Below are positions 1 through 64,000 of a stretch of 64,000 nt of DNA, one piece after another. Below the pieces are notes generated by a model that searched no databases, was not told where the DNA came from, and saw nothing but the letters and a program-made list of their open reading frames with translations. Both the position numbers and the translations under genes were made by a program. Location: assembly GCA_943788005.1 (NCBI GenBank), contig CALSOP010000002.1, forward strand, positions 898,573 to 962,572. Reading direction: 5' to 3'. The stretch comes from an uncultured Gammaproteobacteria bacterium (lineage in GTDB: Bacteria; Pseudomonadota; Gammaproteobacteria; Eutrophobiales; Eutrophobiaceae). How positions within the stretch are numbered: position 1 is the stretch's first letter; the number at the start of each line of letters is the position of its first letter.

Positions 1-432
1 GTCGGGATGATACAAGCAACAGCAGGTTTTTTTAGTTATTTTGTGGTGCTCTATTCTAATGGCTGGCAATGGGGTCAGGATCTGGCGGTTAATGATCCCA
101 TCTATCAAACAGCTATTACGGCATTCTTTGCGTCTATTATTATTTGTCAGGTTTCCGACGTCATTATTTGTCGTACTCGACGCCAAAGTTTAATAACAGT
201 TGGTTTTTTGAAAAATCGTTTAGTGTTGCTTGGTATTTTTACAGAGTTAGTCTTACTCGGTCTGATAAGTTATGTGCCCTGGTGTAATGTGTTTTTTAAT
301 ACAGCACCTTTAGAAGCATGGCACCTAATGCTCAGTGTCCCGTTTGCAATTTTTATATTGCTGGGCGATGAACTAAGGCGAGTTTTTGTCAGGAGAAATA
401 ATCCGTTTGTTTTGAAATGGTTAACCTGGTGA
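1..432 (+). CDS. P-type cation-transporting ATPase, C-terminal part (cut by window edge)
   Basis: Reading frame 1 is open from the first base, so only the last roughly 143 residues are present. They form four hydrophobic segments separated by short loops, and end in a basic stretch (DELRRVFVRR) followed by a short hydrophobic tail. This resembles the Cation_ATPase_C membrane domain of P2-type ATPases (the Ca2+, Na+/K+ and H+ pumps), where an acidic-Leu-Arg-basic motif follows the last helix. The catalytic DKTGT and nucleotide-binding parts lie outside the window, so the transported ion cannot be judged. The gene converges on the leftward ABC operon with a 2-base gap. Confidence 0.7.
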   Translation, partial: VGMIQATAGFFSYFVVLYSNGWQWGQDLAVNDPIYQTAITAFFASIIICQVSDVIICRTRRQSLITVGFLKNRLVLLGIFTELVLLGLISYVPWCNVFFNTAPLEAWHLMLSVPFAIFILLGDELRRVFVRRNNPFVLKWLTW

Positions 433-434
433 GT

Positions 435-1322
435 TTATTGTTGCTGTTTTTCCATAGTTGTTGCGGTATTTTCTTTTAATAATAATTTATCTGCTTCATC
501 ACTGCCGAGGTGATATTGAATGCCGACATCTTTTCTGCCAAGTATCAAATGTGGCTCGGTTGATACAACAATAAATCTGATAGTGATTCCGCTCGAAGAA
601 GAAACGACTATCGGTAGTTCTGTCTCAGGCGTTTCATATTTGCTTACTGATATTGCAACGGCATTCTTCCAGGCAAATACAATTCGTTTTAATTGCTCCG
701 GCTTTATGTCCATCAATTTTCGTGTTTGCCAATCATCACCAATGAGCTCAATTTTGTTATCCGGGAACTGTATTGCGTTAATATCTACATCAAGCGGTAA
801 TATTTTAGGGTCTGCAAAGAACGCTGCGTTTGTCGTTAGCTGCGCATAAAGCGAGTCATTTACTAAATGTATTTTTCCATCAAATAAAACATAGCGGCGT
901 TGATCGATGGCGTCAGTATTTCCAAATTGAAAAACATGATCATCAAGTTTTAAGGTGATTATTGGATCAATTAGATGAAAGCGTGCTAAATCAACTTCAT
1001 CTGGGTTTAACTTGCCGTGGGACTCTGCCTTTAAAAGATGTAGCATTGCATTGATGCGTGAGTTGTTAGCGAGAAACTTTAACGGCGAAAGCATATACCA
1101 GGCTTCACCTTGTTTACTAAATTCAAAGTTGTCGAGATTTTTTCTTAGTACTTCTATCTTGACGATATCTTCTTGTTCTATTGTCGTTAGTCGGGGTCGA
1201 ACTTGATTGGCCTTGTCTTCTGGCATGAAAAGAACGGCAGACAATAAAACAATAAAGACAAGCAGGCCTAAGTTAATCCAAAGTCGTTTGCCCACGTTAT
1301 TGCTTTTTTCGCCGTAGACCAA
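435..1322 (-). CDS. DUF4340 family protein, membrane-anchored
   Basis: A 295-residue protein with a short cytoplasmic N-terminus and one hydrophobic anchor near residues 15-33 (LWINLGLLVFIVLLSAVLFM), followed by a long extracytoplasmic beta-rich region. Gene position right after a GldG-like protein, plus the text pattern (EQEDIVKIEVLRK, then WYMLSP), match the DUF4340 family that accompanies GldG-like ABC systems. The start overlaps the end of the upstream gene by 26 bases, so they are translationally linked. No catalytic residues are evident; a structural or accessory role for the ABC complex is inference. Confidence 0.75.
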   Translation of the reverse strand: MVYGEKSNNVGKRLWINLGLLVFIVLLSAVLFMPEDKANQVRPRLTTIEQEDIVKIEVLRKNLDNFEFSKQGEAWYMLSPLKFLANNSRINAMLHLLKAESHGKLNPDEVDLARFHLIDPIITLKLDDHVFQFGNTDAIDQRRYVLFDGKIHLVNDSLYAQLTTNAAFFADPKILPLDVDINAIQFPDNKIELIGDDWQTRKLMDIKPEQLKRIVFAWKNAVAISVSKYETPETELPIVVSSSSGITIRFIVVSTEPHLILGRKDVGIQYHLGSDEADKLLLKENTATTMEKQQQ

Positions 1323-2670
1323 TGGCTATGCCAATAGCGATCAATGCTGCAGGTAGTATAAACAAAAATCCAATGCCGATAATGCCGAGCACGGTGGGCG
1401 AAACATTTAATTGTGTGTCGTTTGATATCTTTGGTGGGATAGCTATAAATTCATCGTCACTACTTAACCAGTTTATTATTCGTGTGCCGAGTTCATTATT
1501 GCCGCTGTTAGCAAGATAGGTGTTAGAAAGAAAATCACCATCGCCAGTAACAACAACTCGTTGTTGTTTGGTAACCAGTTCTTCACCTTGTTGCGATTCA
1601 AGTTCGCGTTCCAGGCTTATGCCAATAGTTAAAGGTCCCTGTTTGTCGCTGCCTTCATTAAACTCAACGCCGCCTTCCAATTTACCTGTTTCGTTCCAGG
1701 TATGATCGCCCGTAGTTAAAATTGGCTTAGCTGTCCAAATGTCGGTCTCTAACAACTCTATAGCGCCTGCCATAGGGAATAAAGTTGTGAATTCAAAGCC
1801 TTCTGTCAGTGCATGGGGTGAATATAAAGTTTTAGTAACCAGCGAAATAGAAGGGTCATTGATGCCGATCAATTGCCCAGCATAATCAATTATAGCGCCT
1901 TCATAAAACTTTAGCGCAAGACCTTCCGCTAATGCGTCGAGCTTATAAAGAGGACCAGGATCTTGTAGCCATAATAAATTACCACCGTCATTAATATAAT
2001 TAATGATGATCTCCACTTCGCCGGGAAGATAATCAATGCGTGGCCCGGCGATGACCAAAATACCCGTGTTATCGGGAATTGCCTGTGTTTCACTAAGGTT
2101 GATTGGTTGTACGCGATAGCCTTGATTAAATAATTGCTTAACCCAATCTCCCATATCATGGTTCGCATCACCCAAGGCGTTACGTTCACCATGACCTTCA
2201 ACAAAGGCGATCCATCGTTCCTGATTGCGTGCTAGTCGTTGCAGGGCATTAGTAAAGACTTGTTCTTTATCAGACTTGACATGTTCACTTCGATCTTGAT
2301 AACGAACAATAATCTCGCCATCAATACTAATACCAAGATTGCGCACTTCATCGGGAACCGCATCCGGGTTAACAAAACGCAATACGATGTCTGGTTTATG
2401 ACGTTGATATTTTCCAACGAATTTTCTAATTGCGTCACGCAGTTGTGAGTTTTCTCTTGCATAAGATGTGATCTCAATCTTATCCGGCATTTGTGCCAAT
2501 AGATCCCGACTTGCTTCAGACAGAGTGTGTCGGCCGTTAGCAGTCCAGTCATATTCTATTGAGTGTTTATGACTCAACCATGCCAACAGTCCTACGCTTA
2601 TGCTCAATAAACAGAACATAACAATACTATTGAGGCGGTTTTGGAGTCTTGTTTTAGAGGTTACAAACAT
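1297..2670 (-). CDS. GldG-like ABC-type transport auxiliary component
   Basis: 457 residues: N-terminal membrane segment near 15-33, a large extracytoplasmic domain, and a C-terminal membrane segment (VLGIIGIGFLFILPAALIAIGIAIG) with a basic tail. The extracytoplasmic part opens with the pattern DWTANGRHTLSEAS and contains WIAFVEGHGER and LLWLQDPGPLY, characteristic of the GldG/ABC_transp_aux family. In gliding bacteria GldG works with GldA and GldF; in proteobacteria such sets occur without gliding and the substrate is unknown. It lies 6 bases downstream of the permease gene and overlaps the DUF4340 gene, so the four genes form one leftward operon. Confidence 0.85.
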   Translation of the reverse strand: MFVTSKTRLQNRLNSIVMFCLLSISVGLLAWLSHKHSIEYDWTANGRHTLSEASRDLLAQMPDKIEITSYARENSQLRDAIRKFVGKYQRHKPDIVLRFVNPDAVPDEVRNLGISIDGEIIVRYQDRSEHVKSDKEQVFTNALQRLARNQERWIAFVEGHGERNALGDANHDMGDWVKQLFNQGYRVQPINLSETQAIPDNTGILVIAGPRIDYLPGEVEIIINYINDGGNLLWLQDPGPLYKLDALAEGLALKFYEGAIIDYAGQLIGINDPSISLVTKTLYSPHALTEGFEFTTLFPMAGAIELLETDIWTAKPILTTGDHTWNETGKLEGGVEFNEGSDKQGPLTIGISLERELESQQGEELVTKQQRVVVTGDGDFLSNTYLANSGNNELGTRIINWLSSDDEFIAIPPKISNDTQLNVSPTVLGIIGIGFLFILPAALIAIGIAIGLRRKKQ

Positions 2671-2676
2671 CTTAAA

Positions 2677-3423
2677 TTAACCATAGGTCCGTTCCGCATC
2701 CAGACGCCAGATGCTCAGGATGATAAAAAAGGCGGAAACAATAATATAAAACAAGACATCAGTTGAATTGAAAACGCCGGTTAATAAACTGGTGTAGTGC
2801 TTGAGTAGCGACATATAGGCAAAAACTTCTGCCATCCCTTCCGAGGCATTAGTCCCGGCGATGTTTATTATCCAAAGTAAAAACAAAACACCAAAGGTAC
2901 TTATAGCCGCAATAGTTGGTGAGTTTGTTAATGATGAAATAAATAAACCAATTGATGCAAACGCGGACATTAATAACAACACGCCTATTAAACCGGATGC
3001 GATTTGTCCCAGATCGAGTTGTGTGCCGAACATTAGTGATGCCGGCATTAAACTGATCATGAATAACATCAAACAATAGAATAGGGTTATTCCAACATAC
3101 TTGCCGAGCACCAATTCAGTAATGCTTATGGGTGAGGAAATTAGTAATTTAATCGTGCCTAGTCGACGTTCTTCGGTAATTAAGCGCATGGTTAACAATG
3201 GAGAAACCAGCAACATAACAACGCCGGAAATTTGATACATGCCGGAGACAACGACATCGGTTAAGCCTGATGCGGATGCGGATGGTTGCATGTATTGCGA
3301 TAGTAATAAATAAAAGAAGATCGCGATTAGAAACTGTACTACTGAGAGAATGATCCAAGCCAATGGTGATTTAAACAGGCGCCGTAATTCATTGGCAGCG
3401 ATTAAACTTATATTATTGATCAT
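2677..3423 (-). CDS. ABC-2 type permease, GldF-like
   Basis: 248 residues with six predicted membrane helices and the N-terminal pattern AANELRRLFKSPLAWIILS typical of ABC-2 permeases linked to Gld systems. The conserved loop MRLITEERRLGTIKLLISSP, between helices 2 and 3, is the coupling region seen in this family. It overlaps the ATPase gene by 4 bases, the usual arrangement for a permease/ATPase pair. The exported substrate cannot be deduced. Confidence 0.87.
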   Translation of the reverse strand: MINNISLIAANELRRLFKSPLAWIILSVVQFLIAIFFYLLLSQYMQPSASASGLTDVVVSGMYQISGVVMLLVSPLLTMRLITEERRLGTIKLLISSPISITELVLGKYVGITLFYCLMLFMISLMPASLMFGTQLDLGQIASGLIGVLLLMSAFASIGLFISSLTNSPTIAAISTFGVLFLLWIINIAGTNASEGMAEVFAYMSLLKHYTSLLTGVFNSTDVLFYIIVSAFFIILSIWRLDAERTYG

Positions 3424-4382
3424 GCTGCATCATCTTCTTTTTCTGGCTGTTCATTATCGCCATGTGTCAGTCGCATAAATATCGCTTCAAGCGTGGTATC
3501 TCCTGGGTTAAGTTTGAATAAACCCCAGTTATCTGACGCCGCTTTTTCTACAATGGCATCAATCACGTTTGATTCAGAATTAAGGTTAATGCGTAAAGTG
3601 TCATCGTTGATGCTTTCAACAGAGGCAACACCTTCGATGCCAAGCAATGATTCCAGCGCGGGTGGATTGCGTAAGCTAATCTCAATGCTGTCTGGTTTGT
3701 CAGAACTATTTTCTAATTGATCCAGTGGTTGATCTAAAACTATATGGCCCTGGTTTATGATCAACACTCGATCGCAGAGACTCTGTATTTCCGAAAGTAT
3801 ATGCGTGGAGAGTATAACGCTATGATCTTCGCCCAATTCGCGCATCAATTCTCTTATTTCGCGAATCTGAATGGGGTCTAGCCCGGAAGTAGGTTCGTCA
3901 AGGATGATAACCGAAGGTGAATGGATAATCGCCTGAGCAATGCCGACTCGCTGTTTATAGCCCTTGGACAGGTTTTGGATCAGGCGTGAGCCAACATTTT
4001 CCAGGCCACAGCGTTCTTTACTTAAATTAATTGACTCGGTTAAGTCCTCTTTTTTTATGCCGCGAAGTTTTGCCGCATAATCTAAATATTCATTGACGGT
4101 CAGGTCGTTATACAGAGGCGGTTGTTCTGGTAAAAATCCGATATGCTTTTTTGCTAGCCGCGGCGCTTCATGAATATCATGCCCGGCAATACTAACGGAA
4201 CCATGGTTGGCAGCGAGGACGCCGCATATTATTTGCATCGTGGTTGACTTGCCAGCACCGTTGGGGCCCAGAAACCCAAGGATTTCGCCACGGTGAACAT
4301 TAAAGCTGACATTCTCTATGGCTTTTTGTTGACCATAAAAGCGTGAAAGCTCTTGAACTGATATAAGTATTTCACTCTCCAT
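3420..4382 (-). CDS. ABC transporter ATP-binding protein, GldA/CcmA-like
   Basis: 320 residues. Walker A (GPNGAGKS) lies at 39-46, the signature region (LSKGYKQR) near 138-145, and Walker B followed by the D-loop (ILDEPTSGLDP) near 160-170, with the switch histidine in THILSE. After the nucleotide-binding domain there is a roughly 90-residue C-terminal extension ending in an acidic tail, as in DrrA/GldA-type export ATPases. It is the first gene of the leftward four-gene operon (ATPase, permease, GldG-like, DUF4340). Confidence 0.9.
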   Translation of the reverse strand: MESEILISVQELSRFYGQQKAIENVSFNVHRGEILGFLGPNGAGKSTTMQIICGVLAANHGSVSIAGHDIHEAPRLAKKHIGFLPEQPPLYNDLTVNEYLDYAAKLRGIKKEDLTESINLSKERCGLENVGSRLIQNLSKGYKQRVGIAQAIIHSPSVIILDEPTSGLDPIQIREIRELMRELGEDHSVILSTHILSEIQSLCDRVLIINQGHIVLDQPLDQLENSSDKPDSIEISLRNPPALESLLGIEGVASVESINDDTLRINLNSESNVIDAIVEKAASDNWGLFKLNPGDTTLEAIFMRLTHGDNEQPEKEDDAA

Positions 4383-4580
4383 TGCGCAGCTATTATTCTT
4401 ATTACGTCATAACTTGCAAGCATCTTTCCGAAATGTATCTGTCAGGGGGCGGATCGAAAATGATTACTACTAGACTAAATAACGATAAGGATGGGTTTGT
4501 CAGCTACACTAGGATTGTTAGTGAGTATAAAAGTAAATGATTTTGAGATTATTCTAAATAATAAGATGAGGTAATGAGAT

Positions 4581-5762
4581 ATGTTTAACGGCTTGATTAG
4601 CTTGCCCTGGTGGGGTTACATCCTGATAGTGCTTGGTGTGACACATATTACAATCGCCTCTGTAACGATTTATCTGCATCGCTACCAAGCGCATCATGCC
4701 TTGGAATTACATCCACTGATAAGCCATTTTTTTCGTTTTTGGTTGTGGTTAACGACAGCTATGGGGACAAAAGAGTGGGTTGCAGTACATCGTAAACATC
4801 ATGCGAAGGTAGATACTGAAGATGATCCTCATAGCCCGGTAATCCATGGTATTAATAAAGTCCTGTGGGATGGGGTCGAGCTATATCGTCGCGAGACAAA
4901 GAAGCATGGGACTCTGGATAGATATGGGCATGAGACCCCGGATGATTGGATAGAGCGCAATCTGTATAGCAAATTTACCTTTCTCGGTGTCGTGTGTTTG
5001 CTTTTCATCAATTTCTCATTGTTTGGTGTGTTAGGCGTCTCTATATGGGCAATCCAGATGATCTGGATTCCCTTTTTTGCGGCGGGAGTGATCAATGGTG
5101 TTGGTCATTGGTACGGTTACAGAAATTTTGAGTCTGCTGATGCATCAACCAATATTATCCCTTTGGGTGTCTTTATCGGCGGCGAAGAGCTGCATAATAA
5201 CCACCATGCCTTTGCCAGCTCGGCAAAGTTTTCTAATAAACGCTGGGAGTTTGATCTTGGCTGGCAATATATTCGAATGCTAAAATTGGCGGGATTGGCA
5301 AAGGTAAAGAAGCTTGCGCCGAAGCCACGGCTTAACAATGAAAACCCGTTGATTGATTATGATACTGTTAGTGCGGTTATTTCTAATCGATGGCATGTAA
5401 TGTCGGATTATGCACATGAAGTAATAGGCGATGTCTATAAAGATGAACTGCGTAAGGCCAATGTGACAGGGAAGAAGTTATTACGCCGAGGTAAGAAGCT
5501 GATGAGCCGAGCGGATAGCCTGCTTGATTCAAAAGCGCGCCAGCGTTTAGAGAGTATTCTTGCCCATAGCGACACACTAAATGAGGTTTATGAATTTAAG
5601 CTGCGTTTGCAAGAAATTTGGTTAGAGAAGACCGCAACGCGTGAATCTCTGGTGCAAAACCTACAGGAATGGTGTCGTCAGGCAGAAGCAACAGGGATAG
5701 AGGCGTTGGAAGAGTTTTCGAGGAATATACGCGCTTATACTTTGCAGCCCATTCCAGCTTGA
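4581..5762 (+). CDS. desA: Acyl-lipid/acyl-CoA delta-9-type fatty acid desaturase
   Basis: 393 residues. Three histidine boxes that bind the di-iron centre are visible: HRYQAH at 33-38, HRKHH at 70-74 and ELHNNHH at 203-209. Membrane segments flank them (10-30, 45-62, 132-172). The C-terminal 130 residues are charged and helical, as in the roughly 394-residue DesA proteins of Pseudomonas and relatives. The expected role is insertion of a cis double bond in membrane fatty acids, with electrons from a ferredoxin or reductase not encoded nearby. The gene stands alone and ends before a two-way terminator. The symbol is by family resemblance. Confidence 0.87.
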   Translation: MFNGLISLPWWGYILIVLGVTHITIASVTIYLHRYQAHHALELHPLISHFFRFWLWLTTAMGTKEWVAVHRKHHAKVDTEDDPHSPVIHGINKVLWDGVELYRRETKKHGTLDRYGHETPDDWIERNLYSKFTFLGVVCLLFINFSLFGVLGVSIWAIQMIWIPFFAAGVINGVGHWYGYRNFESADASTNIIPLGVFIGGEELHNNHHAFASSAKFSNKRWEFDLGWQYIRMLKLAGLAKVKKLAPKPRLNNENPLIDYDTVSAVISNRWHVMSDYAHEVIGDVYKDELRKANVTGKKLLRRGKKLMSRADSLLDSKARQRLESILAHSDTLNEVYEFKLRLQEIWLEKTATRESLVQNLQEWCRQAEATGIEALEEFSRNIRAYTLQPIPA

Positions 5763-5825
5763 ATTTAATAATAAATCGCCTCTTCGGACTCCTGTCCTCA
5801 CGAGACATACAGTTATCCATGAACA

Positions 5826-5856
5826 TAAAAAAACCCGCTCTAAGCGGGTTTTTTTA
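5826..5856. terminator. Bidirectional rho-independent terminator
   Basis: A stem AACCCGCT / AGCGGGTT with a 3-base loop is flanked by an A-run on the left and a T-run on the right. It can therefore stop both the rightward desaturase transcript and the leftward rpmB-rpmG transcript. Its right edge touches the rpmG stop codon. Confidence 0.9.
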
Positions 5857-6009
5857 TTTAATCTTGGCTTCTTTATAGATCACATGTTTCCGGACAACCG
5901 GGTCGTATTTCTTAATTTCCATCTTGTCTGGCATGGTGCGTTTGTTCTTGGTCGTTGTGTAGTAGTGACCAGTTTCTGCAGATGAGACGAGTTTTATTTT
6001 ATCGCGCAT
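5854..6009 (-). CDS. rpmG: 50S ribosomal protein L33
   Basis: A 51-residue protein starting [17 protein letters not shown] and ending in a basic tail (VIYKEAKIK). The length and the [12 protein letters not shown] pattern match bacterial L33. It lacks the CxxC zinc pairs, so it is the zinc-free form. It follows rpmB by 11 bases on the same strand in the conserved rpmBG pair, upstream of the two-way terminator. Confidence 0.97.
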
Positions 6010-6020
6010 AATTATTTCCC

Positions 6021-6260
6021 TCAGGCGGCTGCTTTGTTACGGGCTTTTATATCAGCCAGGACTTCTTCGATGCCTTTCTTGTCTATAATACGTAAGCCTT
6101 TTTTGCTGACACGTAATCTGACCCAGCGACTTTCGCTTTCTATCCAAAATCGACGTGACTGCAAGTTTGGCAGAAAACGACGTTTCGTCTTGTTATTGGC
6201 ATGGGAAACGTTATTCCCGACCATTGGGGCTTTGCCCGTTACTTCACATACTCGTGACAT
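6021..6260 (-). CDS. rpmB: 50S ribosomal protein L28
   Basis: 79 residues starting [17 protein letters not shown], the conserved L28 N-terminus. An ATG 15 bases further upstream is in frame but lacks a ribosome-binding site, whereas GAGAAA precedes the chosen start. The body shows [16 protein letters not shown] and [10 protein letters not shown], typical of L28. It forms an operon with rpmG. The order radC, rpmB, rpmG matches other Gammaproteobacteria. Confidence 0.97.
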
Positions 6261-6358
6261 GGTTTTTCTCGTCATTCACAATAAAAAAAGAGCGCGGATT
6301 GTACATGTATTAAATCCCGAATCCAAGCGTTTGGTTGCTATTCGATCACTAAATTGTT

Positions 6359-7036
6359 TTATAGCAGGCCGCGTTCGGCAAATGAACTCGCAGCACCATT
6401 ACCAATAATCAGATGATCCAGCACCCGGACATCAACCAAATCCAGTGCCTTCTTTAGCTGTTGGGTTAAGTTAATATCCGATTGACTGGGTTCTGCTTCG
6501 CCAGACGGGTGATTATGAGCCAAAATCACCGCTGCCGCATTGTATTTCAAGGCTGAGCGGACGACCTCTCGAGCATGGACTTGAGCGCTATCAATGGTTC
6601 CCCGGAAAAGCTCATTGAAACTCAGTAATCGGTGTCGGTTATCAAGGTAAAGGCAGGCAAATACCTCATAGGGATAGGCGCGGAGCTTCAATATCAGAAA
6701 ATCTCGTGTTTGTTCCGGGCTGGTAAAGGCATCACCGGATTCTAATTCTGCTTGCAAGTAACGCCGGCCTAGCTCTAATGCGGCTATTATTTGCACGTAT
6801 TTAACAGCGCCGAAGCCTTTTGTTTCAAAAAGTTCTTTCTGATCGGTATCGATGAGTCGTCGCAGTCCCTGGTGTTTGTCTAAGAGCTCTCGTGCAAGAT
6901 CCAGAGCAGATAGACCTTCGCGTCCCGTTCTGAGGAAAATGGATAGAATCTCGGCATCCGACAGAGCAGTAGGCCCTTTTTCTAATAGTTTTTCTCGGGG
7001 TCTTTCATTGATCGGCCAGCTAGAAATCGACATCAT
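6359..7036 (-). CDS. radC: RadC family JAB/MPN-domain protein
   Basis: 225 residues. The N-terminal part has a helix-hairpin-helix-like segment (ALSDAEILSIFLRTGREG, then FGAVKYVQIIA). The C-terminal JAB/MPN metalloprotease-like domain carries the metal motif HNHPSG and a downstream aspartate (SQSD). RadC was historically linked to DNA repair, but its biochemical role is not settled. It lies between rpmB and coaBC, divergent from coaBC, exactly as in E. coli. Confidence 0.95.
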   Translation of the reverse strand: MMSISSWPINERPREKLLEKGPTALSDAEILSIFLRTGREGLSALDLARELLDKHQGLRRLIDTDQKELFETKGFGAVKYVQIIAALELGRRYLQAELESGDAFTSPEQTRDFLILKLRAYPYEVFACLYLDNRHRLLSFNELFRGTIDSAQVHAREVVRSALKYNAAAVILAHNHPSGEAEPSQSDINLTQQLKKALDLVDVRVLDHLIIGNGAASSFAERGLL

Positions 7037-7131
7037 AACGCTCCTTGTTATTTATAATGTGTCTATGGTGTGTGAGTACATGCTTAATCTGTACGCCACT
7101 TGAAACAATAATAATGTAAAATCAAAAATAT

Positions 7132-8346
7132 ATGTATCAATTAACTGGAAAACGAATCTTATTAGGCGTCACAGGTGGTATCGCAGCCTATAAGGCAGCT
7201 TTGCTATTACGAATATTGCGCCAACATGGTGCAGAAGTGCGTGTCGTCATGACACGAAATGCCTGTGAATTTATTACGCCATTAACCATGCAGGCTTTAT
7301 CAGGCAAGCCAGTGCATACAGAATTACTGGATTTGGAGGCTGAATCAGCAATGGGTCATATTGATTTGGCCAGGTGGGCAGATTTAGTTTTAATCGCTCC
7401 TGCCAGCGCCAATTTTATAGCCAGGTATGCGAATGGCTTTGCAGAAGACCTCTTAAGCACTTTATGTCTGGCTACAGGTAGTCCGGTGATGCTCGCTCCA
7501 GCCATGAATCAACAAATGTGGCTAAATTCAGCGACACAGGAGAATCTGGGAACAATAGAGGAGAGAGGAATCTCTGTAATTGGTCCTGCAGAAGGTGATC
7601 AAGCGTGTGGTGAGACTGGACCCGGGCGGATGTTAGAGCCGGAAGAAATAGCATCTCTTGCTGCGAAATCATTTGAAACAAATATTTTGAGTGGGTCTCG
7701 GCTGTTGGTTACTGCGGGGCCGACAAGAGAGGCTATTGATCCCGTGCGTTATATTAGCAATCGTAGTTCCGGACGAATGGGTTATGCGGTTGCCATGGCG
7801 GGAATTGAGGCAGGTGCAGAGGTCTCTCTTATTTCCGGCCCGGTTAATTTGTCAGCGCCAGATCGCGCCGAATTGATAAATGTGACATCGGCTGCAGAAA
7901 TGTATAGCGCTGTAATGCAAAAAATGAGTAGTACGGATATATTTGTCTCGGCTGCTGCAGTAGCAGATTACAGCTTACGAACTATCGCGGAGCAAAAAAT
8001 AAAAAAATCCAGCGATTCATATGAATTAAGTCTGCAGAAAAATCCTGATATTCTTGCAGAAGTAGCCGCCTTAAATAGTCCGCCATTTACAGTGGGTTTT
8101 GCTGCGGAGACAGAAAACCTGGAATTAAATGCCCAAACAAAATTGCGCACCAAAAAACTTGATATGATTGCGGCGAACCAAGTGGGGGAAGACCTCGGTT
8201 TTGATTCGGAGATGAATGCTTTGACGGTATTTTGGGGTGCAGAACATAAACAATTACAAAAAGCACCGAAAATCAGACTTGCGAGAACATTGATAACTCT
8301 TATTGCTGATCAATATAATGAAAAAAATATTAATAAAACTCATTGA
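7132..8346 (+). CDS. coaBC: Bifunctional phosphopantothenoylcysteine decarboxylase / phosphopantothenate-cysteine ligase
   Basis: 404 residues catalysing two consecutive steps of coenzyme A synthesis. The CoaC half shows the FMN-binding start [10 protein letters not shown], the active-site histidine in GHIDLA (near 76), PAMN (123-126) and the catalytic cysteine in [11 protein letters not shown] (near 159). The CoaB half begins near 187 ([16 protein letters not shown]) and has the lysine-rich EQKIKK and KNPDIL motifs near 286-296. The 3' end overlaps dut by 29 bases, so translation is coupled. Divergent from radC. Confidence 0.97.
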
Positions 8347-8800
8347 TAAACGCCTAGGTAGTGACTTTCCTATGCCGGGATATGCTACAGCAGGCTCTGC
8401 CGGCCTCGACCTGTGTGCGTGTTTAGATGTTGCCTTGCAAATAGGCGCCGGGGAAACAGTGTTAATCCCTGCTGGTTTTGCTATTCATATTGCGGATAAC
8501 GGCTATGCAGCAGTATTGTTACCGCGCTCCGGGCTAGGCCATAAACATGGTATTGTTCTTGGAAATCTGACGGGTTTAATCGATTCAGATTATCAGGGAG
8601 AGATTTTTGTTTCGTGCTGGAATAGAGGCGATACAGAATTCACTATAAACCCCGGTGATCGGATTGCACAAATGGTTATAGTACCAGTCGTACAAGCAGA
8701 TTTTGAATTTGTTGATTCATTTACAGAGACAATGAGAGGTGACGGTGGTTTTGGTCACACAGGCGTGTCGCAGGATTTAGGGGAGAAGATTAATGGTTGA
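8318..8800 (+). CDS. dut: Deoxyuridine 5'-triphosphate nucleotidohydrolase (dUTPase)
   Basis: 160 residues starting [14 protein letters not shown]; this start fits the family better than the in-frame ATG 15 bases upstream. All five trimeric dUTPase motifs are visible: [37 protein letters not shown] and the C-terminal arm [10 protein letters not shown]. It converts dUTP to dUMP, limiting uracil in DNA. It lies inside the end of coaBC and overlaps algC by 8 bases in a coaBC-dut-algC-argB transcript. Confidence 0.97.
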
Positions 8801-11324
8801 TGGTCCGGTTACTAATCGTCGGTTTAGTCGACGCACTGTCAGAAAGGCAGTGATTATCTCTGTATCCGTTCTGGTGTTTTTTCTTGTGGCTGGCGGCGCT
8901 TGGAAAATGTTCTCAAGTCTGTCTGCCAGTTCTGAAAAAGAAGAACTTCAAGCGAGAGATGTTGCGGCAAGAAATATTGCAACAAATGTTCAACAAAACC
9001 TGGGGCAGTTAAAAGAGAAGCTTTCTGCTTTGGCAAAGGATGCACAAACAATTGAATTATTTCAACAAGATGCCGATGCTGCGACCTTAAGAGCTGTCGC
9101 AGCAGAAAAAGAACCGTTATTCGATCAAGCTTTAAAGCTACGTTATTTAAACCCAGGTTCATATTCGCAAGATGATTCCGAGGTGCCGCCGCTAAGTTAC
9201 GCCTCGTTAGATATGCTTAACAAGGCAGAGACAACCAGCCAGATAAATACGGAAGTTCATTTGTTCGGTGCTATCAACCAGCATGTCGTCATGATTGAGC
9301 GCGTCGTCAACAATGCGTTTGAGTTGATTGGTTTATTGCACTTGAGTCTGAACGTCAGTTTGCTCAATGATCTTTTAAATGGCATTGATTTAGACAATGG
9401 CTATGCCGAGTTAACTCAGCGTGCCGCTGGAAAGACTTTGGTCTTGGCAAAGATTGGTGATGAGAGCCAAAGACAAGGCGCGGCAACAACAGTTAGTGTG
9501 AATGATACGCGTTGGATAATTGCTTATTGGTCTGGTAGTTCGCCAATAATGTCAGAGGGCGGAGCTTCCTCATCTATTATACCAATAATATTAATCGTTC
9601 TTGCATTATTGCTTATTGGCGCAGGCGTATATTTTGTCGTGATTAAAAAAGGATCTTCATCCTCGGAGGATGTAGGCGATCTACTTACCTATGAGGGTGC
9701 GGTTCGTGCTATTGCCGAAGGTGCACATGCCGGTGTCGAGCAATTGATTCCTCATCTACCTAAAGCGGATAGAATCACGGCAAATCTAAAGCCACTGTCT
9801 CAAGGGATTAATACGGACGACGCGACGATGATTGTTATGCCTCCAAGCGAGCCAGAAGCCTCAGCATCTGAGACAACAGACCAGGCCGACACATTCGACA
9901 TCACTGCTGAGCCAGAACAAGAAAGCGCGCCAAGTGAGCCAGAGCAGCCACAAATAGCCCCGGTAATTTTTCGTGCTTATGATATCCGTGGCGTTGTTGG
10001 TGAGACATTAACTGAGGCTGCCGTTTATGAGATTGCCAGAGCGATTGGGACGATGGCGCATGAGCGTGGCCAACAAGGTATTGTCGTTGCTAGAGATGGT
10101 AGAGATTCAAGCCCAGAATTATGTGAGGCGTTGATTAAAGGTCTAACAAGCACGGGTAGAGATGTGATTGATATTGGTATGGTACCAACACCAGTACTCT
10201 ACTTCGCTACATACCACCTTGAAACGGGTAGTGGCGTGATGGTCACCGGCAGTCATAATGCCGCAGAATATAATGGGCTCAAAATTATGTTAGGCGGTAA
10301 TACACTTAGTGGCGATGACATAAAGGATATCCAGAACCGTACTATTTCTGGCGAGCATGCTGTTGGTCAAGGCGATGTTCGTCATGCTGATATCTCTGCT
10401 GATTATGTTCGACGAATAACAGAAGATATTCCTGTTGCATTAGGTTCTTCATTAAAGATTGTTGTTGATTGTGGCAATGGTGTGGCGGGCACATTGGCTC
10501 CGCAATTACTGAATGCTATTGGGCACGACGTTATAGAACTCTATTGTGATATAGACGGTAAGTTTCCAAATCACCATCCTGATCCTAGCCAGCCGGAAAA
10601 CCTGAAAGATCTTGTTGATAAAGTTAAGGCTGAAGGCGCTGATGTTGGTTTTGCTTTTGATGGTGATGGCGATCGACTGGGTCTGGTTGATGGTGAAGGG
10701 AATATTATTTGGCCAGATCGTCAGCTTATGCTGTTAGCTAAAGACGTTCTATCGCGCAATCAAGGCGCTAATATTATCTTTGATGTTAAATGTAGTCGCT
10801 ATCTTAAATCAATAATTGAATCAAATGGCGGTGTGCCAATGATGTGGAAGACAGGACACTCCTTTATCAAAAACAAGATGAAGGAAGTCGATGCACCGTT
10901 GGCAGGCGAACTCAGCGGTCATATCTTTTTTAAAGAACGTTGGTATGGTTTTGATGACGCACTTTATACTGCTGCGCGTTTTATAGAAATTTTTACTAAC
11001 GCCAAACAAACGCCAACCGAATTGTTTTCTGAATTACCCGAAGGTGTCTCAACGCCTGAGTTAAGAATGGCATTGACTGAAGATCAACATGCAGGCTTTA
11101 TGGAAGAGCTTGTTGAAAAAATGGCTGTGCCCGGCGTAGAGATTAGTGATCTTGATGGGCTACGTATTGAGTACAGTGACGGCTGGGGATTAGCCAGACC
11201 TTCGAATACATCACCTAATATTATCTTGAGGTTTGAAGGAGAGAATGAGGCCGCGCTCGAACGGATTAAGTCAGAGTTTCGTGCCGCGATTCAAGAAATC
11301 ATACCTGTTGATTTACCATTTTAA
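8793..11324 (+). CDS. algC: Phosphomannomutase/phosphoglucomutase with long membrane-anchored N-terminal extension
   Basis: 843 residues, nearly twice the usual 450-465. Residues about 390-843 form the catalytic domain: [12 protein letters not shown], the phosphoserine loop TGSHNA near 486, the metal loop DGDGDRLGL near 622, the sugar loop GELSGH and the phosphate loop RPSNTSPN. Residues 1-390 hold a membrane segment near 18-40, a roughly 220-residue presumably periplasmic domain, a second segment near 260-284, and an acidic Pro/Glu-rich linker near 345-388. Long AlgC forms are known in some gammaproteobacteria; the function of the extension is unknown. TGSHNA replaces the usual TGSHNP but keeps the serine. 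Confidence 0.92.
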
Positions 11325-11379
11325 CGTATTGCTACGCGACAGCCTTTTACATTCAGAATTAGTGCTTACTAAATAATAA

Positions 11380-12294
<915 letters not shown>

Positions 12295-12307
12295 TAATGA
12301 GGGCATA

Positions 12308-12898
12308 ATGACAACGAACACCAAGCCTAACAGACGTCAACAGATCCTCGAAGTATTGGCTCACGAACTGGAAACAAACCCGGGTTTGCGAATTACTACG
12401 GCAAGCCTTGCTGGTGCAGTAGGCGTCTCAGAGGCCGCTTTATATCGACATTTTGCGAGCAAGGCAAAAATGTTTGAAGCCTTGATTGATTTTGCAGAAG
12501 AGTCGGTCTTTGGGCTGGTTAACAAAATTATCAGTAATGAATCAGATGTGACGGTGCGTTGTGAAAAGATCATTCAATTAATGCTGGGCTTTTCCGAAAG
12601 GAACCCTGGTATTACGCGTATTTTGATTGGTGATGCGTTACTTGGAGAGAACGAACGCTTGCATGCTCGAGTCGTACAGTTCTTTGAACGACTGGAGACA
12701 CAAATACGACAGATTTTACGCGAAGCTAATTTGGGTGAGGGACCAAGAGCAATCAGCAATCTGGAGGCGGCGGCCAATCAAATGTTGACTTACACCGAAG
12801 GCAAAATGTCGCAATTTGTGCGTAGTTCATTCACAAAAAAACCCACTGAACATTGGGATGATCAGTGGGTTGCATTGAAAGCTGGTTTATTTAGATAG
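12308..12898 (+). CDS. slmA: Nucleoid occlusion factor SlmA (TetR family)
   Basis: 196 residues. The N-terminal TetR helix-turn-helix shows RITTASLAGAVGVSEAALYRHFASKAKMFEALI, followed by the SlmA-type C-terminal domain (NPGITRILIGDALLGENERL and EGKMSQFVRSSF). SlmA binds specific chromosomal sites and blocks FtsZ rings over the nucleoid. It starts 13 bases after argB. The last 20 codons double as the terminator of the convergent gene. Confidence 0.95.
   Translation: MTTNTKPNRRQQILEVLAHELETNPGLRITTASLAGAVGVSEAALYRHFASKAKMFEALIDFAEESVFGLVNKIISNESDVTVRCEKIIQLMLGFSERNPGITRILIGDALLGENERLHARVVQFFERLETQIRQILREANLGEGPRAISNLEAAANQMLTYTEGKMSQFVRSSFTKKPTEHWDDQWVALKAGLFR
12834..12871 (-). terminator. Leftward terminator embedded in the slmA 3' coding end
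   Basis: A perfect 10-base inverted repeat (AACCCACTGA / TCAGTGGGTT, 12-base loop) is preceded on the + strand by seven A residues. Read on the minus strand this is a stem followed by a T-run, a canonical rho-independent terminator about 28 bases past the stop of the leftward DUF4124 gene. Confidence 0.85.
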
Positions 12899-13555
12899 TT
12901 ATTCTATTCCTTTCAACTCTTTGAAGTGTTTGATATCTGCTGCATGCGAGCTTTTAATCTCTTCTTGCTCGATACGTTTTCCTTCAATAAATTTATCGTT
13001 ATTACTAATTTGTCGATTTAGTGACTCGATATCTTCTAGTAATGCTTCTGGTGGAACTTTGCCACTCCTCTCAGCATCAGCTGCTGTTTGAATACGTTTA
13101 TCAAGATCAAGCTGTATTTTATCATTTCGTGCTTGAGTCAGTTTTATAGTTGCTTCCAAGGCAGTAACTCGTTCATCACGTGCTCTTTCGATATCGCTGA
13201 CATTACTAAATGTTGCTAAAAGTATTTGATCTTGCTTTTTCTTTTCAGCGTTAAGTTTTGCTTGCTCGGCCTGTTCTTTTTCCAGGCGTCTTGCTTCAGC
13301 CAGTTCCTCATCTGTTTTGGCGCGTTCGGTTTTTTCCCGGACAATCCCGCCTTTGCCAAGTTCCTGGTGTTCTTTTTGTGCAAACTCAGGTGGAATGCTG
13401 TTACCACATTCTCTTACGCCTTCATTGTTGGTCCAACACTTCATTCTGGCCTGTGCTGTCCCAGAGAGAGTCAATCCACTTAGCGCAAACATGACGATCA
13501 TAGTGCTAAATAATTGTTTCTCATAATTCCTCCTGACATTTAAATTTTTTCGCAT
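12899..13555 (-). CDS. DUF4124-type secreted coiled-coil protein
   Basis: The frame encodes 218 residues: a signal peptide (MIVMFALSGLTLSGTAQA), a short Cys-containing DUF4124-like segment (MKCWTNNEGVRECGNSIPPEF), then about 150 residues of charged coiled coil. Expected location is the periplasm; function unknown. A strong AGGAGG site precedes an ATG at 13524 that is out of frame with the body. Adding one A to the run after it would give a normal start (MRKQLFSTMIV). Either translation begins at 13555 without a clear site, or one base is missing. It converges on slmA with no gap. Confidence 0.75.
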   Translation of the reverse strand: MRKNLNVRRNYEKQLFSTMIVMFALSGLTLSGTAQARMKCWTNNEGVRECGNSIPPEFAQKEHQELGKGGIVREKTERAKTDEELAEARRLEKEQAEQAKLNAEKKKQDQILLATFSNVSDIERARDERVTALEATIKLTQARNDKIQLDLDKRIQTAADAERSGKVPPEALLEDIESLNRQISNNDKFIEGKRIEQEEIKSSHAADIKHFKELKGIE

Positions 13556-13588
13556 GAACTGCGATTATAGTACGCCTCTTACTTGAGA

Positions 13589-14239
13589 TCATGCTTGTAC
13601 TGAACCATATTCCTGTTTATAGCTGTTTATAGCATCAAGATGTTCGGGCATTTCACCATGTTCAGCCAGAAAAGTAATAATATTGTCTAGACTGACAATA
13701 CTTATGACCTGAATATTGTGTAGTTGTTCCACCTCCTGAATGGCAGATAACGGACCTTCGCCACGTTCCTGGCGATCAACTGCGACTACGGCAGCTACAG
13801 TACTAGCCCCTTTGGCGCTAATTAGCGCTTTAGATTCTCGAATCGAAGTGCCTGCAGATATAACATCATCGATTATTAATACACGTCCATTAATATCTGC
13901 ACCAAAGGTGATGCCGCCTTCACCATGATCCTTAACTTCTTTTCTGTTAAAACAAAATGGGTAGTTCTCTTGATGTTCTTCCTGAAAGGCAATTGCCATC
14001 GTTGATGCCAGTGGGATGCCTTTATAGGCTGGGCCATAAATCATATCGAACTGCACGGCTGCATGTTTTACAGCAGAGGCATAATATTTACCCAGCTCAG
14101 ACAGACTCTTGCCATCGTTAAATAAGCCGCTATTAAAAAAATACGGGCTAACACGACCTGACTTCAGTGTGAATTCACCAAATCGTAGCACTTCTTTATC
14201 TATAGCAAACTCGATAAATTCTTTTTGATATTGTTCCAT
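13589..14239 (-). CDS. pyrE: Orotate phosphoribosyltransferase
   Basis: 216 residues from MEQYQKEFIEFA; this ATG is preceded by AAAGG at good spacing, whereas the ATG 18 bases upstream is not. Visible are FTLKSGRVSPYFFN, the PRPP-adjacent AYKGIPLAS, RKEVKDHGEGG and the PRPP-binding VLIIDDVISAGTS. It makes orotidine monophosphate in pyrimidine synthesis. Location near slmA matches E. coli order. Divergent from the exonuclease gene. Confidence 0.96.
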   Translation of the reverse strand: MEQYQKEFIEFAIDKEVLRFGEFTLKSGRVSPYFFNSGLFNDGKSLSELGKYYASAVKHAAVQFDMIYGPAYKGIPLASTMAIAFQEEHQENYPFCFNRKEVKDHGEGGITFGADINGRVLIIDDVISAGTSIRESKALISAKGASTVAAVVAVDRQERGEGPLSAIQEVEQLHNIQVISIVSLDNIITFLAEHGEMPEHLDAINSYKQEYGSVQA

Positions 14240-14353
14240 TAATCGACCTTTGTTCATAAATTCATTTGCGAAAAAGGTGTTGGTCTCTGTTCGACGCTAC
14301 CAACTGCCTTTATGTAGCCGTATGATACATTGCAAAATAAACAGGGGGTAGTA

Positions 14354-15127
14354 GTGAAAGTTATCAGTGTTAATGCCAACGGTATCCGTGCCGCACATAG
14401 AAAAGGATTTTTTGACTGGATACAGAAACAACAAGCAGACGTTATCTGTATTCAGGAGACCAAGGCACAAATTGATCAATTAGTTGATGAGATATTGCAG
14501 CCTAAAGGTTATTACGCCAGTTTTAATGATGCTGAAAAAAAAGGTTATAGTGGAACGGCCATCTATAGTAAAAAAGAACCGGATAAAATAATCAATAAAC
14601 TCGGTTGGTCGGTGCCTGATACCGAAGGTCGTTTTTTGCAATTTGATTTTGGCAAACTCAGTATTATTTCATTGTATCTACCATCAGGATCATCAAAAGA
14701 AGAGCGACAGATAATTAAGTTTGATTTTCTCGATCGGTTTACGCCAATTTTAAAAAAGATGCGTAGACAAAAACGCGAATATATTATTTGCGGAGACTGG
14801 AATATTGCACATAAAGAGATCGATCTTAAAAACTGGAAAGGTAATTTAAAGAATTCCGGTTTTCTACCAGAAGAACGTGCATGGATGGATGAGTTGTTTG
14901 GCTCGGTAGGCATGGTCGATTCATTTCGTGAGATAAACCAAGAGCCCGATCAATACACTTGGTGGTCAAATCGCGGACAGGCATGGGCTAAAAATGTTGG
15001 ATGGCGGATTGATTATCAAGTGGTGACACCGGGTTTAAAAGATAAGATTAAATCTGTATCGATTTATAAGGATGAACGATTTTCGGATCATGCTCCGTTG
15101 ATCACGGATTATGATTTAGAGTTTTAG
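14354..15127 (+). CDS. xth: Exodeoxyribonuclease III (AP endonuclease)
   Basis: 257 residues starting at GTG (VKVISVNANGIRAA), preceded by AGGGGG at 5 bases. Conserved active-site segments of the ExoIII/APE1 family are all present: NANGIR, the metal glutamate in CIQETKA, GYSGTAIYSK, the catalytic aspartate in CGDWNIAH, YTWWSNRG and the terminal SDHAPLI. It cleaves at abasic sites and degrades 3' ends during base excision repair. Divergently placed from pyrE, as in Pseudomonas. Confidence 0.95.
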   Translation: MKVISVNANGIRAAHRKGFFDWIQKQQADVICIQETKAQIDQLVDEILQPKGYYASFNDAEKKGYSGTAIYSKKEPDKIINKLGWSVPDTEGRFLQFDFGKLSIISLYLPSGSSKEERQIIKFDFLDRFTPILKKMRRQKREYIICGDWNIAHKEIDLKNWKGNLKNSGFLPEERAWMDELFGSVGMVDSFREINQEPDQYTWWSNRGQAWAKNVGWRIDYQVVTPGLKDKIKSVSIYKDERFSDHAPLITDYDLEF

Positions 15128-15210
15128 TTGTTAGTTTGTGATTTCCGTGCCAACGGGGATCCAGTTGAATATTAAAATTCATTATGTTTTTTGAGTTTGG
15201 TTTTCACCTG

Positions 15211-15450
15211 ATGGCGAGTTACTTTCTCTTGCATGCCCAAGAGATTAAGTAACCAAAGAGAAGGGCACCCGAATGCTTTGGCCTAAAGGCTCCCCTCGTC
15301 GGCGTCCTGTTATTCGGGTCGCGCATACATTCGTCCCTGAATGAATGCGCTCAATTTTGCGCCCTGCACAATTGCCCCGATAACAGCCCACGTCCTCGGC
15401 AAAGCACAACGGGTTTTATAAAGCCTACCCCATTTGAAGTAGGTTTGAAT
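15211..15450. repeat. Composite palindromic intergenic element
   Basis: The 524-base gap between xth and the VIT gene carries nested inverted repeats and no convincing coding sequence. They are a hairpin at 15218-15253 (GTTACTT / AAGTAAC ends), a long pair CTGTTATTCGGG / CCCCGATAACAG, a hairpin around GCGCATACATTC / GAATGAATGCGC, and a short CCTAC / GTAGG stem. It resembles intergenic repeats scattered in many proteobacterial genomes. From 15451 to 15651 I see nothing specific. Confidence 0.65.
15216..15270 (+). repeat. Repeat core, copy A (same family as 17808-17860)
   Basis: 55 bases starting GAGTTACTTT and ending GGGCACCC. Aligned to the reverse complement of 17808-17860 they share the GAG..ACTTT start, TTGC.TG.CCAA, CTAAC/GTAAC and .CCACCC/GCACCC blocks. 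The two copies face opposite ways and bracket the VIT/permease/thioredoxin genes. Confidence 0.65.
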
Positions 15451-15651
15451 GATTTAAACATCATCTCTTTTCTATAAATAGAATCTATTCAAAGTGATAT
15501 TAGATATGTCAGCTTTTAGTGATTGGTTAAAATGTTAATATTCAGCAACCGACCCAAAGTAGACACTTTAACAAAAGCTAAACTAGCGATAGTCATATGG
15601 GTTTCCTTATAAACAGACTGTTAGCTGTAACAAGAATTATCGAGAAATCTT

Positions 15652-16341
15652 ATGAGTCATAGCGAAATACATAGATCACATCGCGTAGGGTGGTTACGGG
15701 CAGCAGTACTTGGTGCAAATGACGGAATAGTATCTACTGCAAGTCTTATTATTGGTGTTGCAGCTGCGAGTGCCGCCCGTGAAGGTATTCTTCTCGCCGG
15801 AGTTGCTGGTTTAGTTGCAGGCGCGATGTCTATGGCTGCTGGTGAATACGTTTCGGTTAGCTCTCAGTTAGATACTGAAAATGCAGATCTCGCACTTGAG
15901 AAAAAAGCGCTAGAACAAAACTATGAGTTTGAAAAAGAGGAGCTCGCTAAAATATATGAAGGCAGAGGGCTAGAGTCAGTACTGGCTAAGCAAGTTGCAG
16001 AGCAGTTAATGGCTCACGATGCACTTGGAGCACATGCCAGAGATGAAATAGGAATTTCGGAGAGTGTTAGCGCCCAGCCCACTCAAGCGGCGTTCTCTTC
16101 GGCAGGCACCTTTACAGTCGGCGCCGCACTTCCATTGTTGGTGGCGTGGGTTGTATCAAGTAGCCAACTTATTCCTGCTGTCGCGGTGTTCTCTCTGGTT
16201 TTTCTCGCCCTTCTTGGTGGTATTGCAGCGCGCGCAGGCGGCGCGTCAATTACCGTAGGTGCCACCAGAGTTACTTTCTGGGGTGCGCTTGCGATGGCAC
16301 TAACAGCAGGCGTAGGTCGAATATTTGGTGTGGTTGCATAA
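15652..16341 (+). CDS. VIT1/CCC1-family Fe/Mn transporter
   Basis: 229 residues with the family's N-terminal signature GWLRAAVLGANDGIVSTASLI and AGAMSMAAGEYVSVSSQ. A charged central loop (about 80-140, likely the cytosolic metal-binding part) is followed by membrane helices near 150-170, 172-195 and 205-227. Family members move ferrous iron or manganese across membranes. It stands upstream of a permease and a thioredoxin-like protein, in a segment with repeats on both sides. Confidence 0.87.
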   Translation: MSHSEIHRSHRVGWLRAAVLGANDGIVSTASLIIGVAAASAAREGILLAGVAGLVAGAMSMAAGEYVSVSSQLDTENADLALEKKALEQNYEFEKEELAKIYEGRGLESVLAKQVAEQLMAHDALGAHARDEIGISESVSAQPTQAAFSSAGTFTVGAALPLLVAWVVSSSQLIPAVAVFSLVFLALLGGIAARAGGASITVGATRVTFWGALAMALTAGVGRIFGVVA

Positions 16342-16491
16342 TGTGGCTTTATCTACAGTGTCTATGTCTTTAGGCACAACATAACCATCACGATGACTAC
16401 CGCTTCTGGCCGAATGATAAAACATAATATAACAAGTCAAAGCGGACAAAGTGCCCCTTAAAAATATAGTCAGGCAATTACCCGAGGGTTT

Positions 16492-17475
16492 ATGTTCTCC
16501 ATTTTCACAAAATTAGCAGATTGGTTGGCTTACTCTTTGTTTGGTTTGGTGCCAGACTCAAAACTGGGGGGAGCACTTCACTTCTTTATAGAAGATACAA
16601 CAAAGATATTTTTCCTGCTGGTCTTGATGATTTATGTTATTGCACTTCTTCGCGCATCACTAAATATTGAGAAGGTGCGTGATTATTTAGCAAAAAATAA
16701 TAAATTTTTTGGCTATCTAATGGGGTCAACATTTGGAGCTATAACGCCCTTTTGTTCCTGCTCCAGCATACCCGTCTTTCTTGGCTTCACATCAGCAGGT
16801 ATACCTGTCGGCATTACAATGTCATTTCTATTAACTTCGCCTCTCATTAATGAGGTAGCAGTATTGCTGTTGTTGAGTTTGGTGGGATGGGAAATAACTA
16901 TTATTTATGTAGCAGTTGGAATGGCTGTAGGTATAGCCGGTGGAATTTTCCTTGACTTTATTCGCGCTGAACAACTTTTACAACCATTCGCGCTGAAGGC
17001 ATATCAAACGGCGAATGTTTCTAATAGCGAACACAACATTGATTCTAAGCTTTCATTTAGAGAGCGCCATAATTTCGCTAAAATAGAGTTATTCGATATT
17101 TTAAATCGTGTTTGGAAGTGGGTCTTTGTTGGTGTCGGGTTAGGCGCAGCATTACACGGCTATGTACCCGACTCATGGTTTGAAGCTAATTTGGGTAGTG
17201 GCCAATGGTGGTCTGTGCCTATAGCAGTCCTTGCTGGAATCCCGCTCTATTCAAATGCCACCGGCGTTATTCCGGTAATGGAAAGTTTAATCCTCAAAGG
17301 GCTTCCACTCGGGACAACATTGGCATTTTGTATGAGTACTGTTGCAGCGAGTTTTCCTGAATTCATCTTGTTAAAGCAGGTAATGACATGGAAGTTACTT
17401 ACTATTATTTTTATACTGTTACTAATGTCATTCACTCTTATCGGGTGGCTAATAAATATAATCTATGTGTTATGA
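16492..17475 (+). CDS. ArsP/DUF318-like membrane permease
   Basis: 327 residues with about eight membrane helices. The characteristic cysteine motif TPFCSCSSIPVFLGF is near residue 85, followed by GITMSFLLTSPLINE, as in the DUF318 permease family that includes ArsP organoarsenical exporters. A second symmetric half shows GIPLYSNATGVIPVMESLILKG. A 9-base gap to the thioredoxin-like gene implies co-translation, a pairing common in this family. The substrate (metalloid, metal or sulfur compound) is not determinable here. Confidence 0.85.
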   Translation: MFSIFTKLADWLAYSLFGLVPDSKLGGALHFFIEDTTKIFFLLVLMIYVIALLRASLNIEKVRDYLAKNNKFFGYLMGSTFGAITPFCSCSSIPVFLGFTSAGIPVGITMSFLLTSPLINEVAVLLLLSLVGWEITIIYVAVGMAVGIAGGIFLDFIRAEQLLQPFALKAYQTANVSNSEHNIDSKLSFRERHNFAKIELFDILNRVWKWVFVGVGLGAALHGYVPDSWFEANLGSGQWWSVPIAVLAGIPLYSNATGVIPVMESLILKGLPLGTTLAFCMSTVAASFPEFILLKQVMTWKLLTIIFILLLMSFTLIGWLINIIYVL

Positions 17476-17484
17476 GGGGGATTT

Positions 17485-17718
17485 GTGAAAGAAATTAAAG
17501 TGCTTGGCAGTGGGTGTGCAAAATGCGTTAAGACCGCTGAGTTTATCCAGGGTGTTGCCAATGATTGTGGAATTCCAGTACACATAGTCAAGGAGTCCAG
17601 TCCCGAAGTCATGCTCAAACATAATGTAATGAGCACGCCGGCAGTCGTTGTAGATAACCAACTGATGCACTCAGGGTCTGTGCCCGATAGAAAAATAATA
17701 GAAGAGTGGTTGACGTAG
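17485..17718 (+). CDS. Small thioredoxin-like protein (MTH895/TM0996 type)
   Basis: 77 residues starting at GTG after GAGGGGG. The active-site CxxC is at residues 11-14 (GSGCAKCVKT), and the cis-proline region reads STPAVVVDN. The length fits the redox-active disulfide protein 2 / mini-thioredoxin family often encoded next to DUF318 permeases. A role in reducing the permease's cysteines or its substrate is inference. Confidence 0.87.
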   Translation: MKEIKVLGSGCAKCVKTAEFIQGVANDCGIPVHIVKESSPEVMLKHNVMSTPAVVVDNQLMHSGSVPDRKIIEEWLT

Positions 17719-17807
17719 TTCAACGAAGCATGCCTAACAAGCGCCTCTTGTCGTCACTGCAGGCTTGGGACAGCCAAAACGTTGGGCTTATTTTGCCTAG
17801 TCTGAAA

Positions 17808-17860
17808 GGGTGGCTTTTTTCTTCGTTAGTTCTTTTTGGCCACGCAAAAAAAAGTGGCTC
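17808..17860 (-). repeat. Repeat core, copy B (inverted relative to 15216-15270)
   Basis: On the minus strand this reads GAGCCACTTTTTTTTGCG, then TGGCCAAAAAGAACTAAC, ending GCCACCC, matching copy A in block order. It forms an imperfect hairpin around TTGGCCACGCAAA. The rest of 17719-17952 shows no gene. Confidence 0.6.
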
Positions 17861-17952
17861 GTCTTCAGACGAAATCAAATCTATAACGGAGATGTAGAAC
17901 TAAAAACTACTCTAGCCTAATAAAATTTATTTAAAAAAAATAAAAAAGAAAG

Positions 17953-18140
17953 GGGGTATCAACCATAATGTCGTTTCAGACGTTGAACTTGAACCAGAGG
18001 TTCAAGTGGGTGTCTTAGGTAGCGTATCAGGCTTTCCACGTGGATGGACTGCACAACAACGCTGCTTTCAGAATCCCTGTGTTATATCTTATCGGCTCAA
18101 GTTACCACGAGAATGATAACGAGCATCACAGAAGATACCC
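17953..18140 (-). ncRNA. ssrS: 6S RNA
   Basis: Read on the minus strand, the roughly 188-nt segment has closing ends GGGTATC and GATACCC. It contains TTGAGCCGATA near its 5' third and CACTTGAACCTCTGGTTCAAG in its 3' third, corresponding to CTGAGCCGATA and the TTGAACC..GGTTCAAG block of E. coli 6S RNA. Length matches the roughly 184 nt of E. coli, and the position directly downstream of zapA is the conserved one. A T-rich stretch follows the 3' end. 6S RNA binds sigma-70 RNA polymerase and lowers its activity in stationary phase. Confidence 0.93.
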
Positions 18141-18151
18141 ATATTTGATTT

Positions 18152-18511
18152 CTATCCGCCTTGAGAGATCGGTTCAGAAACTGGGATATCACTATCAACC
18201 ATATCCAGCTGTTTATCTCTTGTTAAGGCGTCATTAATTTTGTTTTGTAAACGCTTTAAAGTACTGTCTATTTTAAAAGTATAGTCCTGGTTTTCTTTTT
18301 TGTATGCCAGCAATTCATTGGTGATATTTAATGCTGTCATGACTGCAATTCGTTCTGCACCGATTACACCTCCGCCGCTTTTCATTTCGGCCATTTGTTG
18401 ATTCAGGTAATCTACAGATTGTCGTAGTGATTCTTTTTCTTCTTCTTCACAGCCGATCAGATATTCTTTATCGAGGATAGTGACTCTTATTGGTGAGGTG
18501 TCTTTGCTCAT
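18152..18511 (-). CDS. zapA: Cell division protein ZapA
   Basis: 119 residues. The N-terminal dimer domain shows VTILDKEYLIGCEEEEKESLRQ and the C-terminal half is a coiled coil with the conserved ERIAVMTALNITNELL. ZapA promotes bundling of FtsZ filaments. It overlaps the upstream coiled-coil gene by 4 bases and is followed after 11 bases by 6S RNA. Confidence 0.93.
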   Translation of the reverse strand: MSKDTSPIRVTILDKEYLIGCEEEEKESLRQSVDYLNQQMAEMKSGGGVIGAERIAVMTALNITNELLAYKKENQDYTFKIDSTLKRLQNKINDALTRDKQLDMVDSDIPVSEPISQGG

Positions 18512-18732
18512 GCACGTGTTTCCATTGATCGCAAGCGAGATATCATCGATTCGATTCGGGTTCTGGCCTGTTCGGTTTTCTCTATCAAAACGGCGCGTTC
18601 GTTTACCAGGCTGTCTTGTTGGTTACGAAGTGCTGAGTTCTCTGATTTTAGCTGGCTTACAGTGCCAATTAGTTCATCAACCCGAGCTTCTAGGGCTCCG
18701 AGGTCCGTATTTTCAATGTCGTTGTTGCTCAT
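18508..18732 (-). CDS. zapB: ZapB-like/TIGR02449 small coiled-coil protein
   Basis: 74 residues, almost entirely heptad coiled coil (LEARVDELIGTVSQLKSENSALRNQ). Proteins of this size and pattern directly upstream of zapA belong to the TIGR02449 family, considered ZapB-like partners linking ZapA to the division apparatus. The assignment rests on position and coiled-coil shape rather than specific residues. Confidence 0.8.
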   Translation of the reverse strand: MSNNDIENTDLGALEARVDELIGTVSQLKSENSALRNQQDSLVNERAVLIEKTEQARTRIESMISRLRSMETRA

Positions 18733-18916
18733 GATAGCTTCCTGATACCCGTTCCTGCGTGAACCGGCTTTATTGTTGATTTATCATAGTAACATCAATA
18801 TAGAATGCCTGAATTAGCGGGTCAACAGGTGATGACAAATAGAAGATGCTAAGGGCTGCTTCCTGTTATTATTGTCTAGTGAAAATTACTTAAATATTGA
18901 AGAAATTACCAAGAAA

Positions 18917-19480
18917 ATGACGACTACAGTGAATTATGATGAAGTAAATGCTGAATTGATGGCCTTGCATGCAGGTGTTCTTGCCTCTGAGAGCCATGGA
19001 TTCCTGTGCGGCTATTTTTGCGCCAGTAATACCATTACTGTTGATGTATGGCGAGATTACTTATTGGCTGGGATTGATGAGGATGCTGATTTGGAATCGT
19101 GTTTTGCCATTCTTTCTCAGCTTGCTGATGAGGTTTGTGAAGAAATACTGTCGGATGAGCTCACTTTCGCGCTTTTTCTTCCAGATGATGAGTCGCCAAT
19201 TAGTGAGCGTTCTAGCGCGTTAGCAGAATGGTGCGCTGGATTTGTGAGTGGCTTAGGTATAGGCGGCGCAGGCGATAAACCAAAATTAATAGATGAATGT
19301 GATGAGTTTATTAAAGATGTCGTCTCTATATCACGCATGGAAACGTCAGTTGAAGAGGATGAAGGTGCTGAGGGCGCACTTTTTGAAATAGTCGAATATA
19401 TTAGAGTTGGAGTCATTATGTTGCACCAGGAATGGCATCATCCCGATGAAGATGGTGAAAAATCAGAGGTGCTCCATTAA
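18917..19480 (+). CDS. ygfB: UPF0149 family protein YgfB
   Basis: 187 residues from ATG (MTTTVNYDEVNAELM). A TTG 45 bases upstream is in frame but less likely. The acidic helical protein has the family features ESHGFLCGYFCA, LAEWCAGFVSGLG and a terminal VEYIRVGVIMLHQEW. The family is conserved beside pepP and ubiH; its biochemical role is not firmly established. The stop overlaps the pepP start by one base (TAATG). Confidence 0.9.
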   Translation: MTTTVNYDEVNAELMALHAGVLASESHGFLCGYFCASNTITVDVWRDYLLAGIDEDADLESCFAILSQLADEVCEEILSDELTFALFLPDDESPISERSSALAEWCAGFVSGLGIGGAGDKPKLIDECDEFIKDVVSISRMETSVEEDEGAEGALFEIVEYIRVGVIMLHQEWHHPDEDGEKSEVLH

Positions 19481-20793
19481 TGGATAAGAAAGAGTGCCTG
19501 CGCCGAAGAAAGCGCCTGATGGATATGATCGGGTCAGACAGTATTGCAATCATTCCTACTGCATCAGTCTATATCCGCAATCGCGATGTCGAATTTCCAT
19601 TCCGTCCAGACAGTGATTTTTACTATTTAACAGCGTATCCAGAGCCAGAGGCCGTTGCAGTATTGATTCCGGATCGTGCGGATGGAGAATTTATTCTATT
19701 TTGCCGTGAAAGTGATGAAGAGATGGAGACTTGGCATGGACGGCGAGCCGGACTTGAAGGTGCTATGGAAATTTATGGTGCTGATGATGCCTTTCCAATC
19801 GAGGATATGGATGACATTTTGCCCGGCTTGATCGAGGGCCATGAACGAATTTTTTATAATATGGGCAGTGATCAAAATTTTGATCAGCGGGTCATGGCAT
19901 GGGTTAAGCAAATCAGGGACAAGGCGAGAACCGGTGTCGTTGCGCCGGACGAATTTATTTCCTTAAATCATTTTTTGCATGATATGCGACTTTATAAAAG
20001 CAGGTTAGAGATAAAGTTAATGCGTCAAGCGGCCAAAATATCCTCAAAGGCACATCAACGTGCGATGCAGAATTGCAAACCGGGAATGCATGAATATCAG
20101 ATTGAAGCCGAATTGATTCATGAGTTTATTCGCAATGGTGCGCGTGCGGCGGCTTATCCTTCTATTGTTGGTTCGGGGGCTAATGGCTGTATTTTACATT
20201 ACACAGAAAACCAGGATGAGATCAATGATGGCGATTTATTATTAATCGATGCTGGCGCTGAGTTTCATGGTTATGCAAGTGATGTTACCCGAACGTTCCC
20301 CGCTAGCGGAAGATTTTCTACAGCACAACGCCAAGCTTATGAATTGGTATTAGCGGCACAACTTGCTGCGATAGAAGAAGTAAAGCCGGGTAACCACTGG
20401 AATGATCCACATGATGCTGCGGTTAGAGTGCTAACAGAAGGCATGGTGGAGTTAGGGATCTTGAAGGGTGATCCTGAGGAGCTTATTAAGGATCAGGACT
20501 ATACCAAATACTATATGCATCGCACTGGTCATTGGATTGGGATGGATGTTCATGATGTGGGTGATTATAAACTTGATGGTGAATGGCGCATGCTGGAGCC
20601 GGGCATGGTCATGACGGTAGAGCCAGGGCTATACTTGCCCGCAGGAATGCGAGGTCTTCCCAAGAAGTGGTGGAACATCGGTATCAGAATTGAGGATGAT
20701 GTTCTGGTAACGAAAGAAGGTTATGAAGTATTAAGCAAAGATGCACCAAAGCAAGTCGACGAAATAGAGGAATTGATGGCCAATGTCGCGTGA
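19480..20793 (+). CDS. pepP: Xaa-Pro aminopeptidase
   Basis: 437 residues, matching E. coli PepP (441). The N-terminal creatinase-like domain is followed by a pita-bread metallopeptidase domain. Dimanganese ligands are visible in LIDAGAEFHGYASDVTRTF (two aspartates), HRTGHWIGMDVHDVG (histidine), TVEPGLY and RIEDDVL (glutamates). It removes N-terminal residues preceding proline. It overlaps ubiH by 11 bases in a ygfB-pepP-ubiH-ubiI operon, the same order as E. coli. Confidence 0.96.
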   Translation: MDKKECLRRRKRLMDMIGSDSIAIIPTASVYIRNRDVEFPFRPDSDFYYLTAYPEPEAVAVLIPDRADGEFILFCRESDEEMETWHGRRAGLEGAMEIYGADDAFPIEDMDDILPGLIEGHERIFYNMGSDQNFDQRVMAWVKQIRDKARTGVVAPDEFISLNHFLHDMRLYKSRLEIKLMRQAAKISSKAHQRAMQNCKPGMHEYQIEAELIHEFIRNGARAAAYPSIVGSGANGCILHYTENQDEINDGDLLLIDAGAEFHGYASDVTRTFPASGRFSTAQRQAYELVLAAQLAAIEEVKPGNHWNDPHDAAVRVLTEGMVELGILKGDPEELIKDQDYTKYYMHRTGHWIGMDVHDVGDYKLDGEWRMLEPGMVMTVEPGLYLPAGMRGLPKKWWNIGIRIEDDVLVTKEGYEVLSKDAPKQVDEIEELMANVA

Positions 20794-22003
20794 TTACGAT
20801 GTTGTTATAATTGGCGCAGGCATGGTGGGCGCTAGTTTAGCTTGTGCTTTGGCGCCTTCGGGTTTGCGCATTGCTATCATAGAAGCTGTTACTTTAAAGA
20901 ATGACTACCAGCCAAGTTATGATGATAGGGGACTTACCCTATCACCTTCATCGAGGCGAATACTGGAACATATCGGCGTATGGCAAAATGTGTTGCCCGC
21001 TATAAATCCGATTAAAAAAATACATATCTCTGAACAAGGCCGGTTTGGTTTTACCCACATGGATGCCGCGCAGACGAATAACAATGATCTAGGCTACGTA
21101 GTTGTTGCGCGGTCACTTGGACAAGCTCTGCATAAACAAATGTTATCGTTTGAAAATATATCGCTAATTTGTCCGGCAGAACTAAAGTCTTTTAAGCAAA
21201 GCGAAGAAGCTATGTCGATTGAGATATCTTGTTCAGGCCGTAGTGAATTGATTACCTCCGGACTATTAGTCGGTGCAGATGGTAGTCAATCTTTGGTAAG
21301 GCGTTTAGCAGCTATCAATGTAAAAGAGCATGATTTTAAACAAACGGCCATTGTTGCCAATGTAACGACACAAAAGCCAAACCAGGCGACGGCGTATGAA
21401 CGATTTACCCATCATGGACCGGTAGCGCTTTTACCCATAGATAAGAATCGCTCAGTGTTGGTGTTTACCGTAGCGACTGAAAATGCAGCTCAATATATGT
21501 CGATAGCTGATACGCAATTTATTGATGCTGTTGAAACCGAGTTTGGACGTCGTCTAGGTAAGATCAAACAAATTGGGCAACGTCGTTCTTATCCAATAAT
21601 GTTTATTGAAGCTGTTGAACAATATCAGCAGCAACTGATTTTATTGGGTAATGCGGCGCATTCTATACACCCTAATTCTGCACAGGGTTTTAATCTAGGG
21701 CTGCGTGATGTTGCTGGCCTAGCGGAGTGTGTCTTTGCGGCGATTGAAAAAGGACTTGATATTGACGATATCAGTATATTAGAGAATTACATTAGCTTGA
21801 GACTTCCAGATCAACAGCGTGTGATGCGATTTACAAATCGACTAGCAAGTAGTTTTTATAATAAAAACCCATTGCTAATCCCCGCTAGAAATCTAGCCAT
21901 GTTGATGATTGATACTCTGCCAATCGTTAAGGAAACATTTATTAAGCAAGCAATGGGCATTGCTGGTTTACAACCTCGAGCTGTCAGAGGGCAACAGGCA
22001 TGA
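20783..22003 (+). CDS. ubiH: Ubiquinone biosynthesis FAD-dependent hydroxylase UbiH
   Basis: 406 residues. FAD binding is shown by GAGMVGASLACAL near 10 and GNAAHSIHPNSAQGFNLGLRD near 290, with the middle motif VGADGSQSLVRR. UbiH hydroxylates the quinone ring in aerobic ubiquinone synthesis. Assignment as UbiH rather than a paralogue is from gene order after pepP. It overlaps the next hydroxylase gene by 4 bases. Confidence 0.9.
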   Translation: MSRDYDVVIIGAGMVGASLACALAPSGLRIAIIEAVTLKNDYQPSYDDRGLTLSPSSRRILEHIGVWQNVLPAINPIKKIHISEQGRFGFTHMDAAQTNNNDLGYVVVARSLGQALHKQMLSFENISLICPAELKSFKQSEEAMSIEISCSGRSELITSGLLVGADGSQSLVRRLAAINVKEHDFKQTAIVANVTTQKPNQATAYERFTHHGPVALLPIDKNRSVLVFTVATENAAQYMSIADTQFIDAVETEFGRRLGKIKQIGQRRSYPIMFIEAVEQYQQQLILLGNAAHSIHPNSAQGFNLGLRDVAGLAECVFAAIEKGLDIDDISILENYISLRLPDQQRVMRFTNRLASSFYNKNPLLIPARNLAMLMIDTLPIVKETFIKQAMGIAGLQPRAVRGQQA

Positions 22004-23229
22004 CAGCGATTGACGACAAGATTGATGCTGACGTTATAGTTGTTGGTGGTGGCATTATTGGTGGTTCTTTTGCCTGTATATTAGGTCAAGCAGGGCTCAA
22101 GGTTATATTGCTAGATGCTGGTGTCAGGCAAGTAAATTCACTTAAGAAAGTCGACGCGCGCGTTTTTGCGATTACGCTGGCTTCTGAACAGATACTTAAA
22201 AAAGCTGGTGCATGGCACCGTTTACAAAAAGAAGACATTGCCTGTTTTCGAAAGATGCATGTTTGGGACGAGAATGGTCTGGGTGAGATTAATTTTGATA
22301 GCGCCTCAATCTGCCAGCCAACGATGGGCTATATCATTTCGCATCAAGCTATTGTTGATGCCTTACAAGAAAAGTTGCTTGAATTGGATAACGTGCGTTG
22401 TCTCTGGTCCGTCTCTCCTGCTTATATAAAAGATGAGGCGGATACAATTGTTCTCGGTACAGAAGATGGTCTTCAGTTTAGTTCGAGGCTTGTTGTTGCT
22501 GCCGATGGACATAACTCAAAGTTAAGAAGCTTGGCCAATATTCATTATCAGAAACATGATTACAAGCAGTCTGCATTGGGTTGTATTGTGACAACAGAAT
22601 TCGCGCATAGTGAGATAGCGCGGCAAAGATTTTTGAAGCGTGGCCCCTTGGCATTCTTGCCAATGCGTGATCCGCATCAGTCCGCAATCGTTTGGTCCAG
22701 CAGCCCTGATCATATACAGCGCCTTAAAGAACTTGATAAATCAGCATTCCATTTTGAATTGGCTGAAGCCTTTGCTCATGAGTTGGGTGATATTAAGGAA
22801 AGTACCGAGAGAGCGGTGTTTCCATTGAGTCGTGCTCAGGCAGACAGTTACACCAAACCCAGGCTCGCGCTGATTGGAGATAGCGCTCATACCGTTCATC
22901 CTCTGGCGGGTTTAGGTGCTAATCTGGGCCTGTTGGATGCAGCGAGTCTGGCAGAAGAAATGATAGATGCTTCTCAGCGTGGCAGAGACCCTGGTCGTTT
23001 GCAGGTATTACGTCGCTATGAGCGCAGACGTAAGGGTGAAAACAGGAATATGATGTATTTAATGGATAGTTTTAAACACCTCTTTGAAAACCAGCATCAA
23101 TCTGTACAATGGCTGCGCAATTTTGGTTTGGATACCGTTGATAGTCTTCCCATTGTTAAGCACGCAATATTAAAGAGGGCGATGGGGCTGACTGGCGATT
23201 TGCCTGAAACAGTACGCGGGCACTCCTAA
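22000..23229 (+). CDS. ubiI: UbiI/VisC-like FAD-dependent monooxygenase
   Basis: 409 residues of the same family as the preceding gene: GGGIIGGSFACILGQ, VVAADGHNSKLRSLA and IGDSAHTVHPLAGLGANLGLLDA. In E. coli the gene after ubiH encodes UbiI, which adds the C5 hydroxyl; UbiF- or UbiM-like specificity is possible. Its stop codon lies within the outer arm of a palindromic element. Confidence 0.85.
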   Translation: MTAIDDKIDADVIVVGGGIIGGSFACILGQAGLKVILLDAGVRQVNSLKKVDARVFAITLASEQILKKAGAWHRLQKEDIACFRKMHVWDENGLGEINFDSASICQPTMGYIISHQAIVDALQEKLLELDNVRCLWSVSPAYIKDEADTIVLGTEDGLQFSSRLVVAADGHNSKLRSLANIHYQKHDYKQSALGCIVTTEFAHSEIARQRFLKRGPLAFLPMRDPHQSAIVWSSSPDHIQRLKELDKSAFHFELAEAFAHELGDIKESTERAVFPLSRAQADSYTKPRLALIGDSAHTVHPLAGLGANLGLLDAASLAEEMIDASQRGRDPGRLQVLRRYERRRKGENRNMMYLMDSFKHLFENQHQSVQWLRNFGLDTVDSLPIVKHAILKRAMGLTGDLPETVRGHS

Positions 23230-23350
23230 AAATGCACTTTTTACGCGATAGCTACGTCAGCTCCGTGCTCGAATCCTCATGTATTGACTTATACATTGTG
23301 GTTCTCCGCGCGGTGCTTCCTTGCTCTTACGAAAAAATCACTATTTTTAG
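23226..23350. repeat. Large imperfect palindromic intergenic element
   Basis: About 125 bases with near-symmetric halves. The outer arms are CTAAAAATGCACTTTTT and, at the right end, the opposing AAAAAATCACTATTTTTAG. Middle arms centre on AGCTCCGTGCTC versus GCGCGGTGCTTCC, and the inner stem is ATGTAT / ATACAT with a 6-base loop. It resembles intergenic palindromic repeats dispersed in gammaproteobacteria and could act as a terminator for the ubi operon. Confidence 0.65.
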
Positions 23351-23413
23351 AAGTACCCGTTTGAATGAATGCATAACACATTAATATTAATTCTTATAAC
23401 GACAGGATAGTTC

Positions 23414-25099
23414 ATGTCTGAAAATTCTAATCCAGAGCCAAGTAACTTTATTCGTAATATCATCAATGATGATTTAAAGAATAATAAAAATGAAAGTCGC
23501 GTACATACACGGTTTCCACCGGAGCCTAATGGTTATCTACATATCGGTCATGCAAAATCTATCTGCTTGAACTTTGGCGTCGCTCAAGACTATGAGGGGG
23601 GTGTTTGTAACCTACGGTTTGATGATACTAACCCTGAGAAAGAGGATGTTGAATATACTGACTCGATTCAAAATGATGTTAAGTGGTTGGGCTTTGATTG
23701 GGAAGACCGACTTTTTTATGCGTCCGATTACTATGAAAAATTATTTGAGTTTGCAAAGCAACTCATTCGTGATGACAAGGCCTATGTTTGTCATTTAAAT
23801 ACTGATGAGACAAGAGAGTATCGGGGTACTTTGACTGAGCCTGGTAAACCGAGTCCTTATCGTGATAGAAGTGTTGAAGAGAATCTCGATTTATTTGGCC
23901 GCATGCGTGCGGCTGAGTTTGATGAAGGCGAATGTCTGTTGCGCGCAAAGATCGACATGGCATCACCCAATATGAATATGCGTGATCCAGCTATATATAG
24001 GATCAGAAAAGTTGCGCATCATCGAACTGGCAATGATTGGTGCATCTACCCGATGTACGATTACACACATTGTGTCTCTGATGCGTTGGAAGGTATTACG
24101 CATTCTCTATGCACACTCGAGTTTGAAGATCACCGTCCTTTGTATGATTGGTTTCTTGATCAACTGCCCGTGCCATGCCATCCACAACAGATTGAGTTTG
24201 CCCGCTTGAATTTAAACTATACGGTAACCAGTAAGCGTAAATTAAATGAGTTGGTGACTGATGGACATGTGTCCGGCTGGGATGACCCACGCATGCCAAC
24301 TATAGTCGGCATGCGCCGGCGTGGTTATACGCCTGAATCAATTCGTGACTTTTGTGGTCGTATTGGCGTTACCAAAACAGATACCGTCATTGATGTCGGT
24401 GTGTTGGAGAACTGTGTTCGTGAAGACCTCGATAAACGAACCCGGCGTGTGCTGGGTGTTTTAGATCCGCTTAAGGTTGTGATTGAAAATTACCCGGAGG
24501 AAGAAACAGAATCTCTAGACGCTCCTTATCATCCAAATAATCCTGATATGGGCCAACGTCAATTACCATTTTCAAAAGTTATTTACATAGAGCAGAGTGA
24601 CTTTATGGAAGATCCGCCTAAAAAATTCTATCGTCTGGGTCCTGGTCGTGAAGTACGGTTACGCTATGCTTACTTCATTACTTGCAATGAAGTCATTAAA
24701 GATGATGCAGGAAACGTTGTTGAGTTACGTTGTAGTTACGATCCCGAGACCAAAGGCGGTAACGCGCCGGATGGTCGTAAGGTTAAGGGAACGATTCACT
24801 GGGTATCAGTTGAGCACGCCTTACAAACAGAAGTGCGACTGTATGATCGTCTGTTCAACGATCCTAAACCGGATAGCAACAAACATGAGCAAGACTGGAA
24901 AGAATTTCTTAATAGTGATTCTATTAAACTTATAAAAGCAGCCTACCTTGAGCCTTCATTAGCAGAGGCACAAAAAGAAGACATATTTCAATTTGAAAGA
25001 ACAGGATATTTCTGTGTTGATAATAAGGATAGCCTTGATGGTAAACCGGTTTTTAATAGAACAGTGACCTTGCGTGATTCCTGGGCGAAACGAAAATAA
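23414..25099 (+). CDS. glnS: Glutaminyl-tRNA synthetase
   Basis: 561 residues, matching E. coli GlnS (554). The class I HIGH motif is in [15 protein letters not shown], the KMSKS equivalent is VTSKRKL, and the GlnRS-specific stretch [12 protein letters not shown] is present. It charges tRNA-Gln directly, implying no need for the GatCAB route for glutamine. It has its own upstream region after the palindromic element. Confidence 0.97.
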
Positions 25100-25123
25100 G
25101 ATAGAAATTACTATCTAAATTTT
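25098..25123 (+). terminator. Possible weak terminator after glnS
   Basis: A 6-base stem AGATAG / CTATCT is followed by AAATTTTTC. The stem is short and AT-rich, so it is tentative. Confidence 0.35.
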
Positions 25124-25217
25124 TCTTCGCACACCAGCTTGTTCTGGCAAGCAATAGCCGAAATAGAAGGAGTATGGGAGAATAGATGTCTTTTACAGTG
25201 AATCAATCAATCTAGAT

Positions 25218-26111
25218 ATGAAGCCTAATTCAGACGTACTTTATCGTTCCCATATTAAAAGTTTGCCTCTTATCAGTAATGGCAAAGTCAGGGATATTTA
25301 CGGCATCGACGATCAGCATATGTTGATTGTTACCAGCGATCGACTTTCAGCCTTCGATGTGATTTTGCCCGACCCCATACCAGGCAAGGGAAGCATTTTG
25401 ACCGAGGTCTCCAATTTTTGGTTTGATCGTTGTAAAGATATTATTCCTAACCATCTAACTGGTATCGCCGTAAAGGACGTTATTAAAGAGAATGAAGATC
25501 TTGAGATATTAGAGCCAAGATCTATCGTAGTTCGAAAGCTAAAGGCATTGCCCGTAGAAGCAGTCATTCGTGGTTACCTGATTGGTTCTGGTTGGAAGGA
25601 TTATCAGGCTACTGGTGAAGTTTGCGGGATAAGTCTGCCATCAGGTTTGCAGCAAGCACAAAAATTACCGGAGCCAATTTTTACGCCAGCGACTAAAGCC
25701 GACGTAGGTGAGCATGATGAGAATATTGATTTTGAGAAGACAGTAGATTTGATAGGCCGAGATCTGGCAGAGCAAGTAAGGGATGTTAGTTTAAAAATTT
25801 ATTCTGAAGCTGCCGAATATGCGCGAGAAAGAAATATTATTATTGCTGATACCAAGTTTGAATTTGGGCTTGATGAGAATAATCAGCTCATTTTAATCGA
25901 TGAAGTGCTAACACCAGATTCATCTCGTTTTTGGCCGGAAGAGTCATACCAGCTCGGGACCAGTCCACCAAGTTTTGATAAGCAATACATCCGCGATTAT
26001 TTGGAAACACTGGATTGGGATAAAACTGCGCCTGGACCAAGTTTGCCTGATAAGGTTATAAGAAACACCGCTGCAAAATATGAAGAAGCGCGCGATAAAC
26101 TTATTTCGTAG
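25218..26111 (+). CDS. purC: Phosphoribosylaminoimidazole-succinocarboxamide synthase
   Basis: 297 residues, the longer form found in many proteobacteria and in yeast Ade1. Visible motifs are [49 protein letters not shown] and [14 protein letters not shown], covering ATP and substrate binding. It joins aspartate to CAIR in purine synthesis. The carbonic anhydrase gene follows after 20 bases. Confidence 0.96.
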
Positions 26112-26131
26112 TACGTGTAGAGATTCATGAT

Positions 26132-26779
26132 ATGCAAGAAGTAAAAAATCTAATTGATGGCTACCAACGGTTTCATAAAAAATATTTTCAGGAACAACCC
26201 GAAATATATAACAGCCTGTTTGAGCAAGGCCAATCACCAAAGTTTTTAGTTGTTTCTTGTTGTGATTCACGGGTACATCCCGCTCAGGTTATGGATACCG
26301 TGCCTGGTGATATATTCGTAATTCGTAATGTTGCAAATCTAGTTCCGGTTAACGAGGTGGATGGTAAATCTCACGGCACCAGTGCGGCAATGGAGTTTGC
26401 AATAAAACACCTGGATGTAAAACACATTATTATTTTTGGCCATAGTCAGTGTGGAGGCATAAAAAGTTTAATGGAAGGGGATCACCTTGGTCATGAATAT
26501 GGATTCATTGATCCATGGATGGAGATTGCCAAGGCGGCAAGGGAAGAGGTTGTCAATGGCCATGCGAATGAAGACTTTGATGCTCAATGTGTTAGGTGTG
26601 AAAAGGCATCGATACAAATATCGCTTAATAATTTAATGACCTTTCCCTGGATAAAAGAGCGTTATGATGCGGGAAACTTATTTATACATGGATGGTACTT
26701 TGATATTGATAGTGGGAATTTGTTCGGCAAACAGGGCGATCAGTTTGTGCCTGTTAAAGATTTGGTGATCAGCAGTTAA
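26132..26779 (+). CDS. can: Beta-class carbonic anhydrase
   Basis: 215 residues. The zinc ligands are seen in CCDSRVHPAQV (Cys with the Asp-Arg dyad) and in FGHSQCGG (His and Cys). It interconverts CO2 and bicarbonate in the cytoplasm. It is directly downstream of purC, whose pathway consumes bicarbonate or CO2 at an earlier step, so a metabolic link is possible but not proven. Confidence 0.93.
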   Translation: MQEVKNLIDGYQRFHKKYFQEQPEIYNSLFEQGQSPKFLVVSCCDSRVHPAQVMDTVPGDIFVIRNVANLVPVNEVDGKSHGTSAAMEFAIKHLDVKHIIIFGHSQCGGIKSLMEGDHLGHEYGFIDPWMEIAKAAREEVVNGHANEDFDAQCVRCEKASIQISLNNLMTFPWIKERYDAGNLFIHGWYFDIDSGNLFGKQGDQFVPVKDLVISS

Positions 26780-26795
26780 ATAAAGGGGTGATAAT

Positions 26796-26999
26796 ATGGG
26801 TTCCTTGAATAAATTACTTTGTATAATGGTTTCGTGTCTTATTTTTTTCGGCTGTTCAGATGAGAGCAGCAACAGCAGTCAAAAAGATCATGTCTGGAAA
26901 GAACAAACTGATACTATCGATAAAGCTAAAGAAGTTGAAGGAATGATGATGGAGTCTGCAGCAGCGACCAGAGAAGCTATTGATAAGCACGATGAATGA
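26796..26999 (+). CDS. Small putative lipoprotein
   Basis: 67 residues following AAAGGGGTG. The N-terminus has a hydrophobic core ending in a lipobox-like LIFFGC near residue 20-25, then a Ser-rich linker and an acidic helical tail (AKEVEGMMMESAAATREAI). Anchoring to the outer or inner membrane by the cysteine is expected. No family is recognised. It follows the carbonic anhydrase by 16 bases and may be co-transcribed. Confidence 0.7.
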   Translation: MGSLNKLLCIMVSCLIFFGCSDESSNSSQKDHVWKEQTDTIDKAKEVEGMMMESAAATREAIDKHDE

Positions 27000-27059
27000 C
27001 TTAAAGTAAGAATATTTTAATCTGTTTTTGAGATGATCTTCTTTATTACATGCTTCGCA

Positions 27060-27605
27060 TCATTGCGGCATGCTTTGCATCATTGCGCGGAAGTATGTGG
27101 CAGGGAGCATAAGCTTTTCTTCTTGATTGCCACTAATTGTTAGTTCCATTCCAAAGTCGAAGCCGTCAACAAAATCTATAAAGGACATACTTATAATCAG
27201 TCGTTCTTCGTGTTTGTAGTCAACATTATTTACTAAAACATTCTCATTTTTGGCGATTGTTTTTATGTCTAGTTTTTCGCCGTCTTTCTTTGTTGCCAAA
27301 TCATAAGAATGCCAGTCTTGATCATTATCATGCGTGGTAACAAAGAGTGTATAGAATTCTTCATTTTTCGGGTTAATAGACATGGTCAGATAAATTTCAG
27401 AATACTTTTCCATGAGCAATTTATCTGAGAGCGCAAAATTAGGTCCATAGGTTACTTCACCCAATTGAGGGTCAAGTTTTAGTTCGACTAAGCTTTTAAC
27501 TTCTTCTGCTAATTTCCAGTCAATCGTTGTCTCGTTTGGTGCTTCTGCCCAGGCATTCACTGTTACCAGAATTAATGCTGTGAGTGTTGATGCGATAAGT
27601 TTCAT
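27060..27605 (-). CDS. Periplasmic protein of unknown function
   Basis: 181 residues with a signal peptide (MKLIASTLTALILVTVNAWA). The mature part is a single mixed alpha/beta domain with patterns such as FYTLFVTTHDNDQDWHSYDLA and ERLIISMSFIDFVDGFDFGMEL. I do not recognise the family. It is followed upstream by a DUF547 gene on the same strand with a 56-base gap. Confidence 0.65.
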   Translation of the reverse strand: MKLIASTLTALILVTVNAWAEAPNETTIDWKLAEEVKSLVELKLDPQLGEVTYGPNFALSDKLLMEKYSEIYLTMSINPKNEEFYTLFVTTHDNDQDWHSYDLATKKDGEKLDIKTIAKNENVLVNNVDYKHEERLIISMSFIDFVDGFDFGMELTISGNQEEKLMLPATYFRAMMQSMPQ

Positions 27606-27661
27606 TGGCTTGTTCCATTTTAAAATTATGCGAGTTAGTTTGCTTATAGGTTTAATCGCAC

Positions 27662-28510
27662 TCAGGGTTTATTAAGCTTCCAGTCGTAATCATGTTCTAT
27701 ATCATCTTGATAGTTTTGCAGTTGTTTGGCTAGCCGAGGTTCGGCGTAACGAATAAAATGTTTAATCAAGGATTCATCATTTCCACCAAAATCATCTTTG
27801 TACCAATGATAAATACTGGATACTTTAAGTTCGCCGTTTTCAAAGCTTACGCCACGAGAGTGATTGATATATTGCCTGGCTCCTTGCTCAAGAAGTTGAT
27901 CTGTATTGCTCGCAGTAAATGCTTTAGCAGACAGATTGGGGCAACTTATGCTGGCGCAATTTACTGCATAATGAATACGGTTATCATCGAAGAAAGGTCT
28001 TAATATTCCGTGCTCGATGTTGTTAAGCGATAGATCCTGTCCTTGGATTTTTACCATGTTATCGTCCCATGGACCAAAGCTGAATAGTCCCTCACCCAAC
28101 TTCGTAATAGACTTAACAGGATAGTTTTTCAGTATTAATTCTATAGTGAGCGCGTTGTATAGATTAATCCAATAGGCTTTTTGTTCAGCGCGATTAAAAT
28201 CGCGTGGATTAAGTTGTTGCATTTGTTGCAGGTATTTGTCCAGAGTCTTTCTGTCTTTAGATGAAACGGCAGCATAATTAAAACGGTTGATCCCGCTCGA
28301 ATGTTTGTTATCAAGATAAGCACCAAGTACGGCTTGCCAATTACTATGGTCAATCGATTCTGTGTTGTTTTCGTTACTAACATTCCAAAAATCAAGGGGA
28401 CTGTTCTCAGGCGCGGCAATAGCTAGCTGTGATATTAAGGTAAATAAGACTAGGCTAGTTATCAGTAGCAGTTTGTGAGGGTTTAATAGGTTAACAAGTG
28501 TAAGGTTCAT
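27662..28510 (-). CDS. DUF547 family secreted protein
   Basis: 282 residues: an N-terminal hydrophobic signal (LLLITSLVLFTLISQLAIA), then the DUF547 core with AYWINLYNALTIELIL, NNIEHGILRP, HYAVNCASISCPNL and IYHWYKDDFGG. DUF547 proteins are widespread and have no assigned biochemical activity; conserved Asn/Cys/His residues suggest an enzyme-like fold. It lies between a glycosyltransferase and an unknown periplasmic protein on the same strand. Confidence 0.87.
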   Translation of the reverse strand: MNLTLVNLLNPHKLLLITSLVLFTLISQLAIAAPENSPLDFWNVSNENNTESIDHSNWQAVLGAYLDNKHSSGINRFNYAAVSSKDRKTLDKYLQQMQQLNPRDFNRAEQKAYWINLYNALTIELILKNYPVKSITKLGEGLFSFGPWDDNMVKIQGQDLSLNNIEHGILRPFFDDNRIHYAVNCASISCPNLSAKAFTASNTDQLLEQGARQYINHSRGVSFENGELKVSSIYHWYKDDFGGNDESLIKHFIRYAEPRLAKQLQNYQDDIEHDYDWKLNKP

Positions 28511-28537
28511 TAATACTTCCTGCTTAGTAATTTATAC

Positions 28538-29332
28538 TCATGCGAGTTTGTTTATTATTTTTGCTTCAAGCTGAGATTGCTGTTTTTCTACTGAAGCAAT
28601 ATTGTATTTGTCCAGTTGCCGGTACTGCCGCCAGCGTAGTCGTGCAATCATTGATAAAATACCGATAGCTGCACCAACCGTCCCCTTTACCGTACCACTA
28701 ATCTTTGAATGGCCAAGACGACGATAAGTGTCTACAGGGTGTTCTTCAATCGTCATGCCTAATTGAATTGCCTTAATTTGCATCTCGATGGTCCAGCCAT
28801 ATGTTTCATCTTCCATGGCCAGGTGTTGTAATGCTTCTTGTGAGACAGCACGAAACGGGCCCAAATCGGTTACGGTTTCTCCCCATATAATACGGATGAG
28901 ACTACTGGCCAAACAGTTACCAAAACGTTGTGGAGCAGTAAGCGCATTTCTTTCTACGGAACCCAGTTTACGTGAGCCTATGGACAGGTCAGCACCTTCA
29001 GCAATACTGTTTATAAGCGGCATTGCTTGATGCGCACGAAATGCATTGTCACCATCGATGAATAATAGAATATCGGCCTTTTCGGTTTCTGCGAGAGCAG
29101 TTAAACATGCAATACCGTATCCTGGCCGCGATTGACTGACTACGTATGCACCTGCTTCTTGGGAAATTTCAGCTGTCTTGTCGGTAGATCCATTATCACA
29201 AACCACGATATCGTCGACAATATTGATACCTCTTGCATCCTTTAAAGTCCAAAGGCTATTGATGACTTTTTTAATGGCCTGTGCTTCGTCTCTAGCTGGG
29301 ATAATGGCGGCAATGCGTTTATTTTGGTACAC
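28538..29332 (-). CDS. Glycosyltransferase family 2 (dolichol-phosphate mannosyltransferase-like)
   Basis: 264 residues. The GT-A fold start AAIIPARDEAQAIKKVI, the nucleotide-binding CDNGSTDKTAEI and the metal-binding FIDGDNAFRA motif are visible, with RAVSQEALQ in the acceptor region. No membrane helices are obvious beyond a weak hydrophobic stretch. Such proteins transfer a sugar to a lipid carrier. Together with the membrane glycosyltransferase-like protein at 29857 it may serve glycan or glycolipid assembly. Confidence 0.87.
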   Translation of the reverse strand: MYQNKRIAAIIPARDEAQAIKKVINSLWTLKDARGINIVDDIVVCDNGSTDKTAEISQEAGAYVVSQSRPGYGIACLTALAETEKADILLFIDGDNAFRAHQAMPLINSIAEGADLSIGSRKLGSVERNALTAPQRFGNCLASSLIRIIWGETVTDLGPFRAVSQEALQHLAMEDETYGWTIEMQIKAIQLGMTIEEHPVDTYRRLGHSKISGTVKGTVGAAIGILSMIARLRWRQYRQLDKYNIASVEKQQSQLEAKIINKLA

Positions 29333-29343
29333 ACCAGTGTCCT

Positions 29344-29658
29344 TTAGCGCGGAGTGAACAGTGTTTCTAAATAATATGTTACTGCTGTCCGCTCTTCTTC
29401 ATTTAACGCGGTCATCAGTTCCTTGTCGGTATTGAGTCGTTCAATAACTGATTTATACATTGATGTGTCTATAATAGTTTTTGACATGGGGCAGTTGGGA
29501 CAAGCTAGTTTGCGATGATAGATGATTTTGCCAACATGATAGGGGTCGTTGGCGGATTCTTCAGGAAAATTTATAGATGCAAACACCCTGAGAGAAGTAA
29601 ATATGAATGAGCTTATTACAAGCGTAGCCAAGATTCCGTAGGTTCGGGTTGTCATCAT
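29344..29658 (-). CDS. Small secreted protein with CPNCP motif, unknown
   Basis: 104 residues from the double ATG (MMTTRTYGILATLVI), which has GTGAGA upstream; an ATG at 29700 would add 14 residues. A signal-like hydrophobic segment (ILATLVISSFIFTSLRVFA) is followed by IYHRKLACPNCPMSK, a two-cysteine motif that could bind metal or form a disulfide. The remainder is helical. It ends 11 bases before the glycosyltransferase. No family recognised. Confidence 0.65.
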   Translation of the reverse strand: MMTTRTYGILATLVISSFIFTSLRVFASINFPEESANDPYHVGKIIYHRKLACPNCPMSKTIIDTSMYKSVIERLNTDKELMTALNEEERTAVTYYLETLFTPR

Positions 29659-29856
29659 AGTTCTCACTGTAGTGTTAATTTTTTTTGGCGGCCCGTGCAT
29701 ACATTACTTCATTATAGAGTGTGGTTTAATAAAAAGGTTCTATAACAATGTTATTACTAAATTTAATGTGAGGATTAAGTATCGTCGCCCTTTGTTGTTT
29801 CCTGATGGTTTGCCAAAAATATTATTGAGTTCACTGTGTAATATAATGGGTTTGAT

Positions 29857-31170
29857 ATGAATATAGCTTTGAATTCAAGCAGCAGGCATGTGCCTCTGTC
29901 ATGGCAGGTCGATGGCTCTGGGCTAGTTTGTGCAATTGCATACAGTGCCTTGGCTTGGTTCTCATTACATCCGGAATCACTTACTTTATCTATTTACTAC
30001 GTACTACTTGGCACTTGCCTGCTAGCAACGCTCATCGCTTTTCAAGGTGCTGATGAGAAGGCAATAACCCCGTTGAAGTTATTATGTTGGGCGGCGTGTT
30101 TTCGGCTTATTGGTGTTTTTGGAGATCCCTTATGGGAGGATGATTTTTTTCGTTATCTCTGGGATGGCTATCGTTTCTATGAAACAGGCTCTCCCTATGG
30201 CATAGCACCTTCGGCTTTTTTTGGCGATGCCAAAATTCCAGCTAAATTTTATGCTTTGTTAGCGCAGGTTAACTACCCAGATGTGCCTACAATTTACGGA
30301 CCCACTTTACAATATACTTTTTTGTTGGCTCATCTTATCGCTTCATCCAAGGTTTGGGTGCTGCAAATCCTCTACTCATTGACAGACATGGCTATGATCC
30401 TGCTGTTGTTACGCTTGGCTAATATACGCTGGGTGTTGCTCTATGCCTGGTCGCCACTAGTCATTAAGGAACTAGCTTTTACCGCACATCCTGATATTGT
30501 TGGTGCCATATTAATGATGTTTGCGTTGTACTTTCGGCAAAAAAATAAGCTTGCTATTGCAGTCAGTGTTTTGGCATTAAGTGTGGGCGCCAAAGTTTTT
30601 GCATTGTTAATGGCGCCGTTTGTATTGTGGCGTTTGGCCTTTCGCTACTGGTGCTTATTTGGATTGGTGTTACTAGCATTGTATGGACCTTTTGTATGGC
30701 AAGGAGGTTCGGATATGGCTGGTCTGCTTGTCTTTGCCCGCGAATGGCACTTTAACAGCTCAATCTATTCCTTGTTACGTCAGTGGCTTGATTCGCTGTC
30801 AGTGAAGTTTATATTAGGCTCGGTTTTTATTTTGATTTACGCTGCGTTGTTTTGGCAACACCAAAAAGCATCTGCTTGGAAGATTCCTCGCGGCGATATC
30901 GTCTTTGGTCTTTTTCTATTAGTTGCGCCTGTTGTTAATGCTTGGTATCTGATCTGGTTATTACCATTTGCTGTACTGTTCCCTGCTTTATGGAGTTGGA
31001 CATTCTCAGCGACTGTTTTGTTGTCTTACTCCATTGGAATTAATTTGAATTCTACAGAGGTCGCGTTTTTTGAAATACCTCTTTGGGTCGTCGTGTTGGA
31101 ATATGGAACGGTTATTATTGCTGCATGCATAGACTTATGGTTAAGAAGAATAAGTGCAATTCAGACATAA
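29857..31170 (+). CDS. Multi-pass membrane glycosyltransferase-like protein (GT-C, GT87-type)
   Basis: 437 residues with about eleven hydrophobic segments. An early acidic motif in the first periplasmic loop (WEDDFFRYLWDGYRF) and the Tyr/Pro-rich NYPDVPTIYGPTLQ resemble GT-C enzymes such as mannosyl- or arabinosyl-transferases using polyprenyl-phosphate sugars. It is divergent from the GT2 gene that could make such a donor. The precise sugar is unknown. Confidence 0.7.
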   Translation: MNIALNSSSRHVPLSWQVDGSGLVCAIAYSALAWFSLHPESLTLSIYYVLLGTCLLATLIAFQGADEKAITPLKLLCWAACFRLIGVFGDPLWEDDFFRYLWDGYRFYETGSPYGIAPSAFFGDAKIPAKFYALLAQVNYPDVPTIYGPTLQYTFLLAHLIASSKVWVLQILYSLTDMAMILLLLRLANIRWVLLYAWSPLVIKELAFTAHPDIVGAILMMFALYFRQKNKLAIAVSVLALSVGAKVFALLMAPFVLWRLAFRYWCLFGLVLLALYGPFVWQGGSDMAGLLVFAREWHFNSSIYSLLRQWLDSLSVKFILGSVFILIYAALFWQHQKASAWKIPRGDIVFGLFLLVAPVVNAWYLIWLLPFAVLFPALWSWTFSATVLLSYSIGINLNSTEVAFFEIPLWVVVLEYGTVIIAACIDLWLRRISAIQT

Positions 31171-31222
31171 AGAGAGCTGATCAGAGTTTATGTACATCCT
31201 CGAAATATTCAAAGGAAATTAA

Positions 31223-31675
31223 ATGAAAATTTGGGTCGACGCCGATGCCTGTCCAGTAGTAATAAAGGACATACTGTTTAAAGCAGCAGATCGAGTTGGT
31301 ATTCATGTGACTTTAGTGGCCAACCAATCCATGCAGATACCTGCGTCGCCCTATATTAAATTTGTACTTGTTCCCTCTGGTTTTGATGTTGCAGATAATG
31401 AAATAGTTAAAAGGCTTGATGCAGGTGATCTTGTTGTTACCGCAGACATTCCTTTGGCAGCAGAGGCAATTGAGAAAGGAGGTATTGCGCTTAACCCGCG
31501 TGGAGAGCTTTATACGACAGATAATATAAAAGCACGCTTGAGCATGAGAGACTTTATGGATACTTTACGCAGTAGTGGTGTTCAGACAGGTGGCCCAGCA
31601 GCATTAAGCAAAAGTGACAGACAAACCTTTGCAAATAATCTGGATAAACTACTAACAAAGTATTACAAGGCTTAA
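31223..31675 (+). CDS. yaiI: UPF0178/DUF188 family protein YaiI
   Basis: 150 residues starting [16 protein letters not shown], the family signature, with [25 protein letters not shown] and [16 protein letters not shown]. This PIN-like fold is predicted to be a nuclease, but activity is not established. Length matches E. coli YaiI. Confidence 0.93.
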
Positions 31676-31845
31676 TAGGCGTTCACCTTTTTTATGGGCA
31701 ATGTTTTATTATGAAAATTTGTATGTAATACTTTTTGCTTACATGGTTTATGTGATAGCTAGATGATTGTCATACAGGTAACGTATTAGGTGTTATCTTA
31801 TTTTTAGTAGGAAGTGACTAAAAAAAATAATATAGGAATAGTAAA

Positions 31846-32178
31846 ATGAATGAGGAATTAAATTTTGCAGGGGCAGTAGTAGCAGATTGGAATAATATTG
31901 ATGCGACGGAATGTGCAGAAGGCATAACAGAACGAGTCCTTTGGGAAGGCGAAAATGGTAAACGAGCATTAGTTTATGAATTCGAGGCTGGCGCAGTATT
32001 CCCGGGTGTAGATGTGCATGAAGATGGTCCAGAGCAAGTCTTTGTTATCTCTGGGGTCTTTAATGATGGCCGAGAAGATTTTCATGCGGGTAGTTTCCTG
32101 CACTTCCCGACGGGAACTTCGCACGCTCCAAAATCAGAATCAGGCTGCGTTTTGTTGGTGCTATATCCAGAAGGTTAA
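31846..32178 (+). CDS. ChrR-like cupin protein
   Basis: 110 residues forming a single cupin barrel. Metal-ligand positions are suggested by VDVHEDGPEQVFVISG and FPTGTSHAP. It resembles the anti-sigma factor ChrR cupin domain without the zinc-binding anti-sigma part. Function is unknown. It starts a run of three small rightward genes that ends at a strong terminator. Confidence 0.78.
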   Translation: MNEELNFAGAVVADWNNIDATECAEGITERVLWEGENGKRALVYEFEAGAVFPGVDVHEDGPEQVFVISGVFNDGREDFHAGSFLHFPTGTSHAPKSESGCVLLVLYPEG

Positions 32179-32214
32179 GATCGTCGCTCTTAACGCGATA
32201 GAGGAAAAATCAGT

Positions 32215-32613
32215 ATGAAATTAAAGTGCGTGTTATTTTTAGTAAGCTTGATCTTGTCCGGGCAAAGTTATGCGGAAAGGCTGGTGTTGTCAGACATTAT
32301 GCCGCCAGAGGGCCTTGAAAATATTCACGTTGTTAAGCTTGCTAGTGACTCTTATTCAACAGACTTTGTTATTTTTGTAAAAAACTCGGTGCCACTACAT
32401 AAACACGTTGAACATTCGGAAACGATTTATGTACTAGAAGGAAAAGGGCTTTTCCAGCTAGGCGATCAAAGCATGGAAATTGTTGCGGGTGATTATATAA
32501 GAGTGACGAAGGGAACACCGCATGCGGTAAAGGTGATTTCAGATATTCCGCTTAAAATTATTTCTGTGCAGGCACCGGAATTTTTTGGCAAAGATAGGGT
32601 CAAGGTAAATTAA
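32215..32613 (+). CDS. Secreted cupin-domain protein
   Basis: 132 residues with a signal peptide (CVLFLVSLILSGQSYA). The cupin motif 1 is PLHKHVEHSETIYVLEGKG and motif 2 is GDYIRVTKGTPHAVKV; histidines and a glutamate are available for metal binding. Expected in the periplasm. It lies 36 bases after the cytoplasmic cupin and may act on a related compound; this is inference. Confidence 0.78.
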   Translation: MKLKCVLFLVSLILSGQSYAERLVLSDIMPPEGLENIHVVKLASDSYSTDFVIFVKNSVPLHKHVEHSETIYVLEGKGLFQLGDQSMEIVAGDYIRVTKGTPHAVKVISDIPLKIISVQAPEFFGKDRVKVN

Positions 32614-32644
32614 TTTAACATCGGCAAATATATAGGAGTGAATG

Positions 32645-33010
32645 ATGGCGACAGAAGATACATGTTGTACGTTGGTGCCTTATTTTAAGGTTGCGGAAGG
32701 TAAGCTTGATGAATTTAGAGGTTTATGTGAACAGTTCATGGAAATAACCGAGAAGAATGAGCCGAATTGTCTTTATTATGGTTTTAGTATTAAAGACGAT
32801 GTTGTCTATTGCCGAGAAGGGTATGCCGATGGAGAAGCTGTACTTGCGCATCTTGAAAATGCCGGGCCTTTACTAGGAGAGGCATTTAAAATTTGTGAAC
32901 TTGTCAGACTTGAGGTTCATGGTGCTGAGGAAGAGCTGGCAAAACTGCGGGGACCTTTAGCTGATTTAAACCCTGAGTACTATGTTCTTGAATATGGCTT
33001 TCGACGCTAA
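32645..33010 (+). CDS. Antibiotic biosynthesis monooxygenase (ABM)-like protein
   Basis: 121 residues from the second of two adjacent ATGs, chosen for better spacing from GGAGTGA. The ferredoxin-like alpha/beta pattern (VPYFKVAEGKLDEFRGL, then YYGFSIKDDVVYCREGYADGEAVLAHL) resembles ABM-fold proteins. An N-terminal Cys-Cys pair is unusual for the family. Substrate unknown. Confidence 0.65.
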   Translation: MATEDTCCTLVPYFKVAEGKLDEFRGLCEQFMEITEKNEPNCLYYGFSIKDDVVYCREGYADGEAVLAHLENAGPLLGEAFKICELVRLEVHGAEEELAKLRGPLADLNPEYYVLEYGFRR

Positions 33011-33026
33011 GTCTATTTAATCAAAC

Positions 33027-33070
33027 AGGCCATCATCTGAAGAAGACTCAGATGGTGGCCTTTATCTTTT
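33027..33070 (+). terminator. Rho-independent terminator after the cupin/ABM genes
   Basis: A stem of 14 bases at 33027-33040 and 33048-33061 (AGGCCATCATCTGA with TCAGATGGTGGCCT, one G-T type mismatch) has a 7-base loop and is followed by TTATCTTTT. It ends just before the convergent gene's stop codon. Confidence 0.9.
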
Positions 33071-33340
33071 CTAAGACATCATTTTTATTAATGCGTTTCT
33101 TGCTTCAACATCTTCGACAGCGACCATTGCTTTATTGAATGCGATGACATTCTTGTCATGTGCGCTGAGTAACTTTTCCAGTTGCAGGTTTTCAGCGATG
33201 CTTGCTGCGCCGCCTTGTTTATATTTTATATCGATATCTTGCAGGAAATGAAAATAAGCTTCCTTGCTTAGACTCATATCCTGAAATGCTTGATAGGCAA
33301 CTTTAGCCTCTTTAGTTAAGTCGTCAATAGACATAAACAA
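33071..33340 (-). CDS. Small helical protein, unknown
   Basis: 89 residues, charged and predicted all-helical (DDLTKEAKVAYQAFQDMSLSKEAYFHFLQ), with no signal peptide. It ends the leftward glycolytic block, starting 3 bases after the aldolase stop, so it is almost certainly co-translated with fba. An in-frame ATG 6 bases later is an equal start candidate. I do not recognise a family; a partner role for the aldolase is speculation. Confidence 0.65.
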   Translation of the reverse strand: MFMSIDDLTKEAKVAYQAFQDMSLSKEAYFHFLQDIDIKYKQGGAASIAENLQLEKLLSAHDKNVIAFNKAMVAVEDVEARNALIKMMS

Positions 33341-33343
33341 ACT

Positions 33344-34366
33344 CTACGCAGCACTTTCCATGTCAGCGTTATATGCACCACTACAAGCCAGACTATTGCA
33401 TTTTGAGCGATGCAATAAAGCCTTCTGCGCTGCTTTGAGATTTGATTCTTTGCCTCCCCATGCGTTTAGGCAAGGTTCTTGTAGTGCGCGTCCGTATGAA
33501 AAGCTAAGTGGCCATGGCAAGTCCGGATTGCTTACATTCATGGCATTGAGATGAGCGGTTGCTAGTTCGGCGCTCTGCCCGCCAGAAAGAAAAACAATGC
33601 CAGGTAATTCAGCGGGCACATTCTTTACTAGGCAACGCACCGTTTGATCAGCTACTTCCTGGACGTTCGCTTGTGTTGAACATTGCTTTCCAGAAATAAC
33701 CATATTAGTTTTGAGTATGGTGTGCTCGATACTCACATCCTGACTTTTAAGTGCACTAAACAATGCCGACAGAGTCATCTCAGTAACTTCATAACAACGC
33801 TCAATTGTGTTATCAGCATCCATCAGGACTTCAGGCTCTACCATAGGTACAATGCCGGCTTCCTGACAGAGTCCCGCATAACGCGCAAGCGCATGAACGT
33901 TTGCTTCGATACAGGCTTGACTGGGAATATTGTTGCCAATGGTTATGACCGCACGCCATTTGGCGAATTTTGCACCAATCGATTTATACTCAGCTAATCT
34001 GTCACGCAGACCATCAAGTCCCTCGGTTATTTTTTCGCCTGAATGCAAGGCAAAGTCCTTCGCTCCAGTGTCAACCTTGATGCCTGGCATGATGCCTTGA
34101 TCAATTAACGCTTTAGCGAAGGGAGTGCCATCACTGGTAGCCTGACGAATGGTTTCATCATAAAGAATCATGCCGCTAATAAATTCCTTGCCGCCAGGGT
34201 TAGTGATTAATAAGTCCCGGTATGCGCGTCGATTTTCTTCAGTTGATTCAAAATTTATCGTGTCGAATCGCTTTTTAATAGTTGGGGTGCTTTCGTCAAT
34301 TGCAAGTATGCCCTTGCCTTTTGCAACCATTGCCTTTGCTGTTGCTTCAAGTTCTGCTGCGCTCAT
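33344..34366 (-). CDS. fba: Class I fructose-bisphosphate aldolase
   Basis: 340 residues of the Schiff-base (class I) type: GKGILAIDESTPTIKKRF at the N-terminus, KWRAVI, VEPEVLM and the lysine motif TILKTNMV near residue 219, followed by FLSGGQSAELATAHLNAMN. It splits or forms fructose-1,6-bisphosphate. Class I enzymes are less usual than class II in proteobacteria. It lies at the distal end of tkt-gap-pgk-pyk-fba, suiting glycolysis, gluconeogenesis or a sugar-phosphate cycle. Confidence 0.95.
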   Translation of the reverse strand: MSAAELEATAKAMVAKGKGILAIDESTPTIKKRFDTINFESTEENRRAYRDLLITNPGGKEFISGMILYDETIRQATSDGTPFAKALIDQGIMPGIKVDTGAKDFALHSGEKITEGLDGLRDRLAEYKSIGAKFAKWRAVITIGNNIPSQACIEANVHALARYAGLCQEAGIVPMVEPEVLMDADNTIERCYEVTEMTLSALFSALKSQDVSIEHTILKTNMVISGKQCSTQANVQEVADQTVRCLVKNVPAELPGIVFLSGGQSAELATAHLNAMNVSNPDLPWPLSFSYGRALQEPCLNAWGGKESNLKAAQKALLHRSKCNSLACSGAYNADMESAA

Positions 34367-34415
34367 TTTATAGTCCTCGTTAACGCTAATTGATATGTTT
34401 TTATGTGTTAAAAAA

Positions 34416-35858
34416 TTAAAGTGTGTGTTCCAGTGCTTGTCCCACTTGAATAATCTTCATGTTGTTGGTGCCGCCACGTCTGCCACGGAGATCGCCTTTT
34501 GTAATAATAACAAAGTCGCCATCTTTTACGGCTCCTTCGGCTATGAGTTGGTCTATCATTTGTTTGTTGGCTTCCAGAGGATCGGTATGGGTTATATCAA
34601 ACTTCATTGGATAGACGCCACGATATAATGCCACACGTCTGCGAGTTGATGTGTGTCTGGCAAAGGCAAAAATCGGAATGCCAGAACTAATGCGCGACAT
34701 CCATAAGCAGGTGCCACCGGTTTCTGTCAGAGTGCAGATTGCCTTGGCGCCAATGTGGTTAGCTGAATACATGCTGGACATGGCGATGGCTTCAGAAATC
34801 GTTTCAAAACGTTGATTAATACGATGATCAGATACGCGAACGCTACGTTGTTTTTCTGCTTCTTCACAAATACTCGACATAGCCTCTACAACTTTATCCG
34901 GGTAGCGGCCTACACTTGTTTCTCCAGATAACATTACTGCATCAGTTCCATCAATAACGGCGTTAGCGACATCAAATACTTCAGCACGTGTTGGTATTTT
35001 ATTTTCGATCATGGACTCCATCATCTGTGTCGCCGTGATGACGGCGCGATCCATGTCTCTAGCCATTTTTATTAGGCTTTTTTGCACAGGCGGTAAGGAT
35101 GCATCGCCAATCTCTACCCCAAGGTCGCCACGTGCAATCATTATGGCGTCGGATGCTTCAATCATTTCTTCAACGTGGTTAAGTGCTTCAGCACGTTCTA
35201 TCTTTGATATTAGTTGTGCTTTACAACCGCATTCCTCCATCATTTTGCGCGCTAGCCTGATATCGTCGGCATCTCTTGGAAAAGAGATCGCAATATAGTC
35301 GGCCTTTACCTTGGTCGCATGCTTCATGTCTTCGATATCTTTTTCTGTAACGGCGCTTGCAGACAAACCGCCGCCTTGCAGATTAATACCTTTGTTATTG
35401 CTGAGTACGCCGCCAGTGATAACTTCGCAATTAATAATATGCTTGTCGACAGAGTCCACTTCTAATACAACCCTGCCATCATCGACCATTAATTTGTCTC
35501 CGGCTTTCACATCAGTGGATAGTTTTTTATAACTAACACCTACCTGTGTTTCATCGCCGTCATCACTGCCAAGTTCAGTATTGATGTTAAATTTTGCGCC
35601 TTCGCGCAATTGGACTTTTCCATCCTTAAATCGCTCAATGCGAATTTTTGGTCCTTGTAAGTCTGCTATAACTGCAACAGCGTGCTTATGTTGTTGTGAA
35701 AGACGACGAATCTCTTTCATTCGTTTTTCATGTTCAACGTGCGTTTGATGTGAGTAATTAAGTCTAAAAACATCAACCCCTGCGACAAGCAGTTTTTCTA
35801 ACATGCCTGGCTGATCTGTCGCGGGCCCGAGGGTTGCAATAATTTTAGTTCTTCTCAT
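34416..35858 (-). CDS. pyk: Pyruvate kinase
   Basis: 480 residues. Motifs present: RTKIIATLGPATD, FRLNYSH, the catalytic lysine in LISKIERAEAL, the metal-binding IMIARGDLGVEIG, and TATQMMESMIENKIPTRAEVFDVANAVIDGTDAVMLSGETSVGRYP. It makes pyruvate and ATP from phosphoenolpyruvate. It is in the leftward operon between pgk and fba. Confidence 0.96.
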   Translation of the reverse strand: MRRTKIIATLGPATDQPGMLEKLLVAGVDVFRLNYSHQTHVEHEKRMKEIRRLSQQHKHAVAVIADLQGPKIRIERFKDGKVQLREGAKFNINTELGSDDGDETQVGVSYKKLSTDVKAGDKLMVDDGRVVLEVDSVDKHIINCEVITGGVLSNNKGINLQGGGLSASAVTEKDIEDMKHATKVKADYIAISFPRDADDIRLARKMMEECGCKAQLISKIERAEALNHVEEMIEASDAIMIARGDLGVEIGDASLPPVQKSLIKMARDMDRAVITATQMMESMIENKIPTRAEVFDVANAVIDGTDAVMLSGETSVGRYPDKVVEAMSSICEEAEKQRSVRVSDHRINQRFETISEAIAMSSMYSANHIGAKAICTLTETGGTCLWMSRISSGIPIFAFARHTSTRRRVALYRGVYPMKFDITHTDPLEANKQMIDQLIAEGAVKDGDFVIITKGDLRGRRGGTNNMKIIQVGQALEHTL

Positions 35859-35944
35859 TAAGATCTGGTTATCCGTAGTGTTTTGTCTGTTTTTGTAATC
35901 AGGGGGATGTCGATGTTTCTCGCCGGTTTAGCAAACGATGGAGT

Positions 35945-37156
35945 TTACAATTCTCTCGCTCGTTCCATTGCTTCCCAGGCGCGAGCCGCTTCTTCCAATA
36001 TTTCAATAGCTGGAAGTTTTTTGCCTTCAAGAAATTCAAGAAAGGCGCCACCACCTGTTGATATATATGAAATTTTATCTTCAATATTAAATTTAGAAAT
36101 TGCAGCAATGGTGTCGCCACCGCCGGCAATGGAGTATGCGCTACTTTCAGCGATTGCTTTTGCAAGACTCCTCGTGCCTTGACTGAACTGTTCAAACTCA
36201 AATACGCCAAGTGGCCCATTCCAGACTATTGTATTTGCTTGCGCTATCATTTTGTTTAGTTGTTGCGAAGTCTCTGGGCCAACATCCATAATCATGTCAT
36301 CTGCTTCTACATCACTAATAGCTTTTGTTACGGCAGGAGTCTCTTCATCAAATTCCTTGCCACAGATGACATCGATCGGCAGTGGAATTTCACAGCCATT
36401 TGCTTCAGCTTGTTTCATTAGCCTGCTTGCGACTTCAACCAGATCAGCCTCATAAAGAGATTTACCAACTTCATAACCAGCTGCTTTTAAAAATGTATTA
36501 ACAATTCCGCCGCCAACGATTAATTGGTCAACTTTTTCTGAGAGCGTTTCCAGTATAGTGAGTTTGCTTGACACTTTTGCGCCACCGACGATAGCAAGAA
36601 GTGGTGTGGCAGGTTCTCTGAGAGCTTTGGTCAATGCCTTCAGCTCATTAATGAGCAATGGCCCTGCGGCGGAGATAGCCGCATATTTTGCAACGCCATG
36701 AGTTGATGCTTGTGCGCGATGCGCAGTTGCAAAAGCATCGTTAATATAGACCTGACAAAGCTGGCCCATTTTGCGAGCAAGTTCATCATCATTTTTTGTC
36801 TCGCCCTTCTCAAAGCGAACGTTCTCACAAAGAACGACCTGGTGGTCTGTCATATCAATGCCATTGGTCCAGTCCTTTATAAGGGGGACATCAATCTCAA
36901 GAAAATCACTTAAGGATTTTGCAACCGGCGCAAGTGAAAACGCTTCGTCGTATTCACCGGCAACAGGGCGACCCAGATGGGACACTAATATTATCTTCGC
37001 GCCCGCTTCTAATGCCTGAGTCAAAGTAGGTAATGTTGCCCGAATACGTACGTCACTTGTAACTACGCCATCTTTTATCGGGACATTATAATCCTCGCGG
37101 ATAAGTACCGTTTTGCCCGATAGATCCAGATCAGCAATTTTTACTAGTATGGTCAC
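35945..37156 (-). CDS. pgk: Phosphoglycerate kinase
   Basis: 403 residues with LSGKTVLIREDYNVPIKDG at the N-terminus, LVSHLGRP, LCENVRFEKGE, INDAFATAHRAQAST and the C-terminal nucleotide loop SIAGGGDTIAAI and STGGGAFLEFLEGK. RVD of the usual signature reads RED here, a minor variation. It interconverts 1,3-bisphosphoglycerate and 3-phosphoglycerate. Confidence 0.96.
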   Translation of the reverse strand: MTILVKIADLDLSGKTVLIREDYNVPIKDGVVTSDVRIRATLPTLTQALEAGAKIILVSHLGRPVAGEYDEAFSLAPVAKSLSDFLEIDVPLIKDWTNGIDMTDHQVVLCENVRFEKGETKNDDELARKMGQLCQVYINDAFATAHRAQASTHGVAKYAAISAAGPLLINELKALTKALREPATPLLAIVGGAKVSSKLTILETLSEKVDQLIVGGGIVNTFLKAAGYEVGKSLYEADLVEVASRLMKQAEANGCEIPLPIDVICGKEFDEETPAVTKAISDVEADDMIMDVGPETSQQLNKMIAQANTIVWNGPLGVFEFEQFSQGTRSLAKAIAESSAYSIAGGGDTIAAISKFNIEDKISYISTGGGAFLEFLEGKKLPAIEILEEAARAWEAMERAREL

Positions 37157-37182
37157 GTATTTACTCGTTTATTTAGCATTCA

Positions 37183-38181
37183 TTAAGGCAATGTGGTATC
37201 TAGCATTCTGTTTGAAAAGCCCCATTCATTGTCGTACCAAGCCGTTACTTTCACAAGAGTTCCTTCAATAACTTTAGTCAAAGTAGCATCAAAAGTTGCT
37301 GATGCCGGGTCATGATTAAAGTCGACAGAAACGAGGGGAGCTTCATTATAGGCAAGCACACCTTTCAATGGGCCTTCTGCAGCCTGTTTCATCAATTGAT
37401 TTATTTCATCGATGTTAGTCTCTCGGGCGGCCGTGAAACTTAAATCAATTACAGAGACATTGATTGTCGGAACACGCATTGAATAACCATCAAGCTTTCC
37501 ATTGAGCTCGGGGAGTACTAAACCAACAGCGGCGGCAGCTCCGGTTTTGGTTGGTATCATGGACATGGTCGCAGAGCGGGCACGACGTAAATCTGAGTGA
37601 TATACATCTGTTAGTACCTGATCGTTTGTATAGGCATGAATGGTTGTCATGATGCCAGCAACCATGCCGATATTTTCATGTATTACTTTTGCTACAGGCG
37701 CGAGACAATTTGTTGTACAAGATGCATTCGAGATAACAGTGTCGCTGGATTTAAGTACGTCGTGATTAACACCATAAACGATGGTGGCATCAACATCATT
37801 GCCACCCGGAGCTGAGATGATGACTTTCTTTGCCCCACCTTCGAGGTGGGCGCATGCCTTTGCTTTACTAGCAAAGAAGCCAGTTGATTCATGCACAACA
37901 TCAACGCCCAATTCACCCCAAGGCAATTTTGCAGGATCACGTTCAGACAAAACACGGACCTTGTCACCATTAATGATCATGTCTTCGCCTTCAACAACAA
38001 CGGTGCCTGGAAACTTTCCATGTGCAGTATCGTATTGGGTAAGGTGCGCATTGGTATTCGCATCGCCCAAATCATTAATTGCTACGATTTGGATCTCATC
38101 CGTTCGTTCGGACTCATATAATGCGCGCAAGATATTGCGGCCGATACGCCCATAGCCATTGATACCTACCTTAATTGCCAT
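37183..38181 (-). CDS. gap: Glyceraldehyde-3-phosphate dehydrogenase, type I
   Basis: 332 residues. The NAD-binding start [15 protein letters not shown], the catalytic cysteine in [13 protein letters not shown] (near 153) and the phosphate-site region [22 protein letters not shown] (RRARSATM here) are clear. Aspartate in AINDLGD, where NAD-specific enzymes have it, suggests NAD preference. It sits between tkt and pgk. Confidence 0.96.
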
Positions 38182-38226
38182 TCTTATACTCCATTCTTTT
38201 TTATGTGATTTATTTTTAATCTGTTG

Positions 38227-40224
38227 CTATTTAATTAATTCATTTACCGTTTTAATCAGGTTTTCTTCGGTCAGTCCAAAATATTTATACACTTCATTTG
38301 CCGGAGCGGATTCACCAAAAGTATCGACCCCGAGTGCGACGCCATCCAGGCCGATATACTTACGCCAATATTCTGTGACACCTGCTTCAACAGCGACACG
38401 CATACGACAGTTATTAGGTAATACAGTTTCTTTATAAGCATCGTCTTGTTGGTCGAATAGATTGGTGGAGGGCATTGAGACCACACGAATCTTTTTGCCT
38501 TCCGCATTTAATTTGATTGCCGTGTTCATGGCCATTTCCACTTCAGAACCCGTCGCTATAATAATGGCATCAGGCTCTCCTTCGGCATCTAACAAAATAT
38601 AGCCACCGCGTTTAATGTTGCTAATCTGCGCCTCATCACGTTGCATGTGTGCAAGACTCTGGCGAGAAAACAACAAACTTGTTGGGCCATCGCGACGTTC
38701 AATCGCAGCTTGCCACGCGATAGCCGTTTCTACCGCATCACAAGGACGCCATAATGACATGTTCGGCATCAAACGCAGTGTTGCTGCTTGTTCAACTGCT
38801 TGATGGGTTGGGCCATCTTCACCGAGGCCGATTGAATCATGTGTGTAGATAAAGATATTCTGTTTCTTCATTAAAGCCGACATGCGCAAGGCATTTCTTG
38901 CGTACTCGGAGAACATTAAGAATGTAGCCGAGTAAGGGATAAACCCACCATGTAGTGATATGCCTGTATTGATGGCAGACATTGCGAACTCTCGCACACC
39001 ATAATTAATGGTATTGCCATTTTTGTTTGCATTGCTAATAGCAACGGTACCTGACCAACTGGTCAAATTCGAACAAGCCAGATCAGCTGAACCACCGATC
39101 AATTCCGGCAAATGCTGCGCCAATGCTTCAATAGAATTTTGTGACGCCTTACGAGATGCAATTGATTCGCCTTTTTCATTTGTTGCATTTACATAGTCAT
39201 TAACAACGTTATGCCAGTTATTAGGTAGATCGCCACGCATGCGGCGTTTATATTCAGCAGCCAGCTCGGGATATGCTGAGGCATAGGCGGATAATTTTTC
39301 ATTCCATGCCGATTCCAGCTCATTGCCTCGTTGTTTTGCATTCCAGGCATCATAATGCTCATCGGGGATAATAAAGGCGTCATGTTTCCAGCCGAGGTTT
39401 TCTCGGGTAAGTTTTATTTCTTCATCGCCTAACGGAGCACCATGGCTGGCTGCTTTACCTTCTTTGTTCGGTGAACCGCAACCGATAGTAGTTTTGCAAA
39501 CCAACATACTGGGTTGTGATTCATTGGCTTTTGCGCTTTCAATAGCTTTCTTGATTGCATCCGGATTGTGACCATCAATATCACGAATAACATGCCAGCC
39601 GTAAGCTTCATAACGTGCAGCAACATCTTCGGCAAACCAGCCTTCAATATCACCATCGATAGAGATTTGATTGCTGTCATAGAGGGTGATTAACTTGCCA
39701 AGACCTAATGTGCCAGCAAGCGAGCATGCTTCATGTGATATGCCTTCCATTAAACAACCATCGCCAACAGTAACGTAGGTGTGATGATCGACAATATTAA
39801 AACCATCTTTATTAAATTTTGCGGCCAATACGGACTCTGCGATTGCCATGCCGACAGCATTAGTAATCCCTTGCCCAAGAGGGCCAGTCGTGGTTTCTAC
39901 ACCTGGTGCGTAACCATATTCAGGGTGGCCGGGTGTCTTTGAATGTAACTGGCGGAAATTTTTAAGTTCATCAATTGTTAAGTCATAACCTGACAGATGC
40001 AATAAAGAGTATACTAGCATTGAGCCGTGACCATTCGACATAACAAAGCGATCTCGGTTGTCCCAGTCTGGATTTGCCGGATTATGTTTCAGAAAATCAT
40101 TCCACAGGACTTCGGCGATATCTGCCATACCCATTGGAGCGCCTGGGTGCCCAGAGTTAGCTCGTTGTACTGCATCCATACTTAAAGCACGAATCGCATT
40201 GGCAAGTTCATGCCTTGTCAGCAT
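38227..40224 (-). CDS. tkt: Transketolase
   Basis: 665 residues from [20 protein letters not shown]. The start is fixed by GGGGG seven bases upstream; the frame stays open further, but those codons do not resemble the family. Thiamine diphosphate binding is shown by [15 protein letters not shown], with GHPGAPMG and [15 protein letters not shown] further motifs. It transfers two-carbon units in the pentose phosphate or Calvin cycles. It is the first gene of the five-enzyme leftward block. Its ribosome-binding site lies in a long inverted repeat. Confidence 0.96.
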
Positions 40225-40231
40225 AGTAGAT

Positions 40232-40423
40232 CCCCCAAAGTGGCAATTAAGCCTAAAATAATGATTGTTAATTATTGCTGCATTCAAAGCCTGATGTTGT
40301 GCCATCAGTTGACGACGACGATCATTTGCAGAGCTTAATTACCGCTAAATATAGTGCGATGATACAGGCAGGTTTTTACCTAAAATCAAGCCGCACATTG
40401 TCGCTTAACTGCCACTTTGGAGC
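40232..40423 (-). promoter_or_regulatory. Long inverted repeat spanning the tkt leader, covering its ribosome-binding site
   Basis: Two 21-base arms lie at 40232-40252 and 40403-40423. They share CCAAAGTGGCA and TTAAGC in opposite orientation. In the leftward RNA they could form 20 consecutive base pairs, two of them G-U, burying the GGGGG ribosome-binding site of tkt. Short direct repeats AGATCC lie at 40228-40233 and 40425-40430, so a 190-base MITE-like element is the alternative reading. Confidence 0.6.
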
Positions 40424-40429
40424 AAGATC

Positions 40430-40990
40430 CTAAGCACTATTTTTCCACTTTATAGAGCAACCCATGCTAGGAATTTGATGTTTTGGCCCATTTCCAGTGT
40501 TGGCAACTTCGATCATGGCCTCAAGGAGGTCATGTTTGCTGGTTTTCGAGGGTGTTTTCATGCCGCTATCATCAAGCCTGCCTCGGTATTGCAGTTCTAG
40601 AGATGCGTTATAGCCAAAAAAGTCTGGCGTACAAATAGCACCATAAGCCTTGGCGACTTCCTGAGATTCATCGAATAAATAAGGGAACAGATAATTATAC
40701 TCAGCTGCCACTTTTTGCATGTTCTCGAAAGAATCTTCCGGGTAATCGTCAGGGTCGTTTGACATGATGGCGACACTATTAATCCCGGCATCCATTAGTT
40801 TCAATACATCATCAACAAGTCTTGTCTGTATCGCCTTTACGTAAGGACAGTGATTACAAATAAACATAATCAGCGTACCTTTCTCGCCGGCACAGTCGGC
40901 CAAAGACCATTCCTTTCCATCTGTGCCAATCAGATTAAATTCGATCGCTTTTTCCCCAAAGTTACAAATCGGGGTCTCCATCAACACCAT
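40430..40990 (-). CDS. Thioredoxin-fold peroxiredoxin-like protein (AhpC/TSA type)
   Basis: 186 residues. The redox motif is CNHCPYVKA near residue 45, in the family of thioredoxin-like proteins with NHCP, and SNDPDDYPEDSFENM follows. It is probably a cytoplasmic thiol-dependent reductase; specific substrate unknown. Translation may start at MVLMETP or the METP methionine. It is upstream of tkt on the same strand with a 205-base gap that consists mostly of the inverted-repeat element, and divergent from metK. Confidence 0.83.
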   Translation of the reverse strand: MVLMETPICNFGEKAIEFNLIGTDGKEWSLADCAGEKGTLIMFICNHCPYVKAIQTRLVDDVLKLMDAGINSVAIMSNDPDDYPEDSFENMQKVAAEYNYLFPYLFDESQEVAKAYGAICTPDFFGYNASLELQYRGRLDDSGMKTPSKTSKHDLLEAMIEVANTGNGPKHQIPSMGCSIKWKNSA

Positions 40991-41008
40991 AATTAGGTCG
41001 CCTATATC

Positions 41009-41029
41009 AATATTTATGTAGTAAATATT
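41009..41029. promoter_or_regulatory. Perfect AT-rich palindrome in the divergent thioredoxin/metK promoter region
   Basis: AATATTTA and TAAATATT (8-base arms) are separated by TGTAG. It could be an operator or an AT-rich promoter feature. Arms contain only A and T, so chance is a real possibility. Confidence 0.35.
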
Positions 41030-41131
41030 ACCGCGTTTATAAAAATATCGTCATATTTAGTGCGATAACGTCCCAATGAGGATAGAATTCGCGCGGTTAA
41101 AAATTCTAATTACAACGCTTACGGAATAAAT

Positions 41132-42295
41132 ATGGCAGACAATTACTTATTCACTTCAGAATCAGTTTCTGAAGGACACCCGGACAAAGTCGCAGATCAG
41201 ATCTCAGATGCTGTCGTCGATGCAATTTTCACTGATGATAATAAGGCACGCATCGCTTGTGAGACAATGGTCAACACAGGGATGGTTGTGCTTTCCGGGG
41301 AGATTACGACATCAACCTATGTTGATATGCAAGACGTTGCTCGCCAGACAATCCGTGAAATTGGCTATGATCATTCAGACATGGGTTTTGATTGGGAGTC
41401 TTGTGCGGTATTGGTTTCCATCGATAAACAGTCACCGGATATTGCTCAAGGCGTGAATGAAGGCGAAGGCCTGGATTTAAATCAGGGCGCGGGCGACCAG
41501 GGCTTGATGTTCGGTTACGCTTGTAATGAGACGGATGTTTTGATGCCTTTCCCGATTACTTATTCTCACTTGTTGGTTAAGAAACAGGCCGAGGTCCGTA
41601 AAGCAGGCAAATTAGCCTGGTTAAGACCAGATGCGAAATCACAGGTCACCGTTGTTTATGAAGATGGTAAGCCTAAATCTATTGATACGGTCGTGTTATC
41701 TACGCAGCATGACCCTGATGTTGAGCATAAAGATCTTGAGCAGGCCGTTATCGAAGAGATAATCAAGCCGGTATTACCAGAGAATATGATCACTGATAAA
41801 ACACGCTATCTTGTTAATCCTACAGGACGTTTCGTTATTGGTGGACCTGTGGGTGATTGTGGTTTAACTGGACGCAAGATTATTGTTGATACTTATGGCG
41901 GCATGGCACGTCATGGTGGCGGCGCCTTTTCTGGCAAAGACCCTTCCAAAGTAGATCGCTCAGCTGCTTATGCTGCACGTTATGTGGCTAAAAATGTTGT
42001 TGCTGCAGGTCTTGCGGATCGCTGTGAATTACAATTATCTTATGCAATCGGGGTTGCTGAGCCCACTTCAATTAGTATTGAGACATTTGGTGCAGGTAAG
42101 GTTGAAGAGGCTAAATTGATTGATGCTATTAGAGAAGTTTTTGACCTTCGTCCAAAAGGCATTATCAATATGCTGGATCTTTTACGACCAATCTATCGTC
42201 AAACGGCTGCTTACGGGCATTTTGGTCGTAGTGATATTGATTTGCCATGGGAAAAAACGGATAGGGCAGATGCATTAAAGGACGCTTTGTCATAG
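41132..42295 (+). CDS. metK: S-adenosylmethionine synthetase
   Basis: 387 residues, slightly over the E. coli length of 384. Motifs: [41 protein letters not shown], the phosphate loop [18 protein letters not shown]. It forms S-adenosylmethionine from methionine and ATP. A terminator separates it from the SAH-riboswitch-controlled ahcY. The frame is intact, unlike the two genes following. Confidence 0.97.
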
Positions 42296-42345
42296 ACAAT
42301 AATTAAAGCATTCTTAATTATTTGACGATAAGGTCTTTGAATCTA

Positions 42346-42380
42346 GAAGCGGGTAGTACTATACTCCCGCTTCGATTTTA
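42346..42380 (+). terminator. Terminator-like hairpin after metK
   Basis: GAAGCGGG at 42346-42353 pairs with CCCGCTTC at 42366-42373, followed by GATTTTA. The T-run is short, but the GC-rich 8-base stem and position fit metK termination. Confidence 0.7.
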
Positions 42381-42390
42381 CAACCGTAGA

Positions 42391-42463
42391 TCTGAGGAGC
42401 GTTGCGACGGATTCCTAATCCGCTAGGCTCAGACAAACACGGCACATTTGCAACGGCGCTCGC
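42391..42463 (+). promoter_or_regulatory. S-adenosylhomocysteine (SAH) riboswitch
   Basis: The segment matches the SAH riboswitch pattern GAGGAGCG..GC, ..AGGCTC, ..GCAACGGCGCTC. Helices fit: GAGCGTTGC (42397-42405) with GCAA plus CGCTC (42450-42461), hairpin CGGATT / AATCCG (42408-42422), and pseudoknot TCTGAG (42391-42396) with CTCAGA (42428-42433). It lies 28 bases before the ahcY start. The class turns on SAH hydrolase expression when SAH accumulates. Confidence 0.93.
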
Positions 42464-42490
42464 TTAATTGTTTTTAATAGGAGAAACAAT

Positions 42491-43909
42491 ATGAGCGTAG
42501 ATGCTACCTCTGTATACACCCGATTACCACGTTGCTGACATTTCTTTGGCTGATTGGGGCCATAAAGAAATTCGTATCGCTGAAACTGAAATGCCTGGCT
42601 CTGGTCTCTATCCGAGAAGAATACAAAACGGAAAAGCCTTTAAAAGGTGCACGCATTGCAGGTTCATTGCATATGACCATTCAAACCGCAGTGCTGATAG
42701 AGACACTTATCGCATTGGGCGCGGAAGTTCGATGGGTATCTTGCAACATTTTTTCTACACAAGATCATGCCGCAGCAGCAATCGCGGATCAGAATATTCC
42801 CGTTTTTGCCTATAAGGGCGAAACGCTTGAAGAGTACTGGGATTATACCCACCGCATCATGACTTGGTCGGACGGTGGTTCTCCGAACATGATCCTTGAC
42901 GACGGTGGCGATGCGACCATGTTATTGATCCTTGGGACCAAAGCTGAAAGCGACTTATCTGTTCTCGACAACCCTGGCTCTGAAGAAGAGACATTTTTAT
43001 TTGCCGCTATAAAAGCTAAACTAGCTACAGACAGTACCTTTTATTCTCGGACTTTGGCCTGTATTCAAGGTGTAACCGAAGAGACTACAACTGGCGTACA
43101 ACGTCTGTATCAAATGCAAAAGAAAGGTGAATTACCTTTTCCTGCGATCAATGTTAATGACTCGGTTACTAAATCCAAATTTGATAATTTGTACGGATGT
43201 CGTGAATCTCTGGTTGATGGGATCAAGCGTGCAACCGATGTAATGATTGCTGGTAAGGTCGCATTGGTCTTGGGTTATGGTGATGTTGGTAAGGGAAGTG
43301 CACAGTCCCTACGTGGCTTGGGTGCGACGGTCTGGATTACTGAAATTGATCCAATATGCGCCTTACAGGCTTCGATGGAAGGGTATCGTGTTGTCAGATT
43401 AGAAGATGTTGTTGACAAATCGATATCTTTGTTACAACCACCGGAAACTTCAACATTATTCGCCATGACAATTTAGTCAAAATGAAAGATCAGGCTATTG
43501 TTTGTAACATCGGTCATTTTGATAATGAAATTGATATTGCCAGTCTCGAGAAGTACGAATGGGAAGAGATTAAGCCGCAGGTTGATCATGTCATATTCCC
43601 TGATGGGAAACGTATTATACTACTTGCTAAAGGGCGTTTGGTTAATCTGGGTTGTGCTACAGGGCACCCGAGTTTTGTTATGTCTAATTCATTCACCAAC
43701 CAGGTGTTAGCGCAAATTGAGCTTGTTCGTTCGTGGCGAAAACTATGGCAAAGATGTTTATGTTTTACCTAAACACCTTGATGAAAAGGTCGCGAGGCTT
43801 CATCTCGATAGAATTGGTGCAAAATTGACAACGCTAACTCAAGAACAAGCAGACTATATTAGCGTACCGGTTGAATGGGCCTTATAAACCTGAACATTAT
43901 CGTTACTAA
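42491..43909 (+). pseudogene. ahcY: S-adenosylhomocysteine hydrolase, frame broken about five times
   Basis: Starts [10 protein letters not shown] after TAGGAGA. Conceptual joining of frames gives a full-length AhcY ending PYKPEHYRY. The frames meet near 42520 (extra C), 42600 (extra T), 43420 (one base missing), 43728 (extra G) and 43876 (extra T). Between the breaks the residues are fully conserved: NAD-binding [39 protein letters not shown] and [16 protein letters not shown]. No stop has arisen by substitution. Either the sequence has errors here or the gene decayed very recently. The product would hydrolyse SAH to adenosine and homocysteine. Confidence 0.85.
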
Positions 43910-43985
43910 TAGCATTGCCCGTCCCTTTTAGAGGGGGCGTGGTAGTTCAATTATTTTTTTAGAAACGCAGAACAGGATTCAATAA

Positions 43986-44853
43986 ATGGAATCGCAAAAA
44001 CAATACAAACCCAAGTTCAGCTTTGAATTTTTTCCGGCAAGGACACCGGAGGCAATCGGTAAATTACAAACTACACAGGCTGAGTTGGCTGAGATGAAGC
44101 CGGACTTCTTTTCGGTAACATTTGGAGCAGGTGGTAGCACACGCGACATGACCTTTGATACGGTGATGGATATTCATACGAAGACAGGAATTGAAGCGGC
44201 ACCACATATTTCATGTATTGGTAGTCAGAACGATGATATCAAAGCCATCCTCGATAAATATATTGAAAATGGAATCAAGCGGATTGTGGCTCTGCGTGGC
44301 GATCTGCCTTCTGGCTCAGCTGGCTATGGCCAGTTTAGATACGCTAATGAACTGGTAGAATTTATCAGGAAGGAAACGGGTGATCATTTTCATATCGAGG
44401 TTGCAGCCTATCCAGAGTTTCATCCCCAGGCATCCAATGCACAGTCGGATATGGAAAACTTTAAAAAGAAAATTGATGCTGGTGCAAACGGTGCAATTAC
44501 TCAGTATTTTTACAATCCTTTTGCCTATTATCGTTTTGTCGATAATTGTGAAAAATTAGGCGTAGATGTGCCAATCGTGGCAGGTGTGATGCCGATTATT
44601 AATTGCACTCAACTTACTCCGATTTTCTGAGGGTTGTGGTGCAGAAATCCCACGCTGGATATTGAAGCGGCTTCAAGAGTTTGGTGATGATCGAGTTTCG
44701 ATTCGTAAGTTCGGTATTGATGTCACCACCGAGCTTTGTGAGCAATTACTTACTAACGGAGCCCCAGGGCTTCATTTCTACACCATGAATCAATCTGCTG
44801 CAAGTGTCGCTATCTGGCGAAATCTTGGTATAGATCAAAGAGTTAATGGGTAG
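43986..44853 (+). pseudogene. metF: 5,10-methylenetetrahydrofolate reductase, one frame break
   Basis: Residues 1-210 read normally: FSFEFFPARTPEA, FFSVTFGAGGSTRD, RIVALRGDLP, EVAAYPEFHP and ITQYFYNPFAYYRF. Near 44617-44622 one extra base (ACTCCGATTT where ACTCGATTT is expected) ends the first frame at TGA. The second frame continues with SEGCGAEIPRWILKRLQE, then GAPGLHFYTMNQS, to 44853. Corrected length about 288 residues matches MetF. It supplies methyltetrahydrofolate for methionine and follows ahcY in the methyl cycle block. Confidence 0.85.
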
Positions 44854-45043
44854 CGCTGGTTTCAATACTATTTTACCTTCTGTTCTTTTAGGTTTTTTTA
44901 ATCTCTCCTTTTTGCCAAGGACGCTTATTTGTACTTGCTGTAAGCTCTTTTTGGCTGTATGTTTGACTGTGAAAGTATTTAGGAATCAATGCTTTGTCGT
45001 CGACAGTTAAAAAATAAATAGATTAGCAAATACAGAAAAGCCT

Positions 45044-46435
45044 TTGCTCTTATTCGTGGATGATGATTCCATCATTGTCGATGCACTTTCTATCGTTCTG
45101 GAAAAAGATTTTGACCTAATTACCGCGGAGTCTCGTCAACAAGTAAAGGCGCAGCTTCAAGACCTATCCGTCAAGCCTTCACTGGCTCTGGTTGATCTTG
45201 GTTTGCCTCCAAAGCCACATTCACCAGAGGAAGGATTTAAACTGATTGAAGAGTTGATGGCGGTTAATGACAGTTTTAAAATTCTTGTTCTATCAGGGCA
45301 AGATGAAGAAGTGAATATTCACCACGCATTAACTTTGGGCGCGGTGGATTTTATCCCAAAGCCATGTGACATGTCTTTATTAAAGGCTAGGCTGGGACAC
45401 CAAATGATGATGTTGCAAGCAGAGTCTTCAGAGAAAGAATCTCCCGTTAGCGACACTAAACTTTTAGGTGACAGCGCGGCGCTTAAAACATTACGTGATT
45501 TAATCAACCAATTTGCAGATACGCCTTTCCCGGTTCTTGTGGAAGGTGAGTCAGGTACAGGCAAGGAGTTAGTTGCTGAAGAGCTGCATAATTCAAGTAG
45601 TCGTAAAAATGCCCCTTTCATGACAATCAATTGTGCTGCTTTCACTCCTGAATTATTAGAGGCCCAATTGTTTGGTCATGCAAAAGGCGCGTTCACTGGT
45701 GCCGCTTCTGAACGAGCAGGTTTTTTTGAGGATGCCGGTGAAGGCACACTATTTCTGGACGAAATAGGTGAGTTGCCTCTGTCTTTACAATCGAAGTTAT
45801 TAAGAGTTCTCGAAAATGGTGAGTTTTATCGCATTGGTGAGACTAAATCGCGCATATCCAAGGCAAGAATAGTAGCGGCAACAAATCGTGATTTAAAAGA
45901 AGAAGTCAGGTCGGGTGGTTTTCGCCAAGATCTTTATCATCGCCTCTGTGTCTTGACGATTCATGTGCCTGCATTAAGAGAGCGTGAGCAAGATGTACTT
46001 AATCTGATGGAATATTTCAGGAAGATGTATGCTGCCGGTAACCCAGCTGTTGAGTTAGATGAAACAGCAAGTGAATTATTGAAGAAGTATTCTTTTCCGG
46101 GAAATATCAGAGAATTACGTAATATAGCAATTCGCTTATCGGCTAAGTATTCAGGCAAAACAATATCTGCAAAATCTTTGAAAGATGAACTGGAAACGGA
46201 CTTTAATCAAAATGTGGATGACTTGAATAACGGAGATGATTTAATTGCTCAGGGCTTAGATGATAAAAATTTCCATCTGGATGAACAAATCTCAGTTTGG
46301 GAGCGAAAATATATTAATCATGCTTTATCGAAATGCAATGGAAATTTGAGCAAAGCGGCGCGTTTACTAGGTATAAATCGTACTACACTGTACAGTAGAA
46401 TTCAGCGATTAAACATAAAACTAGACACGGATTGA
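45044..46435 (+). CDS. prsR: PrsR-like sigma-54-dependent response regulator
   Basis: At least 463 residues. A receiver domain (LLFVDDDS, phosphoacceptor in ALVDLGLP near 52, LSGQ, PKPCD) is followed by an AAA+ domain with Walker A GESGTGKE near 167, GAFTGA near 215 for sigma-54 contact, FLDEIGELP, and a Fis-type helix-turn-helix at the end ([20 protein letters not shown]). The layout matches the PEP-CTERM-box regulator family. The only start at 45044 is TTG and falls about 7 residues late; upstream codons (ANTEKPL) look coding but no ATG or GTG is in frame and no ribosome-binding site is clear. Confidence 0.85.
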
Positions 46436-46451
46436 TTGCACGGTAAAAAAG

Positions 46452-46997
46452 ATGTATTACGATTATTTTAATCTAAAGCAACCACCCTTCAAGATAACTC
46501 CGGACACGAGTTTGTTTTTTCCCGGCGGTGATCGTGGTGCTATCCTGGATGCTTTGATTTATGCCATTGTTAGTGGGGAAGGCATAGTTAAGTTGGTAGG
46601 TGAAGTGGGCAGTGGTAAGACGACGCTATGCCGAATGCTGGAAAAGGAATTACCGAAAAATATTGAGATAGTGTATCTGGCAAATCCGAGCTTATCGCCA
46701 GACAATATATTGCACGCAATCGCTTTTGAGCTTCATCTAAAAGTACGCCCTGATGACTCCCGCTTAAAGGTAATGAACTCATTGCAAAATTACCTTCTTG
46801 AACGTCATGCGGAAAATAAACAAATCGTTGTCTTTGTAGAAGAAGCGCAAAGTATGCCGATTGCTACTCTTGAAGAGATACGTTTACTCAGCAATCTTGA
46901 AACGGCGCAAAATAAACTTTTGCAGATCGTCATCTTTGGACAGCCCGAACTAGACGTAATGATTGTACCCCGTCAGCACCATGTGGACCAACTAGCC
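46452..46997 (+). pseudogene. ExeA/MshM-type AAA ATPase, 3' end lost at IS insertion
   Basis: The first roughly 167 residues are a good ExeA-like AAA domain: MYYDYFNLKQPPFKITPD, Walker A GEVGSGKTT at 50-58, Walker B VVFVEEAQ near 126-133, sensor-like LSNLET, ending at IFGQPELDV. After that the frame runs into unrelated residues and stops at the IS edge. Intact relatives are 260-500 residues, some with peptidoglycan-binding tails, and act in type II secretion, MSHA pilus or exosortase loci. The remainder is not found beyond the IS, so an IS-associated deletion is likely. Confidence 0.8.
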
Positions 46998-47046
46998 TGA
47001 TTGTCTAAGAGATAGTTTTAGTTCATCGTTAACCCAAGAGGAAACG

Positions 47047-47409
47047 ATGATGACAAGTAAAAGAAGTGTAGAACATACTGTGCGCGATATTCGTCGACGC
47101 ACCCGTAAAAAATATTCAGCAGAAGAAAAAATTCGTATCGTACTTGAAGGCTTACGCGGCGAAGAAAGCATCGCTGAGCTATGTCGCAAGGAAGGACTAA
47201 ACCCAAATGTTTACTACCGTTGGTCGAAAGACTTTCTGGAGGCAGGTAAGAAACGTTTATCAGGCGATATCGTACGTGAAGCGACCTCAGATGAAGTCAA
47301 AGAACTGCGTGCTGAAACATCTGCGCTGAAAGAAACCTTAGGCGAAGTAGTCATGGAGAATCGGCTGCTTAAAAAAAGCGTGCTCGGGGATGGGGAGGAC
47401 GATATATGA
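47047..47409 (+). CDS. IS3-family transposase OrfA
   Basis: 120 residues. A helix-turn-helix (KYSAEEKIRIVLEGLRGEESIAELCRKEG, NPNVYYRWSKDFL) is followed by a leucine-zipper-like coiled coil (ELRAETSALKETLGEVVMENRLL). It binds the IS ends. Its stop overlaps the OrfB start (ATGA). Two adjacent ATGs are possible starts. Confidence 0.92.
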   Translation: MMTSKRSVEHTVRDIRRRTRKKYSAEEKIRIVLEGLRGEESIAELCRKEGLNPNVYYRWSKDFLEAGKKRLSGDIVREATSDEVKELRAETSALKETLGEVVMENRLLKKSVLGDGEDDI

Positions 47410-48404
47410 GGTACTTAGCATCGGATAAAGTCGAGATTATTCAACTGGTACAGAACTCAGATCTGTCGGTTCGACAAACGCTGACTCGGCTGGACATTCA
47501 TAAGTCCACTTTTTACAACTGGCTCAAACGTTATGAAGAGAATGGCGTTGATGGCTTGGAAGACAAGAAGCCGATTCCCCATGCGGTATGGAATAAAATC
47601 ACCGAAGACCACTGTGAAGCCGTTATTGAGTTAGCCTTAGAGAAGCCTGATTTGTCTCCACGAGAGTTAGCCGTAAATTACACTGACAACAAGGCTTACT
47701 TCGTCTCAGAATCCACGGTGTACAGGCTGCTGAAAGAACAAGACTTAATTGCCAGTCCGGCCTATATCCTGATGGAGGCCAGTGATAAGTTTCAACAGCC
47801 CACTACGCGCGTGAATGAGATGTGGCAAACGGATTTTACCTATTTCAAGATTATCGGTTGGGGTTGGTATTACTTATCCACGGTATTAGATGATTACTCA
47901 CGTTACATTATTGCCTGGCGTTTATGTACGGGCATGAGTAGCCGTGATGTCTCTGATACGCTGGATGACGCCTTACGCTTTACGGGACTTGATACAGTAA
48001 AGGTAAATCATAAACCGCGTTTACTCAGTGACAATGGCCCGTGTTATATCTCCGGTGAATTAGCCGATTACCTTGAAGAAAACGGTATGACGCACACTCG
48101 AGGTCGACCTTATCATCCACAAACACAAGGCAAGATAGAGCGCTGGCATCGTTCAATGAAGAATCAGATATTACTTCACCACTATTATTTCCCCGGGGAA
48201 CTGGAGGAACAGTTGCAGCGTTTTGTGAGTTATTACAACCATGAGCGTTATCATGAATCACTTGATAACCTGACACCGGCTGATGTCTTTTATGGGCGTG
48301 GCGAAGAAATACTAAGTCAACGAGAGCTAATCAAACAAAACACGTTAGCGATGAGACGACAAATGCATTACGATAAACAACAAGTGAAGCACATAACCTA
48401 TTGA
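47406..48404 (+). CDS. IS3-family transposase OrfB (integrase catalytic domain)
   Basis: 332 residues. An N-terminal helix-turn-helix (SVRQTLTRLDIHKSTFYNWLKRYEE) precedes the DDE core: aspartate in QTDFTYF near 143, aspartate in SDNGPCY near 208, glutamate in GKIERWH 36 residues later, giving DD(35)E. The frame is intact, so the element may be active if OrfA and ends are competent. Confidence 0.93.
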   Translation: MRYLASDKVEIIQLVQNSDLSVRQTLTRLDIHKSTFYNWLKRYEENGVDGLEDKKPIPHAVWNKITEDHCEAVIELALEKPDLSPRELAVNYTDNKAYFVSESTVYRLLKEQDLIASPAYILMEASDKFQQPTTRVNEMWQTDFTYFKIIGWGWYYLSTVLDDYSRYIIAWRLCTGMSSRDVSDTLDDALRFTGLDTVKVNHKPRLLSDNGPCYISGELADYLEENGMTHTRGRPYHPQTQGKIERWHRSMKNQILLHHYYFPGELEEQLQRFVSYYNHERYHESLDNLTPADVFYGRGEEILSQRELIKQNTLAMRRQMHYDKQQVKHITY

Positions 48405-48425
48405 TGAACTAATGTGTCTCTTAAA

Positions 48426-50133
48426 TCAAACCGCTACCTGTCCAAAAGGTTTTGACGACGTACAGTTTGATGATAGTTCAAAACAAACCCTGCCAGCTTG
48501 ATTAATAATTAATTTTAAACTGTAGCCAAACATTTCGGCATGTTTGTTGGCTTGGTAAAGGCCAATGCCTAAGCCATTGTCAGATGAGACTGGGTTGTTG
48601 AGCAACTGGCTGGAAACACTGTCCGGAATCATGCTTCCTGAATCACAAACGGTGACGATAATCACATCGTGGTTACAGGCTAAGGTGATAGTGGTTTCAA
48701 TATCCGGTTCGTCAAATTGCTTTGTTTGAATGTTTTCTAGTAGGTTATCGACAACACTATCAAATAGATCAACTGGAACGGTTGGATCGCCATGAATGTC
48801 AGCTTGAAACTGCATCTTGTTGTGTGTATTTCTCTTTTGTAGATCGTCCCACCAATCCTTAAGATAAATTTCTTTGTCATCCTGAACTTGTGGTGTTTGT
48901 AATTTATCCAGAGCTAATTGCAGGCGTTGTGTTAAATGAGGTAGCTGCTTTTTTAATACTTGCTGAGATACCAGCATGTTAGAACCATCTGTATCATGAG
49001 TGACTATGCTTGTGATTGCTTGCAGTGATTGTAATAAGTTTTTTATGTCATGAGTTATACGTGCGCCAGTCTGGTAAATTGCCTTTAGGTGTGCTTGTCT
49101 GGTTAGCTCAAGTTCGCGTTGTTTATTTTGGTAAAAATTATGCAGTAACTTAATTAATAGGTGACTGTGTAATTTAAGTGAAACGCCGGCGGGGGCTATA
49201 GGTATAGATGTATACTTTGAAGTCTTTGTGTTCAATTTCAACTTCGTTGTTTGTCGCTTCACCAATGTCACTTATGGTTTCATTAAGTTTCCATTTAACA
49301 CCAGAAATCCATAAAAATTGAACTAGTTTCTCCATTGCTTTTTGTAGGAAATCCTCTGGCGAGAGATCCTGTTCGTTAATTTCAGATAAATCAGATAACC
49401 ACTCTTCAAAGGGTGTTCCTATATTAAGCATATAGTTTGACCATAATTGAGTAATGCCGCTGAATCGCGATTGCGAGGTTAATAACCAACTAATACATAT
49501 TATGAAGCCACCTATAGCAATAGAAGTCCCAGCCAATGAAACAAAATAAGAAGTGTCACTTAAAAACATGTTGAGCAAACTTCCTAATGCTACAAGACTG
49601 GTTAGCATCGAAGCTGTTATTGCATGAATAAAATCTACTATCTGAATAGTGTGTTGCGATTTATCAGTAGGAAGAAATAGAATTAAGATAGGTAGAATTG
49701 GAATTGCCATTTCAAATAGATAAGCTTTTTCAATTTTAATATCTGCCAATTCTGGAACACAACCAAATAACAGCTCTAAAACAAGGAATCCAATCGCAAT
49801 AATATATATTGTGCTTTCGCTTCTATTTAAGGTGACGCGGCCGCTTATAAATCCAATTAACAGAATTAACCAGGCAAATAGCAACCAAAAGTTTAACCAA
49901 AAGGTGATCGATAAAGTAAAAACAATAAATAACACGGTGTTTCTAATGCTGAGCTTTTCATCTCCGCGCCATACCGGTTGCCATAATAAGAAAAGCCCAA
50001 GGTGGCTGAGCATAAGAGAGCGTGACATTAAGCTACCAAAATCAAACCAGATAGAGAGATGTAGCAGCTCTAACATCATCACGAGGATGATGAGTTCTTT
50101 TCTCATGAAAATTTTATTTAGAAATGTAGACAC
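48426..50133 (-). pseudogene. prsK: PrsK-like sensor histidine kinase, one frame break
   Basis: The 5' part (49174-50133) has about eight membrane helices and a cytoplasmic GAF-like stretch. The 3' part (48426-49271) holds the phosphoacceptor segment ARITHDIKNLLQSLQAI and an HATPase domain with VDNLLENI and GLGIGLYQANKHAEMFG. The frames join at a run of five G near 49191-49195; removing one restores YTYSPAGVSLKLHS. Membrane array plus HDxKN H-box match the PEP-CTERM histidine kinase family, usual partner of the PrsR-type regulator at 45044. Its terminal stop comes from the IS edge. Confidence 0.8.
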
Positions 50134-50203
50134 AAATAGCCTTGTGATGTCAGTTTTTTGTTATATTAGCTCAGACCGGAGTAGTAAAGAATAGCCTTTT
50201 GCC

Positions 50204-50977
50204 ATGAATCACAATCTATTATGTACTATAGCGAAGTTCTCCATATGGGAGGCAATCAGGGATAAATTTCTTCTGTTTATTTTTGGTGGAGTTGCCGGCC
50301 TATTTTTTGCGGCTTTGTTTATTGGTGAACTTGCGATAACAGAGGGCGCGATGACACAAGCGGCACTGCTTGCTTCTGCCTTACGTTTATTTTCGGTATT
50401 CACAATAGGCTTATTTGTTATAACGAGCATGATTCGGGAGTTTAATGATAAAGGTTTCGAATTAATCTTGTCTCACCCTGTGCCTCGTTCATCCTATTAT
50501 TTTGGTAAGTTTATCGGATTTTCGGGTATATCTTTAATTGTTGTTTTAATGATTGCTGCATGCTTATGTTTGTTTGCCCCGGTTAATATGGTGCTTTTGT
50601 GGTCGTTTTCGTTGTTTTGTGAACTTCTAATAATCATTGCTTTAAGCTTGTTATGCCTATTTTCATTCAGCAGCATTACTATTTCTTTTAGTGTTGTTAT
50701 CGGTTTTTATATTTTGTCACGATCAATTGAGGCCATTCTATTAATTAGTAATTCCCCAGCTCTTGCGCTTGGCTCAATTAGCCATAAATTCATGAGTGGA
50801 TTATTAGACGTTATTGCTTATGTAATTCCTGATCTATATATGTTTACTCAAACTGAATGGCTTATTTATGAAGTTGATGTATTTGGCGATGTGGGTTTTG
50901 TCTTGGGCCAAACAATAATTTATATCGTTTTTATTTCATCGATAGCGCTATTTGATTTATACAGAAAGGAATTATAA
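50204..50977 (+). CDS. ABC-2 type permease
   Basis: 257 residues with about six membrane helices. The N-terminal AKFSIWEAIRDKFLLFIF and the loop MIREFNDKGFELILSHPVPRSSYYFGKFIG are typical of ABC-2 permeases. No ATPase gene adjoins it; the likely partner is the ATP-binding protein at 54301, with a cyclase and pilin gene in between. Its start is divergent from the PrsK-like gene. Confidence 0.82.
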   Translation: MNHNLLCTIAKFSIWEAIRDKFLLFIFGGVAGLFFAALFIGELAITEGAMTQAALLASALRLFSVFTIGLFVITSMIREFNDKGFELILSHPVPRSSYYFGKFIGFSGISLIVVLMIAACLCLFAPVNMVLLWSFSLFCELLIIIALSLLCLFSFSSITISFSVVIGFYILSRSIEAILLISNSPALALGSISHKFMSGLLDVIAYVIPDLYMFTQTEWLIYEVDVFGDVGFVLGQTIIYIVFISSIALFDLYRKEL

Positions 50978-50990
50978 GAATATCTTTTCG

Positions 50991-51733
50991 ATGAAACTTT
51001 TCGTAAAAAATACACGAAATATATCTTTTGTCCCTGCCAGCGTATGGCCTGTCCTATTATTAAGTTTATTTCTGCAATGTTATTGGCATTGGTCATTCAC
51101 TAATCTCGAAATTAAACGAGATGATTTGCCCGTCCCGCCAAAGGTGTCACTGGTAAGACTTGTTAGTCTTGATGATTTGGTTCCAGCAGCAAAGGGGGTG
51201 ATGTTGTGGCTACAAGCGTTTGATAATCAGCCCGGGATTAGTATTCCATTAAGGGGAATTGAATTATCAGAGAGTAAGTGAATGGCTAGATTTAATTTTA
51301 GATCTTGATAATAAAAATCCAGTATCCGCTTTTAGCTGCGATTAGGTTTTATGCTGAAGTTTCAGATGAAAAAAAGCAAAGATTGATGATAGATTATATA
51401 AGTAAAAAATTCATTGAAAACCCAAGTGAACGTTGGCAGTTTATGGCGCATGCGGTTTATATCGCAAAACATAGAATTAAAGATCAGCAATTAGCTTTGG
51501 AATGTGCAAAACTAATTCGGCAATATGCTACTGGAGACAATGTCCCGTATTGGGCAAAACAAATGGAAATTTTTGTTCTGGAAGATATGGGGGAACTAGA
51601 AAGCGCAAAGGTACTAATAGGCGGTTTACTTGAAAGTGGTGAGTTGAAAGATGCACATCAAGTAAATTTTTTAACTCAACGCTTAACAGAAATCGAAGAG
51701 CGCCAGAATCAAGAACGGGAACCACTGCAATAA
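50991..51733 (+). pseudogene. Single-pass helical-repeat protein, two frame breaks
   Basis: Starts MKLFVKNTRNISFVPASVW with a membrane segment near 15-33 (VWPVLLLSLFLQCYWHW), then an outward domain of TPR-like helices. Frames change near 51260-51266 and 51320-51325. Bridging text reads YQRVSEWLDLILDLDNKNP before YPLLAAIRFYAEVSD, strongly coding-like. The joined protein would be about 245 residues. It lies 13 bases after the permease gene and shares its transcription. I do not know a named family. Confidence 0.7.
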
Positions 51734-51735
51734 AA

Positions 51736-52983
51736 TCATAAGCCCATAATTTTTTTAACCATGGCTTTATAATATTTGTCATTCTTATCTTTTTCATAAA
51801 GTTCTTTAAACAATCTACATGCATTCTTATCCTTTCCTGAGTAATAGAGCGCCATCGCTTCTGTGTGGATAATAAGTTTCTCTTTTAATGCGGCATCGAC
51901 TTCATTGTCATAACATAATGGTTGATAAATCCGAGTGAGTTGGTGTTTGCCGCGTACCCGAACCTGGTCAAGTTCTCGGCAAGTGATTCCTTTTAACTGC
52001 TTATGCGTGTGTTCACTTATTAATATAGGAACACGATAGGTGCGTGTCAGAGATTCAATGCGAGAGGCAAGGTTAACCGCATCGCCAATAGCAGTATAAG
52101 TCATGCGATATTTTGAGCCCATATTGCCAACGTTGGCTCTGCCGGTATTAATGCCAATGCCCATGGAAAGTCGAGGCCAGCCATGACTGATAAATTTTTC
52201 TGCAAGCGTTTGTATGGCTTGACTCATTTCAAGCGCAGCCTCAACCGAACGTTGTGCGTGTTCAGCTTGCTCTGTCGGCGCATTCCAGAATGCCATTATT
52301 GCATCACCAATATATTTATCTATGGTTCCGCCATGTTTAAATAAGATCTCAGTCATAGAGGTAAAATATTCGTTTAGTAACTTATTCAATTGTTTTGGAT
52401 TTAGTTCTTCAGAAATATTGGTAAAGTTTTGCAAGTCACAAAAGAAAACAGTTAATATTTTTGATTCCCCTTCTGTAGAAAGCCCATTGGGTAAGCGACT
52501 TAATTCACTGACTAATTGCGGTGGGATATATTGACCAAAGGTTTCTATTAGCCGTTGTTTGGATTGTATTTCCATGAAGTAACTGACCAATACGTTTGTC
52601 ATGTAGATAACCAGGATAGTTAATACACAATATTCTATTGGTATTAATCCAACATTGGGGCTTGAATAGCCTATTGCCGCTGATATAAGAATTGTTACAA
52701 AAGTAAGCAAAAATGCCTTTACGGGAGATAATAGCGGCAGCATGCTCGACAATATTAGACCGGCTATAAGCAAAAATATGAATTCTTTTGTCTGCATTAG
52801 CTTGCCTAATGCAAGGTTATAGTTGCCTGATTGATTTAGGAGTTTGCTGCTAATATTGATAATAGGGTCCTGAGCAATGGTAATTTCTATAAGACCAATT
52901 GCGTCTGAAAGGAAGATCATAAATACACTGAAGATGACAGATATCTTTATTAGAACATGTTTCGTTATTTCAGGTATCTTCAT
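51736..52983 (-). CDS. Membrane-bound class III adenylate/guanylate cyclase
   Basis: 415 residues. The N-terminal 150 carry a signal-anchor helix and three further helices (about 70-90, 95-112, 118-135) without a full CHASE2 domain. The cyclase core shows metal aspartates in FFCDLQNFTNIS (near 184) and DKYIGDAIMAFWNAP (near 228), GIGINTGRANVGNMGS and AIGDAVNLASRIE. A short C-terminal helical tail follows. It converges on the preceding gene (2-base gap). It would make a cyclic nucleotide that could link surface or pilus state to gene control. Confidence 0.88.
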   Translation of the reverse strand: MKIPEITKHVLIKISVIFSVFMIFLSDAIGLIEITIAQDPIINISSKLLNQSGNYNLALGKLMQTKEFIFLLIAGLILSSMLPLLSPVKAFLLTFVTILISAAIGYSSPNVGLIPIEYCVLTILVIYMTNVLVSYFMEIQSKQRLIETFGQYIPPQLVSELSRLPNGLSTEGESKILTVFFCDLQNFTNISEELNPKQLNKLLNEYFTSMTEILFKHGGTIDKYIGDAIMAFWNAPTEQAEHAQRSVEAALEMSQAIQTLAEKFISHGWPRLSMGIGINTGRANVGNMGSKYRMTYTAIGDAVNLASRIESLTRTYRVPILISEHTHKQLKGITCRELDQVRVRGKHQLTRIYQPLCYDNEVDAALKEKLIIHTEAMALYYSGKDKNACRLFKELYEKDKNDKYYKAMVKKIMGL

Positions 52984-53142
52984 TTGATTTATGGGTTGTT
53001 TTTATGATTAATGATATTTTGCTATTGATTTAAGTAAACATGAGTTTGCATGGAAAAGATCTAATCTTATCCAGTCACACATGTTATTACCAAATTAATG
53101 ATGGCCTATAGTAAACGAGCAAATGAAGATCGTCGAATTCTC

Positions 53143-53174
53143 AACAGTATTGATGATATATCAACAATACTGTT
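53143..53174. promoter_or_regulatory. Palindrome upstream of the pilin sigma-54 promoter, candidate activator site
   Basis: AACAGTATTG and CAATACTGTT, perfect 10-base arms around a 12-base spacer, end about 55 bases before the -24 element. This is a reasonable distance for an enhancer bound by a sigma-54 activator such as the PrsR-like protein 7 kb away. The rest of 52984-53290 has no gene. Confidence 0.55.
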
Positions 53175-53229
53175 AATGTTTTACATGAGATTATTATTAA
53201 ATTTATAATAAAAACAATAGGATATAGTG

Positions 53230-53247
53230 TTGGCATGATCTCTGCAT
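53230..53247 (+). promoter_or_regulatory. Sigma-54 promoter for the prepilin gene
   Basis: TTGGCATGATCTCTGCAT fits the -24/-12 consensus (TGGCAC-N5-TTGCA) with the invariant GG at 53232-53233 and GC at 53244-53245, exactly ten bases apart. Transcription would begin near 53257, leaving about a 35-base leader before the start codon. Confidence 0.75.
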
Positions 53248-53290
53248 TATGATTATGAAAAGCAGACATAGCTTAAACGGAGAAGAAGTA

Positions 53291-54079
53291 ATGAATATTA
53301 ATAAACAGAAAGGTTTTACATTAGTCGAAATCGCAATCGTCCTGGTCATTATTGGATTATTACTCGGCGGCATCCTTAAAGGTCAGGAATTAATTAATAG
53401 CGCACGTGTGCGAAATTTGGCAGATCAGAATTCAGGTATACAGGCAGCGTACTATGGTTTCATAGATCGTTATCGCCAAGTGCCAGGCGATTTTATTGCT
53501 GCTAATGCAAGTCAGGCGATGGGTGTCACGATTAACTTGCCAGTTGCAGCTTCAACTACAGATGGTAACGGCCAATTAGATAATACGCTTGAAGAAGCCG
53601 CAGCCGTTTGGGAGCAATTGGCGAAATCTAACTTTTTGGGTGGTGGTTTTACCCCAGCTACAGCTATCCCAGCAAGTGAAGGTGCTTATACTGCCAGTCA
53701 AGTCGGACCTTTGAATGCGTTTAACGGAGCATTGATTTTGACACGAAATGCGGGTTATACCGGAACTGCCTCTATCCGTTTGAATCTACACATGGGCCGA
53801 AATGTGCCGGTTACGATTGCCCGAGAGTTGGATGTTAAGGTTGATGATGGCCTACCGAACACCGGTGTGTTAAGACTTACCAATACAGCTGGTGCTGCAG
53901 GCGGTGGAACAACCTTTGATGCAATAGAGTTTTTGCCATCGTTTGCAACTTGTGCGACAAACTCTACCGCAAATGCTCCGGCCAACGCAGCAGGTGCTAA
54001 TGTCATGCCAACCAATGCTACTGATATCTATGATATTTTCGATGATTTTCAAGATTGTCCACAGGTTTTTGTATATTAG
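53291..54079 (+). CDS. Type IV prepilin-like protein
   Basis: 262 residues from MNINKQKG, with GGAGAAGAAG just upstream. The prepilin peptidase site is KG|FTLVEIAIVLVIIGLLLGGILKGQE, with Glu5 of the mature protein and a long hydrophobic helix. The mature part is large, Ala/Asn/Thr-rich, and has two C-terminal cysteines (SFATCATNS and DFQDCPQVF) that could form a disulfide. It carries its own sigma-54 promoter and terminator, so it is monocistronic. A pseudopilin or minor surface filament is expected; the exact system is unknown. Confidence 0.87.
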   Translation: MNINKQKGFTLVEIAIVLVIIGLLLGGILKGQELINSARVRNLADQNSGIQAAYYGFIDRYRQVPGDFIAANASQAMGVTINLPVAASTTDGNGQLDNTLEEAAAVWEQLAKSNFLGGGFTPATAIPASEGAYTASQVGPLNAFNGALILTRNAGYTGTASIRLNLHMGRNVPVTIARELDVKVDDGLPNTGVLRLTNTAGAAGGGTTFDAIEFLPSFATCATNSTANAPANAAGANVMPTNATDIYDIFDDFQDCPQVFVY

Positions 54080-54104
54080 ATCAAATACTAAACTCGACTT
54101 AATT

Positions 54105-54130
54105 AATGCCCGCGCTTTGCGGGCATTTTT
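54105..54130 (+). terminator. Rho-independent terminator after the prepilin gene
   Basis: AATGCCCGC / GCGGGCATT forms a 9-base stem with a 5-base loop followed by a T-run (TTTTTATTT). Confidence 0.93.
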
Positions 54131-54300
54131 ATTTACAGTGATGTGATGTTTATAGGTTTTGCACGACTGCATGGATGCAGGAGGTACTTTAGGCAAATCA
54201 TAAGCATCTGCATGCCGGTAGTATTACGGGTTCATTAATGGGCGAGAGAATGAGGCGCAAGCGACAAAGTAGGGCATGAACAATAGCGACGGTAAGATGA

Positions 54301-55026
54301 ATGACTAAAATTGGACTTAAAGTTGAACAAGTAAATCAACGCTATGCTAGCAATGCCGTCCTGGATAACATCAACCTAACCGTCTACGAAGGTGAATATG
54401 TTGGGCTTGTTGGTGTTAATGGTGCCGGTAAGACGACATTAATTAAAGCGATATTAGATTTTGTTTCTATAGATTCTGGAAATATTGAGATCTTTGGAAA
54501 ATCGCATAGAGAAACATCATCGCGTGAATCACTCTCTTTCTTACCAGAAAAATTTATTCCTCCCTATTATTTAACGGGAAAAGATTTTCTTTCTTATATG
54601 GCCGAATTAAATCAGGTGGAATTAGAGGGCGCTGCTATAGAAGAATTGTTTCAGGTTCTTGATCTGGATATTACCGCATTAAAAAAATCAGTACGACAGT
54701 ATTCAAAAGGGATGTCACAAAAACTGGGACTCGCATCTTGTTTTTTGAGTCAAAGACCGATGTTGCTTTTTGATGAACCGATGAGCGGTCTTGATCCAAA
54801 AGCGCGTGCGTATCTGAAACGACATCTGGTAAGTTTAAAAGAAACAGGAAAGACGCTTTTTTTTAGCACGCATTTATTAGCAGACGTGGAAAGTATTTGT
54901 GATCGGATAATTGTTTTGCACGGTGGTAAAATATGCTTTAACGGCTCACCTTCGCAATGTTGTGAAGAATTTAATGCAAACGATCTTGAAAATGCGTATC
55001 TAAACTGTATTGGTGCTAATGTATGA
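54301..55026 (+). CDS. ABC transporter ATP-binding protein
   Basis: 241 residues. Walker A GVNGAGKTT near 40, signature YSKGMSQKLGLAS near 140, Walker B LLFDEPMSGLDP, and the switch histidine in FSTHLLADVE. It belongs to the ABC-2 export group and is the best partner for the orphan permease at 50204, although the two genes are separated by a cyclase and a pilin gene. A weak GG-N10-GC motif at 54192-54205 is noted but not claimed as promoter. Confidence 0.87.
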   Translation: MTKIGLKVEQVNQRYASNAVLDNINLTVYEGEYVGLVGVNGAGKTTLIKAILDFVSIDSGNIEIFGKSHRETSSRESLSFLPEKFIPPYYLTGKDFLSYMAELNQVELEGAAIEELFQVLDLDITALKKSVRQYSKGMSQKLGLASCFLSQRPMLLFDEPMSGLDPKARAYLKRHLVSLKETGKTLFFSTHLLADVESICDRIIVLHGGKICFNGSPSQCCEEFNANDLENAYLNCIGANV

Positions 55027-55068
55027 GTACCACGTAGAAAACTAATGTATTTAGAATATACTTAGAAT

Positions 55069-55775
55069 ATGAAAATTAAAATGCCCATAATGAGACTCTT
55101 TGTCGTGTTATTGCTCGTTTTTAGCCAGGGCATCTCTGCGCGAATGTATCAGTGGCTTGACGCAGATACAGGGTCTACTCAATTATCCGGAAAGCCGCCA
55201 ATGTGGTATAGAAGCGCTTCACCTGGGCCGCGAGTTTTTGTCTTTGATAATGGGCGTCTCATGGATGACACGGCCATTGAAGTTGATGACGAAGTGCGCG
55301 AACAATTAAGACGAAGGGCATTTATTTTAGCGGAAGAGGATCAGCAAAAAGCTAAAGATAAACTTGCCAAATCCTTAGAAATGCAACAAAAATTTGTCAA
55401 AGATAAACCGAAAAAAGTTGAATTGGTAGATACCGAAGATTCACAGCAGCAGATCTCAAGTCTGTCGCTGACCTTGAAGAGTTTAATCAAGTACTAGTGG
55501 ACTATATTGCTGCTGGACATTTTGGTCTATACGAAAGAATCGCTGAGGGCAAGGAACGCCGAAAACCAGTATCTAAATTGGCAGTTCAGATATATCCGCG
55601 AATAGAACAAGTTACACAAATTGCTCTGGCCTTTGATGAAAAATACAATCCTGAAAACAATGAACATGGGCTCGACCATTTCCCAGAAGATCTGTCCGCA
55701 CTTTGCGAAGAATTAGTTACGCGTATTGAACTTGAAGACCAATTGATCCAGTTGCTGCTAGAAGCCAAGTCTTGA
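55069..55775 (+). pseudogene. DUF4124-type secreted coiled-coil protein, one frame break
   Basis: The first frame has a signal peptide (LFVVLLLVFSQGISA), a DUF4124-like MYQWLDADTGSTQLSGKPP and an acidic/basic coiled coil. It reads into TGA-free but unlike sequence after EDSQ and stops at 55497. The other frame contains AADLKSVADLEEFNQVLVD directly upstream of YIAAGHFGLYERIAEG and runs to 55775. One base change near 55440-55455 would give a roughly 235-residue protein. Alternatively the second frame starts at the overlapping GTG (TAGTG). Function unknown. Confidence 0.65.
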
Positions 55776-55792
55776 ATATAAGTTTACTCGGC

Positions 55793-56242
55793 TTAATCTG
55801 CTGCTTTTAGTTTCGTCTGGATATAATCTGAATGTGAGATGTAAAGTAAGTCCGCAATTTTTCTGATGTAGTATTCTTCATATTTATCAAGCACCGAGTC
55901 GGCATAAGCAACATGCCATAAACTTTCTATGATATTTATTTTGTCTGTCATAGTTAGTTTATCGTTCAAAAGCCGGGTGAACTCATAAAGGGACACGGCA
56001 TGATTAACCTCATTTTCGGCCAATGCGATTAATTCATTAATATCCTCATCACTTAGCTTGAAGTGATCAGATAATACGGTTTTTATAACGTTTCTTTCTT
56101 CATCCTTAATGTGCTCATCGGCCAGACTAATTTCTATCATTAATACAGCCGTTGCTAATTCAATGGTTTTTGTATGTGATGACTCGTCTTTTGACTCATT
56201 TTTTAGTAACGCTTCAAAATAGGTTTTAATGTTTTTAATCAT
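55793..56242 (-). CDS. TerB-family tellurite-resistance-like protein
   Basis: 149 residues, all-helical and acidic. Patterns ATAVLMIEISLADEHIKDEERNVIKTVL and ADSVLDKYEEYYIRKIADLLYIS are the two calcium/metal-binding-like helices of TerB domains. The cellular role of stand-alone TerB proteins is unclear. It follows hspQ by 8 bases on the same strand. Confidence 0.87.
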   Translation of the reverse strand: MIKNIKTYFEALLKNESKDESSHTKTIELATAVLMIEISLADEHIKDEERNVIKTVLSDHFKLSDEDINELIALAENEVNHAVSLYEFTRLLNDKLTMTDKINIIESLWHVAYADSVLDKYEEYYIRKIADLLYISHSDYIQTKLKAAD

Positions 56243-56250
56243 GGCTTGAA

Positions 56251-56562
56251 CTAGTTGTTGGTATTATTATGAGAATAATGGCCATCGACAAATTTTTTAA
56301 AATAGTGATTAATTAGAGGGTGATTTATCGGTAATGCTGAATTAGTAGTCTCAATATTCCTTTCCGCAACATATGTGGTTTGTTGTGAATTATCTACCAA
56401 GACATGATACCAAGGTTCATCTTTCGGAGGCTTTGATTTTGCTACGGTCTCATACCATGCGTCTGTTCCACTAAAGGCAGCATCTATATCAAATATTACA
56501 CCCCTATAGTCGAATTTTCGATGATGAATAATCTGTCCAAGTGAATATTTAGCGTGTTGCAT
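56251..56562 (-). CDS. hspQ: Heat shock protein HspQ
   Basis: 103 residues: AKYSLGQIIHHRKFDYRGVIFDID, then PWYHVLVDNSQQTTYVAERNIE and IINHYFKKFVDGHY. These match HspQ/YccV, a hemimethylated-DNA-binding fold protein acting as a Lon protease specificity factor. It is the leading gene of a two-gene leftward unit with the TerB-like gene. Confidence 0.92.
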   Translation of the reverse strand: MQHAKYSLGQIIHHRKFDYRGVIFDIDAAFSGTDAWYETVAKSKPPKDEPWYHVLVDNSQQTTYVAERNIETTNSALPINHPLINHYFKKFVDGHYSHNNTNN

Positions 56563-56696
56563 AAAAGAATTTGTAAGCTGATTCGTTTGATAAGTATTAT
56601 CATAACAGAAAGATGATTAATCTCTGGAGCGTTTTTAATTTTCTTTCCCAATTTAAAAGACATTAATAACCATACGGAACAATATTACAGAAAACG

Positions 56697-57428
56697 ATGC
56701 GAGTCCCACGGCTTTATATTGATATGCCATTAACAACAGGTGAAACCATTAACTTGCCTCGTGATAAAGCGCATCATATTTCCAATGTGCTCAGGATGCG
56801 TATTGGCGATTCAATAAAGTTATTTAATGGTTCTGGCGATGATTATCAGTCAAAGGTTATTGAAATTGGTAAAAAAAACGCACAGATCGAAATTGCAGAA
56901 TCCATACAAGTAGCGAATGAATCACCTTTAACCATCAATCTGTGCCTCGCCGTAGCGAGGGGGCAGCATATGGATTTTTCTATTCAAAAGGCGGTTGAAC
57001 TTGGCGTAAAGAATATAATCCCTGTTACCTCTGAGTTTAGTAATGTGAAAATACAGGATGATCGTGTGCATAATAAATTGGCGCATTGGCAAAACATAAT
57101 AATCAGTGCAACTGAGCAATGTGGCAGAAGTTATTTAACGCAAATTCAAAAACCGGTGTCATTTGTCGAATGGGTGCGCCTAGACGCATCAAAGATTCGA
57201 TTGATATTGCATCCTGAGAGTTTGCAATCTATGGCAAACATTAGCCTTCCTGACAATGAGTTAACTTTGATGATTGGCCCAGAAGGCGGTTTCAGTGATG
57301 CCGAAGTTGAGCTGGCACAAGAAAATGGTTGTGATCCTATAAATCTAGGCCCGAGAATATTAAGAACTGAGACTGCTGTTATCAGTGCGGTGAGTAATGC
57401 CCAGCAGCTTTGGGGAGACTTGAATTAA
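56697..57428 (+). CDS. rsmE: 16S rRNA (uracil1498-N3)-methyltransferase
   Basis: 243 residues. An N-terminal PUA-like part (HHISNVLRMRIGDSIKLFNG) precedes a SPOUT methyltransferase domain with VARGQHMDFSIQKAVELGV, LMIGPEGGFSDAEVELA and LGPRILRTETAVISAVS, which forms the SAM-binding knot. It methylates U1498 of 16S rRNA. RsmE beside glutathione synthesis genes is common in gammaproteobacteria; here gshA follows after 63 bases. Confidence 0.95.
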   Translation: MRVPRLYIDMPLTTGETINLPRDKAHHISNVLRMRIGDSIKLFNGSGDDYQSKVIEIGKKNAQIEIAESIQVANESPLTINLCLAVARGQHMDFSIQKAVELGVKNIIPVTSEFSNVKIQDDRVHNKLAHWQNIIISATEQCGRSYLTQIQKPVSFVEWVRLDASKIRLILHPESLQSMANISLPDNELTLMIGPEGGFSDAEVELAQENGCDPINLGPRILRTETAVISAVSNAQQLWGDLN

Positions 57429-57491
57429 ATGTATCCAATACCCATATATAATCATCAGGCTGTATAATCGATAAGAATTCTAAAACCTATC

Positions 57492-58787
57492 ATGACTTTA
57501 AATGAAACTGTGACAGTTCCACATCTAACAACCGCTTTGACAGGGCCCTTTCAGAAATTGGAAAGGCAGATGCTCGATAATCAAATTCCTATTGAAGCCT
57601 GGTTCAGAAATGCCTGGCGCGAGACACAGGCGCCATTTTATGCCTCTGTTGATTTACGCAATGCGGGTTATAAAATTGCACCGGTAGACACAAATTTATT
57701 TCCAGCAGGGTTTAATAATCTAAATCCTTCATTTGAAGCCTTATGTATTCATGCTGTTCAGATGGCAATTGCGGCAATAGAAAAACCAATCGACAAAATA
57801 TTAATCATCCCAGAAAACCATACGCGTAATTTATTTTACATGGAGAATATTGCCAGTCTGCAATCAATGATCGAGAAGGCAGGTTTTGAAGTTCGTATTG
57901 GTAGTTTAATGTCTGATTTGGATGAGCCGATGCGAATTGATCTTGAGTCATCACGCTCAGTTTTGCTAGAGCCCATTAAGCGCGATCAAGATCGCATACT
58001 TGTTGGCGATTTTAATCCGGATCTTATTTTATTAAATAATGATCTGGCAACAGGAAAACCTGAAATATTGGAAGGTGTAGAACAAATTATTACACCGCCA
58101 ACAAGCCTGGGGTGGTCATCTCGTTTAAAATCAAATCACTTTAAGTTTTACCAGCAAGTCACACAGGAATTTTCCGAATTAATTGATGTTGATCCGTGGC
58201 TAATAGATCCCATGTTTCGTAATTGCGGTGAAGTAGATTTCATGAAGCGTGAAGGTGTTGACTGCCTATCAAAAAATGTAGATTCTTTGTTGAAGGCTAT
58301 TCAAGCTAAATATGATGAACATGAATTAGATTGTGAGCCTTTTGTTATGATGAAGGCGGATGCAGGCACTTATGGCATGGGTGTGATGACGATCCGAAGT
58401 TCAGATGAAATAGCGGCATTAAACCGTAAAGAACGCACGAAAATGGCAACCACCAAAGAGGGACAAAAAGTCAGTCAGGTTATAATTCAGGAAGGTGTGT
58501 ATACGAATGAAACCTGGGGCGAAGAAGAAACCGTTGCTGAGCCAGTGGTCTATATGTTGGGACATCAAGTTGTGGGCGGTTTTTATCGTGTTCATGCAAA
58601 GCGTTCAGCAAGTCAAAACCTGAATGCGCCTGGCATGCGTTTTGAACCATTGGCATTTGAAGATTGTTGTATACTTCCAGATCCAAGTCAGGAACCGTAT
58701 TGTCACCAAAACCGTTTTTATACCTATGGTGTCATAGCGCGTTTAGCCTTGTTGGCAGCGGCGCGCGAAATCGTCAATGCTGTTTGA
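57492..58787 (+). CDS. gshA: Glutamate-cysteine ligase (Acidithiobacillus/Nitrosomonas type)
   Basis: 431 residues, not like the E. coli GshA but the second proteobacterial family. Visible are ENHTRNLFYMENIASL, SLGWSSRLKSNHFKFY, MMKADAGTYGMGVMTI and VYMLGHQVVGGFYRVHAKRSASQNLN, which suggest an ATP-grasp-like C-terminal half. It makes gamma-glutamylcysteine for glutathione. It overlaps the convergent algR-like gene by 14 bases. gshB is not in the window. Confidence 0.92.
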   Translation: MTLNETVTVPHLTTALTGPFQKLERQMLDNQIPIEAWFRNAWRETQAPFYASVDLRNAGYKIAPVDTNLFPAGFNNLNPSFEALCIHAVQMAIAAIEKPIDKILIIPENHTRNLFYMENIASLQSMIEKAGFEVRIGSLMSDLDEPMRIDLESSRSVLLEPIKRDQDRILVGDFNPDLILLNNDLATGKPEILEGVEQIITPPTSLGWSSRLKSNHFKFYQQVTQEFSELIDVDPWLIDPMFRNCGEVDFMKREGVDCLSKNVDSLLKAIQAKYDEHELDCEPFVMMKADAGTYGMGVMTIRSSDEIAALNRKERTKMATTKEGQKVSQVIIQEGVYTNETWGEEETVAEPVVYMLGHQVVGGFYRVHAKRSASQNLNAPGMRFEPLAFEDCCILPDPSQEPYCHQNRFYTYGVIARLALLAAAREIVNAV

Positions 58788-59508
58788 TTATTCTTTTAAC
58801 GTCACTAAAGTGTCGTCGACTTACTGACAGCTCAATTGGCATATCTGCCAGTTTAACGACGTGCTGACCTTCAGTTGTTTTCTTGAGTGCTTCGATATGA
58901 TCAATCGCAACCAGCGCATTTCTATGGACTCGGATAAAATGATCTGAGAACTCTGCCTCCAGTGTAACCAGAGGTTCATTAATAAGTATTTCTCCTCCTG
59001 GCCAGACAGCAGTGACATATTTTTGATCTGCTTTAAGAAAATAAATATTTTCGACAGCAATCAATTGAATACTGCCTTGAACCATCGCGCTGAGGTGTGT
59101 ACGTGCAGAAGTTTCTTCTGCACCCTTATCCAATAAAGCTAGTTTAGACTGGCTAACAGTAGCAGCTCGTTGAATAGCAATTTTAAGTCGTTCTTTTCTG
59201 ATAGGCTTTAGTAAGTAATCAACAGCATTAGCATCAAACGCACTCAAGGTATGATCTTGATAGGCGGTAGTAAATACTATCGCTGGAGGTGATTCCAGCT
59301 TTAACAAGTGGTTCGCAAGTTCTAGTCCATCCATGCCTGGCATACGGATATCTAACAAGATTATTTCTGGTGTATGCTCAGAAATCTTTTCTAACGCATC
59401 AATTCCATTTATTGCTTCAATGGTAATAGTGTCCGGAAATAGCTCGATCACAAGATCGTGAAGTCTTTCTCTTGCTAAAGCTTCATCATCAACTATCAAT
59501 ATTTTCAT
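58774..59508 (-). CDS. algR: LytTR-family response regulator, AlgR-like
   Basis: 244 residues. The receiver domain has IVDDEALARERL, the phosphoacceptor in ILLDIRMPGMDGLEL (near 54) and LLKPIRKERL. The LytTR DNA-binding domain shows AVENIYFLKADQKYVTAV, FIRVHRNALVAIDHIEAL and LSVSRRHFSDVKRII. In Pseudomonas AlgR controls alginate and twitching genes. It overlaps the sensor gene by 20 bases. Confidence 0.9.
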   Translation of the reverse strand: MKILIVDDEALARERLHDLVIELFPDTITIEAINGIDALEKISEHTPEIILLDIRMPGMDGLELANHLLKLESPPAIVFTTAYQDHTLSAFDANAVDYLLKPIRKERLKIAIQRAATVSQSKLALLDKGAEETSARTHLSAMVQGSIQLIAVENIYFLKADQKYVTAVWPGGEILINEPLVTLEAEFSDHFIRVHRNALVAIDHIEALKKTTEGQHVVKLADMPIELSVSRRHFSDVKRIIKQH

Positions 59509-60556
59509 GACGTTTGTAAGGTAAAGTAAGTTTTACAGTGTATTGCTGTTGTTCATTTTCAATAATTAAATCACTTTCTACGCCAAAAATGGTAATCAAC
59601 CGTTGGCGAATATTATCCTGCGCATGTTTATTGCCTTTATGAGTGTCCTCAACATTTTCGTCAGGTATCGGGTTTGAGAAGACGATAATAAGTTTTTCCT
59701 CTTCAAATTTACCACAGATTTTTATTGTCCCGCCTTCGGACAATCGTTCTATCCCATGATAAATAGAATTTTCGAGCAAGGGTTGTAAGCTTAATGGAGG
59801 GACTAAAGCATTATCAGGTAGTGAACCAATATCCCATTCAACGTTTAATCGTTCGCCCAAACGGTGGCCTTCGATCCGAAGGTAATGTTGACAGAGTTTC
59901 CATTCATCTGCGATTTTATATAGCTCGGTTGGTTCAAGTAAGCTTGCACGAAACAGATCAGCCAAATCTTCTACTGATTGCTCAGCAAGATCGGGAGACT
60001 TGCGCGTCAAACTGGCAATGGTATTCATGCAATTGAACAAGAAATGAGGGCGTATCCGGGACTGCAAGGCTTGAAAACGAGACAGGGCAGCAGTCTCGAT
60101 ATCCTTACGCCACTGATGTTGAACATACAAATAGCGTAATACGATCGCCCCAACAATTGCAGAGATTCCTAATGAGCGTATTAAAAAGAGGATGTGCAAT
60201 TTCTGATCAGGATTGCCTCTATCGGGATATACATACAATGACCACCAAGCTAATTCTGTGATGATGAATGAAACCAATAGTATTAATAAGTAACTAACAG
60301 TAGCGGCCTGTCTTTCTGAGAGCGTAGCAATGAATCGTCGGGATATACAAAGAGTGCCAACACAGGTTAAGGCAATCCACTGCACGAAGAGTGAATTCAT
60401 TGCCAGATTAAACATCAAATCTTTTGTGTATAGCGGCAATGCTAGAGTTAAAATGATTGCGAGTAACTCCGAGCTGAGAACGACGATGAATAAGACGTAC
60501 GCGCTGCAAAAGTCAGGCAGAAAGCTGGTTTTATTTTGCTTGTGAAGATTTGGCAT
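59489..60556 (-). CDS. algZ: LytS/AlgZ-type sensor histidine kinase
   Basis: 355 residues: five membrane helices in the first 160 residues, then the LytS-type H-box with QSRIRPHFLFNCMNTIASL and an ATPase domain with LQPLLENSIYHGIE. AlgZ/FimS proteins are atypical kinases; FLFN and LLEN blocks are intact here. The pair is divergent from argH, the same arrangement as in Pseudomonas. Confidence 0.9.
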   Translation of the reverse strand: MPNLHKQNKTSFLPDFCSAYVLFIVVLSSELLAIILTLALPLYTKDLMFNLAMNSLFVQWIALTCVGTLCISRRFIATLSERQAATVSYLLILLVSFIITELAWWSLYVYPDRGNPDQKLHILFLIRSLGISAIVGAIVLRYLYVQHQWRKDIETAALSRFQALQSRIRPHFLFNCMNTIASLTRKSPDLAEQSVEDLADLFRASLLEPTELYKIADEWKLCQHYLRIEGHRLGERLNVEWDIGSLPDNALVPPLSLQPLLENSIYHGIERLSEGGTIKICGKFEEEKLIIVFSNPIPDENVEDTHKGNKHAQDNIRQRLITIFGVESDLIIENEQQQYTVKLTLPYKRHENIDS

Positions 60557-60636
60557 TTTTAATGTGTACTCATGTAATATTCACGTTAACCATAAGTTAT
60601 ACTGTCCATTAGTAAATAAACACACTACCACTGAAA

Positions 60637-62024
60637 ATGAGCTCAAAAAATACAGAAAAACCCTGGGGCGGGCGATTCACGGCCCCAACAGATAAATTTG
60701 TTGAACAATTCACCGAATCTGTCTCTTATGACCAGCGATTGGCCCATTATGACATCATGGGTTCAATAGCTCACGTGCGTATGCTGGGTATGGTTGGCGT
60801 TATCTCTGGAAAGGAAAGTGCTCAGATTATCCGCGGCTTGAAGAAGATTGAGAAAGATATCAAAGGCGGCGCGTTTCAATGGTTAACTACCCTTGAAGAC
60901 GTTCATATGAACATTGAGACGGCTTTGGTAGCGAATATCGGCGATGTGGGTAAAAAGTTACATACTGGACGCTCAAGAAACGATCAAGTTGCGACCGATA
61001 TCCGTTTGTATTGTCGTGATGAGATTGATCTGATTTGCGATCAAATTAATGCGGTATTGAATGCATTATTAACCTTAGCCGATGATCATATTGATACTAT
61101 TATGCCCGGTTTTACTCACCTGCAATCTGCACAGCCGGTCACCTTTGGGCATCATTTGCTGGCTTGGGCCGAAATGCTATTGCGAGATCGATCGCGTCTA
61201 CATGATTGTCGAAAAAGACTGAATTTACTGCCCCTTGGATCTGCGGCACTCGCTGGAACGAGCTATCCAATTGATCGGAATATGGTTGCCAAAGAGTTGG
61301 CTTTGATGGCATCACACAAAACTCACTGGACTCAGTCAGTGACCGTGATTTTGCAATAGAGCTTACTGCGGCTGCGAGTTTGATCATGATGCATTTATCC
61401 CGGTTTTCAGAAGAGCTGGTAATTTGGATGTCTCAGGCCAGTGGTTTTATCGATCTAGGTGATGCCTGGTGTACGGGTTCATCTATTATGCCACAAAAGA
61501 AGAACCCCGATATTCCCGAGTTAGTCAGAGGTAAGACGGGTCGAGTTTATGGTGACTTGATGGCTTTACTTACCTTGATGAAGGCTCAACCGCTCGCTTA
61601 TAACCGTGATAATCAAGAGGACAAAGAAAGTTTGTTCGATGCGATTGATACGGTAAAGATGTCTCTAATTGCCTATGCTGGTTTGATTCCGACAATTAAA
61701 GTAAACCATGAAACGATGTATAGGGCAGCGGCAGCGGGTTTTGCTACGGCAACGGATCTCGCAGATTATTTAGTGGTCAAAGGTCTGCCCTTCAGAGATG
61801 CGCATGAAGTCGTAGGTAAAACCGTTCAGTTTGCAATTCAGCATGATAAGGAATTGTCCGGGTTAACGCTGCCTGAACTGCAACAATTCAGTAAGGTAAT
61901 CAAAGATGATGTCTATACGGTATTAGAACTAGAAGGATCGGTGTCAGCCCGAAACCATGTCGGTGGTACGGCACCAAGACAAGTTAAGGCGGCGATTAGG
62001 CGTCTTAGAAAAAAACTAAATTAA
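60637..62024 (+). pseudogene. argH: Argininosuccinate lyase, one frame break
   Basis: The 5' part (60637-61359) reads normally: [51 protein letters not shown]. Near 61299-61302 one base appears missing in GAGTTGGCTTTGATGG. Restoring a G continues [21 protein letters not shown], then the catalytic loop [20 protein letters not shown], to [15 protein letters not shown]. Corrected length about 462 residues is normal. It cleaves argininosuccinate to arginine and fumarate. Sequence error is a serious alternative to decay. Confidence 0.87.
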
Positions 62025-62042
62025 TGACACAGGTAAAGTGAA

Positions 62043-64000
62043 ATGAAATTTCTGATTAAACTGATTCTTGGCCTTGGCGTGTTAGGCATTATTGCTATAG
62101 GTGCAGTTGCCATTACATTGGCCTACATCGATCCAAATGATTACAAAGACACAATCGCGAGTAAGGTAAAGGACGAGACCGGTCGCGATTTACGCATCGA
62201 CGGTAATATCGGTCTGACGTTTTATCCTTGGTTAGGGCTTGATGTCGAAGGTGTGAGTTTGAGTAATGCCAAAGGTTTTGGTGAAGCGCCTTTTCTACAA
62301 ACAAAGACCATCAAGGTTCGCGCAAAATTGATGCCGCTACTGCGCAAAGAATTAGAAATGGATACGTTGGTACTGCATGGCGCAAATATCAATTTAGCTA
62401 AAAATGCAGAAGGCGTGACCAATTGGGACGACTTGATCAAACCTAAAGCAAAAGAACACGCCAGTGATGATGAGGGTATGCCATTAGCTGCGCTGGTCTT
62501 AGGCGGCATTGATATTAAGGATGCCAATATACATTGGAACGATATGCAGCAAAAAGTGGAATACAAAATTTCCGATGCAAATATAGCCACAGGTGAATTA
62601 AAACTGGGTGAGCCTATTGATATTACCGCATCATTAAATGCCGCAGCTTCAAAACCTGCGTTGTCATCTGCGATTCAGTTTAAAGGCACAGTCGCTTATG
62701 CAGAGGGTGGTGATGTCTTGACCTTAAAACCGATGCTATTGGAAGCAAACGTCAAAGGAAAAGAAATACCCGGTGGGGCGGCAGTCATAAAGTTGAGCTC
62801 TGAAATTAATGTGGATGTGAATAAAGAAACTGCACAGATCAAAGATCTTATCTTCAGTGCATTCGATACTGAAATTAAAGGTCAGATTGATGCAGCGGAG
62901 ATACTGTCGGGTAAACCACAAATCAACGGCAATGTTGATGTAGCAGGGAAAGACCTGCCGCAGCTGTTCAAGATACTTGAAATTGAACCACTTGCCAGTC
63001 AGTTGGCAAAAATGTCAGACAAGACATTTAATTTGAGTACGACATTTAATGCCGACATGAATAGGAATGATATTGATATCTCAAAGCTGGATCTTGCTGT
63101 GCTGGGCAATAAGATTATGGCTGAAGTAACGGCGCGCAATGTGAAATCAGACACACCTGCTGCTAAAGGCAAACTAAAGGCAAGCGGACCTGACTTACCT
63201 ACATTAATTAAAATTGCAGTACAGTTTACAGGCGATGGTACACAAGATTTAAAAATACTGTCCAAGCAGCTTAGCGCTGCACCAAAGGCATTTGATATAT
63301 CAGCTGATTTCGATGCGGATTTAAAAACCGGTGCTGTAGACATTCCGAACTTATCGATTAAGGCACTAGGTCTGACAACGACAGCAAAATTGAATGCCAA
63401 GCAAGTCAGCAGTGATGCACCTTCTATCAGTGGTGAATTAAAAGCAAATGGCCCCGATCTGCCTTTATTAATACAAATCGCAAGCGCTTTTCAGCCAAAA
63501 GACAGTGGTTTGCCTGCGCTCGCAGATGATTTGGGAAAGATAAAAGACAAGAAGTTTAATATCGACACTCGTTTTAATGCCGACATGAAATCGGGCAAGG
63601 TAGATTTACCTTCACTAGCAGCGAATGCGCTTGGTTTTACGGTTAGTGGAAATCTAAAAGGCGATAATATTCAAAAAAGTAGCGGCAATATGGGTGGTAA
63701 GTTTTCAATTAGCAGTAAGACTCCCAAGCCTTTATTAAGAGCGATTGGACAGGCTGATCTTGCCGAAGTGCTACAAACTATCGACCTGAACACAGGTATA
63801 AATGGTAATACGACAAATTTAAGTCTGAAGCCGCTCTCACTTGATATCGTATTTTCGGGAAAGAAAATACCTAATTCACCCGTAAATCTATCGGTAAAAG
63901 CCGATTCAAGTATCAATCTTGAAAAAGAAATATTCGAGCTAAGTGGCTTGAGTGTTTCTGGTCTTGGGCTTGATATGAAAGGAGACATCAAGGCGACGCA
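62043..64000 (+). CDS. AsmA-family protein, start (cut by window edge)
   Basis: At least 652 residues, no stop before the window end. An N-terminal membrane anchor (LILGLGVLGIIAIGAVAITLAYI) leads into the AsmA domain: LRIDGNIGLTFYPWLGLDVEGVSLSNAKGFGEAPF and GANINLAKNAEGVTNWDDL. From about residue 300 there are repeating beta-rich units (DLPQLFKI, DLPTLIKI, DLPLLIQI, each followed by a F-NADM-type stretch). AsmA-like proteins are inner-membrane anchored periplasmic bridges implicated in phospholipid transport to the outer membrane. It follows argH by 18 bases. Confidence 0.9.
   Translation, partial: MKFLIKLILGLGVLGIIAIGAVAITLAYIDPNDYKDTIASKVKDETGRDLRIDGNIGLTFYPWLGLDVEGVSLSNAKGFGEAPFLQTKTIKVRAKLMPLLRKELEMDTLVLHGANINLAKNAEGVTNWDDLIKPKAKEHASDDEGMPLAALVLGGIDIKDANIHWNDMQQKVEYKISDANIATGELKLGEPIDITASLNAAASKPALSSAIQFKGTVAYAEGGDVLTLKPMLLEANVKGKEIPGGAAVIKLSSEINVDVNKETAQIKDLIFSAFDTEIKGQIDAAEILSGKPQINGNVDVAGKDLPQLFKILEIEPLASQLAKMSDKTFNLSTTFNADMNRNDIDISKLDLAVLGNKIMAEVTARNVKSDTPAAKGKLKASGPDLPTLIKIAVQFTGDGTQDLKILSKQLSAAPKAFDISADFDADLKTGAVDIPNLSIKALGLTTTAKLNAKQVSSDAPSISGELKANGPDLPLLIQIASAFQPKDSGLPALADDLGKIKDKKFNIDTRFNADMKSGKVDLPSLAANALGFTVSGNLKGDNIQKSSGNMGGKFSISSKTPKPLLRAIGQADLAEVLQTIDLNTGINGNTTNLSLKPLSLDIVFSGKKIPNSPVNLSVKADSSINLEKEIFELSGLSVSGLGLDMKGDIKAT

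Follow-up and report, generated by a model that had tools for sequence, protein, structure and literature searches.

An ABC transporter, TPR protein and pilin gene unit conserved in a clade of MSH-like type IV filaments

Genes of the window and the cluster of a sister genome

The window analysed here is a 64,000-nucleotide stretch of a contig from an uncultured gammaproteobacterium of the family Eutrophobiaceae, and the features of interest within it are collected in Table 1. A split ABC exporter had been proposed for this region in a first-pass annotation, and the pair proved to be real: the permease and ATPase genes lie 3.3 kb apart, the permease scores over the Pfam cut-offs of both ABC-2 type membrane domain models (PF12698 and PF12679), and the ATPase over that of PF00005, with its Walker A, signature, Walker B, and H-loop motifs all intact as read from the sequence. 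The class III cyclase lacking a CHASE2 domain, described earlier between these two genes, is likewise present, and both metal-binding aspartates and the Lys-Asp and Asn-Arg substrate motifs can be read in its sequence.

Table 1. Features of the window, with positions, strands, and the evidence on which each assignment rests
Feature	Position	Strand	Evidence
prsR-like sigma-54 response regulator (NtrC/PrsR type)	45011..46435	+	TIGR02915, TIGR01818; match in sister genome G005
mshM/ExeA-like ATPase, ends after codon 175 of 487	46452..46976	+	Comparison with G005
IS3-type insertion sequence	about 47000..48425	+	Transposase ORFs 47047-47409 and 47406-48404; end sequences
prsK-like sensor kinase, frameshift near 49195	48426..50133	-	Two pieces compared with intact kinase
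ABC-2 type permease, 257 aa	50204..50977	+	PF12698, PF12679; alignment of 28 relatives
Bitopic TPR-like protein, 246 aa if intact	50992..51733	+	Alignments with relatives; AF2 model
Membrane class III adenylate/guanylate cyclase, optional neighbour	51736..52983	-	PF00211, 101 bits; catalytic motifs
Sigma-54 promoter TGGCATGATCTCTGCA	53231..53246	+	44 nt 5' of pilin start
Prepilin, 262 aa, probable major pilin	53291..54079	+	PF07963 and TIGR02532 over cut-off
ABC transporter ATPase, 241 aa	54301..55026	+	PF00005, 88 bits; motifs
DUF4124-type protein joined out of frame to C-terminal part of rsd	55069..55775	+	Residues of relatives

An intact counterpart is found in G005, a MAG of Thiotrichaceae UBA973, whose permease is 89% identical to that of the window and in which a complete cluster for a type IV filament lies between the same flanking genes. 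The gene order there is metF, prsR, mshM (487 aa, ExeA-like), mshL secretin, mshN-like TPR, mshE, mshG, mshI-like, mshJ-like, mshK-like, a 1098-aa pilin-like protein, a 258-aa minor pilin, prsK (opposite strand), permease, TPR, cyclase (opposite strand), pilin, ABC ATPase, DUF4124, Ser/Thr kinase (opposite strand), and rsd, where the names mshI, mshJ, mshK and that of the large pilin-like protein reflect gene order and length, family models giving no match for them. The sister MshL obtains 226.8 bits with TIGR02519, just under the cut-off of 250.2, its next best model being GspD at 150, and MshL copies beside the unit exceed the same cut-off in several loci (e.g., G059:C112, G352:C47, and G141:C3). 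The MshE of G005 carries a c-di-GMP-binding N-terminal domain (NF053729, 46.2 bits; cut-off, 38), and MshM, MshG, and the MshN-like TPR share one locus in relatives. The prsR gene of the window matches the one heading the intact cluster at 88%. Judged by this comparison of gene content and order, the window genes make up the 3' portion of a cluster for an MSHA-like type IV filament.

The prepilin had been credited with a sigma-54 promoter of its own, and the promoter part of that claim holds, since a canonical -24/-12 site (GG-N10-GC) is present, but the gene start had to be moved. The candidate start at 53249 was rejected in view of the promoter site at 53231-53246; because this site sits just 5' of the ATG at 53291, the latter was taken as the true start, giving the N-terminus MNINKQKG/FTLVE. 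The N-terminal 60 residues are near-invariant among relatives, and the structure model of the pilin is poor (pLDDT 42). When 150 nt upstream of each gene were scanned, with a background expectation of about 1%, a strict sigma-54 core was found 5' of 35 of the 62 unit pilins, versus 0-2 for each other gene family of the cluster. A sigma-54 response regulator and a sensor kinase are encoded within the same cluster as the pilin. PilS/PilR control pilA in T4aP, and the present arrangement resembles that system in its sigma-54 pilin promoter and in its regulator/kinase pair within the cluster, so that a pilin regulon made up of the PrsK/PrsR-like pair and sigma-54 can be predicted. Four loci (L161, L166, L168, and L169) have two pilin genes 3' of the TPR gene, with a sigma-54 site on the first only.

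The membrane-anchored TPR-like protein of the earlier annotation corresponds to a gene that is present here, but what is one 246-aa gene in relatives is found as two ORFs in the window. The family has no match in Pfam or NCBIfam and thus constitutes one for which neither collection has a model. An AF2 model of the G005 protein (locus L035; pLDDT 81) consists of a transmembrane helix at residues 16-37 and a TPR-like helical-repeat solenoid, which should be periplasmic by the positive-inside rule. A fold search with this model yielded nothing more specific than TPR or helical-repeat proteins in general. No match, PilW (Foldseek rank 44) and YfgM (Z of 9.9) included, rose above the noise level set for helical repeats, so no family was given to the protein.

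State of the locus in the window genome

The PrsK/PrsR-like and ExeA-type genes reported to adjoin the unit are indeed there, but prsK is frameshifted and the ExeA-like gene is truncated. The two prsK pieces match residues 1-314 and 317-558 of an intact 563-aa kinase, and the truncated gene matches the first 175 residues of the intact G005 protein (487 aa) at 96%. Between them sits the IS3-type element, at a place where the sisters have ~14 kb of genes for assembling a type IV filament; relative to G005, the replaced stretch starts at mshM codon 175 and reaches as far as the final codons of prsK. DNA alignment with the sister loci L035 and L036 places two 1-nt insertions in the TPR gene, each in a homopolymer run. 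At the other end of the unit, the DUF4124 protein continues to residue 119 and is followed by Rsd residues 48-156, as compared with relatives, and the deletion of about 2.2 kb has removed the Ser/Thr protein kinase gene kept between the two in those relatives; no IS lies at this junction. A search of the 2.41-Mb assembly of the window genome (G000) found no MshL at 1e-30 and no MshE closer than 37%. That the lost genes had moved to a different contig of this genome was considered and rejected: the two best T2SSE loci are 36-37% paralogues and do not represent the lost mshE.

It seems that the IS element has cost this genome the pilus-building half of the cluster, and because the assembly genes are missing from the assembly and several of the remaining genes are broken, the unit here is probably a remnant in decay. 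Alternatively, errors of assembly or of reads might account for both the 14-kb loss and the frameshifts, and the cluster of the living organism would then be intact. The IS element has about 40 full-length, near-identical copies in this genome, which makes it a classic source of false joins, both frameshifts of the TPR gene fall within homopolymer runs, the housekeeping genes ahcY and argH also appear split, and the assembly is 85% complete. Against such errors stand the lack of the assembly genes anywhere in the 2.41-Mb assembly and the separate DUF4124-rsd deletion with its IS-free junction, and we regard an intact cluster in the organism as somewhat unlikely, an estimate that concerns the state of this locus and is separate from those given below for the function of the unit.

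The split housekeeping genes, ahcY (42501-43772) and argH (60637-62024), are each divided into two or more ORFs in a frameshift-like manner. The ~40 IS copies in a 2.4-Mb genome with many split genes point to a recent burst of this element and to genome decay, although the split genes might also stem from read errors.

Conservation of the unit and its relation to MSH pili

Neighbourhoods of the gene families were compared in sets of 21 at the family level, 40 class-wide, and 20 from a phylum-wide sample. The permease lies directly 5' of the TPR gene in 68 of 69 neighbourhoods, the remaining one beginning at a contig end. Where at least 5 kb of downstream sequence is available, the pilin follows in 48 of 54 loci, the ATPase in 42, and the cyclase in 23; MSH-like assembly genes are found upstream in 37 of the 48 loci with at least 10 kb of sequence on that side. 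Among 369 genomes of the class, the TPR family occurs in 53, all of which have the permease (53/53), and the permease is found without the TPR protein in one genome only (TPR in 53 of 54 permease genomes). MshL, counted at an E-value threshold, is enriched in genomes with the unit (about 42/53, compared with 96/316 of the others). In the phylum-wide sample, the unit occurs in further families outside the class, mostly with filament genes again. By the adjacency counts, the arrangement is far beyond chance. The families therefore do not scatter, and a tie of the ATPase to another permease elsewhere, either of which would have spoken against the grouping first proposed, did not occur; permease, ATPase, helical protein, and prepilin belong together as one conserved unit. 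These neighbourhoods show, at the level of gene order, the linkage of permease, TPR, pilin, and ATPase with filament genes. The ABC-TPR-pilin unit of this clade of MSH-like type IV filaments is real and conserved, and it is apparently undescribed: nothing relevant on an ABC transporter in MSHA-type loci was met in the literature searched, outside which most subscription papers lie, and the term 'ABC transporter' is absent from a survey of the type IV filament superfamily.

The system has much in common with the MSHA pilus (MSH, proposed T4eP) of Vibrio and relatives, namely an MshL-like secretin, an MshM/ExeA-like ATPase, an MshN-like TPR, an MshE with a c-di-GMP domain, the platform protein MshG, and a large pilin-like protein, all at a single locus. 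It differs from canonical MSH by the added permease, TPR, and ABC ATPase genes and by the sigma-54 kinase/regulator pair, and its gene order is mshM-L-N-E-G, compared with mshL-M-N-E-G in the canonical MSH loci examined here. The canonical locus also occurs in several genomes that carry the unit (G016, G059, G180, G202, G204, G252, and G406). In a quick IQ-TREE maximum likelihood tree with long outgroup branches, 48 ABC-linked MshE copies fall together (SH-aLRT 91), and the 14 from canonical MSH loci make up a clade of their own (100); a locus of G128 without the unit falls within the ABC-linked group. Because its MshE lies outside the canonical MSH clade in this quick tree, the system was filed as MSH-like rather than as MSH.

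Possible roles of the transporter

The permease and TPR genes lie 5', and the ATPase gene 3', of the one pilin with a sigma-54 promoter, and the simplest reading of genes so placed around a single sigma-54 pilin is a dedicated machine for that pilin. We consider it probable, from gene content and arrangement, that permease, TPR protein, and ATPase constitute one dedicated ABC transporter complex of the MSHA-like filament that acts on the main sigma-54 pilin. The permease and ATPase would form an inner-membrane machine, the TPR protein, with its N-terminal membrane helix and periplasmic helical repeat, might serve as a periplasmic adaptor or chaperone, and the transporter could help to export, extract or stabilise the main pilin before MshE and MshG polymerise it. 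The cyclase, where present, may add an optional cAMP-type signal.

The one studied precedent met for this inferred function comes from Myxococcus xanthus, in which an ABC ATPase, a permease, and a third protein, together PilG-PilH-PilI, are encoded beside pilA with the sigma-54 regulators PilS/PilR. The likeness is one of gene layout: both systems place an ABC ATPase, a permease, and a third protein in a type IV pilus cluster that also contains a sigma-54-controlled pilin and an NtrC-type regulator, whereas PilGHI is linked to a T4aP system and the present unit to an MSH-like one. PilGHI was reported to be indispensable for moving pilin across the inner membrane (PMC3724824). What an ABC transporter contributes to type IV pilus biogenesis has been a question since PilGHI was studied in 1998, in part because the pilGHI genes were described as exclusive to the Myxococcus cluster (PMC6060248). 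In other systems, Sec inserts the prepilins and the assembly motor extracts them (PMC10191384), and well-studied type IV filaments assemble without an ABC transporter, which counts against the handling of pilin by one. Also against the transporter reading, the ATPase, alone or together with the pilin, is missing within reach in 12 of the 54 loci, and 11 of the 48 have no msh genes nearby, in some cases only because the stretch compared was short.

Permeases of this ABC-2 type are often transporters of glycans, lipids, and drugs. The transporter may accordingly export or flip a substrate other than pilin, for instance a glycan-lipid, lipid or small peptide found on or alongside the pilus, the linkage to the pilin then being one of co-regulation. 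The best NCBIfam matches of the ATPase, the DrrA and GldA models, would fit such a substrate, as would a helical-repeat protein without a specific fold match. No glycosyltransferase or lipid-modifying gene was found, however, among all genes of the window's unit and of the fully listed G005 cluster, the other loci having been covered for the profiled families only, and the constant partner of the transporter genes is the pilin; a non-pilin substrate is therefore regarded as unlikely. Still less probable is a complex that moves nothing and acts, like FtsEX, as a mechanical or regulatory gate of the filament machine tied to the PrsK/PrsR and cyclase signals. The small permease, the periplasmic solenoid, the adjoining sensor kinase, and the cyclase of some genomes would suit a gate, but the cyclase is absent from 31 of the 54 loci, the divergent prsK is missing in some, and the permease matches ABC-2 rather than FtsX-type families.

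The region had originally been read as a possible surface-sensing device of PEP-CTERM bacteria, free-standing and with a cyclic nucleotide as its output. All genes of the proposed device are present, and the idea of an envelope system survives in that the genes belong to a filament-related system with a sigma-54 pilin promoter; they form, however, the downstream half of an MSH-like cluster for filament assembly, and cyclic-nucleotide output is no core property, the cyclase being optional. Similarity to XrtA/PEP-CTERM regulators is found at the family level for the kinase, the regulator, and the ExeA-like ATPase, with the differences that the equivalog cut-offs are unreached, an exosortase is lacking from this genome, and pilus genes are co-located. 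The PrsR-like regulator obtains 353 bits with TIGR02915 (cut-off, 502.6) and 350 with TIGR01818, the PrsK-like kinase 48 bits with TIGR02916 (cut-off, 300), the gene scored being broken, and the ExeA-like ATPase of the window is below the cut-off of TIGR03015; with the XrtA-ATPase model, even the intact sister ATPase obtains 214.5 bits under a cut-off of 324.5. The exosortase model PF09721 has no match in G000 or in G006, a genome of the same genus that is about 100% complete. Genomes with the unit have an exosortase somewhat more often than the others do (29/53, or 55%, compared with 97/316, or 31%), but it went undetected in the other 24 of the 53, about half, so that the supposed PEP-CTERM setting is not what these genomes share and was rejected as a requirement. 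The neighbourhood data largely refute the free-standing device, which we hold to be highly improbable. As a correction, PrsK/PrsR/ExeA-like genes outside PEP-CTERM loci can flag pilus clusters.

Returning to the dedicated pilin transporter, we propose a broader view tentatively, as a real possibility of lower standing than the complex itself: the clade may represent a type IV filament subtype in its own right that is widespread in Pseudomonadota and occurs beside canonical MSH pili in the same cells, with an ABC transporter and its periplasmic helical adaptor as core. The main pilin would then be handled by two motors, the ABC ATPase for entry or extraction and MshE for polymerisation. The complete cluster is kept in dozens of related bacteria and the unit clade in dozens of sampled families, which offers many new hosts, some of them probably tractable, for studying how an ABC transporter may assist pilin export or extraction.

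Two genomes deserve mention for the layout of their loci. In G406, an ABC-linked filament locus (L249) and a canonical MSH locus (L199) lie on one contig within about 15 kb, and in G252 the two kinds of locus (L176 and L248) appear to adjoin across a contig break, which suggests tandem filament loci. In some loci outside the class (L217, L218, and L225-L228), the MshE-like ATPase ORF is about 900 aa long, ~330 residues above the usual length.
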